From Halorubrum halophilum (lineage in GTDB: Archaea > Halobacteriota > Halobacteria > Halobacteriales > Haloferacaceae): DNA of 47,747 nucleotides. The notes under the pieces were generated by a model that was not told the origin of the DNA, did no database searches, and saw only the letters and a list, made by a program, of their open reading frames with translations. The position numbers and the translations under genes are program-made. Positions 1-47,747 of the stretch are shown here, piece by piece (position 1 is the first letter of the stretch; the number at the start of each line of letters is the position of its first letter). The stretch spans positions 1 through 47,747 of the forward strand of contig NZ_BBJP01000034.1 of NCBI RefSeq assembly GCF_000739595.1. Direction: 5' to 3'.

Positions 1-271
1 CAAAGCCCCAGCCGCGAGGACTCGATGCGCTCGCTGCGGTCCTCAGTCGCTCGCGTTGCTCGCTCCTTGCGGTCCTTACGTCGCGCGTCTTCGTCCTCGC
101 GACTGCCCCTTTGAGTCCCGCCCCGCCCGACCAGCACCGCACCGCCTCACGCCTCCCCAACCTCGCGGTTCGCGCTCTCCGAGCGCTCACCGCGTCCCTC
201 GCGCGACGCTCCTCGCGGCCGCCGGGGGCGGCCGCTCGGGGGCGCGCGCCACCGCCCCGTTCACTTATAAA
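1..271 (-). repeat. GC-rich structured intergenic repeat, copy A (5' end cut by window edge)
   Basis: Read on the minus strand, it begins at a TTATAAA (265-271), continues through GGTGGCGCG, a perfect 9-bp stem with a 3-nt loop (215-235), a GGGACTCAAAGGGGCAG block and a long variable part, and ends in CGCGGCTGGGGCTTTG at position 1. The two ends of the 3' module (1-21 and 93-113) are complementary apart from a GGGG/CCCC block. It lies downstream of the CPBP protease gene in the same orientation. Two more copies lie at 6831-7158 and 17856-18077. I see no protein-coding sense in it. It could be a non-coding RNA, a MITE-like element or both. Confidence 0.8.
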
Positions 272-343
272 CAACGTGAGACTGGTCGGATGAAACGCCG
301 ATCGCGGATCGGTCTTCCCGTTTGACGCCGACGCCACCGCCGC

Positions 344-1279
344 CTACAGCCCGAGAAGCGCCGCGCCCGCCTGTCCCGCGTTCTCCATCTCTGGGCCGTA
401 CGTGATGACGATGTAGCCGATCGTCAGGAGGATGCTGTTGTACAGCCCGTGCATCACGGCGACGACGACGAGGTTCTCCGTGTACTCGTACACCGCGCCG
501 AAGATCAGGCTCGGGACGAAGAGGAGGCTGATCGTCGTCAGCATCGCGCTCACGCCCCCGGACAACGAGACGACGTGAGCGGGCGCGAACACGGAGGCCG
601 CGAGGAGGATAGCCGGGACCGCGGAGAGCGTTTCCCGCGCGCGGCTCTGAATGACGCCGCGGAACAGGAGCTCTTCGCACGGCCCCACGACGAGCAGCAT
701 GGCGACGATCATGACCGGAATGATCGACGGGTTCTCTAGGGTCGTCTGGGCGCCCTGGTTCTGGGCCGGCTCCGGTCCGACCAGCAACGCGACCGAGCTA
801 ACGACGAGCACCGTGACGATCACGAGTATCGGGCCGATCAGGGCGATCACGGACTCGACGATGCTCGGCCGCCGGACCCCGAGGTACGCGGCGATCTCCT
901 CGCGGTTCAGCCCCCGCCATCGGAGATAGCCGAGGCTGACGCCGACGAACGCGACGACTTGCCCGATGACGAACGGCACGACGAACGAGGTGATAAGCGA
1001 CGGCTCCCGCCCGGTGAGCGTCGCGACGACGAGGACGACACCCCCGACGATCGTGGTGACAGCGAGGAGTCCGAGAATCCCCGCGATCCCCAGCCCGAAG
1101 GCGGCGCCGACCGCTCGCAGCGGGGAGCCCTTGTCCGTCTCGTCGGGAGGGTCGGCGGCGTCGACCGCCGCGCGGGCGTCGCCGGGCTCGCCCCCGTCGC
1201 GGGCGGCGGTGTCTGCCGGGTCGTCGCGCTCTCGCCCGCCGTCACCGGACTCGGCGTCGAACTCGGAGGGATCGCTCAT
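344..1279 (-). CDS. CPBP family intramembrane glutamic endopeptidase
   Basis: A 311-aa membrane protein of the CAAX-protease/bacteriocin-processing (CPBP, Abi) family, which cleaves substrates within the membrane. About 50 very acidic, probably cytoplasmic residues come first, followed by roughly eight hydrophobic segments. The family motifs are intact: EELLFRG (E202, E203, R207), FAPAH (H235) and HGLYN (H277, N281). I chose the ATG at 1279 because the acidic N-terminus begins there; an upstream in-frame ATG at 1333 would add 18 residues. Its substrate is unknown. It is transcribed toward repeat copy A and stands alone. The family call is firm; whether it processes a prenylated protein or a peptide cannot be told. 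Confidence 0.9.
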   Translation of the reverse strand: MSDPSEFDAESGDGGRERDDPADTAARDGGEPGDARAAVDAADPPDETDKGSPLRAVGAAFGLGIAGILGLLAVTTIVGGVVLVVATLTGREPSLITSFVVPFVIGQVVAFVGVSLGYLRWRGLNREEIAAYLGVRRPSIVESVIALIGPILVIVTVLVVSSVALLVGPEPAQNQGAQTTLENPSIIPVMIVAMLLVVGPCEELLFRGVIQSRARETLSAVPAILLAASVFAPAHVVSLSGGVSAMLTTISLLFVPSLIFGAVYEYTENLVVVAVMHGLYNSILLTIGYIVITYGPEMENAGQAGAALLGL

Positions 1280-1402
1280 TGTCCCCCGTACGAACCGATC
1301 GCTCAAAGGCCTGTCCGTCGTCGCGCCGATCACCCGATCCCGGCGACCGCCGCTCCTCTCGGTTCCGGGTTCCGGTCTCTGGTCCCGGATCCCGATCCCG
1401 CC

Positions 1403-1960
1403 TCACCGATGCAGGAGCTCGTACCACAACACGGCGGTCACGGTTCGCCCGTCTCGGAGCCCCTCGTCGACGACGGCTTCGAGCAGGTCGTCGTACGGTA
1501 CCGTCTCGACCGCGATCGACTCGTTGTGGTCGAGGTCCCGCTCGGCGGTCGGCTCGCAGCCCGTCGCGAGGAAGTGGTGGTGGACTGAGTCCGCGATCCC
1601 GTTCGTCGGCTCCACCGTCGTCAGGCGCTCGAAGGAGTCGGCCTCGTACCCGGTTTCCTCGGCGAGCTCGCGGGCGGCGGCGCGCTCGAGGTCGTCGGCG
1701 TCCTCCGGTTCCACCGACCCCGCGGGGAGCCCGCGGTTGACCCGGCCGACCGCCTGCCGCCACTCGTCGATGACGACCGCGTCGCCGTCGGGGGTGAGGG
1801 GAAGCACCACGACCGCCGGCGACTCGTCGACGTAGTGGTACCCGTCGGTCTCGCCGTCCGGGAAGCGCACCTCGTCGCGGCGCACGTCGAAGCCGGGACA
1901 GCGGTAGTCGATGTCGGTGTCGAGCGTCTCCCACGCGAGTTCGTCGGCGGAGTCGTCCAT
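1403..1960 (-). CDS. NUDIX hydrolase, ADP-ribose pyrophosphatase-like
   Basis: A 185-aa cytoplasmic protein with a Nudix box around residues 81-104, including RELAEETGY (R97, E98, E101, E102), the Mg2+-binding catalytic helix that hydrolyses nucleoside diphosphates linked to X. The loop between the box glycine and the REL segment is slightly long (an extra acidic stretch), as in ADP-ribose pyrophosphatase-type members. I set the start at the ATG at 1960 (MDDSADEL) because the extra residues from an in-frame ATG at 1984 look non-coding. It is on the same strand as dinB, which ends about 90 nt upstream, but no operon is evident. The exact substrate is not determined by sequence. Confidence 0.88.
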   Translation of the reverse strand: MDDSADELAWETLDTDIDYRCPGFDVRRDEVRFPDGETDGYHYVDESPAVVVLPLTPDGDAVVIDEWRQAVGRVNRGLPAGSVEPEDADDLERAAARELAEETGYEADSFERLTTVEPTNGIADSVHHHFLATGCEPTAERDLDHNESIAVETVPYDDLLEAVVDEGLRDGRTVTAVLWYELLHR

Positions 1961-2053
1961 GCCTCGGGGTCGGTGCTCGAGCACGTAAATCCCCGACCTA
2001 AATCCCCGTACTCAGCGGCGGCGTGCGAACGCGAAGTCGTCCCCGGTACCCCG

Positions 2054-3484
2054 CTACGACCAGTCGCCGAGCGACGCCTGTCCGTCGACGGTCTCTCCCG
2101 TTCGCCGGTCTCCAGTCTCGTCCGTCTCGCCGTCCGCGTCGGCCGCGTCCGGCTCGCCGCCCACCCAGTCGGTGAGCTTCCCGCCGTCGCCGTCGGTGGC
2201 GGCCGACTGGGTCTCGAAGTCGTGGTCGCCGTCGCGGTCACGGTTTCCGTCCCCGCCCGCGTCGAACCCGCCGAGCGTCGCCTGATCGCTCTCGGCGAAG
2301 TCGAGCTTCGAGACGCGCACCCCGAGCTTGCGGACCCGGTCGCCGGCGAACTCGTCGAGGAGGTCCAGCGCCACCGACTCCACGAGTTCGGGGTCGTCGA
2401 CGGGACCCGGGAGGCTCCGAGCACGGGTGTTCACCTCGTAGGGGGGTTCGACAGCCTTGATCCCGATGGTGCGGTACAGGCACCCCCGCTCGCGGGCGCG
2501 GCGGGCCACGTCGGCGGCGAGCGCGCGCACCGTCTCCCGCTTCCGCTCCGCGTCGGCGGTCGCCGACAGCGACGACTCCCGTGAGAGGCTCTTCGGGAGC
2601 CCTGTCGGCGTGACCTCCCGGTCGTCCTCGCCCCGCGCCCGCCGGTACAGCTCCCGGCCGCGGTCGCCCAGCTCCTCGCCGAGTCGGTCGGGGTCGGCGG
2701 CGGCGAGGTCGCCCGCGGTCTCGACCCCCAGCTCCGCCAGCGTCCGCTCCGTCACCGGGCCGACGCCGTGGATCTCGGCGGTCGGCAGCGACGCGAGGTA
2801 GGGCTCGACCTCGCCCGGCGGCACGACGACGAGCCCGTCCGGCTTGTCGGCGTCGCTGGCGACCTTCGCGGTCGACATGTTCGGCGCGACGCCGACGCTC
2901 GCGGGCACGCCCGCCTCGCGCTCGATGCGCTCCTTGACATGCCGAGCATACCCCTCCGCCAGCGTCCGGCCCTCAGCGGGGCCGCTCGCGGCGCTCGGCG
3001 GGGGGTCCGCGGGGTCGCCGGCGGCGTCCCACGCGGTGCGGTCCGTCACGTCGAGGTACGCCTCGTCGACGCTCACCTCGCGGAGCACGTCGGCGCAGTC
3101 GCGGAGGACGGCCTTCACGTCGCCCGCGACCTCTTTGTAAAAGTCGAGGTCGACCGGGAGGTACCGGCCCGCCTCGTCGGGATCGGGTACGTCCGGATCG
3201 TCGGGGTCGGCGTTCGCCCGTCGGGGGAGCAGGTCGAGCGCCTCCGAGATGGGCATCGCGCTCTCGACGCCGAACGCCCGGGCCTCGTAGCTCGCGGTCG
3301 CGACCGCGCCGATCGTCTCGCCCGCCTCGTAGCCCATGCCGACGACGAGGGGCTCGCCCGCCAGCTCGGGCCGCCGCAGGCGCTCGCAGGAGGCGTAAAA
3401 GCAGTCCATGTCGACGTGGAACACGACGCGGTCGCTCCCCGCGTCGTCGTCCGCGTCGGTCCCGGGGAGCGTTCCGCCCGCCAT
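2054..3484 (-). CDS. dinB: DNA polymerase IV (Y-family translesion polymerase)
   Basis: A 476-aa translesion polymerase. The palm carries the catalytic acidic residues FHVDMDCFY (D25) and SVDEAYLD (D140, E141). Helix-hairpin-helix and little-finger regions follow, with the little finger ending near residue 390. The last 80 residues are a haloarchaeal acidic linker rich in D, G and E, ending in QASLGDWS. That tail resembles a PCNA-interacting peptide (Q-x-x-L-x-x-aromatic), which would tether the enzyme to the sliding clamp; this is inferred. Length fits haloarchaeal DinB. The start at 3484 is the only ATG close to the conserved VFHVDMD segment. Expected to act in lesion bypass, relevant to UV exposure in salterns. 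Confidence 0.95.
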   Translation of the reverse strand: MAGGTLPGTDADDDAGSDRVVFHVDMDCFYASCERLRRPELAGEPLVVGMGYEAGETIGAVATASYEARAFGVESAMPISEALDLLPRRANADPDDPDVPDPDEAGRYLPVDLDFYKEVAGDVKAVLRDCADVLREVSVDEAYLDVTDRTAWDAAGDPADPPPSAASGPAEGRTLAEGYARHVKERIEREAGVPASVGVAPNMSTAKVASDADKPDGLVVVPPGEVEPYLASLPTAEIHGVGPVTERTLAELGVETAGDLAAADPDRLGEELGDRGRELYRRARGEDDREVTPTGLPKSLSRESSLSATADAERKRETVRALAADVARRARERGCLYRTIGIKAVEPPYEVNTRARSLPGPVDDPELVESVALDLLDEFAGDRVRKLGVRVSKLDFAESDQATLGGFDAGGDGNRDRDGDHDFETQSAATDGDGGKLTDWVGGEPDAADADGETDETGDRRTGETVDGQASLGDWS

Positions 3485-3632
3485 CGCCAGAGGCTCCGCG
3501 CCGCGCGGCCTTAAGAATCAGCCACGCGGGGCGGTAGTGGAGCGGGCACGGTAGGGACACCGAAACACTCGCGTCCTCACGACTGATACGTGAGCCGACA
3601 TTCGTTTATCGGGAGAGCCCCAAGACCGTGCC

Positions 3633-5405
3633 ATGTCCGAACGGATCGACGTGTTACACGTCGACGACGACCCGTCCGTGCTGGACCTCACGGAGGCGTT
3701 CCTCGAACGCGAGCTGGAGTCCGTCGCGGTGACGAGCGTCACGGAGCCGTCGGCCGCGCTCGATCGGCTCGCCGAGGAGGCGTTCGACTGCGTCGTCAGC
3801 GACTACGACATGCACGGCACGAACGGGCTGGAGCTCTTCGAGGCGATCCACGCGGAGCACTCCAAGCTCCCGTTCGTCCTCTACACCGGGAAGGGGTCGG
3901 AGGAGATCGCCAGTCAGGCGCTCAACGCGGGCGTCACCGGCTACTTCCAGAAGGGCGGCCCCGAGCAGCTCCGCCGGCTCGCGAACCGGGTCAAGCAGGC
4001 GGTCGACGAGCACCGGACCCGCGAGATCGCCGACCGCTACTCGACGGTCATCGACGCGCTCGGCTACCCCGTGTACGTCGTCGACGAGACCGGCGTCTTC
4101 CGGTTCGTCAACGAGCCGTTCGCGGCGCTGACCGGGTACGACCGGGAGGAGATCGTCGGCAGCAAGCCGGGGCTCATCAAGGACGACGACGCGGTCGCGG
4201 AGGCGGAAGAACGGCTCGGACGCGTCCTGTCGAGTGCCGGCCCCGACGTGGAGCGCTTCTCGGTCGACATCGTTCCGAAGGAGGGCGACCCGATCCCCTG
4301 TCGGGACCACATGGCCGCGCTCCCGTACGAGGGCGAGTGCTTCGAGGGGAGCGTCGGCATCCTCCGAGACGTCTCCGACGAGCTCGCGCGTCGCGAGGAG
4401 CTGGAGACGAAGACGCGGGCGCTCGACGAGGCCCCCGTCGGCATCACGATCACCGACCCGGACCTGCCGGACAACCCGATGGTGTACGTCAACGACCGGT
4501 TCGTCGAGATGACCGGCTACGACCGCGACGACGCGGTCGGGATCAACTGCCGGTTCCTGCAGGGGGAAGACACCGACGAGGAGACCGTCGCTCGGCTCCG
4601 CGAGGCGATCGACGCCGAGGAGCCGGAGAGCGTCGAGCTGTTGAACTACCGGAAGGACGGCACCCCGTTCTGGAACCGCGTCAGCGTCGCGCCGCTCCGC
4701 GACGGCGATGGGTCGATCTCGGAGTGGGTCGGCTTCCAAGAGAACATCACGGCGTTCAAGGAGCGCGAGGCGGCGCTCCAGCGCCAGAACGAGCGGCTCG
4801 ACGCCTTCGCGGCCATCGTCTCGCACGACCTCCGGAACCCGCTCAACGTCGCGCAGGGGCGCGTCGAACTGGCGCGGGAGCTGACGGACGACTCGGCGAA
4901 TCTCGACGCCGCGACCGACGCGCTCGACCGGATCGAGTCGATCATCGAGCACACCCTCACGCTCGCCCGCGAGGGCGAGACCGTCGGCGACCCGGAGCCG
5001 GTCGCGATCGCCGAGGTTGCCGCCGACAGCTGGGAGACGGTCGACACCGGCTCGGCGTCGCTGTCGGTCGAGGCCGACGGCGAGGCGTTGGCCGACCCGG
5101 ACCGGCTCCGAAACCTCTTCGAGAACCTCGTGCGCAATTCGGTCGAACACGCCGGCGACGGCGTGCGGATCCGCGTCGGCGACCTCACCGACGGGTTCTA
5201 CGTCGAGGACGACGGCCCCGGGATCACCGAGTCGGTCCGCGACGCCCTCTTCGAGCCCGGACAGAGCGGGGTCGCCGGCAACACCGGCTTCGGGCTGGCG
5301 ATCGTCCAAGAGATCGCCACCGCCCACGGGTGGACCGTCGAGGCGGTCGACGCGGCCGACGGCGGCGCGCGGTTCGAGATCCGCGGGGTCAAGCGGCCCT
5401 CTTAG
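3633..5405 (+). CDS. Response regulator-PAS-LOV histidine kinase
   Basis: A 590-aa soluble hybrid sensor kinase. Residues 1-118 are a receiver domain (acidic pocket D11-D13, phospho-acceptor D57, K in the YTGKGS turn). A PAS domain covers about 133-245. A second PAS at about 255-378 carries GINCRFLQ, the signature of flavin-binding LOV photoreceptors, with the adduct-forming cysteine at C306. The HisKA H-box (SHDLRNP, H398) and a HATPase domain (NLVRNSVEHA, DDGPGI, GFGLAI) follow. There are no membrane segments. A TTTATC at 3606 lies about 27 nt before the ATG. The receiver at the N-terminus suggests it sits inside a phosphorelay. Light sensing is inferred from the motif alone; no partner regulator is adjacent. 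Confidence 0.93.
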   Translation: MSERIDVLHVDDDPSVLDLTEAFLERELESVAVTSVTEPSAALDRLAEEAFDCVVSDYDMHGTNGLELFEAIHAEHSKLPFVLYTGKGSEEIASQALNAGVTGYFQKGGPEQLRRLANRVKQAVDEHRTREIADRYSTVIDALGYPVYVVDETGVFRFVNEPFAALTGYDREEIVGSKPGLIKDDDAVAEAEERLGRVLSSAGPDVERFSVDIVPKEGDPIPCRDHMAALPYEGECFEGSVGILRDVSDELARREELETKTRALDEAPVGITITDPDLPDNPMVYVNDRFVEMTGYDRDDAVGINCRFLQGEDTDEETVARLREAIDAEEPESVELLNYRKDGTPFWNRVSVAPLRDGDGSISEWVGFQENITAFKEREAALQRQNERLDAFAAIVSHDLRNPLNVAQGRVELARELTDDSANLDAATDALDRIESIIEHTLTLAREGETVGDPEPVAIAEVAADSWETVDTGSASLSVEADGEALADPDRLRNLFENLVRNSVEHAGDGVRIRVGDLTDGFYVEDDGPGITESVRDALFEPGQSGVAGNTGFGLAIVQEIATAHGWTVEAVDAADGGARFEIRGVKRPS

Positions 5406-5483
5406 CGCAGCCGTTCCGCATCGGAACCGGATCGATCCCCCCGTTCGCAAACGCCTTTGAACTCGCGGGCGAACCCGTAACCG

Positions 5484-6800
5484 ATGGGAGTGCTCTCGGG
5501 CATCGCCGACACCGACCGCCGAGTGATCGTCCTCGCGCTCGCCCGGATGGTCGGCGCCGCCGGCAACTCCTTCCTCATCGTCGTCCTGCCGCTGTACATC
5601 GCGAGCGACCTGATCGACATCGAGTCGCTCCTCGGAACGGCGGTCGGCGTCGGCGCGGCGTCGGTGACCCTGACCGAGCCGCTGCTGATCGGGCTCGTGC
5701 TCTCGCTGTTCGGCTTCCTCAACAGCCTCTCGCAACCGCTCACTGGACGGCTCTCGGACCGGACGGGCGCGCGACGACCCTTCGTGTTGGCCGGGATCCT
5801 CCTTCTGGGGACCGCGAGCGGGCTCTACACGATCGCCGACGCCTACTGGCAGCTGATCGCGCTCCGGGCGGCGCAGGGGTTCGGCGCGGCGCTCATCATC
5901 CCGGCGACGGTCGCGCTGGTCAACGAGTACGCCGCGAGCGACGCCGACCGCGGCGGTAACTTCGGCGTGTACAACACCTTCCGGCTGATCGGGTTCGGCT
6001 TCGGGCCGGTCGTCGCGGGCGCCGTCGTCCAGCGCGGCCCGTACGACCTCTCCGCGATCGGGCTCCCGGTCGTCGACGGGTTCGACGCCGCGTTCGCGGC
6101 CGCCTGCGCCGGCGCGTACCTCAGCTTCGCCCTCGTCTTCCTCCTCGTGCGCGACGCCGCCGAGTCGAGCGAGGCGAGCGACGACCTCTCGATCCGGGTC
6201 CGCGGCGAGGGGCGCCTGCTCGACCCGGTGTTCGCGCTCGGGCTGGCGACGGTCGCGATGGGGATCTGCATCGCGCTGTTCGCGACGCTCCAGACCCAAG
6301 TGAACGCCCGGCTCGACCAGCCCCCGGTGTGGTTCGGGCTCCAGTTCGGGGCAGTGACGGTCGCGAACGTCCTGTTTCAGGTGCCGATCGGGCAGGCCAG
6401 CGACCGGATCGGGCGCCGGCCCTTCCTCTTGGCCGGGTTCGTCCTGCTCGGCCCCACGACGCTCCTGCAGGGGATCGTCACCGACCCGGTGGTAATGACG
6501 ATCGTCCGATTGGGGCAGGGGATCGCCGTCGCGTGCGTGTTCGCGCCGTCGCTGGCGCTCGCGGGCGACCTCGCGCGGGAGGGCGAGTCCGGGACGACGC
6601 TGTCGGTGCTCACGATGGGGTTCGGCTTCGGGGTCGCGGTCGGGCCGCTGGCGTCCGGCTGGCTCTACGGTTTCGGCTTCGTCGTTCCCTTCGCGGTCGG
6701 CGCCGCGCTCGCCGTCGTCGCGCTCGCGATGGTCGCGACGCAGGTCGAGGAGACGCTGGGGACGAGCGAGGGCGCCGCGGACGCGACGACGGCGGACTGA
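5484..6800 (+). CDS. MFS transporter
   Basis: A 438-aa polytopic membrane protein with about twelve hydrophobic segments in two halves separated by a charged loop (about residues 210-240, SEASDDLSIRVRGEG). The first half has the MFS motif A loop GRLSDRTGARRP; the second repeats it as GQASDRIGRRP. These identify the major facilitator superfamily, mostly proton-coupled drug or metabolite carriers. The ATG at 5484 is followed at once by a short amphipathic N-terminus and the first helix. It follows the histidine kinase by 78 nt on the same strand, so co-transcription is possible. Repeat copy B lies just downstream. The substrate cannot be predicted. Confidence 0.92.
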   Translation: MGVLSGIADTDRRVIVLALARMVGAAGNSFLIVVLPLYIASDLIDIESLLGTAVGVGAASVTLTEPLLIGLVLSLFGFLNSLSQPLTGRLSDRTGARRPFVLAGILLLGTASGLYTIADAYWQLIALRAAQGFGAALIIPATVALVNEYAASDADRGGNFGVYNTFRLIGFGFGPVVAGAVVQRGPYDLSAIGLPVVDGFDAAFAAACAGAYLSFALVFLLVRDAAESSEASDDLSIRVRGEGRLLDPVFALGLATVAMGICIALFATLQTQVNARLDQPPVWFGLQFGAVTVANVLFQVPIGQASDRIGRRPFLLAGFVLLGPTTLLQGIVTDPVVMTIVRLGQGIAVACVFAPSLALAGDLAREGESGTTLSVLTMGFGFGVAVGPLASGWLYGFGFVVPFAVGAALAVVALAMVATQVEETLGTSEGAADATTAD

Positions 6801-6830
6801 CGACGCGCAACCGTCGTCGCTCAGTCGCGA

Positions 6831-7158
6831 TTTATAAGCGTTATAGTTCGCCTATAAAGAGATGTGCGGTGGCGCGCGCCTCCGAGCGGGCCATCGGCCC
6901 GCGAGGAGCGCCGCGCGAGGGAGTCCGTCGCCCGAGCGAAGCGACGGGCGACCGACGAGGCTGGGGAGGTGTGAGGCTGTGCGGTGCTGTGCGGGGTGGG
7001 ACTCAAAGGGGCAGCCGCGAGGGCGACGCTTGACGACGCAAGGACCGCAGGGAGTGAGCGGAGCGAGCGACCGAGTACCGCAGCGAGTCACGCGAGCCGT
7101 CGCGGCTGGGGCTTTGGCGGTGTTCACCGCCGGTCCACCGCCAGCAACTGTTTATAAG
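6831..7158 (+). repeat. GC-rich structured intergenic repeat, copy B
   Basis: Bounded by TTTATAAG at 6831 and TTTATAAG at 7151, with a further CTATAAAG at 6852. The core runs GGTGGCGCGCGCC (6868-6880), a 7-bp stem GCGGGCC-ATC-GGCCCGC (6886-6902), GAGGCTGGGGAGG, then CAAAGGGGCAGCCGCGAGG (7004-7022), whose partial inverse CGCGGCTGGGGCTTTG ends at 7116. The loop-proximal stem sequence differs from copies A and C but still pairs. It lies downstream of the MFS gene in the same orientation. No open reading frame in it looks like a protein. Confidence 0.82.
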
Positions 7159-7204
7159 TGACCAGTCAGGACTTCAAAAGCACTCACTCCCCAGTACTTG
7201 ATCG

Positions 7205-7211
7205 CTTATAA
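7205..7211 (+). promoter_or_regulatory. Putative TATA box for the zinc-ribbon membrane protein
   Basis: TTATAAG lies about 26-32 nt upstream of the GTG start at 7237, the spacing expected of a leaderless haloarchaeal transcript. It resembles the TATA-like boxes at the edges of the adjacent repeat copy B. Confidence 0.5.
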
Positions 7212-7236
7212 GTCGGTGACTCGCTAATCCCCTCGC

Positions 7237-7515
7237 GTGTCCCGCGATCGCGTCCACTGCGTCGACTGTCGGGAGCCGATCCCGAGCGACGCGCGGATCT
7301 GCCCCCATTGCGAGGCCGTCCAGCCGTCGCCGCTCCTCGATGTCGGCGTCGTCGTCGCCGGCGTGTTCGCGTTCGTCTTCGGCGTGATCCTCGCGCTGAT
7401 GACGCTCGGAGTGACCCGCATGCTCGGACTCGGGCTGATCGTGGTCGGATTCGGCCTCGCCGTCGGCGGTTACACCCGGCATATCGACCGACAGGCCGGA
7501 CGTCGCGGGCGGTGA
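7237..7515 (+). CDS. Small zinc-ribbon membrane protein
   Basis: A 92-aa protein starting at GTG. Residues 8-25 form a zinc ribbon with two CxxC pairs (CVDC and CPHC). Two hydrophobic helices follow (about 33-55 and 60-80) and then a basic C-terminus. Such zinc-ribbon plus two-helix proteins are common in haloarchaea and have no assigned function. The GTG start is supported by the TATA-like box 26-32 nt upstream and because the ribbon begins within eight residues. It is not clearly in an operon; the next gene begins 85 nt downstream with its own promoter-like TTTTAAG. Confidence 0.8.
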   Translation: MSRDRVHCVDCREPIPSDARICPHCEAVQPSPLLDVGVVVAGVFAFVFGVILALMTLGVTRMLGLGLIVVGFGLAVGGYTRHIDRQAGRRGR

Positions 7516-7599
7516 GGGGGCGCGCCGAGCCGGCTCCCCGGTCCTGTCGACGTTCTCGTCTCGCGACCTTTTAAGTCAGGTCGGGGTTCACGTGGAGAC

Positions 7600-8283
7600 A
7601 TGATCACGCCACTCTCCGCCGGACTCGTCGTCGCGGGGCTGCTCCTCGCGTTCGTCGGGGCCGCGGTGTCCGTCTACGCGGTCACGCTGACCGGGGTCCT
7701 CGTCGGCGCCGGTGCGGGCTACCTCGCCGCGCCGAACCTCGCCGGGCTGATCGCGGTCGACGGCCTGGTCCTCACGGCTGCGGCCGCCGCGCTCGGCGCC
7801 GCGGTCGGCGGATTCCTCGCGTATGCTGGGCTCTCCTTCGCGGTCGTCGCCATCGGTGGGCTCGTCGGCGGCTTCGCCGGGCGGTTCGCGGTCGGCCCGA
7901 TGTACGCGGCCGACGCGGGCGGGATCGAGGGGACGCTCCTCCTCGTCGGCGCCACGCTGGCCGGCGTCGCGGTCGGCGCGCTGCTCGGGTTCGTGATGAG
8001 CCGGACGACGCTCGTCGTCTCGACGGCCTTCATCGGCGCGGCGTTCGCGTCGCGGTCGCTCACCCCGGCGACGCTGGACGCGGCCGCCGCGGAGGCGACC
8101 GTCGAGCCGCTGCTGTTCGACGTGACCGCGCCCGCGTTCCTCGCCGTGTTCGTCCTCGGCGCGCTCTCACAGCTCGGGCTGTTCAGGTTCGGCTACGTGA
8201 CGAAGCTGGTCGCCCTGCTCCCCGGCGCTCGCCGGTGGACCGCGAGCGACGACAAAGACGGCAAAGGTGCCGAGGGCGCCTGA
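7600..8283 (+). CDS. Polytopic glycine/alanine-rich membrane protein (DUF4203/TMEM198-like)
   Basis: A 227-aa, very hydrophobic protein with about seven closely spaced membrane segments rich in G and A (for example GVLVGAGAGYL and GGLVGGFAGRF) and a short charged C-terminus (DDKDGKG). The architecture resembles DUF4203/TMEM198-type proteins, but I cannot confirm the family. TTTTAAG at about 7570 precedes the ATG by roughly 27 nt, so it probably has its own leaderless promoter. It converges with the 3-hydroxyacyl-CoA dehydrogenase gene. Function unknown. Confidence 0.75.
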   Translation: MITPLSAGLVVAGLLLAFVGAAVSVYAVTLTGVLVGAGAGYLAAPNLAGLIAVDGLVLTAAAAALGAAVGGFLAYAGLSFAVVAIGGLVGGFAGRFAVGPMYAADAGGIEGTLLLVGATLAGVAVGALLGFVMSRTTLVVSTAFIGAAFASRSLTPATLDAAAAEATVEPLLFDVTAPAFLAVFVLGALSQLGLFRFGYVTKLVALLPGARRWTASDDKDGKGAEGA

Positions 8284-8345
8284 CCGCGCCTGAGCGCGCT
8301 CGGCGACGCCTTCTCGCCGCCGCTCCTCTCCCCGCCGACCGCGCG

Positions 8346-9203
8346 CTATTCGTACTCGTAGAACCCCTTCCCGGTCTTCTTCCCGAGGTCGCCGGCCTCC
8401 ACCTTGCGCTTGACGAGGTACGCGGGCTTGTAGCGGTCGCCGAGTTCGGCGTGGAGCGTTTCGCTGGCGTCGAGGACCACGTCGAGCCCGATGTGGTCGG
8501 CGAGTTCGAGGGGGCCCATCGGGACGTTCGTTCCGAGCGTCATCCCGCGGTCGATGTCCTCCCTGTCGGCGACGCCCTCGTCGTACGCGCGGACGCCCTC
8601 GTTGATCCACGGCATCAGGATACGGTTGGTGACGAAGCCGGGTTTGTCGTCGGCCTCCCACGTCTCCTTGCCGAGGTCCTCGGCGAAGGCGTGCGCGAAC
8701 TCGACCACCGCGTCCGCCGTGCGCTCCCCGACCACGACCTCCACGCCGTCCATGATCGGCACCGGGTTCATGAAGTGGAGCCCGATCACGTCGCTCGCGC
8801 GGTCGGTGGCGCTCGCGATGCTCGTGATCGACAGCGTCGAGGTGTTGGTCGCGAGGACCACGTCGCCGTCGGTCACCCCGTCGAGGTCGCCGAAGATGTC
8901 TTTCTTCACCTCGAGGTCCTCGACCGCGGCCTCGACGACCACGTCCGCGCCCGCGAGCGCGTCGAGGTCGGTGGTGCCCTCGATCCGGTCGCGGATCGCC
9001 GCCGGGTCCTCGTCGAGGGCGTTCTTCGACGCCAGCCGGTCGAGGCTGTCGTCAACGGCGTCGAGCCCGCGCTCGACGTACTCGGTCTCGATGTCGCGCA
9101 TCACGACCTCGTAGCCGGCGGTCGCCGCGACCTGCGCGATCCCGTTGCCCATCGTGCCGGCCCCCACCACGCCGACGACGTCGATGTCGGATAACTCCCG
9201 CAT
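8346..9203 (-). CDS. 3-hydroxyacyl-CoA dehydrogenase (short form)
   Basis: A 285-aa NAD-dependent dehydrogenase that oxidises 3-hydroxyacyl-CoA to 3-oxoacyl-CoA (beta-oxidation) or, in reverse, makes 3-hydroxybutyryl-CoA. The Rossmann motif GAGTMGNG is at residues 14-21, the catalytic histidine is H143 in GLHFMNP, and a conserved C-terminal dimerisation domain ends in TGKGFYEYE, a hallmark of Hbd/FadB-type proteins. Length matches single-domain members. The ATG at 9203 lies seven residues before the first beta strand. It stands alone, opposite the fba-fbp operon. Whether it acts on fatty acids or in polyhydroxyalkanoate metabolism cannot be decided here. Confidence 0.92.
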   Translation of the reverse strand: MRELSDIDVVGVVGAGTMGNGIAQVAATAGYEVVMRDIETEYVERGLDAVDDSLDRLASKNALDEDPAAIRDRIEGTTDLDALAGADVVVEAAVEDLEVKKDIFGDLDGVTDGDVVLATNTSTLSITSIASATDRASDVIGLHFMNPVPIMDGVEVVVGERTADAVVEFAHAFAEDLGKETWEADDKPGFVTNRILMPWINEGVRAYDEGVADREDIDRGMTLGTNVPMGPLELADHIGLDVVLDASETLHAELGDRYKPAYLVKRKVEAGDLGKKTGKGFYEYE

Positions 9204-9394
9204 GCGGGACGCTGTCGCGGCGGCGGTGGTAAGTATTGCGGCTCCGGGGGCGGCAGTCCGTATCCCGTTCGGAATCGTACAGAATTAACTATTTGAGTAG
9301 TAATTACGGCGGGTGTTAATCGGCCGATAGCGGCGACGAGGAGTTCTGTATATACGGTTTCTAACCAGACGTAACGAATTGAACGACCATAGCG

Positions 9395-9401
9395 TTTTTT
9401 A
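9395..9401 (+). promoter_or_regulatory. Putative core promoter of the fba-fbp operon
   Basis: A T-rich TTTTTTA lies about 25 nt upstream of the fba ATG in an unusually AT-rich 130-bp stretch (9280-9410), which also holds TATATA at about 9349. This is the expected place for the TATA element of a leaderless transcript. I could not recognise a regulator site with confidence. Confidence 0.45.
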
Positions 9402-9425
9402 CCGATGTAACGGGAGTACGAACTG

Positions 9426-10229
9426 ATGCTTCCCCACGCCGACGACGCCATCTCGCGGGACGGCAAGACACTCATCCTCGCGTACGACCACGGGCTCGAA
9501 CACGGCCCGGTCGACTTCGAGCCGAATCCGGCGACCGCTGACCCGGAGCGGCTCTTCGAGCTCGCCACCCACGACGCGGTCACCGCGCTGGCCGTACAGA
9601 AGGGGGTCGCCGAGGCGTACTACCCCGACTACGAGGACGACGTGAACCTCCTGTTGAAGCTGAACGGGACCTCGAACCTCTGGATGGGCGAGCCCGACAG
9701 CCCCGTCAACTGCTCGGCCGAGTACGCCGCGGAACTCGGTGCCGACGCGATCGGCTTCACGCTCTACGGCGGCTCGAACTACGAGGTGGAGATGGCCGAG
9801 GAGTTCCGGAGGGCTCAGGAGGACGCCCGCGAACACGACATGGGCGTCGTCATGTGGTCGTACCCCCGCGGACAGGGCGTGAAAAACGACACGAGCCCCG
9901 ACATCGTCTCGTACGCATCCCGGCTCGGACTGGAGCTCGGCGCCGACGTGGTGAAGGTGAAGTACCCCGGCTCCGCCGAGGCGATGGGCGAGGCCGTCCG
10001 GATGGCCGGTCCCACGAAGGTCGTGATGTCCGGCGGCACGATGCGCGACGACAAGGCGTTCCTCCAAAACGTCGCGGACGCCATCGACGCGGGCGCGACC
10101 GGGCTCGCGGTCGGGCGGAACGTCTTCCAGCGCGACGAGCCCGAGCGCATCCTCGACGCGCTCGAAGCCGTGGTCTTCGAGGAGGCCGACCCGGCGGAGG
10201 CGCTGGCGGTCGCCGAGAGCGCCGACTGA
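9426..10229 (+). CDS. fba: Archaeal-type class I fructose-1,6-bisphosphate aldolase
   Basis: A 267-aa (beta/alpha)8 Schiff-base aldolase of the DeoC/FbaB superfamily. It interconverts fructose 1,6-bisphosphate with dihydroxyacetone phosphate and glyceraldehyde 3-phosphate. Diagnostic segments are LAYDHGLEHGP near the N-terminus and VKVKYPG, with the Schiff-base lysine at K177 (K179 is adjacent). C-terminal phosphate-binding loops SGGTM and AVGRNVFQ follow. Length is normal. The stop codon overlaps the start of fructose-bisphosphatase as TGATG, so the two gluconeogenic enzymes are translationally coupled. A close relative with transaldolase-like activity in aromatic biosynthesis (ADH synthase) is possible, but coupling to fbp favours the aldolase. 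Confidence 0.9.
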   Translation: MLPHADDAISRDGKTLILAYDHGLEHGPVDFEPNPATADPERLFELATHDAVTALAVQKGVAEAYYPDYEDDVNLLLKLNGTSNLWMGEPDSPVNCSAEYAAELGADAIGFTLYGGSNYEVEMAEEFRRAQEDAREHDMGVVMWSYPRGQGVKNDTSPDIVSYASRLGLELGADVVKVKYPGSAEAMGEAVRMAGPTKVVMSGGTMRDDKAFLQNVADAIDAGATGLAVGRNVFQRDEPERILDALEAVVFEEADPAEALAVAESAD

Positions 10230-11149
10230 TGGTCGATCCGGATCCCGCCGACGGGGGCGACCCGTCCGAGAGCGACCCGGTCGTCGCGGCGATCTTCGAC
10301 GCGGTCGCGGCCACAGCCCCCGAGATCCGCGCCGCGCTCCCCGGCCGGCGCGTCGAGAGCGGGACCGACAACCCCTCTGGGGAGTCGGTGTTGGCCGGCG
10401 ATCTGTACGCCGACGAGCTGCTCGCGGACGCGCTGACCGCGGTCGACGGCGTCGGCTCGTTCGTCAGCGAGGAGCGCGAGACCGCCGTCGACGCCGGCGG
10501 CGCGGTCGGCGAGGGCGCCTACGCGGTCGCGATCGACCCCCTCGACGGCTCCTCGAACCTCCGGTCGAACAACGCGATGGGGACCGTCGTCGGGGTGTAC
10601 GACGCCCCGCTCCCCGCGACCGGACGCGACCTCGTCGCCGCCGGGTACGTGCTCTACGGGCCGATCACGACGATGATCGTCGCCGACGAGGAGGGCGTGC
10701 GCGAGGAAGTGGTGGAACGCGAATCCAACGGATCCGGTTCCCGCTCGGTCGTCGAAGACGACCTGACGCTTCCCGACGACCCGCTCGTCTACGGATTCGG
10801 CGGGCGGGTCCCCGACTGGCCCGCCGACTTCACCGCCTTCGCCCGAGAGATAGAAGACGAGCTGAAGCTCCGGTACGGCGGCGCCATGGTCGGCGACGTG
10901 AACCAGGTGCTCACCTACGGCGGACTCTTCGCGTACCCCGCCCTCGTCGACGCGCCCGAGGGGAAGCTCCGGCTCTCCTTCGAGGCGAACCCGATCGCCT
11001 ACATCGTCGAGCGCGCGGGCGGGGCCGCGACCGACGGCGACACCGACATCCTCGACGTCGAGCCCGAGGGCGTCCACGACCGCGTACCCCTCTACGTCGG
11101 CAACGAGGGGCTGGTCAAGCGGCTGGAAGACGCGCTCGCCGACGGGTGA
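10229..11149 (+). CDS. fbp: Class I fructose-1,6-bisphosphatase
   Basis: A 306-aa phosphatase removing the C1 phosphate of fructose 1,6-bisphosphate in gluconeogenesis. It has the metal-binding signature AIDPLDGSSNL of the lithium-sensitive FBPase/IMPase fold, an upstream acidic pair SEERE, and the C-terminal substrate loops LTYGGLFAYP and IVERAGG typical of class I FBPases rather than inositol phosphatases. The first 20 residues are acidic and variable. The start is fixed by the TGATG overlap with the aldolase stop. Together fba and fbp run triose phosphate to fructose 6-phosphate, matching a haloarchaeon that makes hexose from amino acids or glycerol. Confidence 0.9.
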   Translation: MVDPDPADGGDPSESDPVVAAIFDAVAATAPEIRAALPGRRVESGTDNPSGESVLAGDLYADELLADALTAVDGVGSFVSEERETAVDAGGAVGEGAYAVAIDPLDGSSNLRSNNAMGTVVGVYDAPLPATGRDLVAAGYVLYGPITTMIVADEEGVREEVVERESNGSGSRSVVEDDLTLPDDPLVYGFGGRVPDWPADFTAFAREIEDELKLRYGGAMVGDVNQVLTYGGLFAYPALVDAPEGKLRLSFEANPIAYIVERAGGAATDGDTDILDVEPEGVHDRVPLYVGNEGLVKRLEDALADG

Positions 11150-11284
11150 GCCCGACCACGAGAGCAAGCGGTTATCAGACACTTTCGGGCGCGGCTACGC
11201 CGATTTCACCGAGCTTACTCTCGACTATAAGACTAATTACAATCTCTGCTCCCGTCGAAGTATCGCATGCGGAGGTAACAACAA

Positions 11285-11515
11285 ATGAAACTCTCAGACG
11301 AAGAAGAAGGCAAACACGTCGTCAACAAGGAAGGAACGAAGCTCGGAATGGTGTCCCAAGTCGAGGGCAACCGCGCACACGTCGACCCGGACCCGGGGGT
11401 CAGCGACGCGATCAAATCGAAGCTCGGCTGGTCCGACGCCGACGGGGACACGTATCCCATCGAGGAATCGGATATCGAGTCGATCGACGACGACAAAGTC
11501 CGGCTCAACCGATAG
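11285..11515 (+). CDS. Small acidic PRC-barrel-like protein
   Basis: A 76-aa very acidic cytoplasmic protein. The pattern of short beta strands (GKHVVNKEGTKLGMVSQVEGNRAHV) matches the PRC-barrel fold, found in the ribosome maturation factor RimM, in photosynthetic reaction centre H subunits and in many small haloarchaeal proteins of unknown role. SAIKSKLGW-like and EEDIESI-like segments in the second half are typical of the haloarchaeal version. GGAGGTAAC lies about 10 nt before the ATG, a plausible ribosome binding site. It stands alone between fbp and a 300-bp gene-free stretch. The fold call is reasonable; the function is unknown. Confidence 0.8.
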   Translation: MKLSDEEEGKHVVNKEGTKLGMVSQVEGNRAHVDPDPGVSDAIKSKLGWSDADGDTYPIEESDIESIDDDKVRLNR

Positions 11516-11815
11516 GGCCGCTCGATACGGCCGATAATCCGGCTTCGTTTCCGGTCTCGGCTCTGCGCCGATGGGAAACCCGAACCTGACACCGAACACC
11601 GCTTTTTTACCACGTTGCAGGCCCTACGCTTGCTGCGTAGGATGGCTGAGATGGGCTCGAAACGGTCGCCCTGGCGTACTCCTCCCAACATTCTACAACT
11701 TTAAATTTATTTACTAAGTATTTGAACTATTTGTAGCCTGTATATCAGGAATTCTTATCTTAAGCGCATCCTAACGGCGGATACACTCCGATAAGCGCGG
11801 AATATCGGCCGCCAC
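11516..11815. other. Gene-free 300-bp stretch with a 7-bp stem-loop and AT-rich tract
   Basis: A T-rich promoter-like CTTTTTTACC at about 11603 resembles the one before fba. It is followed by a hairpin CCTACGC-TTGCT-GCGTAGG at about 11621-11639 and a 20-codon reading frame at 11642-11704 ending in TAA. An AT-rich tract (11700-11730) follows. This could be a short RNA or a gene remnant. I see no convincing conserved protein. Confidence 0.4.
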
Positions 11816-12553
11816 ATGGACACGCACTACGACGACCCGCGGATAACGGGCCAACACCTCCGTTCGATCGACACCCCTACGGGCACCGTTACGCTGGTCG
11901 GCGTCGTCCACGATCATCCCGCCAGCGCCTACCGAGTTCGAAGCGTGGTCTCGGACTGCGATCCCGAGATCCTCGCGCTCGAACTGCCGCCGCTCTCGCT
12001 CCCGATCTTCGAGCGATACGCCGAGGACACCCGTACCCCGCCGGTGTTCGGCGGGGAGGCGAGCGCCGCGATTCAGGCGGCGACCACCGACCGCGTCGTC
12101 GGGATCGACGGGCCGACCCTGCCGTTCGTCCGCCGGCTCGCCGCGACGCTGTATCGCGAGGGCGGGTCGCTCGAGACGGTTCGCGGCGTCCTCGACCGAT
12201 TCACGTCGGTGACGAAGAACGCCCTCCGCTGCCGTCTCGCGGGTTCGATCGCCGCGGTAACGTCGATCCGGATGGAGGTCGACTCGCCGGTCACGTATGC
12301 GACCGATCGGACCGACGGCCCGGACCGGCAGGCCGAGAACGAACGCCGTCAAATCGAGCGCGCTCGCGCCGTGATGGACGCGTTCGAGCCCTCTCGCGCG
12401 GTCGCATTCGGCGACGACGTGCGCGAGGCGCACATGGCCGACCAACTCGCCGGGTTCCGGAACGACGGCGATGTCGTCGCCGTCGTCGGTCGCCACCACC
12501 TCGACCCGGTCACCGAGCAACTTGACGCCCGGCTTGACGGGACGGATAGTTAA
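11816..12553 (+). CDS. TraB/GumN-domain-like protein
   Basis: A 245-aa protein resembling the TraB (pheromone shutdown)/GumN/ChaN fold. The N-terminal strand TLVGVVHDHPAS carries the conserved G-x-x-H, LALELPP gives the conserved acidic motif, and the C-terminal VVAVVGRHHLDPV contains the second G-x-x-H. TraB relatives include a two-transmembrane archaeal form, but this version is shorter and I see no clear membrane tail. Some relatives are metal-dependent peptidases; enzymatic activity here is inferred only from the motif histidines. It is transcribed alone, about 100 nt upstream of the acyl-CoA carboxylase gene and on the same strand. Confidence 0.72.
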   Translation: MDTHYDDPRITGQHLRSIDTPTGTVTLVGVVHDHPASAYRVRSVVSDCDPEILALELPPLSLPIFERYAEDTRTPPVFGGEASAAIQAATTDRVVGIDGPTLPFVRRLAATLYREGGSLETVRGVLDRFTSVTKNALRCRLAGSIAAVTSIRMEVDSPVTYATDRTDGPDRQAENERRQIERARAVMDAFEPSRAVAFGDDVREAHMADQLAGFRNDGDVVAVVGRHHLDPVTEQLDARLDGTDS

Positions 12554-12651
12554 AAGCGATTGCCGACCCGACCGGTCGATTCGTCCGGGAGGCGACCTCC
12601 GCCGGAACCCACATGGAAAACTGTTTAGGATCTACCGCAAATCTTGCGCCC

Positions 12652-14460
12652 ATGAACGTTCACGTCGGCGCGGCGGCGACGCCGGAGGAGGCCGAGGCGA
12701 TCGCGAAGTCGCTCGCCGAGCACCTCGGCGTCGACGTTGACGTCCACGTCGGAGACCACGAGGAGCCCGCCGCGAGCGCGTCGCCGCCAGAGATCGAGTA
12801 CCCCCTTGACGACGACTTCGGGCCGACCGACCGGGAGCACGACCTCCGGGCCGAGATCGACGACATCCTGCAGGGCGGCCCGGAGAAGTACCGCGACCGC
12901 CTCCCCGAGCAGGGAAAGCTGTTCGTCCGCGACCGGCTCGATCTCTGGTTCGGCGGCGAGGGCGGGACCCGGGGTGCGGGCGACGCGAGCGCCGCCGAGG
13001 GCGACCCGGCGGGGGTCCACTTCGAGGACGGGAAGTTCGCCGCGTTCGACGACTGGCACCCGAAGGCGCCGGACCGCGACGGAGACGAGTCCGAGGAGAC
13101 GAGCGACCGCCTCCCCGGCGACGGACTCCTCACCGGCGCCGCCGAGTTCGAGGGGCGCGACGTGCACTTCATGGCCAACGACTTCACCGTGAAGGCGGGG
13201 TCGATGGCGGCGAAGGGCGTCGAGAAGTTCCTCCGGATGCAGCAGCGCGCCCTGAAGACGGGCAACCCCGTGCTCTACCTGATGGACTCCTCCGGCGGCC
13301 GGATCGACCAGCAGTCCGGCTTCTTCGCCAACCGCGAGGGGATCGGGAAGTACTACTACAACCACTCGATGCTGTCGGGCGCGGTCCCGCAGATCTGCGT
13401 GCTGTACGGCCCCTGTATCGCCGGCGCCGCCTACACGCCCGTCTTCGCCGACTTCACCGTGATGGTCGAGGGGATGTCCGCGATGGCGATCGCCTCCCCG
13501 CGGATGGTGAAGATGGTCACCGGCGAGGAGATCGAGATGGCGGATCTGGGCGGCCCCCGCGTCCACGCCGAGGAGTCCGGCTCCGCGGACTTGGTCGCCC
13601 GCGACGAGGAACACGCCCGCGAGCTGGTCGCCGACCTCATCGGCTACCTCCCCGACAAAGCGGGCGAGAAACCCCCGCAGCGCGAGACGAAACCCCCGAA
13701 ATACTCGCCCGAGGGGATCGACGAGCTGATCCCGGCGTCGCCGAACCGCCCCTACGACGTGCGCGACCTCCTCGACCGGATCGCTGACGCGGAGTCGGTG
13801 TTCGAGCTGAAGGAGGGGTACGGCGGGGAGATCCTCACGGCGTTCTGCCGGATCGACGGGCGCCCCGTCGGCGTCGTCGCCAACGACCCCGCGGTCCGAT
13901 CCGGCGCCATCTTCCCGGACGCGGCCGAGAAGGCGGCCGAGTTCATCTGGACGTGCGACGCCTACGAGATTCCCCTGCTGTACCTCTGTGACACGCCGGG
14001 CTTCATGGCCGGATCGCAGGTCGAGAAGGACGCCATCCTGGAGAAGGGGAAGAAGATGATCTACGCCACCTCCTCCGCGACGGTCCCGAAACAGACCGTC
14101 GTCGTCCGGAAGGCGTACGGCGCGGGGATCTACGCGATGGGCGGGCCCGCCTACGACCCCGAGAGCGTGATCGGACTCCCCTCCGGCGAGATCGCGATCA
14201 TGGGGCCGGAGGCCGCGATCAACGCCGTGTACGCCCGGAAGCTCGCCGAGATCGACGACCCCGAGGAGCGCGCTGAGACGGAGGCGCGCCTGCGAGAGGA
14301 GTACCGCGAGGAGATCGATATCCACCGGATGGCGAGCGAGGTCGTCATCGACGAGATAGTCCCGCCCTCGACGCTCCGGGAGGAGCTGGCCGCCCGCTTC
14401 GCGTTCTACGAGGACGTGGAAAAGGGCCTACCGGACAAGAAACACGGAACCGTTCTCTGA
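12652..14460 (+). CDS. Acyl-CoA (propionyl-CoA) carboxylase carboxyltransferase subunit with N-terminal epsilon-like extension
   Basis: A 602-aa carboxyltransferase subunit that moves CO2 from carboxybiotin to acetyl- or propionyl-CoA. Residues about 95-600 are the double crotonase-fold carboxyltransferase domain, with the N-half oxyanion segment (YLMDSSGGRIDQQ; GPCIAGAAY) and the C-half one (YLCDTPGFMAG; YGAGIYAMGGPAYDP). Family members are usually about 515 aa. The extra 90 residues begin MNVHVGAAATPEEAEAIA, which resembles the small acyl-CoA carboxylase epsilon subunit that bridges alpha and beta in actinomycetes. I chose the ATG at 12652; an in-frame ATG at 12613 would add 13 residues. 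No biotin carboxylase gene is adjacent. Confidence 0.88.
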   Translation: MNVHVGAAATPEEAEAIAKSLAEHLGVDVDVHVGDHEEPAASASPPEIEYPLDDDFGPTDREHDLRAEIDDILQGGPEKYRDRLPEQGKLFVRDRLDLWFGGEGGTRGAGDASAAEGDPAGVHFEDGKFAAFDDWHPKAPDRDGDESEETSDRLPGDGLLTGAAEFEGRDVHFMANDFTVKAGSMAAKGVEKFLRMQQRALKTGNPVLYLMDSSGGRIDQQSGFFANREGIGKYYYNHSMLSGAVPQICVLYGPCIAGAAYTPVFADFTVMVEGMSAMAIASPRMVKMVTGEEIEMADLGGPRVHAEESGSADLVARDEEHARELVADLIGYLPDKAGEKPPQRETKPPKYSPEGIDELIPASPNRPYDVRDLLDRIADAESVFELKEGYGGEILTAFCRIDGRPVGVVANDPAVRSGAIFPDAAEKAAEFIWTCDAYEIPLLYLCDTPGFMAGSQVEKDAILEKGKKMIYATSSATVPKQTVVVRKAYGAGIYAMGGPAYDPESVIGLPSGEIAIMGPEAAINAVYARKLAEIDDPEERAETEARLREEYREEIDIHRMASEVVIDEIVPPSTLREELAARFAFYEDVEKGLPDKKHGTVL

Positions 14461-14469
14461 CTGCCCGGA

Positions 14470-15018
14470 CTACAGCGTCGCGATCCCCTCGGCGCCGAGG
14501 AGTCCGAGGGCGCCCCCGAACCCGAGCGCCACCGCGATCCCGACCGCCAGCAGCGCACCGACGTACGCGGCCGAGCCGACCAGCGACGCGGCGGCGAACC
14601 GCGGCGCGGAGACGGACGAGGCGTTCGCGGTCGGGACGGCGAGCCACCCGCGCGTGCCGGGGACCGCGTTCGAGGCCGCCACCGCCGGAAGCCCCCATCG
14701 GTCGAACCAGCGGGCCGCGCCGTCGAGGTGCCCCTCGCCGACCGGGACCACCGCGAGCGACGTGGGATCCACGTCGAACCGGCGCACGGCCGCGAAGACG
14801 GCCGACTGGCCGACGGTCGCGCCGACCACGGCCGCGGCGAACACCGGAAGCACCGCGACCGCCTCGACGCCGACGGCGACGACCGCGGCGACGAACAGCG
14901 TCCGCGCCGGGAGCACCTTCCCGACGAGCGCGCCCTCCAGCGCGAACACGACGAAGACCGCGACGGCGCCGTAGCCCTCGACGAGGGCGAGCACGGTCGC
15001 GGCGTGAGAGCCGAACAC
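14470..15018 (-). CDS. DedA/VTT-domain-like membrane protein
   Basis: A 182-aa polytopic membrane protein of the DedA/SNARE-associated (VTT) type. It has about five hydrophobic segments and the diagnostic amphipathic loop near SNAVPGTRGWLAVPTAN, matching the F/N-x-x-P-G-x-R motif of DedA proteins, which are thought to be proton-coupled phospholipid scramblases or transporters. It is shorter than typical bacterial DedA (about 200-220 aa). The ATG at 15018 starts five residues before an amphipathic first helix. It converges with the carboxylase gene with only 9 nt between stops. Family call moderately confident. Confidence 0.78.
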   Translation of the reverse strand: MFGSHAATVLALVEGYGAVAVFVVFALEGALVGKVLPARTLFVAAVVAVGVEAVAVLPVFAAAVVGATVGQSAVFAAVRRFDVDPTSLAVVPVGEGHLDGAARWFDRWGLPAVAASNAVPGTRGWLAVPTANASSVSAPRFAAASLVGSAAYVGALLAVGIAVALGFGGALGLLGAEGIATL

Positions 15019-15180
15019 GACTCCCCTCGGTGGCCACCACCTAAAGCTCTTACACCGTGAACAGTGCTCTCAGACAACATAGCGGTAGCTAATCGGATGA
15101 ATGCGGGTCCTCTCCGCCTCCGATCGGAGCCGAGCGACCGGGGGCGGGGTATTAACCGGTCGCCCGCGCACGTGTCGGCC

Positions 15181-15708
15181 ATGATCGATGTCGGCGTCAA
15201 AGCTCCCGACTTCATCGCGCCCGCGGTCGTCGGCGGAACGGCGACCGAGCTGGAGCTGTTCCGGCTTGTCGACCGACACGAGGCCGTCGTCTGCTGTTTC
15301 GCGCCCGCGAACTTCGTCCCGACCTGCACCGCCGCGTTCGCCGCGGTCCGCGACGCGGGGTGGCACGACCGCGACGACCTCGCCGTCGTCGCGCTCACCG
15401 GCGACTCGCTGTACGCGGGGTTCGCGTACGCCGACCGGTTCGACCTCCCCTTCCCGATCGTCTCCGACTTCCACGGCGGCGTCGCGGAGTCGTACGACCT
15501 GCTCGCCGACTCGTGGGAGGGGCACTCGGACATTCCCCGGCGCGCCGTGGTCGCCATCGACGGCGACTGGACGGTGCGGTTCGCGGAGGCGACGACCGAC
15601 GCGCTCGACCGCCCGGCGCCCTCGCCCGTCCAGAACGCGACCGCCGCGCTGCGCGATATCGGGGTCGACGTCGACCGCCCGCGGGTGAACTACGACGGGC
15701 CGTGGTGA
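15181..15708 (+). CDS. Peroxiredoxin-like (AhpC/TSA, redoxin) protein
   Basis: A 175-aa thioredoxin-fold protein. The N-terminus VGVKAPDF is the classical redoxin start. CFAPANFVPTCTAAF places a cysteine (in VPTC) at the peroxidatic position of the AhpC/Bcp active-site loop, preceded by a second cysteine pair (VVCCF). The typical C-terminal resolving cysteine is absent, so a 1-Cys or atypical mechanism is implied. It probably reduces peroxides or acts as a thiol oxidoreductase. GGTATTAACC at 15149 lies 27-30 nt upstream of the ATG and could be the promoter. Cytoplasmic; 82 nt precede the next gene. Confidence 0.85.
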   Translation: MIDVGVKAPDFIAPAVVGGTATELELFRLVDRHEAVVCCFAPANFVPTCTAAFAAVRDAGWHDRDDLAVVALTGDSLYAGFAYADRFDLPFPIVSDFHGGVAESYDLLADSWEGHSDIPRRAVVAIDGDWTVRFAEATTDALDRPAPSPVQNATAALRDIGVDVDRPRVNYDGPW

Positions 15709-15789
15709 GGGCGGCGGCGACCGACGCCAGCGACCGCGACGCGCCACCGTTGTCGAGGTTATTTGTCGGCCCCGCGCTGAGGGTCCGAC

Positions 15790-16890
15790 ATGGAAGCCGC
15801 CCTCGCGGAGTATCTCGATGAGTTCGCGCGCCGGGACTGGGAGACACTCGATCCGGACGCCGTCACCGACCCCGTTCGGGTCGCGGTCGTCGGCCTCGGC
15901 TGGTTCGCCCGCGACTGGGCGCTCCCGGGGATCGCCCGGTCGCCGTACACCGAGGCGACCGTCGTCACCGACGTCGACGCCGACGCGGTGGAGACGGTCG
16001 CCGGCGAGCGCGGCCTGACCGGCGTCACTCCCGACGAGCTCCGGTCGGGCGCCGCCGCTGACGCGTACGACGCGGTATATGTCGCGACACCGAACGCGAC
16101 GCACTTGGAGTACGTCAAGGCCGCCGCGGAGCAGGGCAAGGCGGTCCTCTGCGAGAAACCCCTCGAAGCGACGCCGGACCGTGCCCGACGGCTCGTGGAG
16201 GCGTGTCAAAACGCCGACGCGCCCCTGATGGTCAGCTACCGGATGCAGACCGACCCCGCCGTCCGGCGGCTGCGCGAGCTTCTCGACGCCGGCGTCGCCG
16301 GCGACGTGGTCCACGTCCACGCGACGATGTCGCAGACGATGCTCGGCGAGCTGGGTGGCGACAACGACCAGTGGCGGCTCGACCCAGAGCTGTCGGGCGG
16401 CGGCGCGCTCATGGACCTCGGCGTCTACCCGCTCAACACGACGCGGTTCGCGCTCGGCGCCGACCCGGTTCGGGTGTCGGGCCGGACCCAGACGCGCCAT
16501 GAGGCGTTCGCCGGCGTCGACGAGCACGCGACCTTCCGGCTGGAGTTCCCCGGCGGGATCGACGCGCTGTGTTCGGTGAGCCAGAACGCCCAGCACGCGA
16601 GTCGACTGGAGGTCACCGGGACGGACGCCAGACTGATCCTCGACCCCGCGTTCTACGAGCGGGAGGACCGCGGGTTCGCCGTCGTCCGCGACGGCACCCG
16701 CGTGGATGTGGACTTCGATCAGGTCCACCAGATCGAGGAGGAGTTCGCGTACTTCGGCCACCAGCTGCTGGCGGGCGAGCCGTTCCACCCGGACGGCGAG
16801 CACGCGCTTACGGACATGCGCGCGCTCGACGGGATCTACGAGTCGGCCGAGACCGGCAATCCGGTCGATCTCGGCGACGATGCGGCCTGA
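15790..16890 (+). CDS. Gfo/Idh/MocA sugar dehydrogenase, D-xylose 1-dehydrogenase-like
   Basis: A 366-aa NAD(P)-dependent oxidoreductase. The Rossmann motif VVGLGWFARDWALPG starts near residue 35, and the catalytic segment CEKPLEAT contains the conserved EKP. The C-terminal domain (DQWRLDPELSGGGALMDLGVYPLN) carries the D-x-G-x-Y-x-x-N signature. From memory the whole protein closely resembles haloarchaeal D-xylose dehydrogenase (XacA/gfo6 type), the first step of oxidative pentose degradation, but no other pentose genes are adjacent. It converges with an aldo/keto reductase gene 10 nt away. Substrate could be xylose, glucose or another aldose. Confidence 0.87.
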   Translation: MEAALAEYLDEFARRDWETLDPDAVTDPVRVAVVGLGWFARDWALPGIARSPYTEATVVTDVDADAVETVAGERGLTGVTPDELRSGAAADAYDAVYVATPNATHLEYVKAAAEQGKAVLCEKPLEATPDRARRLVEACQNADAPLMVSYRMQTDPAVRRLRELLDAGVAGDVVHVHATMSQTMLGELGGDNDQWRLDPELSGGGALMDLGVYPLNTTRFALGADPVRVSGRTQTRHEAFAGVDEHATFRLEFPGGIDALCSVSQNAQHASRLEVTGTDARLILDPAFYEREDRGFAVVRDGTRVDVDFDQVHQIEEEFAYFGHQLLAGEPFHPDGEHALTDMRALDGIYESAETGNPVDLGDDAA

Positions 16891-16900
16891 AGACGAGAGG

Positions 16901-17740
16901 TTACTGCTCGATCCCGTACACGTCGCTCGTCCAGTCGCGGGCGGGGGTGTCGTACACCGGCCGGTCGCGGTCCCGCTCGTCGAGCCGCCGGCGGTCGGCC
17001 TCGTCGAGCTCCCAGTCGAGGTCGGCGTTGGCCCGGACGTGGTCCGGGGTCGACGACCGCGGCAGCGCGACCACGTCGTTGTCGAGCGCCCACCGCAGGA
17101 CGACCTGTGCGGGGTGTCTGTCGTACTTCTCCGCCAGCTCGGCGACGACCTCGTCGCCGAACACGTCCGTCCGCCCGAGCGGGGCCGCCGCCTCGATCAC
17201 GGTGTCGGACTCGCGGCAGTAGTCGACGAGGTCGGGGCGCTGGAACCACGGGTGGAACTCGATCTGGTTGACCGCGATCGGCACGTCGGAAATGTGGTGG
17301 GCGCAGCTCAGTTGGTAGGCGCTGAAGTTCGAGACGCCCACGTCGCGGACGAGCCCGCGCTCGCGAAGCTCCGCCATCGCCTGGAGCGTCTCGCGCAGGG
17401 AGATCGCGGGGTTGGGCCAGTGGATGAGGTACAGATCGAGGTAGTCGGTGCCGAGCCGATCGAGCGACGCCTCGCACGACTCGATCACCGACTCGTAGTT
17501 GAGGTTCTTCGCGAGCACCTTCGAGGTGAGGAACACGTCGTCGCGGTCGACGTCGCTCTCGGCGAGCGCGTCGCCGATCGCCGCCTCGTTGTGGTACCCC
17601 TCGGCGGTGTCGATGTGTGTATAGCCGGCGTCGAGCGCCGCGCGGACGCTGTCGGCGGTCCGATCTCCGAGGTCGTACGTGCCCAGTCCGAGCGCCGGAA
17701 GCTCGGCGCCACTCGGGAGTGTCTTCGTAGGTACGTTCAC
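16901..17740 (-). CDS. Aldo/keto reductase
   Basis: A 279-aa cytoplasmic NADPH-dependent aldo/keto reductase (TIM barrel). The catalytic tetrad is present: D44 and Y49 in HIDTAEGYHNE, K74 in LTSKV, H107 in LIHWPNP. A C-terminal RSSTPDHVRAN segment matches the NADP-binding loop. I set the start at the GTG at 17740 (MNVPTKTLPSG) because the family begins with that beta hairpin; the frame stays open upstream with no similarity to the family. It probably reduces sugars or reactive aldehydes. A TATTTAAA at 17825 could serve as promoter, implying an approximately 80-nt leader. Confidence 0.88.
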   Translation of the reverse strand: MNVPTKTLPSGAELPALGLGTYDLGDRTADSVRAALDAGYTHIDTAEGYHNEAAIGDALAESDVDRDDVFLTSKVLAKNLNYESVIESCEASLDRLGTDYLDLYLIHWPNPAISLRETLQAMAELRERGLVRDVGVSNFSAYQLSCAHHISDVPIAVNQIEFHPWFQRPDLVDYCRESDTVIEAAAPLGRTDVFGDEVVAELAEKYDRHPAQVVLRWALDNDVVALPRSSTPDHVRANADLDWELDEADRRRLDERDRDRPVYDTPARDWTSDVYGIEQ

Positions 17741-17855
17741 ACGACGCCGGTTCGGCGGAGTGCGGATTGAAGGTACCGGTCGGGGAACCGCCGGTGTCGC
17801 AGTTCTCGATGCCCGCACAGCCGTATTTAAACCGCAGGCGTCGTTTCCCGACCCC

Positions 17856-18077
17856 TTATAAATAAATCCGCGGTGGCGCGTGCCTGCGAGCGGCCGCCGA
17901 GGGCGGCCGCGAGGAGCACGCGCGAGGTCGCCGGCGCTACGCGCCACGGAAAGCCGGCGGCGAAGCCGCCGGCGACACCGCAGCGAGCAGCGCGAGCGAG
18001 GAGCGCAACGAGTGTGCGCCCGCCTCGCGGCTGGGGCTTTGGAGGTGTGCCCCGCCGATCTATCCCCGGTTTATAAA
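17856..18077 (+). repeat. GC-rich structured intergenic repeat, copy C (short form)
   Basis: Bounded by TTATAAA (17856) and TTTATAAA (18070). It shares GCGGTGGCGCGTGCC, a 9-bp stem GCGGCCGCC-GAG-GGCGGCCGC (17890-17910), GAGGAGCACGCGCGAGG and the terminal CTCGCGGCTGGGGCTTTGG with copies A and B. It lacks the GGGACTCAAAGGGGCAG block and carries instead another perfect hairpin GCCGGCGGC-GAA-GCCGCCGGC (about 17951-17971). It lies between the aldo/keto reductase promoter and tRNA-Gly. Confidence 0.8.
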
Positions 18078-18093
18078 TCACAAATAGCGTCTG

Positions 18094-18143
18094 AATCTCT
18101 CGGTGATTTTTCTCATTTCGTTCGCAAAATGTACCGGCCGAGA
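18094..18143 (+). repeat. Degenerate copy of the tRNA-Gly 3' end and flank (repeat 1)
   Basis: These 50 bp match 18296-18345 at 47 positions. The second copy covers the tRNA-Gly 3' end and its downstream flank. The match includes the acceptor-stem sequence ACCGGCCGAGA. A third, shorter tRNA 3' end lies at about 18202-18222 (ATGCACCGGCCGAGATTTGAA). The arrangement resembles attachment-site duplications left by past integrations at a tRNA gene. Confidence 0.75.
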
Positions 18144-18201
18144 CTCCCGTGAGCGGAGCGAACGGGAGTCAGGCCGGTGGATCTTCGAGCGCAGCGAGAA
18201 G

Positions 18202-18222
18202 ATGCACCGGCCGAGATTTGAA
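18202..18222 (-). repeat. Partial tRNA-Gly 3' end (repeat 2)
   Basis: This segment is identical to the last 20 or so nucleotides of the tRNA-Gly gene at 18332-18402 (acceptor 3' strand plus half of the T arm), then diverges at the T loop. It has no D arm or anticodon arm, so it cannot be a functional tRNA. Together with 18094-18143 it gives three tRNA 3' ends in the same orientation within 250 bp. Confidence 0.7.
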
Positions 18223-18331
18223 CTCAGAATCAGACGTGCTCGCTCAGGGCTCGCTTCGCTCGCCCGTTCGCTGCGCGCGACTGATAGCATTCAAATCTCT
18301 CTCGGTGATTTTGCTCACTTCGTTCGCAAAA

Positions 18332-18402
18332 TGCACCGGCCGAGATTTGAACTCGGGTTGCAACCATGGCAAGGTTGCGTGATACCACTACACTACCGGT
18401 GC
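18332..18402 (-). tRNA. tRNA-Gly (anticodon GCC)
   Basis: Read on the minus strand, the 71-nt sequence folds into a full cloverleaf. The acceptor stem is GCACCGG/CCGGTGC with discriminator A, the D arm has AGTGGTA, the anticodon arm CAACC-TTGCCAT-GGTTG presents GCC, and the T arm CCGAG-TTCAAAT-CTCGG is intact. CCA is not encoded, as usual in haloarchaea. A CTTATAT box (18442-18436 on the minus strand) lies about 34 nt upstream of the 5' end and is a good promoter. The 3' flank carries repeated tRNA 3' ends, marking this as a likely integration site. Confidence 0.95.
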
Positions 18403-18509
18403 GTGCTTCGCATCTCCACATAGCCCGAGTCGGAGATATAAGGGTTCCGAACGACGGTCGGCGGAAGGGTCATCGGTGCCGCGTCCCCACACGGATCCGT
18501 ACCCGAACG

Positions 18510-19784
18510 ATGACCGACTCCCCCGATCGCATCGACAGACGCACCGCCCTCCGCGCGGCCGGCGGCCTCGCCGGCGCGACCGCCCTCCCAGCGCTCTCCG
18601 GTTGCCTCGGAGGCGGGAGCGACGGCGACTCCGACGGCTCCGGTGGAACGGACGGCGACGACGCCCCGCCCGACGACGGCGCAGACGTCGAGTACACGGT
18701 CGAGAACGTCGCCGAGGGGTTCGAGAACCCGTGGGGACTCGCGTTCCTGCCCGACGACGGCCGCCTGCTCGTCACCGAGCGTCCCGGACGGCTCTCGCTC
18801 GTCGACCCCGCGGACGGGACCGTCGAGGCGGTCGCGGGCGCGCCCGAAGTGTTCGCCGAGGGGCAGGGCGGGCTCCTCGACGTCGCGGTCCACCCCGCAT
18901 ACCCAGACGACGCGCGCGTGTACCTCACCTACGCCGCGACGAACGACGCCGGCGAGTCGGCGACCCACGTCGGGAGCGGGCGGCTCTTGCTCGACGGCGA
19001 CGACGCGCCAGCGCTCGACGGATTCGAGCCGATCCGCGTCGCGGAGCCGTTCCGCGACTCCGCGAACCACTTCGGATCGCGGGCGACGTTTGGCCCTGGG
19101 GGCTCGCTGTTCGTCACGGTCGGCGACCGGCGCGACACCGAGTTCGGCCCGGACCACGTCTCGCAGGACCGCTCGAACGAACTGGGGGCGACGCTGCGAG
19201 TGACGCCCGACGGCGACGCGCACCCGGACAACCCCTTCGTCGACGACTCGGACGCGGCGGACGCGTTATACAGCTACGGCCACCGCAACCCGCAGGCGAT
19301 GACGGTGCGCCCGGAGACGGGCGCAGTCTGGCAGTGCGAGCACGGCGAGGAGGACGGCGACGAGATCAACGTCGTCGAGCGCGGCGGCAACTACGGGTGG
19401 CCGATAGCGAGCGAGGCGTGTCGCTACGGGACCGACGACCCCGTCGCGCCGGGCCACGGCGAACGCGACGACGTGATCGCGCCGGTTCACTACTGGCCGT
19501 GCGGCTCCGGCGGCTTCCCGCCGAGCGGGGCGGTCTTCTACGACGGCGACGCGTTCCCCGAGTGGCGGGGGGACCTCTTCGCGGGCACGCTCGCCGGCGA
19601 GTACCTCGGGCGGTTCACCGTCGAGGGCGCGGGCGTCGACGACGCGACCGTGACCGAGCGCGACCCCTTGCTCGCCGACCGCGACTGGCGGGTCCGGGCG
19701 CTCGCGGTCGAGCCGGCCACGGGCCACCTCTACGTCGCGGTCGACGACGGCGACGCGCCGGTCGCGCGGATCGTCCCCGAATGA
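18510..19784 (+). CDS. Tat-exported lipoprotein, PQQ-dependent aldose sugar dehydrogenase type
   Basis: A 424-aa secreted six-bladed beta-propeller oxidoreductase of the soluble glucose/aldose sugar dehydrogenase family (Asd/YliI type). The N-terminus has a twin-arginine signal (DRRTALRAAGG) and a lipobox (LSGC), so it is exported folded and lipid-anchored. A D/G/S-rich linker follows (about residues 38-60). Family motifs include ENPWGLAFLPDG-like, GGLLDVAVHP, YSYGHRNPQ and GEEDGDEINVV-GGNYGWP. It would oxidise aldoses at the cell surface and feed electrons to the respiratory chain; haloarchaeal PQQ supply is not shown here. Start chosen at 18510 because the signal begins there. Confidence 0.9.
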   Translation: MTDSPDRIDRRTALRAAGGLAGATALPALSGCLGGGSDGDSDGSGGTDGDDAPPDDGADVEYTVENVAEGFENPWGLAFLPDDGRLLVTERPGRLSLVDPADGTVEAVAGAPEVFAEGQGGLLDVAVHPAYPDDARVYLTYAATNDAGESATHVGSGRLLLDGDDAPALDGFEPIRVAEPFRDSANHFGSRATFGPGGSLFVTVGDRRDTEFGPDHVSQDRSNELGATLRVTPDGDAHPDNPFVDDSDAADALYSYGHRNPQAMTVRPETGAVWQCEHGEEDGDEINVVERGGNYGWPIASEACRYGTDDPVAPGHGERDDVIAPVHYWPCGSGGFPPSGAVFYDGDAFPEWRGDLFAGTLAGEYLGRFTVEGAGVDDATVTERDPLLADRDWRVRALAVEPATGHLYVAVDDGDAPVARIVPE

Positions 19785-19851
19785 GGCCGAGAAGCCGGGG
19801 GAGGCTCGCCCCGGTCTACTCAAACGAATTACAGCGGTTACGAGGCGAAAG

Positions 19852-19871
19852 CCCACCCGTTTACGGGTGGG
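19852..19871 (+). repeat. IS200/IS605 left-end hairpin
   Basis: CCCACCCG-TTTA-CGGGTGGG is a perfect 8-bp stem with a TTTA loop, followed by ATGAAGCCGAC. The same layout (stem, TTTA, stem, then ATGAATCCGAC) occurs at 47255-47274 before the second tnpB, which supports both as left ends recognised by the Y1 transposase. Confidence 0.8.
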
Positions 19872-19969
19872 ATGAAGCCGACAACTGGAAGCCTGTCTAC
19901 GCTCGTTGGCACGGGTGGAATTAGATGCTTGCGTAACATCTTTAGGTGAATAGTATCTATATACTGACG

Positions 19970-20359
19970 ATGCCTCGTGGGTTCGACAAGGAACGTACCA
20001 ACGTCCACAAACTCCAGTACCACTTCATCTGGTGCCCGAAGTACCGTAAATCGGTGCTTGAGGGAGAGGTACGTGATCGCCTCGAAGAACTCATCGAGGA
20101 CAAGGCCGACGAACTCAACCTCGAAATCTTGGAGTTGGCGGTTCGACCCGACCACGTACACTTGTTCATCACGGGCGACCCGACGCTCGCCCCAAACAAG
20201 ATAATGCAACAGGTCAAGGGCTATTCCTCGCGCCAGCTCCGTGACGAGTTTGATTTCGGCCTGCCGTCGCTGTGGACACGCTCGTACTTCGTCTCAAGTG
20301 CGGGCGACGTATCCAGCGAAGTCATCGAGGAGTACATCGACGCCCAAGCAGGTGAGTAG
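19970..20359 (+). CDS. tnpA: IS200/IS605 Y1 (HUH) transposase TnpA
   Basis: A 129-aa single-strand transposase. The HUH pair is H62-V-H64 in RPDHVHLF, the catalytic tyrosine is Y122 in EEYIDAQ and Q126 is the usual metal helper. The first strands (KLQYHFIWCPKYRK) are typical of the family. It cuts and rejoins the top strand at the element's hairpin ends, acting as a dimer. All catalytic residues are present, so it may be active. I start at the ATG at 19970 (MPRGFDK); an in-frame ATG at 19946 would add eight residues. The tnpB gene follows after a 2-nt gap. Confidence 0.95.
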   Translation: MPRGFDKERTNVHKLQYHFIWCPKYRKSVLEGEVRDRLEELIEDKADELNLEILELAVRPDHVHLFITGDPTLAPNKIMQQVKGYSSRQLRDEFDFGLPSLWTRSYFVSSAGDVSSEVIEEYIDAQAGE

Positions 20360-20361
20360 TC

Positions 20362-21525
20362 ATGCAACGGAGCGTCTCAACCACGGTGCGGGTCAAACTC
20401 CACTCGCTGACCAACAGGAAGGCTGACCTGCTCGCCCGTGAGTACGAGGCGTTCCAGACCGAGGTACACGGCGGAAACGCCGACCTGTACTCTGCGACCG
20501 ACCAGCAGGCGTCGAAAGTTCAGCGACAAAAAGACCCGAACCCCGACACCGAACAACCCGTCGTCCTCCGCAACGACGTGTTCGACGTGACCTGCGACGA
20601 GGATACCGTTCTCTCGTCGTGGTGGGTGAAAGTCCCCGTCTACGACCCCGAGCGGGGACAGGGCAACTCCATCTGGTGTCCCACCCACATCCCGAAAAAA
20701 GACGAACAACTTGTCCGTGAGGGCGACATTCGGGACAGCGAGCTGGTGCGTCGTGACGGTGACTGGTACGTCCACCTCGTCGTCAAACGGTCTGTGACCG
20801 TCCAAGACGAGTACGACGACGTGCTGGCTATCGACATGGGCGCACGCTGGGTCGCTACCTGTGCGTTCCTTTCCGACCGCAAAACCACGTTCTACGGCGA
20901 GGAAGTTCGTCGCATCCGCGAACACTACAAGCAACTGCGGAAGTCCATCGGGAAGGCGAAACCTCGACAGGGACAGCAGGTGGTCGAGCGGATCGGTGAC
21001 GCGGAAGCACGGAAGGTGGACGACCGCCTCCATAAGATTGCTCGTTCCGTCGTTGAAGATGCTGAAGAACGGAACGCGGTTATCGTCGTGGGCGATCTCG
21101 GTGGGATTCGCACGGACAACGACAAAGGGCGGTACGTCAACGACAAGACCCACAAGATGCCGTTTGCCCGCCTGCTGAACTACATCGAGTACAAGGCCCA
21201 CGACGCGGGCATCGACGTACAGTTAGTTGAGGAATACGACACATCGAAGACGTGTAACCGCTGTGCCTGCGAAGGTGTCCGTGAGACGCAGGGACGCTTC
21301 GAGTGTCCCGAATGTGGACTTGACGACAACGCAGACAAGAACGGTGCGCTGAACATCGGCAAACGAGCCTTGGGCAAGTTCTCGAAACCGCTGTCCGAGG
21401 CGGGGGCTGTACTGGCACAGCCCGAAACGCAGGTCATCGTCCCCTGTGACGACGAACCTGCGAACCTCCCGCTACGTGTGGATTCAACCCCCAGTGGGGG
21501 AACCCCACGGCTCATTCGTCTTTAG
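20362..21525 (+). CDS. tnpB: TnpB (IS605 OrfB) RuvC-like RNA-guided nuclease, catalytic Glu substituted
   Basis: A 387-aa TnpB, the transposon ancestor of Cas12. RuvC-I is intact (AIDMGARW, D158). RuvC-III is intact (DKNGALNIG, D325). A zinc finger is intact (C298, C301, C315, C318). At RuvC-II, where the family has E-D-L, the sequence is VVGDLGGIR with G244 replacing the catalytic glutamate. Active TnpB uses an RNA from the right end (omega/reRNA) to cut target DNA. Here catalysis may be lost or rely on a relocated acidic residue. Right-end spacing is also abnormal (see the cassette). N-terminal domain and length look normal; no frameshift. Confidence 0.93.
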   Translation: MQRSVSTTVRVKLHSLTNRKADLLAREYEAFQTEVHGGNADLYSATDQQASKVQRQKDPNPDTEQPVVLRNDVFDVTCDEDTVLSSWWVKVPVYDPERGQGNSIWCPTHIPKKDEQLVREGDIRDSELVRRDGDWYVHLVVKRSVTVQDEYDDVLAIDMGARWVATCAFLSDRKTTFYGEEVRRIREHYKQLRKSIGKAKPRQGQQVVERIGDAEARKVDDRLHKIARSVVEDAEERNAVIVVGDLGGIRTDNDKGRYVNDKTHKMPFARLLNYIEYKAHDAGIDVQLVEEYDTSKTCNRCACEGVRETQGRFECPECGLDDNADKNGALNIGKRALGKFSKPLSEAGAVLAQPETQVIVPCDDEPANLPLRVDSTPSGGTPRLIRL

Positions 21526-21530
21526 TTAAG
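21514..21530 (+). repeat. 17-bp inverted repeat, left arm, flanking the RHH cassette
   Basis: ATTCGTCTTTAGTTAAG spans the tnpB stop codon. Its perfect reverse complement lies at 22017-22033, immediately before the right-end hairpin. The 486 bp between the arms are AT-richer than the tnpB gene and carry the RHH gene. Confidence 0.85.
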
Positions 21531-21631
21531 GAATCGCAAGACAGCAGCACGATTGCTTCGCTGTGCAAGTAGCAGCTGAGATCTATTATGACAATCTTTT
21601 GATCTAAATTGGAATGAGCCGATAAGCTTAC

Positions 21632-21648
21632 CGTGCACCTAGTGCACG
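21632..21648. promoter_or_regulatory. Palindromic operator-like site upstream of the RHH gene
   Basis: CGTGCAC-CTA-GTGCACG has perfect 7-bp arms. It ends 23 nt before the RHH start codon, where it would cover the promoter of a leaderless transcript. An identical-arm copy follows the gene (21883-21899). RHH proteins bind such palindromes, so autorepression is likely (inferred). Confidence 0.65.
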
Positions 21649-21671
21649 TATTTTTGAGAACGTCTAAGATT

Positions 21672-21875
21672 ATGACTCGAACCAAAATGGGCGTCTCCGT
21701 CCGAACTGAACTCGTTGAAGAGCTCGATACACTCGTCGATGAGTGCTCAGATCTCGGAGCAAGCCGCTCCGAGATCGTTGAAGCGATCCTCGCAGTATAT
21801 TTGCAGAATGATGAAGAGAGAATAGAAAAAACCCGAGAGCTGGTTATCCGCAATAGGAAACGATCTAACTCGTAG
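21672..21875 (+). CDS. Ribbon-helix-helix (CopG/MetJ-type) DNA-binding protein
   Basis: A 67-aa basic protein. RTKMGVSVRTELVEELDTL gives the beta strand and first helix, and SRSEIVEAILAVYL the second helix of a ribbon-helix-helix dimer, the fold used by plasmid copy-control and antitoxin repressors. I chose the ATG at 21672; an upstream ATG at 21633 lies inside the palindrome and would make translation cross the operator. It is flanked by two 17-bp palindromes with identical arms and sits inside the 3' end of the IS element. No toxin partner gene is visible, so it is more likely an autoregulator or a relic of another element. Confidence 0.82.
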   Translation: MTRTKMGVSVRTELVEELDTLVDECSDLGASRSEIVEAILAVYLQNDEERIEKTRELVIRNRKRSNS

Positions 21876-21882
21876 AGAAGTC

Positions 21883-21899
21883 CGTGCACCAAGTGCACG
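21883..21899. promoter_or_regulatory. Palindromic site downstream of the RHH gene
   Basis: CGTGCAC-CAA-GTGCACG repeats the 7-bp arms of the upstream site and lies 8 nt after the RHH stop codon. It may be a second RHH binding site, or mark the end of a mini-element. Confidence 0.6.
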
Positions 21900-22016
21900 A
21901 ACTTCTTAGAGCGTTATTCGAAATCACAAATTGACTGTGTTCATATCGACACCGTCTTAGACGAATAGAAGACTACTCTCTGCCATCTGATCCCGTCGCT
22001 GTACCGCGATTTCGCT

Positions 22017-22055
22017 CTTAACTAAAGACGAATGCCCCACGGCTTTAGCCGTGGG
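22017..22055 (+). repeat. Inverted-repeat right arm plus IS right-end hairpin
   Basis: CTTAACTAAAGACGAAT (22017-22033) is the exact inverse of 21514-21530. It is followed by CCCACGGC-TTTA-GCCGTGGG (22036-22055) and GAGGATGTCAG. That hairpin has the same TTTA-loop layout as the remnant right end at 42619-42638 and is taken as the transposon right end. Confidence 0.78.
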
Positions 22056-22131
22056 AGGATGTCAGCGTAAGGAACGTTACAAAAACATCATACAGATTAT
22101 CATTAAGTCCGGTCCACCCCACGTCTCTCAT

Positions 22132-22410
22132 ATGCGACCTGACACGGAACGGCCGTCACGCGGCGCACCGAACCCCGTCCCCGGCGCCGACGCGATGTCT
22201 CTCGCGTTGGGGACGGCGCTGCTGCTCGCGGCGCCAGTCGGTCTCCTCGTCGCCGTCACGTATCCGACTGCGGGCGCCGTCGTCGGCGCGGCGGCGCTCG
22301 TCGCTCGCTACGGTGCGAAACCGATCGCCTGTCGCCTCCGGCGTGCGGCGCGTGAACGGGAGGTGACCCCGGTCTGCGTGCCCCGGACGAACCTCTGTCT
22401 CGAAGCGTGA
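22132..22410 (+). CDS. Small membrane protein of unknown function
   Basis: A 92-aa protein with a proline/arginine-rich N-terminus, two adjacent hydrophobic segments (about 18-40 and 42-58) and a basic C-terminal tail with two cysteines. I start at the ATG at 22132 (MRPDTERPS) because upstream codons lie in the IS right end. GC3 bias supports coding. It sits alone between the insertion sequence and the ribosomal operon, 277 nt before the methyltransferase gene. I do not recognise a family; function unknown. Confidence 0.6.
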   Translation: MRPDTERPSRGAPNPVPGADAMSLALGTALLLAAPVGLLVAVTYPTAGAVVGAAALVARYGAKPIACRLRRAAREREVTPVCVPRTNLCLEA

Positions 22411-22686
22411 CCGCCGTCGAGCGCTCGCGGGGGCAGGCGCACACCCGCTGACGCGCGTGTCCCTCCTGCGAGCGACCCTAACGCTCATCGTCGACGGCGA
22501 TATGCCCGGGAGCGGATGTCGCGGTCGCCGAGGAGATTCTCGACTCGGACCGGACCGTGCTATCGACTCCCTCGATTCACGGCCGAAAACCCCCGCCAGA
22601 CCCCGTGTGAACGCGCCACAGCCCGAAATCAGGACCGCTATCCTTTTACGGTGCCGTCCGAAATCGAGGAGTACAGTCTCGCCACG

Positions 22687-23553
22687 ATGCGTACCGAAGA
22701 CGGACTCACGATCTGCGTTCCGTCTTCGGTCGTCCGGGAGGCCGAAGACGATCGCGAGGCGACTCGCAAACTCGGCTACGTCGCCCGCGCGGCGGCGGTG
22801 TTCCGGGCGGATCGACTGGTCGTCTTCCCCGACAGGGAAGGCGAGCGGCGACGGGGCAGCGAGTACGTTCGGACCGTGCTGGGATACGCCGCGACCCCTC
22901 CGGGGCTCCGCAAGGACCTCTGGGGGGAGCGCGACGAACTCCGGTACGCCGGCGTGCTCCCGCCGCTCCGCGTGCCGTGGCGGACCGGCTCGACCCCTAG
23001 CGGGGAAGAGTCGAAAACACAGGGACTCGTGACCGAGGTCGGACCTGAAGGCCGCGTCCGGGTCAATTCCCCGCTGCGGGAACACCCGATCTCCCTGCTC
23101 GTTCCCTCCGGAATGGAGGTCGAGCAGGGGGAGCGCGTCACCATCAGGGTCTCTTCGAGAGAACCGGTCCGCGCCCGCATCACCGGGAAGCCCGAGGAGG
23201 GGTTCCAAGTCGTGGGGGCGGACCTGTCGGAAGCGCTCGCCGGCGACGGCTTGGCCGTCGCGACGTCGCGACACGGAGAAGAGCTCTCCGTCTCGCGGCT
23301 CGGCACCATCGTCTCGGACGCGCGGAAGGCCGGCGGCTACACCGTCGCCTTCGGCTCGCCCGAGCGAGGGCTTCCGGAGATGCTCGGGCTTTCGCCCGAC
23401 AGCATTCGGGCGGCCGCCGCCGACGGCCGCTCGGTCGAACCCGATCCGGGGTTCGACCTCTGGCTGAACACGATCCCGGCACAGGCGAGCGAGGTCGTCC
23501 GGACGGAGGAGGCTCTGTTCGTGACTCTCGGCTCGCTCACACTCACGGAGTAA
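22687..23553 (+). CDS. SPOUT-superfamily RNA methyltransferase (DUF171-type)
   Basis: A 288-aa protein of the archaeal SPOUT methyltransferase group that lies directly upstream of rpl3 in many archaea. The N-terminal half has the alpha/beta knot start (LGYVARAAAVFRADRLVVFPD), a central OB-like insert follows (GLVTEVGPEGRVRV ... GERVTIRV), and the C-terminal knot has VAFGSPERGLPE and WLNTIPAQASEVVRTEEA, typical SAM-binding trefoil-knot elements. It probably methylates rRNA. GGAG lies 11 nt before the ATG, and TTTTAC at 22644 is a candidate promoter for the whole operon. The stop is 4 nt before rpl3, so it is the first gene of the operon. Confidence 0.85.
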   Translation: MRTEDGLTICVPSSVVREAEDDREATRKLGYVARAAAVFRADRLVVFPDREGERRRGSEYVRTVLGYAATPPGLRKDLWGERDELRYAGVLPPLRVPWRTGSTPSGEESKTQGLVTEVGPEGRVRVNSPLREHPISLLVPSGMEVEQGERVTIRVSSREPVRARITGKPEEGFQVVGADLSEALAGDGLAVATSRHGEELSVSRLGTIVSDARKAGGYTVAFGSPERGLPEMLGLSPDSIRAAAADGRSVEPDPGFDLWLNTIPAQASEVVRTEEALFVTLGSLTLTE

Positions 23554-23557
23554 ACAC

Positions 23558-24574
23558 ATGCCACAACCAAGCCGACCACGAAAAGGCTCGCTGGGCTACG
23601 GCCCGCGTACCCGCGCAGACCGAGAGGTCCCGCGCATTCGATCGTGGCCCGACGACGACGGAGCCCCCGCACTGCAGGGGTTCGCCGGCTACAAGGCCGG
23701 AATGACGCACGTCGTTATGGTCAACGACGAGGCCAACTCGCCGCGTGAGGGGATGGAAACGTCCGTTCCCGTCACCGTCGTCGAGACGCCGCCGATGTAC
23801 GCGGTGGCCCTGCGTGCCTACGAACAGACGCCGTACGGAAAGAAGCCGGTCGAAGAGGTCTGGGCGACCGAGTTCCACGAGGAGCTCGACCGCGCGCTCG
23901 ACCTCCCGGCGGAAGACACCTTCGAGGAAGACGCCGACGAGCTGCGCGCGCTGCTCGACGAGGGCGCGGTCGACGACGTCCGCGTCATCACGCACACGGC
24001 TCCCTCGGAGCTCGCGAACGTACCCAAGAAGAAGCCCGACGTGATGGAGACCCGAGTCGGCGGCGGCTCCCTCGAGGAGCGCGTCGACTTCGGGCTCGAC
24101 CTCGTCGCTGAGGGCGGCGCCCACGAGTTCGGCGACGTCTTCCGCGCGGGGCAGTACACCGACGTGTCGGGCATCACGAAGGGGAAGGGGACACAGGGTC
24201 CCGTCAAGCGCTGGGGCGTCCAGAAGCGGAAGGGCAAACACGCCCGCCAGGGATGGCGGCGCCGGATCGGTAACCTCGGTCCGTGGAACCCCTCCCGCGT
24301 TCGCTCCACCGTTCCCCAGCAGGGGCAGACCGGCTACCACCAGCGCACCGAGCTCAACAAGCGCCTCATCGACTTCGGCGAGGGCGACGACGCCTCCGTC
24401 GACGGCGGCTTCGTCAACTACGGCGAGGTCGACGGCGACTACGCGCTCATCAAGGGCTCGCTGCCCGGTCCGGACAAGCGCCTGCTTCGGTTCCGCCCGG
24501 CCATCCGGCCGAACGACCAGCCGCGCCTCGATCCCGAGGTCCGGTACGTATCCACCGCATCCAACCAGGGATAA
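23558..24574 (+). CDS. rpl3: Large-subunit ribosomal protein L3 (uL3)
   Basis: A 338-aa uL3 with the archaeal N-terminus PRKGSLGYGPRTRA and the peptidyl-transferase-facing loop (RWGVQKRKGKHARQGWRRRIGNLGPWNP) that reaches into the catalytic centre. Two acidic surface insertions (for example EEDADELRALLDEG) are haloarchaeal adaptations. One of the first proteins to bind 23S rRNA. It begins 4 nt after the methyltransferase stop; L4 follows after 3 nt. Confidence 0.98.
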   Translation: MPQPSRPRKGSLGYGPRTRADREVPRIRSWPDDDGAPALQGFAGYKAGMTHVVMVNDEANSPREGMETSVPVTVVETPPMYAVALRAYEQTPYGKKPVEEVWATEFHEELDRALDLPAEDTFEEDADELRALLDEGAVDDVRVITHTAPSELANVPKKKPDVMETRVGGGSLEERVDFGLDLVAEGGAHEFGDVFRAGQYTDVSGITKGKGTQGPVKRWGVQKRKGKHARQGWRRRIGNLGPWNPSRVRSTVPQQGQTGYHQRTELNKRLIDFGEGDDASVDGGFVNYGEVDGDYALIKGSLPGPDKRLLRFRPAIRPNDQPRLDPEVRYVSTASNQG

Positions 24575-24577
24575 TCC

Positions 24578-25324
24578 ATGAACGCAACAGTACACGACCT
24601 GGACGGCGGGGACGCTGGCAGCATCGAGCTGCCGGCGATCTTCGAGACCGCGTTCCGACCGGACCTCATCGGTCGGGCGGTCTCCGCCGCACAGGCTAAC
24701 CGGAAACAGGCCTACGGTGCCGACGAGTTCGCCGGGCTGCGAACCCCCGCGGAGTCGTTCGGCTCCGGTCGCGGGCTCGCACACATCCCGCGCTCCGAGA
24801 ACGTCGCCCGCCGCGTCCCGAACGCCGTGTCGGGCCGCCCAGCGCACCCGCCGAAGGCCGAGAAGGACCAGACGAAGAGCCTCAACGACAAGGAACGACA
24901 GTTCGCGATCCGGTCGGCCATCGCGGCCACCACCGACGCCGAACTCGTCGCCGAACGCGGACACGCGTTCGACGAGGACCTCGACCTCCCGCTCGTCGTG
25001 AGCGACGAGTTCGAGGACCTCGAGAAGACCCAGGAGGCCCTGGGCGTGCTCGAATCCGTCGGCGCCGACGCCGACATCGAGCGCGCCGAGGAGGGTCGCT
25101 CCGTCCGAGCCGGCCGCGGGAAGACCCGCGGTCGCAAGTACAGCCAGCCGAAGTCCGTGCTCGTCGTCACCAGCGAGGAGCCGTCCCGCGCCGCTCGAAA
25201 CCTTTCGGGCGTCGACGTCGCGACCGCGCGAGAGGTCAACGCGGAAGACCTCGCGCCGGGCGCACACCCGGGTCGACTCACGCTGTGGACCGAGAGCGCC
25301 ATCGAGGAGGTGGCCGACCGATGA
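24578..25324 (+). CDS. rpl4: Large-subunit ribosomal protein L4 (uL4)
   Basis: A 248-aa uL4. The extended loop that lines the peptide exit tunnel is seen as GRGLAHIPRS...RRVPNAVSGRPAHPPK, and the globular part ends in KTRGRKYSQPKSVLVV, characteristic of the archaeal/eukaryotic version. Its last codons overlap the L23 start (ATGA), so translation of the two is coupled. Confidence 0.98.
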   Translation: MNATVHDLDGGDAGSIELPAIFETAFRPDLIGRAVSAAQANRKQAYGADEFAGLRTPAESFGSGRGLAHIPRSENVARRVPNAVSGRPAHPPKAEKDQTKSLNDKERQFAIRSAIAATTDAELVAERGHAFDEDLDLPLVVSDEFEDLEKTQEALGVLESVGADADIERAEEGRSVRAGRGKTRGRKYSQPKSVLVVTSEEPSRAARNLSGVDVATAREVNAEDLAPGAHPGRLTLWTESAIEEVADR

Positions 25325-25575
25325 ACTCCATCATCGAGCATCCGATCGTCACCGAGCAGGCGATGAACGAGATGGACTTCAAGAACAAGCTGCTGTTCCT
25401 CGTCGACATCGACGCGACCAAGCCCGAGGTCCGCGAGGAAGTGCAGGAGCGATACGACGTCTCCGTCGTCGACGTGAACACGCAGGTGACCCCGCAGGGC
25501 GACAAGAAGGCCACCGTCACGCTCTCCGCGGACGACGACGCGACCGAGATCGCATCGCGCATCGGGGTGTTCTGA
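25321..25575 (+). CDS. rpl23: Large-subunit ribosomal protein L23 (uL23)
   Basis: An 84-aa uL23, at the tunnel exit where signal recognition particle and SecY dock. The start MNSIIEHPIVTEQAM is the standard archaeal N-terminus and lies at the ATGA overlap with L4; the reading frame is open further upstream but that part is out of family. No long N-terminal extension, as usual in archaea. L2 begins 1 nt after the stop. Confidence 0.97.
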   Translation: MNSIIEHPIVTEQAMNEMDFKNKLLFLVDIDATKPEVREEVQERYDVSVVDVNTQVTPQGDKKATVTLSADDDATEIASRIGVF

Positions 25576-25576
25576 G

Positions 25577-26299
25577 ATGGGACGACGAATCCAAGGACAG
25601 CGGCGTGGACGCGGCGGCCCGACGTTCCGGGCCCCCTCCCACCGCTACAAGGCGGAACTGTCGCACAAGAAGCTCGAAGACGTGGACACGATCACCGGCG
25701 AGATCGTCGGGATCGAACACGACCCCGCCCGCTCGGCTCCGCTCGCGGAGATCGAGTTCGAGGACGACGACCGTCGGCTCGTGCTCGCGCCGGAAGGCGT
25801 GCGCGTGGGCGAGACGATTCAGGTCGGCGTCTCCGCGGAGATCAAGCCCGGGAACACGCTCCCGCTGGCGGAGATCCCCGAGGGCGTCCCGGTCTGTAAC
25901 GTCGAGAGCAACCGCGGGGACGGCGGGAAGTTCGCGCGCGCATCAGGCGTGTCGGCGACGCTTCTCACCCACGACCGCGACGTCGCGGTCGTCCAGCTTC
26001 CCAGCGGGGAAGTGAAGCGGCTCGACCCGCAGTGCCGCGCCACGATCGGCGTGGTCGCTGGCGGCGGTCGGACGGAGAAACCCTTCGTCAAGGCCGGCAA
26101 CAAACACCACAAGATGAAAGCGCGCGGCACCAAGTACCCGCGCGTGCGCGGCGTCGCGATGAACGCCGTCGACCACCCCTTCGGCGGGGGCGGTCGCCAA
26201 CACCCCGGCCAGCCGAAATCGGTCTCGCGGGACGCCCCGCCGGGACGGAAGGTCGGTGACATCGCATCCAAGCGCACCGGACGAGGTGGCAACAAATGA
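25577..26299 (+). CDS. rpl2: Large-subunit ribosomal protein L2 (uL2)
   Basis: A 240-aa uL2, needed for subunit association and peptidyl transfer. It has the N-terminal [21 protein letters not shown] segment and the conserved loop [20 protein letters not shown] containing the histidine close to the catalytic centre. The SH3-like barrel and OB fold are complete. Its last 4 nt overlap the S19 start (ATGA). Confidence 0.98.
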
Positions 26300-26721
26300 G
26301 TTCTGACTACCGAACCGGCCGCGAGGGCAAGGAGTTCGCCTACCGCGGTCACTCGCTCGACGAGCTGCAGGAGATGGACGTAGAGGAAGTCGCGGAACTG
26401 CTCCCCGCACGCCAGCGGCGAAGCATCGTTCGCGGCCTCGGCACCGAACAGCAGAAGCTGCTGGAGACGGTCCGGAGCCGCGACAAGGAGACGACGGCGG
26501 ATGACCCGATCCGGACGCATCTGCGCGACATGCCGGTTCTTCCGGAGTTCGTCGGCGTCACCTTCTCCGTGTACAACGGACACAGCTTCGAACGCGTGCA
26601 GGTCGAACCCCAGATGATCGGACACTACCTGGGCGAGTTCCACCTCACCCGAAGCACCGTCGAACACGGTCAGGCCGGCATCGGCGCGACCCGGTCCTCG
26701 AAGTTCGTGCCCCTCAAGTAA
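26296..26721 (+). CDS. rps19: Small-subunit ribosomal protein S19 (uS19)
   Basis: A 141-aa uS19 at the head of the small subunit, near the A-site tRNA. The N-terminal third (residues 1-60) is the archaeal/eukaryotic extension ([15 protein letters not shown]). The conserved core contains [20 protein letters not shown] and [20 protein letters not shown]. The C-terminal tail KFVPLK is normal. Coupled to L2 by a 4-nt overlap, 3 nt before L22. Confidence 0.97.
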
Positions 26722-26724
26722 CCC

Positions 26725-27189
26725 ATGGGAATCAACTACAGCGTCGAGGCCGACCCGGAGACCACCGCCAAGGGGATGCTCCGCGACCGGCCCATCAGCG
26801 TGAAGGACAGCAAGGAGATCTCCCGGGAGATCAAAGGCGAGACGGTCGCCGACGCCGAGGAGTTCCTGCAGGAAGTCATCGACGAGGAGACTTCGGTGCC
26901 GATGCGCCAGCACAACGCCGGCGCGGGCCACCGCTCCGACATCGACGGCTGGGACGCGGGACGGTACCCCGAGAAGGCCGCCAAGGACTTCCTGAAGCTC
27001 CTGGAGAACGTCAAGAACAACGCGGACGAACAGGGGTTCGACGGCGACGAGATGGTCATCAAACACGTCGCCCCCCACAAGGTCGGCGAACGACCCGGTC
27101 GGAACCCGCGAGCCGCGGGTGCGACCCAGTGGAACACCACACTCGCCGACGTCGAACTCATCATCGAGGAGCCGGAGGCTGACGAATAA
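26725..27189 (+). CDS. rpl22: Large-subunit ribosomal protein L22 (uL22)
   Basis: A 154-aa uL22 whose long beta hairpin lines the exit tunnel; the hairpin tip is visible around [24 protein letters not shown]. The start [21 protein letters not shown] is typical of haloarchaea. The stop codon overlaps the S3 ATG by one base, continuing the tight operon. Confidence 0.97.
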
Positions 27190-28127
27190 TGGCTGACGAA
27201 CACCAATTCATCGAGGACGGCCTGCGCCGTTCACAGATCAACGAGTTCTTCGCGGACGAGCTCGGCCGCGCCGGCTACGGCGGCATGGACGTCGCCCAGA
27301 CGCCGATGGGCACGCAGATCGTCCTGAAGGCCGAAAAGCCCGGGATGGTGATCGGGAAGGGCGGGAAGAACATCCGCAAGATCACTACCGAGCTCGAGGA
27401 CCGCTTCGACATGGACGACCCGCAGATCGACGTTCAGGAGGTCGACGAGCCTGACCTGAACGCCCAGATCGTCGCGGACCGTCTCGCGAACGCCCTCGAA
27501 CGCGGCTGGTACTTCCGGAAGGCCGGCCACACGACGATCGACCGGATCATGGACGCGGGCGCGCTGGGCGCCGAGATCGTCCTGTCCGGGAAGGTCACCG
27601 GCGCGCGTTCGCGTGTCGAGAAGTTCAACCGCGGCTACATCAAGCACAATGGCGAGCCGGCCCAGGAAGTGGTCGACCACGGACAGGGCGTCGCCGTCAT
27701 GAAGCTCGGGACGATCGGCGTCAACGTGAAGATCATCCCGCCGGGCGCGAAGCTCCCGGACGACTTCGACATCCGCGAGGACGCCGAGGTCCCGGAGGTC
27801 GAGCAGGCGGCGGCCGACGTCGACGCCGACGAGGGTGTCGAGTCGCTGCTCGAAGAGGAGCCCGAAGAGGTGCCCGACGCGGGCGCCGACGACGAGGTTG
27901 AGGTCCCCGACGAGGACCCCGCCGAGGCCATCGACGAGGAGGTCGTCGAGGAGGTCGTCGAGGAGACGCAGGACACGGCCACGGAGGCGACCGACGTCTC
28001 CGCCGAGGAGCCCGTCGGCGACGCCGAGGCCGACGACGTCGAGGAGCTCGACGAGGAGATCGAGGAGGAGGCCGCGGACCTCGTCGCAGAGATGGAAGCC
28101 GCCGACGAAGACGAGGAGGACGAGTAA
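27189..28127 (+). CDS. rps3: Small-subunit ribosomal protein S3 (uS3) with long acidic tail
   Basis: A 312-aa uS3. Residues about 35-90 form the type II KH domain ([13 protein letters not shown]); the second domain ends near [15 protein letters not shown]. The last 110 or so residues are almost entirely D, E, A and V, a haloarchaeal acidic extension with no known structure. Without it the size matches other archaeal S3 proteins. It lies at the mRNA entry channel with helicase-like function. L29 follows directly, with no gap between the stop codon and the next ATG. Confidence 0.97.
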
Positions 28128-28340
28128 ATGGCGATCCTCTACACCGACGAGATCCGCGACATGACCGCGGCCGAGCGCCAGGTCGAACTGGAAGAGATCG
28201 AGACCGAGCTGCTCAACTCGAAGGCGCAGCGGGCCGCCGGCGGCATGCCGGAGAGTCCCGGTCGCGTCAAGGAGATGAAGAAGACGATCGCCCGGATCAA
28301 GACGATCCAGGCAGAAGAAGGCGACTTCGACGACGAATAA
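28128..28340 (+). CDS. rpl29: Large-subunit ribosomal protein L29 (uL29)
   Basis: A 70-aa two-helix protein at the tunnel exit. The family segment LLNSKAQRAAGGMPESPGRVKEMKKTIARI is clear. Its start codon directly follows the S3 stop. RNase P component 1 begins 2 nt downstream. Confidence 0.96.
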   Translation: MAILYTDEIRDMTAAERQVELEEIETELLNSKAQRAAGGMPESPGRVKEMKKTIARIKTIQAEEGDFDDE

Positions 28341-28342
28341 CG

Positions 28343-28801
28343 ATGATCTCCCCCGACACGCTCGTACGGCACGAACTCGTCGGCCTCCCGGTTCGGGTGG
28401 CCGACGCCGACAGCGACGCCCACGCGGGCATCGCCGGTCGCGTGCTGTCCGAGACGTTCGGCACCCTCGTGGTGCGAACGGATTCGGGGGACAAACGCGT
28501 GCCCAAGTCGGGCGCGACGTTCGAGTTCGCGGTCGTCGATCGACCGACTGCTCGCACAGATGAAGCCGCCGACGACGACGAGTCGTCGGGGTCCGCGTCC
28601 CAACTCGGGTCGGATACTACGGGGGTCCGCCCCCGTCAGTCTGGCCCGTCCGGGTCCACAAGCGCCGTCACCGGTGACGGCGTGGGTCCGGCGAGCCACC
28701 GCGGCGAGTGCAAAGACGCGGTCTACGCGACGGTGGATGGCGAGCGGTTACGGCATCGACCCGCCGAACGCACCGAACAAGGTGTCACACAATGGCGATA
28801 G
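28343..28801 (+). CDS. rnp1: RNase P protein component 1 (Rpp29/POP4 homologue)
   Basis: A 152-aa archaeal RNase P subunit, which with Rpp21 and the catalytic RNA matures tRNA 5' ends. The Sm-like barrel is at residues 1-70 (LVRHELVGLPVRVADA ... GIAGRVLSETFGTLVVRT ... RVPKSGATFEF). A Ser/Thr/Gly/Asp-rich stretch of about 50 residues then splits off the last helix (GECKDAVYATVDGERLRHRPAERTEQ). Shorter archaeal relatives are about 95 aa; the linker is a haloarchaeal addition. Its 3' end overlaps the S17 start by 10 nt in another frame, tying RNase P supply to ribosome synthesis. Confidence 0.93.
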   Translation: MISPDTLVRHELVGLPVRVADADSDAHAGIAGRVLSETFGTLVVRTDSGDKRVPKSGATFEFAVVDRPTARTDEAADDDESSGSASQLGSDTTGVRPRQSGPSGSTSAVTGDGVGPASHRGECKDAVYATVDGERLRHRPAERTEQGVTQWR

Positions 28802-29136
28802 GAATCGACGTACCCACGCCTCCGGAGCCAGACAACCCGGAGGATTACGACTACGAGAAGTGCCCGTTTTACGGGCAGCTCTCCGTCCGCGGCCAGACCC
28901 GTGAGGGAACGGTCGTGTCGACGGACATGGCAAAGACCGTCATCGTCGAGCGAGAATACGACGTGTTCGTACCGAAATACGACCGGTACATGAAGCGTCG
29001 CTCGCGCATCCCGGCCCACGTGCCGGGCGTGCTCGACTCGCTCGAAGTCGGTGACGAAGTGAAAATCGCGGAGACGCGACCGCTCTCGAAGACGAAGTCC
29101 CACGTCGTCGTCGAGAACCTGTCGGGTGATCAGTGA
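28792..29136 (+). CDS. rps17: Small-subunit ribosomal protein S17 (uS17)
   Basis: A 114-aa OB-fold protein that binds 16S rRNA early in assembly. The archaeal N-terminus carries [27 protein letters not shown]; the core motif [17 protein letters not shown] and the tail [13 protein letters not shown] follow. I place the start at the ATG at 28792, inside the end of rnp1, because the family begins with MAIGIDV. Its TGA overlaps the L14 ATG. Confidence 0.97.
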
Positions 29137-29534
29137 TGGAGGCGCTCAAGGCCGACGTCACGCAGGGGCTCTCGAAGGGCTCGCTCATCACGTGCGCCGA
29201 CAACACCGGCGCCCGTGAGCTGAAGGTGATCTCGGTGGCCGGCTACTCCGGCACCAAGAACCGCCACCCGAAGGCAGGCATCGGCGACAAGGTGACCGTC
29301 TCGGTCACGAAAGGGACGCCGGAGATGCGGCGGCAGGTGCTGGAGGCGGTCGTCGTCCGCCAGCGCAAGCCGATCCGCCGTCCGGACGGCACGCGCGTGA
29401 AGTTCGAGGACAACGCGGCCGTCATCATCGACGACCTCGAGGAGCCGCGGGGCACGGAGATCAAGGGCCCCGTCGCCCGCGAGGTCGCCGAGCGATTCGG
29501 CAGCATCGCCTCGACCGCGACGATGATCGTCTAA
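29136..29534 (+). CDS. rpl14: Large-subunit ribosomal protein L14 (uL14)
   Basis: A 132-aa uL14 at the subunit interface, in contact with L19e and initiation factors. [19 protein letters not shown] and [34 protein letters not shown] are unmistakable. The ATG at 29136 shares its A with the S17 stop; a GTG 3 nt earlier is less likely. Confidence 0.98.
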
Positions 29535-29536
29535 CT

Positions 29537-29893
29537 ATGACGAAACAGCCACGCAAACAGCGAAAACGGTCGGAGACCGCGCCGCTCCACGAGCGGCAGA
29601 ACCAGGTCCGGGCCACCCTCACGGACGATCTCCGCGAGGAGTACGGACAGCGCAACGTCCGCGTCAACGCCGGCGACACCGTCGAGGTGCTTCGCGGCGA
29701 CGCGGCCGGGACGGAGGCGGAGGTCGTCGCCGTCGACCTGTCCGCGGAACGGATCACCGTCGAGGACGTCACCGTCGAGAAGGCGGACGGGGAGGAGGTT
29801 CCCCGTCCCATCCCGGCGAGCAACGTCCGGGTGACCGAACTGGACCTGGAAGACGAGCGCCGGGAGGCGCGGCTCCAGGAGGATAACGAATGA
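29537..29893 (+). CDS. rpl24: Large-subunit ribosomal protein L24 (uL24)
   Basis: A 118-aa assembly-initiator protein with the KOW motif ([25 protein letters not shown]) and the archaeal N-terminus [19 protein letters not shown]. The C-terminus is acidic. GGAGG near its 3' end, about 10 nt before the next ATG, is a good ribosome binding site for S4e, whose start overlaps its stop by 4 nt. Confidence 0.97.
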
Positions 29894-30615
29894 CGCGACA
29901 TCAGAAGCGACTGGCAGTACCGAACTCCTGGCCGGTCGAGCGAAAGACGAACACGTTCACCGTCAAGGCCGGCGCCGGCCCGCACGGTGAGGCGGGCGTT
30001 CCGCTCGTCGTCCTGCTGCGGGACGTGCTCGGCTATGTCGACTCGACGAAGGAGGCGCGCTACGCGCTGAACAACGACTCCGTCCTCGTCAACGGGGACG
30101 CCATCTCGGACGAGCAGCGTCCGATCGGGATGTTCGATATCCTGGCGTTCCCCGAGCGAGGAGAGTTCTTCCGCGTCTTCCCCGACGAGGGAGGTCGGCT
30201 CGCGCTGACCCCCGTCGACGAGGAGGCCGCCGGCAGCCGGCTCGGGAAGATCACGAACAAGTCCATCGTCCCCGGTGGCGACGCGCAGCTGACGCTCCAC
30301 GACGGGACGAACGTCCTCGTGGACGCGGACACCGAGTACGACACGAAGGACTCGATCGTCGTCGACAACGAGTCGAAGGAGATCGTCGCCCACTTCGAGT
30401 ACGAGGAGGGCGCGCTCGTCACCGCCGTCGCCGGCCAACACGCCGGCCGTATCGGCGAGGTGGCCGACATCGACGTGACGCTCGGCTCCGGCTCGAACAC
30501 GGTCTTCGTCGGCAACGACGAGGACGGCTACGAGACGGTCGAGGAGTACCTCGTCGTCATCGACGAGAACTTCACCGGCGACGACGCCGACGAGACGGGT
30601 GATTCGGATGAGTGA
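29890..30615 (+). CDS. rps4e: Small-subunit ribosomal protein S4e (eS4)
   Basis: A 241-aa archaeal/eukaryotic-specific protein. It begins [18 protein letters not shown], followed by an S4-like RNA-binding domain ([26 protein letters not shown]) and a KOW motif ([17 protein letters not shown]). It has no bacterial counterpart, which confirms an archaeal operon. Its last 8 nt overlap the L5 start in another frame. Confidence 0.97.
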
Positions 30616-31132
30616 ATCCGAGAGCGCGTCTCACGAGATGCGCGAGCCGTACTTAGAGAAGGTCGTCGTCCACATGGGCGTCGGGCAGGGCGGTGAGCCG
30701 CTCGCGGACGCCGAGGAGATCATCGAGGAGATCACGGACCAGCAGTCGGTCCGGACCACCTCGAAGCGCACCATCGCCGAGTTCGGGATCCGCAAGGGCG
30801 ACCCGATCGGCGTCAAGGTGACGCTGCGGGCCGAGGACGCACACGAGTTCCTCGCGACCGCGCTCGATATCGTCGACGTCTCGCAGAGCCAGTTCGACGA
30901 CACGGGCAACCTGAGCTTCGGGGTCGAGGACCACACCGACTTCCCGAGCCAGGAGTACGACCCGAGCATCGGCATCTACGGCCTCGACGTGACGACGACG
31001 ATCGTCCGTCCCGGCTACCGCGTGTCGAAGCGGGACAAGGCGACCGCGTCGATCCCCTCGAAACACCGGATGACCGCCGAGGACGCGGCCGCGTTCCTCG
31101 AAACGAACTTCGACGTTGAGGTAACGGAATGA
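30608..31132 (+). CDS. rpl5: Large-subunit ribosomal protein L5 (uL5)
   Basis: A 174-aa 5S rRNA-binding protein of the central protuberance. Core segments [35 protein letters not shown] and [22 protein letters not shown] are diagnostic. I prefer the ATG at 30608 (MSESESAS), which overlaps the S4e stop region, over the in-frame ATG at 30599. Its TGA overlaps the S14 start. Confidence 0.97.
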
Positions 31133-31302
31133 GCGAAGCGAACAACGACACGGGCGAGCACGCGGCGAAACGCACCGACTCCCGGCACACGTGCCGGCGG
31201 TGCGACCGCGAGCAGGGGCTTGTTGGCAAGTACGACATCAACCTCTGCCGGCAGTGTTTCCGCGAGGTCGCCCGAGACATGGGATTCGAGAAGTACAGCT
31301 GA
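31129..31302 (+). CDS. rps14: Small-subunit ribosomal protein S14 (uS14, zinc-binding)
   Basis: A 57-aa protein easily missed because of its size. It begins [20 protein letters not shown] and contains the C+ type zinc ribbon C-R-R-C ... C-R-Q-C, then [14 protein letters not shown], the canonical archaeal C-terminus. The ATG overlaps the L5 stop (ATGA); S8 starts 2 nt after its stop. It is placed near the 16S decoding head. Confidence 0.97.
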
Positions 31303-31304
31303 TC

Positions 31305-31697
31305 ATGACGGGAAACGATCCATTCACCAACGCGCTGGCCGGCATGGACAACGCCGAGAGCGTTGGCCACCTGTCGTACACGGTTGAGCCCGCCTCCAAC
31401 ATCATCGGCTCCGTCCTCGAGGTCCTCTACGACCGCGGGTACGTCGACGGCTTCGAGTACGTCGACGACGGGAAGGCCGGGAAGTTCGAGGTCGAACTGA
31501 AAGGAGCGATCAACGAGTGTGGCGCCGTCAAGCCCCGCTACTCCGCGGGTGCCGACGAGTTCGAGAAGTGGGAGAAGCGATACCTCCCCGCCCGCGACTA
31601 CGGGACGCTCATCGTCACGACGAGCCACGGCGTCATGAGCCACTACGAGGCCCGAGAAGCGGGCATCGGCGGCCAAGTGATCGCATACGTCTACTAA
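31305..31697 (+). CDS. rps8: Small-subunit ribosomal protein S8 (uS8)
   Basis: A 130-aa primary 16S rRNA-binding protein. It starts MTGNDPFTNALAGMDNAE. The C-terminal RNA-binding loop VTTSHGVMSHYEAREAGIGGQVIAYVY is complete. In other organisms S8 also represses its own spc mRNA; no obvious regulatory hairpin is seen here. L6 follows after 2 nt. Confidence 0.97.
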   Translation: MTGNDPFTNALAGMDNAESVGHLSYTVEPASNIIGSVLEVLYDRGYVDGFEYVDDGKAGKFEVELKGAINECGAVKPRYSAGADEFEKWEKRYLPARDYGTLIVTTSHGVMSHYEAREAGIGGQVIAYVY

Positions 31698-31699
31698 CA

Positions 31700-32233
31700 A
31701 TGAACAGAGTCGAAATCGAGATTCCGGACGACGTCTCCGCCGAGACCGACCACCTCGAACTCACCGTCGAGGGTCCCAACGGGAGCGTTACGCGACGCCT
31801 CTGGTACCCCGACGTCGAGGTCACGGTCGAGGACGGTGTCGTCGCGATCGCTTCCGAGAACGAGGACGCGAAGACGAACGCCACGGTCGGCACCTTCGAG
31901 AGCCACGTCGCCAACATGATCCACGGCGTCACCGACGGATGGGAGTACACGATGGAAGTGTACTACGCCCACTTCCCGATGCAGGTGACCGTGGAGGGCG
32001 ACGAGGTCGTCATCGAGAACTTCCTCGGCGAGCGAGCACAGCGACGCACCCCGATCCGCGGGGACACGGACGTACAGATCGACGGCGAGACGGTCACGCT
32101 CACGGGCTCCGACAAGGAGGCCGTCGGGCAGACCGCCGCCGACATCGAACAGCTGACGAAGGTGACCGACAAGGACACGCGCGTCTTCCAGGACGGCGTG
32201 TACATCGTCGAGAAGCCCACCGGAGGTGCCTAA
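31700..32233 (+). CDS. rpl6: Large-subunit ribosomal protein L6 (uL6)
   Basis: A 177-aa two-domain protein near the factor-binding centre. The first repeat starts VEIEIPDDVSAETDHLELTVEGPNGSVTRRL; the second ends in the archaeal IVEKPTGGA. TVGTFESHVANMIHGVTDGWEYTMEVYYAHFPM is the conserved helix-strand core. Start at the ATG at 31700, 2 nt after S8. GGAGGT at its 3' end serves as ribosome binding site for L32e. Confidence 0.97.
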   Translation: MNRVEIEIPDDVSAETDHLELTVEGPNGSVTRRLWYPDVEVTVEDGVVAIASENEDAKTNATVGTFESHVANMIHGVTDGWEYTMEVYYAHFPMQVTVEGDEVVIENFLGERAQRRTPIRGDTDVQIDGETVTLTGSDKEAVGQTAADIEQLTKVTDKDTRVFQDGVYIVEKPTGGA

Positions 32234-32236
32234 CCA

Positions 32237-32947
32237 ATGGCCGAAGAACTGGAAGACATCAGCGGTGTCGGTCCCTCGAAGGCAGACGCCCTTCGCGAGG
32301 CCGGCTACGAGACGGTCGAGGACGTGAAGGCCGCCTCCCAGTCGGAGCTCTCCGAGGTCGACGGCGTCGGCAACGCGCTCGCAGCGCGTATCAAGGCCGA
32401 CGTCGGCGGGCTGGAGGTCGACGAGGAGGCGGACGCGGAGATCGAAGACGAGACGGACGAGGAGGAGGAGGCCGACGAGGCCGACGCCGACGAGGACGTC
32501 GAGACGGAGCTTCGCCCCCGCGGTCACGCCGACAAGACGCCGGAACTGGACGACGAGACCGCTCGCGCGCTCGCACAGAAGCACCGCGAGGGGAAACCGC
32601 AGTTCAACCGGCAGGACTACCACAAGAAGAAGCGGATCCCGACGTCGTGGCGCAAGCCGCGCGGCGGGCTCTCCAAGCAGCGCCGCCGCATGAAGGCGAA
32701 GGGCCCCGTCGTCGAGGCGGGGTTCCGGTCGCCCACAGCGTCGCGCGACCTGCACCCGAGCGGCTTCGAGGAGGTCCGCGTGCACAACACGGACGACCTC
32801 GAGGGCGTCGACGGCGACACGCAGGCGGTGCGGATCGCCTCGAAGGTCGGCGGTCGCAAGCGCGAACTGATTGAAGACGAGGCGGAGGAGCGCGAGATCC
32901 GCGTGCTGAACCCGACCTACGTCGAAGTGGAGGTCGACGATGAGTGA
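32237..32947 (+). CDS. rpl32e: Large-subunit ribosomal protein L32e (eL32) with N-terminal helix-hairpin-helix domain
   Basis: A 236-aa protein. Only the C-terminal 120 or so residues ([25 protein letters not shown] ... [15 protein letters not shown]) are eL32. The first 60 residues form a helix-hairpin-helix unit ([19 protein letters not shown] ... [18 protein letters not shown]) followed by a 35-residue acidic linker. This fusion is known in haloarchaea; the HhH may add rRNA or DNA contact. Its 3' end overlaps the L19e start by 8 nt. Confidence 0.97.
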
Positions 32948-33401
32948 TCTGAAGGCGCAGAAACGGCTCGCAGCGGACGAGCTGGACGTCGGCAAGGGCC
33001 GCGTCTGGCTCGACCCCGAGGCACAGGAGGAGATCGAGGACGCCATCACGCGAGAGGACGTCCGCGAACTCATCGAACAGGGCACCATCCGCGCGAAAGA
33101 CGCGAAGACGAACTCCCGCGGGCAGGCCCGTGAGCGCGCGGAGAAGCGCTCGTACGGACATCAGTCCGGCGCCGGGACCCGGAAGGGGAAGGCCGGCGCG
33201 CGACAGAACACGAAGGACGACTGGAAGGCGCGGATCCGCGCGATGCGGGCCCGCCTGAAGGAGCTTCGAGACGACGAGGACGTGCTCGACGCCAGCGAGT
33301 ACCGCACGCTCTACAACAAGGCGAGCGGTGGCGAGTTCGAGGACGTCGCGCGACTGGAGGCGTACATCCAGACGCAGTACGGTTACGAGGTGACGGACTA
33401 A
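32940..33401 (+). CDS. rpl19e: Large-subunit ribosomal protein L19e (eL19)
   Basis: A 153-aa archaeal/eukaryotic protein that forms an inter-subunit bridge. It starts [26 protein letters not shown] and carries the basic extension [32 protein letters not shown] lies about 10 nt upstream within L32e. Its stop codon shares one base with the L18 start. Confidence 0.97.
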
Positions 33402-33958
33402 TGGCGACAGGACCACGATACAAGGTGCCGATGCGGCGCCGCCGCGAGGTCCGGACGGATTACCATCAGAGGTTGCGCCTGCTGAAATCGGGCAAGCCTC
33501 GCCTGGTCGCTCGGGTGAGCAACGCTCACGTCAGGGCGCAGCTGGTGACTCCCGGATCCGACGGCGACGAGACCCACGCGGCCGCCTCCAGCGAGGAGCT
33601 CGGCGAGTACGGCTGGGACGCCCCCACGGGCAACCTCCCCAGCGCGTACCTCACCGGCTACCTCGCGGGCGCCCGCGCAGTCGACGCCGGCCTCGACGAG
33701 GCCGTCCTCGACATCGGGCTCAACACGGCGACGCCCGGCAACAAGACGTTCGCAGTACAGGAAGGAGCGATCGACGCCGGCCTCGAGATCCCGCACAACG
33801 ACGACGTGCTGGCCGACTGGTCGCGCACGCGCGGCGAGCACATCGCCGCGTACGCCGAGCAGCTCGACGAGCCGCTCTACAGCGGTGATTTCGACGCCGC
33901 CGACGTACCCGAGCACTTCGACGACGTGCTCGCGACAATCCAGGAGGACCATGAGTAG
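33401..33958 (+). CDS. rpl18: Large-subunit ribosomal protein L18 (uL18)
   Basis: A 185-aa 5S rRNA-binding protein of archaeal length (longer than the 115-aa bacterial type). The N-terminal [27 protein letters not shown] and the central [27 protein letters not shown] are diagnostic. The end of the gene overlaps the S5 start by 8 nt. Confidence 0.97.
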
Positions 33959-34598
33959 ACACAACGACGGCTGGGAACCGCGGACGCGACTCGGCCGCAA
34001 GGTACAGGACGGGGAGATCTCGTCGATGGAACAGGCGCTCGACTCCGGCCTCCCGCTGAAGGAGGCCGAGATCGTCGACCAGCTCCTTCCGGGGCTCGAA
34101 GACGAGGTACTGGACATCAACATGGTCCAGCGCATGACCGACTCCGGCCGCCGCGTAAAGTTCCGCTGCGTGGTCGCCGTGGGCAACCGCGACGGCTACC
34201 TCGGCTACGCGCAGGCCCGAGACGATCAGGTCGGTGGCGCCATCCAGAAGGCGATCGACGTGGCGAAGCTGAACATCATCGAGGTCGACCGCGGCTCCGG
34301 GTCCTGGGAGGACCAGCCCGGCGGCACGAACTCCCTCACCCGCAAGGCCGAGGGGAAGGCCGGCTCCGTCACCGTCGAGATCCAGCCCGCCCCGCAGGGG
34401 CTCGGGCTGGCCGCGGCGGAGACGGTCCGGAACATCCTGGAGCTCGCCGGCGTCGAGGACGCCTGGACGAACTCCGACGGCAACACCCGCACGACCGTCA
34501 ACCTCGCGAAGGCGACGTTCAACGCCTTAGAGAACGCGGCGCAGTCCCGCACTCCGCAGCACGCGCGCGAAGTTCACTACGACGAGGTGAGCGAGTGA
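33951..34598 (+). CDS. rps5: Small-subunit ribosomal protein S5 (uS5)
   Basis: A 215-aa protein of the decoding region. The double-stranded RNA-binding-like domain is seen in [30 protein letters not shown] and the second domain in [36 protein letters not shown] lies 5 nt before the ATG at 33951. TGATG overlap with L30. Confidence 0.97.
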
Positions 34599-35062
34599 TG
34601 CAAGCGATCGTGCAGCTCCGCGGCGACGTGAATCTCGAGTACGGCGTCGAGGACACCCTCGACATGCTGAACATCGGGCGCGTCAACCACGCGACGTTCG
34701 TCCCCGAGACGGACTCGTACCGCGGCATGATCACCAAGGTAAACGATGTCATCGCGTTCGGGGAACCGAGCGTCGACGCGGTCGCGCGGACCGTCGCGCG
34801 ACGCGGCGATCCCCTGGAGGGATCCGCCGACATCGACGACGAGTGGATCGACGACAACACCGACTACGCCGACCTCGAGGCGCTGGCCGAGGCGCTCGTC
34901 GACGAGGAGACGACCCTGCGCGAGCAGGGCCTCTCGCCGACGCTCCGGCTCCACGCCCCCCGCGGCGGTCACGAGGGCATCAAACACCCCGTGATCGAGG
35001 GCGGCGAACTCGGAAAACACAGCACCGAGGAGATCGACAGTCTCCTGGAGGCGATGCGATGA
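34598..35062 (+). CDS. rpl30: Large-subunit ribosomal protein L30 (uL30)
   Basis: A 154-aa archaeal-length L30 (bacterial ones are about 60 aa). It starts [35 protein letters not shown] and ends with the archaeal extension LRLHAPRGGHEGIKHPVIEGGELGKH. The ATG overlaps the S5 TGA; a GTG 3 nt earlier is less likely. ATGA overlap with L15. Confidence 0.97.
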   Translation: MQAIVQLRGDVNLEYGVEDTLDMLNIGRVNHATFVPETDSYRGMITKVNDVIAFGEPSVDAVARTVARRGDPLEGSADIDDEWIDDNTDYADLEALAEALVDEETTLREQGLSPTLRLHAPRGGHEGIKHPVIEGGELGKHSTEEIDSLLEAMR

Positions 35063-35556
35063 CGAGCAAGAAACGTCGACAGCGCGGGTCTCGGACGCAC
35101 GGCGGCGGAACGCACAAGAACCGGCGCGGTGCCGGTCACCGCGGCGGCCGCGGCGCGGCCGGCCGCGCGAAACACGAGTTCCACAACTACGGTCCGCTCG
35201 GCAAGTACGGCTTCAAGCGGCCCGAGAGCGCACAGACCGAGGTCCTCGAGGTCAAGGTCCAGAAGCTCGACGAGGACGCGGCGGTGTACGCCGCGGATGA
35301 CCTCGCCGAGGAGGACGGCGACGCGTACGTCATCGACGCGCGCGACGTCGTCGAGGACGGCCACGAGGCCGACGTCGTGAAGGTGCTCGGCGGCGGGCAG
35401 GTCCGCCGCGAGCTCCGCGTCACCGCCGACGCGTTCACGGCGGGCGCGGTCGAACTCATCGAGGAGGCCGGCGGCGAGGCGACGCTCTCCGAGCGCGCCG
35501 AGGAGGCCGCTGACGAACCGGAAAGCACTTCCGACGACGAGGACGACGAGGCGTAA
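35059..35556 (+). CDS. rpl15: Large-subunit ribosomal protein L15 (uL15)
   Basis: A 165-aa protein. The glycine/arginine-rich N-terminus MTSKKRRQRGSRTHGGG is the rRNA-penetrating tail; VVKVLGGGQVRRELRVTADAFTAGAVELIEEAGG is the conserved globular end. It finishes in an acidic tail. The start at 35059 overlaps the L30 stop as ATGA, which fixes it despite the open frame upstream. SecY follows after 3 nt. Confidence 0.96.
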   Translation: MTSKKRRQRGSRTHGGGTHKNRRGAGHRGGRGAAGRAKHEFHNYGPLGKYGFKRPESAQTEVLEVKVQKLDEDAAVYAADDLAEEDGDAYVIDARDVVEDGHEADVVKVLGGGQVRRELRVTADAFTAGAVELIEEAGGEATLSERAEEAADEPESTSDDEDDEA

Positions 35557-35559
35557 CCA

Positions 35560-37038
35560 ATGAGTTGGAAGGAGGTCGCCGAACCGGTGCTCACGCGGAT
35601 GCCCGTCGTGGAGCGGCCCGCGGGTCACGTTCCGTTCAAGCGGAAGCTCATGTGGACGGCCGGCATCCTGGTCGTCTACTTCTTCCTGACCAACATCAAC
35701 CCGTTCGGGTTGGCGGTGGGTCAGGGGTCTGACTTCTTCGGGCAGTTCCGGTCGGTGCTCGCCGGTTCGTCCGGCTCGCTGTTACAGGTCGGTATCGGAC
35801 CGATCGTCACGGCGTCCATCGTCCTTCAGCTGTTGGGCGGTGCGAACCTGCTGGGGCTTGACACCGACGATCCGCGGGACCAAGTCCTGTACCAGGGCCT
35901 CCAGAAGCTGCTGGTGGTCATCGTCACCGCCTTGACGGCGGCTCCGATGGTGTTCACCGGCGAGTTCCTCCCCGAGGATCCGGCCGTCGGACAGGCGCTC
36001 GGCATCGGTGCGTTCGGCGTCGAAGCGCTGATCTTCGTACAGATCTTCATCGGCGGCGTCCTCCTTCTGTTCATGGACGAGATCGTGAGCAAGTGGGGCG
36101 TCGGCTCCGGTGTCGGACTGTTCATCATCGCGGCCGTGAGTCAGCAGATCGTCGGCGGGTTCTTCAGCTTCTCGGCGCTCGGCGCGTCCGGGTTCTTCGC
36201 GAGCTGGTACGGCATCATCGTCGGTGACGTGCCGGTGTCGCTGTCGCCGTTCACGGCGGAGGGGCTCCAGAACCTGCTGTTCGATCCCGGGAACATCTTG
36301 GCGCTTTTCACCACGCTGTTCATCTTCGGGATCGTCGTGTACGCGGAGTCGGTTCGCGTCGAGATCCCGCTGTCGCACGCGCGGGTGAAGGGCGCTCGCG
36401 GACGCTTCCCGGTGAAGCTCATCTACGCGTCCGTCCTGCCGATGATTCTCGTTCGCGCGCTGCAGGCGAACATCCAGTTCCTCGGGCAGCTCCTCTCCTC
36501 GCAGTGGGCGGGGATGCCGAGCTGGCTCGGCGTCTACAGCAATCAGGGGCAGCCCATCTCCGGGCTGTTCTACTACCTGAACCCGATCCAGCGCCGAACC
36601 GACTGGATGTGGTTCCTCGGTGAGATTCCGGCGTCGGTCGAACCGTGGATGATCGCGGTCCGGCTGGCGATCGATCTCACGTTCATGGTCGTCGGCGGCG
36701 CGATCTTCGCCATCTTCTGGGTCGAGACCACCGGGATGGGCCCGGAGGCGACGGCGGAGCAGATCCAGAACTCGGGGATGCAGATCCCCGGCTTCCGCCG
36801 GAATCCGCAGGTCGTCGAGAAGGTCATGGAGCGGTACATCCCGCAGGTGACCGTCATCGGCGGCGCCCTCGTCGGGCTGCTCGCCGTCATGGCGAACCTG
36901 CTCGGCACCATCGGCCAGGTCTCCGGAACCGGGCTGCTGCTCGCGGTCTCCATCACGTACAAGCTGTACGAGGAGATCGCGGAAGAGCAGCTGATGGAGA
37001 TGCACCCGATGATGCGCCAGATGTTCGGGAACGAGTGA
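35560..37038 (+). CDS. secY: Protein translocase subunit SecY (Sec61 alpha)
   Basis: A 492-aa, ten-helix membrane channel through which unfolded proteins are exported or inserted. The N-terminal helix and plug (EPVLTRMPVVERPAGHVPFKRKLMWT) and the conserved cytoplasmic loop RVEIPLSHARVKGARGRFPVKLIYASVLPMI, which docks the ribosome, are present. It is slightly longer than other archaeal SecY (about 435-480). It is the last gene of the ribosomal operon; the adenylate kinase gene often found next in archaea is missing, replaced by an accessory island. Confidence 0.98.
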   Translation: MSWKEVAEPVLTRMPVVERPAGHVPFKRKLMWTAGILVVYFFLTNINPFGLAVGQGSDFFGQFRSVLAGSSGSLLQVGIGPIVTASIVLQLLGGANLLGLDTDDPRDQVLYQGLQKLLVVIVTALTAAPMVFTGEFLPEDPAVGQALGIGAFGVEALIFVQIFIGGVLLLFMDEIVSKWGVGSGVGLFIIAAVSQQIVGGFFSFSALGASGFFASWYGIIVGDVPVSLSPFTAEGLQNLLFDPGNILALFTTLFIFGIVVYAESVRVEIPLSHARVKGARGRFPVKLIYASVLPMILVRALQANIQFLGQLLSSQWAGMPSWLGVYSNQGQPISGLFYYLNPIQRRTDWMWFLGEIPASVEPWMIAVRLAIDLTFMVVGGAIFAIFWVETTGMGPEATAEQIQNSGMQIPGFRRNPQVVEKVMERYIPQVTVIGGALVGLLAVMANLLGTIGQVSGTGLLLAVSITYKLYEEIAEEQLMEMHPMMRQMFGNE

Positions 37039-37046
37039 GAACGACT

Positions 37047-37070
37047 CTAGAACGCAAACGAGCGTTCTAG
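37047..37070 (+). terminator. Putative stem-loop terminator of the ribosomal/secY operon
   Basis: CTAGAACGC-AAACGA-GCGTTCTAG is a perfect 9-bp stem with a 6-nt loop, starting 8 nt after the secY stop. Archaeal termination usually needs a T-tract rather than a hairpin, and only short T runs follow (TTCTTAC, GTTTATT), so the role may be RNA processing. It also marks the boundary between core operon and island. Confidence 0.5.
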
Positions 37071-37122
37071 GCGTTCTTACGCTGTTTATTCGCGATTCAC
37101 ACCCAGTCGGTAGTAATGTACG

Positions 37123-37440
37123 TCACTGTGTCCATCGCCTCTCGGTAGGGAACGCTTCGATAACTCGCTGGATGATACGGTAGAGTTCGTGCGAGGGGAG
37201 CGACTGGTCGGGGACGTAGAACACCCCACTGTGAGCGTCTGCCGGCATCTGGACAAAGTCGTCGTCGCTGGTGATAATGAGACGCCCCTCTTGGACGGCG
37301 TATCGACGAATCGTGGTGTCCTCGACGCCTTCTCCCAATTCGCTCACGTCGACGACACGCTCTACGTCGTGGCCCGCTTTGTCGAGTCTGTCAGCCAGTG
37401 GAGCCGCGATGTTCTCGTCAAGCAGAAACGACACCTGCAT
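37123..37440 (-). CDS. DUF5615-family PIN-like toxin/RNase
   Basis: A 105-aa PIN-like protein. It starts MQVSFLLDENIAAPLADRL, with the first catalytic Asp/Glu pair (LDEN), then ITSDDDF with the second acidic cluster, the usual layout of DUF5615 toxins. It ends QRVIEAFPTERR. The ATG at 37440 lies within the stop of the upstream DUF433 gene (TGATG), so the pair is one transcription unit in the antitoxin-toxin order. The predicted role is an RNase neutralised by the partner (inferred from the family pairing). It faces the end of secY. Confidence 0.87.
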   Translation of the reverse strand: MQVSFLLDENIAAPLADRLDKAGHDVERVVDVSELGEGVEDTTIRRYAVQEGRLIITSDDDFVQMPADAHSGVFYVPDQSLPSHELYRIIQRVIEAFPTERRWTQ

Positions 37441-37748
37441 CACGACGATCCCGACAGATCCTCGGGGCCAGTGATGATGCTCGGGTCGTCTTTTGCGGCT
37501 TCGTGAATCTCTCGACGGCGTTCTTCCACCGCTCGCATCTCTTCGGGGTGGTCGTGATAGTACGCCAGTGCGTGGTAGATGTCCGACGGAGTGAGGTCAA
37601 AGCGGTCCGCAACCGTCCGTGCGTCGAGGTCGCGCTCTTCCACCAGCGCGTGGATGTGGTTCACAGTGATTCGCCGATCCCGAATGTGGGGCTCGTCGTG
37701 AATATCCGACTCGTCACCTGAGACGACGGTGTTCACCCGCTTCGACAT
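37440..37748 (-). CDS. DUF433 antitoxin (winged helix-like)
   Basis: A 102-aa DUF433 protein. The core DEPHIRDRRITVNHIHALVEERDLDARTVADRFDLTPSDIYHALAYYHDHPEEM contains the family's G/D-x-R-I-x-V strand and helix-turn-helix; the C-terminal charged helix (EERRREIHEAAKDDPSII) would bind the toxin. I chose the ATG at 37748; in-frame ATGs at 37763 and 37802 are possible. The gene is coupled to the DUF5615 toxin and probably represses the pair. Confidence 0.86.
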   Translation of the reverse strand: MSKRVNTVVSGDESDIHDEPHIRDRRITVNHIHALVEERDLDARTVADRFDLTPSDIYHALAYYHDHPEEMRAVEERRREIHEAAKDDPSIITGPEDLSGSS

Positions 37749-37822
37749 AGTGTCGAATCTCATCGCAGTGACCTTCAGTCTTTGCCGGTTCAGCAGACCC
37801 ACTCCTTTCGGTTCTCAGCCTC

Positions 37823-38107
37823 ATGGAACCGCGGAGTGGTCCGAGCAAACCGCAACGCTTCGAGTGGGACCGAATCGACGCCGTCGAGAATCGGGTCGGC
37901 TCCCGGCCGACCGTGACGGCTCCCGACGCCGTCGACACGATGGCGGCGAACCGCCTCCGATCGGAGACGCTGTCGGACCCCACGGACGCGCTGCTCCGCT
38001 CGGCGGCCGCCGCCGCCGACGCGACCCTCGTCTCGTTCGATTCCGAACCGGTCGAGCGCGGTGCGGAACTCCCCCGACAACTGCTCGACGGGGGCGAGCG
38101 AATCGGA
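37823..38107 (+). pseudogene. PIN-domain nuclease fragment (C-terminal part)
   Basis: A GC-rich island of codons on the plus strand reads ...ERIDAVE-like, DTMAANRLRSETLSDPTDALL and DATLVSFDSEPVERGAELPRQLL. This matches the last third of VapC-like PIN domains, where D-A-L-L and T-L-V-S-F-D-S carry the second acidic pair. The N-terminal half with the first Asp is missing, and the reading frame then runs without a stop into the sugar transferase frame. Probably a decayed toxin gene; similarity is from memory. Confidence 0.5.
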
Positions 38108-38194
38108 TGCTCGATCACACTTGTCATTGTGTCCCAACAGCTCACCGGTGGGAGAATGCCAACAGAACGCTGCTGTCACCGACATCGCAGTCCA

Positions 38195-38204
38195 TTTATA
38201 TATA
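38195..38204 (+). promoter_or_regulatory. TATA box for the sugar phosphotransferase
   Basis: TTTATATATA centred about 26 nt upstream of the ATG at 38225 is a near-consensus archaeal TATA element. Its spacing predicts a leaderless mRNA and argues that translation starts at 38225, not at the upstream in-frame ATG at 37823. Confidence 0.7.
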
Positions 38205-38224
38205 GTCCACCTTACGTACGGTTA

Positions 38225-39628
38225 ATGCTCTCCGGGTGGCAGTATCGGCTGCGAAGCGTCGGTGGTGTCGCAGCCATTACTGCGTTTGCCGTTGCGATTG
38301 TCAATAGCTCTGTGTCACACACCCTTCTCACACAACTTCCGGTGGTTGGTCGACTCACCGCAGATGCACCGATGGGGGCCGAACTGGTGTTTGAGATGGC
38401 GACGACAGTCGTCATCGTTACGGGAGCGTTTCTCCCGTTGTACAAGCCACGGCCGCGACGCATTCTCGATACGGTGGCGCTCAGCCAAAAGCGGGTCATG
38501 GTCGCGATGCTGACGCTCGCCGCAATCGGATACTTTGATTACACGTACCGACTCCCGAGGACGACGCTTATCGCGATCACGCCGTTGTTGCTCGTTATGC
38601 TGCCCGCGTGGTTCGTGTGGATCCGGCGTCGACCGAACGGTGACGCCGAGCGGGCGCTCATCGTAGGGGATGATCCGGCTGCGATCGAGGGACTTGCCGC
38701 CGATATCGACATGCCGCTCATCGGATATCTCTGTCCGACGAGCGGCTTCATGACTGGTGTGTCGTCGCAGCCGGTGGCCGCTGTTGCAGACGGTGGCGTC
38801 CAACTGAACGGGCTTGAGCGGCTGGGCGGCCTCTCGCGTATCGAAGATGTCCTGGTCGAGTACGACATCGATACCGCCGTGTTAGCTTTTGAACACACGG
38901 ATCGTGCCGAGTTCTTTGGCGCACTCGATGCGTGTTACGAACACGGCGTCGACGTGCTTGTCCACCGTGATCATGCCGATAGGGTGTTGACTGCCGACAG
39001 TGATGCTGGCACGCTCGTGACCGTTGATGTCGAGCCGTGGGACATCCAAGACCACATGCTCAAGCGCAGCTTTGACGTTGTGTTCTCGCTGGTTGGATTA
39101 GTGGTGTTGAGTCCCGTTATCTGTGCAATTGCGGTGGCGATCAAACTGGATGATGGAGGATCGATCTTGTACAGCCAAGAGCGCACCGCTGTGTTCGGCG
39201 AGACGTTTGAGGTGTTCAAGTTTCGGTCGATGGTTCCCGAGGGTGAGTCCATCGAGCCGGTTGATGACGAGGTAAATGACCGGATCACACGTGTCGGGCG
39301 TGTGTTGCGACAGACGCACCTCGACGAAATTCCACAGCTGTGGTCGATTCTCGTCGGCGACATGAGCGTCGTCGGCCCTCGAGCCGTGTGGACTGAAGAA
39401 GAGTCGTTGTTGGAAGCGCAAGAACAGTCGTGGCGCAAGCGATGGTTCGTCAAGCCGGGGCTCACCGGGCTTGCACAGGTAAATGATGCGAAAAGTACGG
39501 ACCCCGAAGAGAAGTTACGCTACGATCTGCAGTACGTCAAACAGCAGTCGTTTACGTACGACCTGAAGCTTGTTGTTCGCCAAATTTGGAAGGTTGGACT
39601 TGACGTTGTAGTGACTATTTGTAGGTAA
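38225..39628 (+). CDS. Polyprenyl glycosylphosphotransferase (WbaP/sugar transferase family)
   Basis: A 467-aa integral membrane enzyme. Four to five N-terminal helices (residues about 10-135) precede a nucleotide-binding-like domain (GDAERALIVGDDPAAIEGL). The catalytic bacterial sugar transferase domain starts at about residue 275 (KRSFDVVFSLVGLVVLSPV), with YSQERTAVFGETFEVFKFRSM, LDEIPQLWSILVGDMSVVGPRAV and KPGLTGLAQVN. It transfers a sugar phosphate to a polyprenyl/dolichyl phosphate, the first step of a surface glycan. GC3 bias is clearly weaker than in the ribosomal genes, suggesting transfer. No glycosyltransferases are adjacent. Confidence 0.92.
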   Translation: MLSGWQYRLRSVGGVAAITAFAVAIVNSSVSHTLLTQLPVVGRLTADAPMGAELVFEMATTVVIVTGAFLPLYKPRPRRILDTVALSQKRVMVAMLTLAAIGYFDYTYRLPRTTLIAITPLLLVMLPAWFVWIRRRPNGDAERALIVGDDPAAIEGLAADIDMPLIGYLCPTSGFMTGVSSQPVAAVADGGVQLNGLERLGGLSRIEDVLVEYDIDTAVLAFEHTDRAEFFGALDACYEHGVDVLVHRDHADRVLTADSDAGTLVTVDVEPWDIQDHMLKRSFDVVFSLVGLVVLSPVICAIAVAIKLDDGGSILYSQERTAVFGETFEVFKFRSMVPEGESIEPVDDEVNDRITRVGRVLRQTHLDEIPQLWSILVGDMSVVGPRAVWTEEESLLEAQEQSWRKRWFVKPGLTGLAQVNDAKSTDPEEKLRYDLQYVKQQSFTYDLKLVVRQIWKVGLDVVVTICR

Positions 39629-39870
39629 CTATCGTTGAGCTATCGCCGACCCTATCGGCTTGCAACTTGTCTCTGTTCATACTGAAAGCACTGTTCGAAT
39701 GTTTACGCCGGTGAATCCTGTGTACTCCACAGAAAGCATTTATTCTGCCTCTCGGTACATTCGGACATGAACCCCCGAGCATTGGTCGGAAAGACACACA
39801 CTCGGTGAGACGGTCCGTGAGACCGCCCTTCCAGGACCGTAGCGGGCTGTACTCCGGTGTGTGCCAACTC
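39629..39870. other. Short AT-richer intergenic stretch
   Basis: Between the sugar transferase and the small coiled-coil gene I see no gene. A 13-codon ATG frame at 39768 is too short to support. Confidence 0.4.
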
Positions 39871-40122
39871 ATGAACGACGCCGAACTCCTCCGTCGAGAA
39901 CTGCGCAGCGCTCGCGAAGAACTCGTCCGCAAACGCACACGACAGTCGGATGACCTGCCAGCATCGAATAGTCACCTTCCGTTGATGCCGGAGCGAGACG
40001 AGGCGTTCCTTCGTCTTGCTCTGATGAGCGTCGAAGGCCTCGAAACGCATATCGCTCGACTCGAACGCGATCTCGCCGACCTCGAAGACGGTATCGACCG
40101 CCCGGATGCGGAGTTCGAATGA
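39871..40122 (+). CDS. Small coiled-coil protein of unknown function
   Basis: An 83-aa charged protein with two helical heptad regions (ELLRRELRSAREELVRKRTRQ and SVEGLETHIARLERDLADLEDGI) separated by a short loop, so an antiparallel helical hairpin or coiled coil is likely. I start at the ATG at 39871 because upstream codons show no bias. The next gene begins 15 nt downstream, so the two are probably co-transcribed. No known family. Confidence 0.6.
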   Translation: MNDAELLRRELRSAREELVRKRTRQSDDLPASNSHLPLMPERDEAFLRLALMSVEGLETHIARLERDLADLEDGIDRPDAEFE

Positions 40123-40137
40123 GCGCGTCGAACACAG

Positions 40138-40407
40138 ATGAACCTCACTGGAAACACAATCTACCGACACGACGAACTCGGAGAAGTTCTCGTGCTCGGC
40201 GTCCACCACATCTTCGAAACGTACGATCCGGACTCGGCGGACGGGCGTCTTCGATCGAGAGTCGTCCGCTACACTGCGGAGTGGGACGATTACGGTCCGC
40301 TGCCCTCGAGTGTCCGTACCACGCCGGTCGATGAGTTTCGGACGGTTGTCGGCGACGCCGTTCGAACGTGGGAGAGGCTTGAGTGGCCACCGAACGGTGA
40401 TACCTGA
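40138..40407 (+). CDS. Small haloarchaeal protein of unknown function
   Basis: An 89-aa acidic protein (NTIYRHDELGEVLVLGVHHIFETYD ... RVVRYTAEWDDYGPLPSSVRTTPVDEF). The alternation of beta strands suggests a small beta barrel. I recall similar haloarchaeal proteins without function. It follows the coiled-coil gene by 15 nt and precedes a truncated RNA ligase gene by 27 nt on the same strand, possibly one former operon. Confidence 0.65.
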   Translation: MNLTGNTIYRHDELGEVLVLGVHHIFETYDPDSADGRLRSRVVRYTAEWDDYGPLPSSVRTTPVDEFRTVVGDAVRTWERLEWPPNGDT

Positions 40408-40434
40408 CCCTTCACACCATTCTCCCACTGACCG

Positions 40435-40638
40435 ATGAAAGTCTACCCCAAGATCCCACGATACGATCACCCCGTCGTCCCGGAGTCGTTCTTCGACGCC
40501 GAGGATTTGGTGGTCTTGGAGAAGTTCGACGGAAGCGCGTTCCGCTTTACGCTCTATGACGAGCGTCACGCGTCATCGTATCCCGATCCAGTCGTGAACG
40601 CCGCCGACCCGACGACGATCTGGCGGCATCTCTCGTAG
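40435..40638 (+). pseudogene. RNA ligase family protein, truncated after motif I
   Basis: The 67-codon frame starts MKVYPKIPRYDHPVVPESFF and reaches EKFDGSAFRF, the K-x-D-G nucleotidylation motif (motif I) of ATP-dependent RNA ligases of the Rnl type. It then stops at TAG about 30 residues later. Relatives are 200 aa or more, so motifs III-V are absent. Downstream codons in other frames show no recognisable ligase remainder. Without the rest it cannot ligate; it is a remnant, or possibly an inert peptide that could still fold. Confidence 0.7.
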
Positions 40639-40742
40639 GAATTCGTTTTCGTGTGTGGGTCACGCTTGGCGGTCTCACTCGACGATGTCTCGGTCGCCGG
40701 GACCGTTCGACAGTATCGCAGAGAGGGGGTACCTGTACCGAG

Positions 40743-41297
40743 TCAAGCGAGTGACTGACTCGCCTCATCGGTGTGTTTCCGCCGCTCGGGCGGTTGACCC
40801 TCGACGAGTGTCTTGGGATCCTCGCGGATCGTTTCGGCTTCGTCGTCGAATCCGGCCGTGGCGACCCCGGCTGAATGGAGTCCGAAGGCGTCTGTGGGAT
40901 GTCTGGACACGATCGTCCTCACCGTCGAGAGCCTTGAGAAGAAACGAGACGTATCGCTCCCGTTGGTCGGCAGTGTCCTCAAGCGTGCTCTCGTCGACCG
41001 TTGGTTCCCCTCGTGTGCGAGCCGGACCTCGAGGTGTGGATACGCCTCACGGAGGGTACGGACGACCGCTTGGTGGACGTAGCCGTCGTCATTCTCGAAG
41101 ATCGGGCGATACGCGTCAAACTGGTTGTCATGGATCCGGTACTACTCCGTGGCATCGAAATCCCCGAGCTGGCCGATCCCGTCATTCACGCGCTCGGTCT
41201 TGCCGGAGACAATCTCAGTCACGAGGTTGTCGAGATCGGGGCTCAAACGTACGATCATATCGCTTCCAGCGTACAGAAGATTCGGATACGTCGATCA
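40743..41297 (-). pseudogene. Decayed gene of unknown function (in-frame TAG)
   Basis: On the minus strand one frame reads YPNLLYAGSDMIVRLSPDL and then, after an in-frame TAG at 41142-41144, YRIHDNQFDAYRPIFENDDGYVHQAVVRTLREAYPHLEVRLAHEG, and continues to about 40743. Composition and codon use look like a haloarchaeal protein, but I do not recognise it. The TAG and the likely frameshift near 40980 mark it as a pseudogene. It lies downstream of the nucleotidyltransferase pseudogene on the same strand. Confidence 0.5.
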
Positions 41298-41348
41298 ACG
41301 ATGTGAGATCCGATCCGGAGGTGACTTCTCGACTCGGTGGTTCACGTA

Positions 41349-41791
41349 TCACGATCGAAATCCGAACACCGTTATCCAGTCGGTGACTCCCCGCTGGCGA
41401 TGGCGAAGCGTCTCACGCTGCTCGTCAAATTTCGCTTTGGTATCCCTATTGAACCGCTCGAAGGTCCCTTCATCGCCACAGAGGAGTTCGCCGTTCACCG
41501 CGTCGTGTGTGACATCCAGCGGGAGCGATTCGATATCGGACATGTTGATGAACAGGCAATTTCGTGTTAGAGATTGCCCGACTGGAAACACCGCTTCTCG
41601 AATCGTTCCCGCTCGGGAAGGTTCGTCGTGAATTTGACGGTGATATCGAGATCGGACGAGTGTCTCGACGTATCCGAGAACCGTGACCCGAACGCGACTG
41701 GGAAGATCATGTCCGGACCGGAGCAGATGGCCTCCTCGAGAGCGGAGCGTACCACCGGCCGATTAGTTCCCGGTTCCATTCGTGAGAACAC
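41349..41791 (-). pseudogene. MNT-type nucleotidyltransferase (MntA-like), frameshifted
   Basis: The first part (41791 to about 41570) contains PVAFGSRFSDTSRHSSDLDITVKF, the GS-x(9-11)-D-x-D signature of minimal nucleotidyltransferases. It ends at a stop after FEKRCFQSGNL. The next frame (41591 to 41349) continues with DIESLPLDVTHDAVNGELLCGDEGTFERF ... RHRQRGVTDWITVFG, the C-terminal half of the same family. One frameshift near 41575-41590 rejoins them. Intact MntA proteins AMPylate HEPN toxins; no HEPN (R-x-4-6-H) partner is recognisable next to it. Confidence 0.75.
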
Positions 41792-42300
41792 GCCTTATCG
41801 TCACAAAAGAATTCTGCTGATATCAGCATTATCCGTCGGTCTTATCCAAGGGCTCATGTTTCCTTCCTAGGGTGCTCACCGTTCGCTGATATGTACCACC
41901 GTACACCTCGAAATGGAAGCGTAGCGCCTGAAGTTCGGCGTGTTCGGTCTGGAAACCTACTTTTTCCCAACGAGTACGTATACTTGCCAATCTGTTCTTC
42001 TCTTATGGTCAGTTTAATCACGGGCTGACAGACCAATTGAGTAGCTTAAATCAGGTTATATTCTCTCTTATTACTTCTCCATCTGTAAAATGGTCTAGAC
42101 AGACTATGCGGCGTTCCGCTTTACTCTGTATTATTGTGTGTTGATTTCCTCAAAACAACGTCCAACAATTCCAGACAGATTGACACCATGCTTAGCCACA
42201 GAGATCCAATACCCAGTTGTAGACTACTTTCAATCGTGATATGATGATGTGACTGTCATCTTCCGGAGCCTGTCGAACGGCGGGCTATCTTCTTCAAGGA
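41792..42300. other. AT-rich gene-free stretch
   Basis: About 500 bp with long A/T runs (for example around 42045-42075) and much lower GC than the rest of the window. I see no gene and no clear repeat. It may be the edge of an old insertion, or the former promoter region of the MNT gene. Confidence 0.45.
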
Positions 42301-42540
42301 GTGAATTCTGTCATTTACGATGGGCGTGAATCCGACAACGGCGACACAATCACCGGTCAGCAACGAGACGGCTATTTGAGTAGAATCACTTCAAAGCATG
42401 GCGTACACCGAGGTGGCATGACCGCCCACCTAATCGGACAATATCGGGTATCCGAACGCCAGAACGTTCGAGACACTCTCTCGAACCACTGTGGTGTCTC
42501 GGCCAAGATAACTCCGAATCCCATGCCGGGAAAGGAGTAA
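42301..42540 (+). pseudogene. IS200/IS605 tnpB 3' remnant
   Basis: An 80-codon plus-strand frame ends SERQNVRDTLSNHCGVSAKITPNPMPGKE, which from memory resembles the C-terminal tail of haloarchaeal IS1341-type TnpB proteins. It lies 79 nt before a right-end hairpin with TTTA loop (42619-42638), where a tnpB would end. The catalytic domains are missing. Identification depends mainly on the hairpin. Confidence 0.45.
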
Positions 42541-42618
42541 CGGCGGTGTGCCCCCGCCATTGGCCAGTCATGGCGACTGGTCGTCAACCAGCAAATATCC
42601 CACCTGTGGTACGGGAAG

Positions 42619-42638
42619 CCCCATTGTTTACGATGGGG
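42619..42638 (+). repeat. IS200/IS605 right-end hairpin (remnant)
   Basis: CCCCATTG-TTTA-CGATGGGG is an 8-bp stem (one G-T pair) with a TTTA loop, followed by AGGAGGTCACC. It matches the layout of the right end at 22036-22055 (stem, TTTA, stem, then GAGGATGTCA) and marks the end of a degraded element. Confidence 0.7.
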
Positions 42639-42655
42639 AGGAGGTCACCAGTTGC

Positions 42656-43297
42656 CCGTTCGTTCAGACAGTAATGCGTGTGCGTTCAGACAGAGGTGAG
42701 GCAGTGATGCACTCACCAGCAAGTGGCGGAGACGCGGCACACGTCTCACGTGTGACGAGCCAGTTTCAGTCGCAACGACGCATGGAGACAGGGCTATCTC
42801 GGCTATCATCTGCCGGCCCGATGAGAGATGCTAGATGACCCATGGGGTCCGAAAACGAGTCGATACGAACACACGTCACTATCGCGATTGCTACTCCTCA
42901 AGAGAACGAGTGCCAACCACCCGATTGAATGTCGATCTACTGGCAAGTGTCTTTGAACGGAGCAACTCAGTGACGATGCCGAGAGAGCGCAACTCGTCCC
43001 GGCGCATGGGCGGTACTGGTCACGTTTCAGTCGATCAGAGCGGGTTGCGTGATCGGATGTGACCGCTCTCGAGACAATAGAAGGCAGTCGATGACCAGAG
43101 ACGAATCCACACTCGTGTCTCACATAGAGCGTGTGCTATCGCTCGAGTTCACACCGCGGCGTGAGCGAATCTTGACAGTGTCGACGCGAACGCAACGACA
43201 GAACTCTCGTGACCCGAACCCTGACGGATGTCTCGCTTCGATACGCGCCACGACAGGTACACACATAGACAAGAGCCACCCGATCCAGTCTGCTCTG
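42656..43297. other. Gene-free stretch before the MITE-like repeat
   Basis: Short open frames occur on both strands, but none has haloarchaeal codon bias or recognisable motifs. A 43094-43306 plus frame is the least unlikely, starting MTRDESTLVSHIERVLSLEF. I do not annotate it. Confidence 0.4.
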
Positions 43298-43506
43298 CTC
43301 TGTTGAATCCGACGACGGCGGCTGGATCGGGAGATTACCATCGAGCGTCTAAACGAAAGTCAGCGATAAATGGCTGGTCGAAGTCAGCTTTCGCTCTCTA
43401 AAGCCACCTCATCGTTCGAGGTCCGTGTATGAGAATCCGTCACCACTGGAGTTTGATCACCGTGATTTCAGCTCTGATCTCCGCGCTGCCTGCGGATTCA
43501 ACAGAG
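43298..43506. repeat. MITE-like element with 14-bp terminal inverted repeats
   Basis: CTCTGTTGAATCCG (43298-43311) is the exact reverse complement of CGGATTCAACAGAG (43493-43506). The 209-bp unit contains no transposase. The outer flanks share AGTCTGCTCT, on the left at about 43288 and on the right at about 43508. Similar termini occur in haloarchaeal insertion sequences (from memory), so this may be a non-autonomous derivative or an internally deleted IS. Confidence 0.65.
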
Positions 43507-43770
43507 CAGTCTGCTCTAGTGAAGCCGGTGACAGCAAGCGAAACGTCGATAGGGAGCACTGATTTGCTCCTGAATCTGTTGGGCATTCTCTCGGCGTTGC
43601 CGGCCAGTCTTTGCTACGGAACACGGCCCCGAAAACGACGGTCTTCCAGTTACATTATCGCTGATCGCGACGCCGTCGACGGAGTCTCCAGAATTACTCC
43701 AGTCTGTCAATCGGCAGGAGAGCGTGACTCGCCGGTGAGTCGGGTCTCGTCTCGTAGCAGGTGCCTGTAA

Positions 43771-45052
43771 AGCGGGGCAATGTGGTGTTTGTCTGGACCC
43801 AATGACGCGCTGAGAGAGTCGAAGAGAGATGCTATTGCGTTATAATTGATTAAGCTGGTTTGTCAGCGGTGGCGTCCATACACCCAAGATGGGGGATGGA
43901 ATCGAGCACACTCACGATATGAGACTCCCACCACTCGCTGTGTGGCCGGTCGCGGGTGGAGGTGTCCCCACCGCGTCGAGGGACAGCGCACTGTCACTGG
44001 TGTCGGACCCGGAGAAACCGGTGAAATTCTCGGTGTCAGTGGGAATGTGACCGGCACACTTCCCGTCGATGCCCAGAACTACTGATCGGGCGCGACAAAC
44101 CGTCTCCGGCCCACAAACCGGCTTGTCCGTGGACGAACGATAGCGATACTCCCGAACAACGACCGGAGACCGTGGCGTGATGACGGTTGTGTCAGGTGAT
44201 GTCCACCAGAGCGTGACTGACCCGCACCACGGTGGAGACCGATTCCGTGAGACCGCCGTTGTGGGCCGTGAACCGATTTCGATCCCGACGAGACCACGTC
44301 CGTCGACGCTGGGTCGGGGCGGCTCTGGCGAGTGTCGTCGTGTCTGTGAGGACACCACGCTCTCCACCCCGTCTCTCTGTGGAGTGGGTGCGGAACGGAT
44401 ACGGGGCTGTCCCTGTCAGTTCCCTTGTGGCGTCGTGCGGAACGGATACGGGGCTGTCCCTGTCACCCTCCTTGCGGCGTCGTGCGGAACGGCTGTGGGA
44501 CGGATCGCCGAGCGGACACGCAACTCACCCAAAGCATGTGAGTGTCGCGGAGCCGATCACTGTCAGCGGGCGTTCCGCAGAGCGTTTGAATCGGATTGGA
44601 TCTGTGGACGCTGACACATCACAATTCGGATATTCTTGTCAATCGTCCCGTGAGCTGTCGTTATTGTGCTCGGGATCGCACCGCCGGGTGAACCCCACTC
44701 CAACGGGACACCCTAGTGAGATCGCCCCGGCTGAATGAGTCGACCATAGCGATGGGCAGCCAGCGTCGAGTGGTACAGACCCCCGTGATCGAGTCGCTGG
44801 TCGGTAGCGAGACGTGATTCCGGGCCGGGTGAGTGTGAGCACCCAACCAGCCCGGACAACCCGTGAAACCCCCACGAACCGGTTTGTCTGTGTCCCGAAG
44901 ATGCCCGAATATTCAACCACGCGGTATGGATCCAGCCTGCTACAGGCGACACAGATCGACTGTGTGGTGCCACCCGGAACACGGTGTGGCTCCCTTCACC
45001 CGCGTGTCTCAATCCACTCGTGAGATCCGGTGACCCATTGACGCGCTGTCAG
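43771..45052. other. Gene-free 1.3-kb stretch with scattered short repeats
   Basis: No open frame shows convincing codon bias. It holds a 47-bp tandem repeat (44388-44503). Two imperfect copies of a block reading AACCGGCTTGTCCGTG / AACCGGTTTGTCTGTG lie at about 44116 and 44875. The composition (about 57% GC) differs from both the core and the AT-rich part of the island. It may be a decayed plasmid or virus segment. Confidence 0.45.
44388..44503 (+). repeat. 47-bp tandem repeat (about 2.4 copies)
   Basis: The unit begins GTGCGGAACGGATACGGGGC and recurs at exactly 47-bp steps (44388, 44435, 44482). The first 31 bases of copies 1 and 2 are identical; the third copy diverges after the first 11. 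The period is not a multiple of three, which argues against coding. Confidence 0.85.
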
Positions 45053-45979
45053 TCACTGTCCAGTCGATGACGGATCGTCACTCTGCTGACCGATGACAGC
45101 TGGTCGAGCTGTCACTGTTTCAAACCACTCAATAGCCGTTGTGGTGTGGTTCACAGTGACGGTCTCAGACAGGTGGAGTCGTGCCAGTGCGGCTGCAAGC
45201 TTTGGGACCGTCTCGGCCTGACTCGTTGACCCCATGTTTGTCCATGCGGACCACGCGTCAGATGCGTGGTCTGTTTTGTAGTGTTTCCATGTCGCCCGTG
45301 CCGCGCTGGTGACTGTCGGTTCCATCGACCAGACGGCCTCGAGATACGGGCCGAGCATCGCTGAGGAAATCGGCGCAACGTCCGGTGTCGACGCTTCGTG
45401 CTCACCTGTGAGTTGGAGTGGAACAATACAATCGAGACACGCCGCGATCCGGGCATCGAACGGGTCCTGATCAGCAGCCGCAAGCGTCTGGCCGACAGCC
45501 ACCACGCTGGCCAGCGACTGGGTGGTATATTCTGGGGCAGTTTCGAATGCCACCTCATTACTCATGACCGCCCGCACGATCGTCGCCCGGAGGTCGGCGT
45601 CGGCGGTGGCGATCGCATCACAGATCGTGAGTCGAATCTCTTCTCTTATAAGTGGCCCCTGCTGGGGTGGGTCACGTGTGCCGACGAGATGGGCTCTGGT
45701 TGCGGCTTCACAACCGAGCGCGGCAACCGCATCGCCACACTGATCGCGGACGTACCGGAAGAGCGACGCGGTTGTCAGCGGGGCCACGGCGGTGTACCCG
45801 ACATGGATCCCGGACACCTGCGCATTGCCTTCGGGGGCCGGTCCAGTGCTTGCGAGTTGGAGGGCAATCGCTTCGCTCGCGGTGCGTGTCACATGCCGTG
45901 GCGTCAGTGTCGCTGCCAGTCGGCTGTGGATCTGTGGATCGTCGCCGAGGGCGGCTATCGTCTCGTCATCCGGTGGCAT
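45053..45979 (-). CDS. Hypothetical 308-aa protein
   Basis: An uninterrupted minus-strand frame with a haloarchaeal-looking start (MPPDDETIAALGDDPQIHSRL). It is mostly helical, rich in A, T and D, with regions such as LIREEIRLTICDAIATADADLRATIVRAVMS and ARIAACLDCIVPLQL that suggest helical repeats. No signal peptide or membrane segment is evident. I prefer the ATG at 45979 to one at 46039. It is divergent from a small gene starting at 46130, with a shared 150-bp upstream region. No family recognised; probably plasmid- or virus-derived. Confidence 0.6.
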   Translation of the reverse strand: MPPDDETIAALGDDPQIHSRLAATLTPRHVTRTASEAIALQLASTGPAPEGNAQVSGIHVGYTAVAPLTTASLFRYVRDQCGDAVAALGCEAATRAHLVGTRDPPQQGPLIREEIRLTICDAIATADADLRATIVRAVMSNEVAFETAPEYTTQSLASVVAVGQTLAAADQDPFDARIAACLDCIVPLQLTGEHEASTPDVAPISSAMLGPYLEAVWSMEPTVTSAARATWKHYKTDHASDAWSAWTNMGSTSQAETVPKLAAALARLHLSETVTVNHTTTAIEWFETVTARPAVIGQQSDDPSSTGQ

Positions 45980-46129
45980 ATGCGAATCATCGTCGCTGCG
46001 ACTACTATGTGTAACGACTACAATGACACTCAATACCATACTGTCTGGAGTGGTCGATGGATTGTGCTGCAGTTCGCGGCTGTTTTTGTGCCGGGATGTG
46101 TGCGGTCGTGTTCACACGACTGTGATTTC

Positions 46130-46381
46130 ATGACTGACCGATCTTCAGTTGACGAGCCATCGACGACCGACGAATCGACACAGACCACGTCCGGGACGCG
46201 ACAGGATCATCCGACGACGTTCACCCCCGAACGTGCCCCTCGACGGCGCGTCCACTACGAGCGGCGCGTCGATGCTGACGGCTGGATCGATCCTGCCGCT
46301 GAACCGACGAGGAGAGAGTCACCAGCCACGGCCGGTGACTCGAGGCTGGCTGACTGCCGGGACGGTGAGCGAGACGACTGA
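46130..46381 (+). CDS. Small hydrophilic hypothetical protein
   Basis: An 83-aa Ser/Thr/Asp/Arg-rich, probably disordered protein (MTDRSSVDEPSTTDESTQTT ... PRRRVHYERRVDADGWIDPAAEP). It is divergent from the 308-aa gene. Low complexity makes the call uncertain; the ATG at 46130 is chosen because upstream codons look random. No function can be proposed. Confidence 0.4.
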   Translation: MTDRSSVDEPSTTDESTQTTSGTRQDHPTTFTPERAPRRRVHYERRVDADGWIDPAAEPTRRESPATAGDSRLADCRDGERDD

Positions 46382-46585
46382 CTTGGAGCTCTGTTGACGC
46401 GGGTTGTGTGCTGGTGACGGTCCCTCTCGTTGGGCCGTGTTGCTGTTGGTTGTAATCGCACCCGATCATGGGACCTGCGTTCGGGCCGTTGCTGAACGCA
46501 TCCGCACCATCGAAACCGGCGTGTCACCACGGGGTATGGCCTCTCAATCCGTGACGACATTCGCGATCACGCTCGAACGGCTCTG
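46382..46585. other. Probable remnant coding stretch
   Basis: A plus-strand frame at about 46404-46586 (VIAPDHGTCVRAVAERIRTIETG ...) ends at a TGA overlapping an ATG. That ATG opens a 15-codon frame (MKFTTTEIFCPGCG, one zinc-ribbon half) and hits TAG. This looks like two truncated genes. Neither is identifiable. Confidence 0.35.
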
Positions 46586-46633
46586 ATGAAATTCACAACA
46601 ACTGAGATATTCTGTCCCGGCTGTGGTCAGTAG

Positions 46634-47210
46634 GGTATCCAAACGATCTCATGCCTCATCCGCGTCGGTACACACGCAGTCTCCGAGGGGAGCGGCATCT
46701 CGCTGTGGAATCGTCTACGAACCCACAGGGGCGCTCTCAGCGGCACGTATGACGCAGGCGGCAATCACCGAGGTCCGTTTTCCGGAAGCGTGTCGGGGAG
46801 GCAATGGTCGAGCGTCACGACCTTCACGACCATTACCCAGCAGTGGGGCGAGGGCAGCAGTGCCGGGCGGGACCTTCGCCTGGAAGAACTCGAGATGGAG
46901 TGACGAGTGAGTGACTACCTCCGTGAACTCCCTTTCCTCTGGGTGGACGTCGACGACGAGCCAGGGCCCGAGAGTGACCGGGCGTACATCGAACGGAACG
47001 CTATCGCGCTCGTGAGCAACTACGGTAAATCCTCAATCGATCCCCGTTCGAGTGGGTGGCTCGGCAACGATTCCCCGAGCCAGAAGATTCGGGAGTCCGG
47101 ACTCTGGAACGTCACCCACGTCGACGAGTCCTCCGACCCGACCTTTCTCGACCGGTTGACCGAGGCTGTCGAGTCACCACATCCCCTCTTATCATCTCTT
47201 TATCCTCTCC
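46634..47210 (+). pseudogene. GIY-YIG-like protein, interrupted by an in-frame TGA
   Basis: One frame reads LIRVGTHAVSEGSGISLWNRLRTHRG ... GGNHRG and, after a TGA at 46901-46903, VSDYLRELPFLWVDVDDEPGPESDRAYIERNAIALVSNYGK ... SQKIRESGLWNVTHVDESSDPTFLDRL. From memory both halves match one haloarchaeal family of about 170 aa or more, related to GIY-YIG proteins. A GTG at 46907 could restart the second half. The 5' part has no start before a TAG at about 46631, and the 3' end runs into the left end of the next transposon. It is a pseudogene unless the TGA is read through. Confidence 0.65.
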
Positions 47211-47254
47211 CCGCGGAGAGTGAATTTAGGTGTTACGGAGAATCGAGGAGAAAG

Positions 47255-47274
47255 CCTCGCGCTTTAGCGCGGGG
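47255..47274 (+). repeat. IS200/IS605 left-end hairpin (second element)
   Basis: CCTCGCGC-TTTA-GCGCGGGG (8-bp stem with one T-G pair, TTTA loop), followed by ATGAATCCGAC. It parallels the left end at 19852-19871 and lies 106 nt before the tnpB start, marking where this element inserted behind the GIY-YIG-like pseudogene. Confidence 0.75.
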
Positions 47275-47380
47275 ATGAATCCGACACTGCTCTTCACAGT
47301 CCACCGTTCGATGTCCCGGCTGGATATTCCACGCTGAGCCAATACACAGCTTCAAGTAATTTCAACTACATAGATTACGT

Positions 47381-47747
47381 ATGGCGAAACAGGTCGTCAC
47401 GCGCACCTATTCTGCTTCCATTCGGAATCAGTCGCGGGTGTCAGACGACCTTGATTCGCTCGGGTTTGCAGCCTCAAAACTCTGGAACGTCGGACGGTGG
47501 ACATGCAGCCGAATCTGGGATGAAATCGGTCACATCCCGAACCACAACGAACTCACCACGTACCTCAAAAATCACGAACGCTATGATGACCTCCATTCTC
47601 AGTCAAGTCAGCGAGTCCTTCAAGAACTCGCTGAAGCGTTCAACGGCTGGTACGGCAAACGACAAAACGGAGAGACGAAAGCGAACCCGCCCGGCTACCG
47701 CAAACACGGCGACAAACACCCGCGCTCAACAGAAAAAGAAGAGAGTA
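47381..47747 (+). CDS. tnpB: TnpB (IS605 OrfB), 5' part, cut by window end
   Basis: The first 122 codons are present (MAKQVVTRTYSASIRNQ ... LGFAASKLWNVGRW ... NGWYGKRQNGETKANPPGYRKHGDKHPRST). ASKLWNVGRW and NPPGYRKHG are standard N-terminal (REC/wedge) landmarks of haloarchaeal TnpB. The RuvC residues are outside the window. No tnpA precedes it, so this is probably an IS1341-type solo element mobilised in trans. It belongs to a different subgroup from the tnpB at 20362. Confidence 0.9.
   Translation, partial: MAKQVVTRTYSASIRNQSRVSDDLDSLGFAASKLWNVGRWTCSRIWDEIGHIPNHNELTTYLKNHERYDDLHSQSSQRVLQELAEAFNGWYGKRQNGETKANPPGYRKHGDKHPRSTEKEES

Follow-up and report, generated by a model that had tools for sequence, protein, structure and literature searches.

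At positions 21513-22034 (plus strand) of the window, by which we mean the whole 47,747-nt stretch of Halorubrum halophilum DNA that was analysed, lies an ISH2-type non-autonomous element of 522 bp that holds an RHH gene and two copies of a palindrome. Its assignment to ISH2 follows from comparison with the pNRC100 copy of ISH2 (coordinates 70690-71220; PMC10264941), to which the element is 82.6% identical along its full 522 bp. When ISH2 copies are aligned their ends are sharp, and both are formed by an 18-bp terminal inverted repeat (TIR), CATTCGTCTTTAGTTAAG, which is identical in all copies and stands here at 21513-21530 on the plus strand and, inverted and exact, at 22017-22034 on the minus strand. 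Immediately outside, the target-site duplication CCCCACGGCT is present as a perfect 10-bp match at 21503-21512 and 22035-22044 (no strand assigned to either copy). The first-pass annotation had raised the possibility of a mini-element travelling together with its binding sites, with the palindromes marking its ends; the first part was essentially right, the element being the known MITE ISH2, but the real ends, defined by the TIR and the duplication, lie 119 and 135 bp further out. Two other identities were considered and discarded. The terminal palindrome ATTCGTCTTTAGTTAAC had been read as an IS605 right end with a TTAA duplication, wrongly, as it is the ISH2 TIR; the palindrome-associated PATE elements of Haloquadratum derive from IS605 and have no TIRs (PMC3119063).

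ISH2, a tiny element familiar for decades, carries an ORF for which no explanation had been given. The window element agrees with ISH2 of Halobacterium salinarum in its length (~520 bp for ISH2), in its terminal repeats, in the 10-bp target duplication and in the gene, and the same species provides its best plasmid matches; it has no transposase gene, and its one small ORF is the same as WP_000124630 of Halobacterium ISH2. In a search of the family, a unit of ~510 bp around the gene recurred at 91-99% identity at unrelated places in other genomes, where the copies have target duplications of their own, 9-12 bp long. A search of viral contigs found no relatives. According to the literature, ISH2 is a MITE without a transposase that is moved in trans by the ISH8 transposase and generates 10-bp target duplications (PMC10264941). 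Two intact ISH8-type elements of 1402-1403 bp are present in this genome, with TIRs near-identical to that of ISH2, and may act as its source of transposase.

The element has inserted into another mobile element of the IS200/IS605 type, which encodes TnpA (Y1; 19970-20359, plus strand; Pfam Y1_Tnp, E 9e-39, and relatives) and TnpB (20362-21525, plus strand). The last codons of tnpB read into the left end of ISH2, leaving the host protein with a C-terminus longer by 3 amino acids. The right end of the host, consisting of the hairpin CCCACGGCTTTAGCCGTGGG followed by AGGATGTCAG (22035-22065, plus strand), matches the uninterrupted relatives L191 and L192; the insertion divides this hairpin, so that the right copy of the target duplication lies inside its stem. 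The empty site matching the insertion is provided by L191, and the window flanks, once joined, give the uninterrupted right end found in Halorubrum ezzemoulense. In TnpB systems the guide RNA has its scaffold end in the right-end hairpin. Downstream, two long ORFs (23558-25324) resemble ribosomal proteins L3 and L4, from which it would follow that the nested elements adjoin a ribosomal protein operon. Nesting of another kind was seen in Salinigranum marinum (L010, ~1865-2915), where a ~1-kb insertion with transposase-like ORFs interrupts palindrome 2 (the one after the gene) in an ISH2 copy.

The RHH gene (21672-21875, plus strand) encodes 67 amino acids and is annotated as hypothetical in RefSeq. 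The evidence on it comes from family-level Pfam matches, an AlphaFold model and dN/dS. Pfam RHH_1 is matched by 7 of 11 family members (best E 8e-6); the window protein itself falls under the Pfam gathering score (RHH_3, E 0.02; RHH_1, E 0.07). The model has one or more N-terminal strands and helices at residues 12-27 and 32-44, with a mean pLDDT of 78. A Foldseek search of the monomer model against the PDB gave no useful match, and a search of the PDB by sequence was uninformative. Among ISH2 copies dN/dS is 0.12-0.33, and the gene is under purifying selection by this sequence-based measure. Two copies on plasmids of Halobacterium salinarum 63-R2 (L038 and L040) are annotated with a later start, giving ~62 codons as against 67 in NRC-1; conservation supports the longer, 67-codon form.

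The sequence CGTGCAC-N3-GTGCACG occurs exactly at 21632-21648 (CGTGCACCTAGTGCACG; hereafter palindrome 1, a candidate operator within the promoter region of the gene) and at 21883-21899 (CGTGCACCAAGTGCACG; palindrome 2, the proposed second operator), neither being assigned a strand. The geometry in the first-pass annotation, including these positions, is accurate: 67 codons stand between the two palindromes, 23 nt separate palindrome 1 from the ATG at 21672, and palindrome 2 begins at the 8th nucleotide past the TAG at 21873-21875, with 7 nt in between. The spacing TGCA-N5-TGCA within them resembles, we assume, that of the CopG operator. Beyond the core, the two have a common TTCTNAG flank in the same orientation, and both sit in a direct repeat ~45 bp long. 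Perfect 7-N3-7 dyads number 25 in the window, and only the pair starting at 21632 and 21883 has identical arms within a few hundred bases.

The same annotation had held that its idea would fail if the palindrome recurred at many unrelated places in the genome, and a genome search favours the idea: the 3.68 Mb contain just three exact matches, two of them in the window and one in a second ISH2 copy on contig C96, the other palindrome of which has one mismatch. The exact site is also uncommon in the family at large, with 67 occurrences in 167 genomes, compared with 3 for a reversed control pattern, and many of the 67 are paired at ~250-254 bp. Several of the solitary palindromes that were checked are remnants of the same elements, some lie in SMR-like repeats of 141 bp, and a few with GC loops look like chance occurrences. 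The 141-bp repeats, with ends CAGTRGTTGCTGA (L162-L165 and L176 (Halobellus salinus, G095); L167 and L168), have a single central GTGCAC-N3-GTGCAC without an RHH gene. Several resemble the SMR-A elements of Haloquadratum in lying within right-end palindromes of IS605, and loss of the gene between two sites could have given rise to these repeats. The TIRs do not vary among ten distinct ISH2 copies, and in the palindrome arms only 3 of 28 columns do, set against all six positions of the N3 loops and 48-58% of positions in the spacers adjoining the palindromes.

The arrangement extends well beyond ISH2. Sampling 392 genomes of the order turned up RHH relatives in 40, which represent 23 of 95 genera, with at most 11 in any one genome; in named species they occupy 68 loci. 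Nearly all intact relatives are flanked on both sides by the same two palindromes. In nearly all classes 22-24 nt separate the end of palindrome 1 from the ATG (19 nt in the two A2 cases), palindrome 2 starts from a few to 15 nt past the stop codon (30 nt in L157), and the centres of the two are 242-255 bp apart (242-243 or 250-255). The carrier elements differ in their ends. Class A comprises ISH2 and its variants, with the ends CATCCGTGTTCGGTTAAG and CATTCGTTCTAGTTTAA, duplications of 9-11 bp and ISH8-type affiliation (ISH8/IS4). Class B elements (~395-406 bp, usually with 5-9 bp duplications) carry the TIR GAGSGTGTCATAGAA, and have an autonomous partner with the same ends in ISH11, of the IS5 family. 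Class C elements (416-417 bp, 8-bp duplications) carry the TIR CTGTCSCGTTTCGAGTAT, which also bounds a transposon encoding an ISHth3-like IS4-family transposase. Three further end types are suggested, each from a single locus or a few loci (L099, L100, L157), and the module is probably joined to more than three types of transposon end.

Nucleotide similarity between the classes is limited to the module, at approximately element positions 100-405, and the outer flanks are unrelated; neither the ISH11 partners nor this genome's ISH8-type elements showed such palindromes. In the protein tree, sequences cluster by end type, with one locus, L013, placed beside the ISH11 class in spite of its ISH8-like ends, which indicates that ends and module have been exchanged, within the limited resolution that so few alignment columns allow. 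Taken together, the RHH gene and its two palindromes look like a self-contained module that has been joined to the ends of three or more unrelated transposons (ISH8/IS4, ISH11/IS5 and ISHth3-like/IS4), and as such would work independently of the transposase that moves it.

Operator and protein appear to change together. In class C, which is known from a handful of modules, both palindromes read GTTGCAG-N3-CTGCAAC instead of CGTGCAC-N3-GTGCACG, save that one of these modules, L152, has a hybrid half-site in its first palindrome. Residue 5 is Glu in all intact class C proteins and Lys in the other intact ones. The N-terminal strand of RHH proteins reads DNA, and residue 5 belongs to that strand. 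This joint switch of both sites is the strongest evidence at hand, and it favours recognition by the RHH protein of both palindromes, beyond the promoter site. Class B elements frequently show a change in one half-site of palindrome 1 (GTACAC) next to a perfect palindrome 2, which argues that the latter is not a weak relic. The initial proposal of paired operators for an RHH repressor thus gains comparative support, from the conserved geometry and from sites that change jointly with the protein.

We consider it probable that the explanation as a whole holds, namely that the gene is cargo of the ISH2 MITE, that the RHH protein binds both palindromes, and that gene and sites form a self-contained module common to several elements. 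By comparison among the copies, the 67-aa protein would bind both sites, probably as dimers or higher oligomers. Palindrome 1 occupies the stretch 24-40 nt ahead of the ATG. Archaeal promoter elements or the start site must fall there, and binding would accordingly block transcription of the RHH gene itself; autorepression by this route is likely, and no clear TATA box for the gene could be assigned from the sequence alone. Palindrome 2, a site of at least equal strength in the same orientation and at a near-constant distance, could add cooperative or looped repression, or could instead shield the element from transcription arriving from its 3' side. Looping, which the first-pass annotation had raised, is possible and fits spacings near 23 or 24 helical turns, although there are too few independent spacings for helical phasing to count as evidence.

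A role of the module in transposition is also possible, and would account for its occurrence with unrelated transposases. In this reading, the RHH protein on its two internal sites would bring the element ends together (synapsis) or limit transposition, whichever transposase is at work. So far the module has been found only in non-autonomous elements with several types of terminal repeat, its two sites stand about equally far in from the two ends of ISH2 (119 and 135 bp), palindrome 2 is conserved at least as well as the promoter site, and copies accumulate to as many as 11 per genome; against this, MITEs without any gene move well (several in PMC3119063), and the distances to the ends vary by class, being ~60-75 bp in class B. 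On balance, we regard this function as rather doubtful. A leftover autoregulated gene, carried by ISH2 without present function and with its two sites a relic of duplication, seems to us unlikely: ISH2 is a known element, and the ~45-bp direct repeat holding both sites could well stem from a duplication, but selection is purifying on the protein and acts on both sites, and the module persists in nearly a quarter of the genera sampled. Less probable again is that palindrome 1 alone is an operator and palindrome 2 an RNA hairpin, serving as a terminator or stability element directly past the stop codon. In ISH2 palindrome 2 does have longer arms, of 14 bp (21876-21906), in which the changes from copy to copy are compensatory, but the long stem is not kept in classes B and C, which do retain the 6-7 bp core that matches palindrome 1 exactly; both cores switch sequence jointly in class C, and a terminator needs no sequence in common with an upstream site. 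That the palindromes bind a transposase or host factor, with the RHH gene between them incidental, we consider very improbable, since, even if some elements do have internal transposase sites, the same palindromes recur in elements of unrelated transposases, were not seen in the autonomous partners examined, and change jointly with the RHH protein.

The autoregulated module with two operators, which we prefer, has partial counterparts among known systems. Mobile insertion cassettes are likewise bounded by the terminal repeats of an autonomous IS and, in the manner of a MITE, hold a passenger gene without encoding a transposase; here, in contrast, the passenger is a regulator with two sites of its own, combined with several kinds of ends. 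The RHH autorepressors of plasmids of the CopG/RepA type are similarly small and have a palindromic site before their own gene, but the present system differs in its second identical site after the gene, in having no co-regulated rep gene, and in being transposon-borne. HqIRS32 of Haloquadratum walsbyi is ISH2-type. Previous work has noted the ISH2 ORF together with homologous short ORFs of HqIRS33 and HqIRS34 (PMC3119063); the ISH2 ORF was described there as a non-transposase protein that is expressed in Halobacterium (PMC3119063, citing Klein 2007). In the searchable literature, which leaves most subscription journals and the ISfinder entries outside, we found no description of this ORF as an RHH gene with paired operators or of a module common to MITE families. 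The element is thus already known, and the module nature of the RHH gene and both palindromes appears to be new.

We further offer, as a tentative and somewhat speculative extension, that the module has spread between unrelated non-autonomous transposons by helping them, for example by organising their ends or copy number, and that its specificity has diversified along with the protein to avoid cross-regulation. The two classes of site, GTGCAC and GTTGCAG, would provide a natural pair of protein/operator specificities for the study of RHH recognition. If the proposed explanation is true, haloarchaeal MITEs carry a common control module and are more than passive parasites of a transposase.
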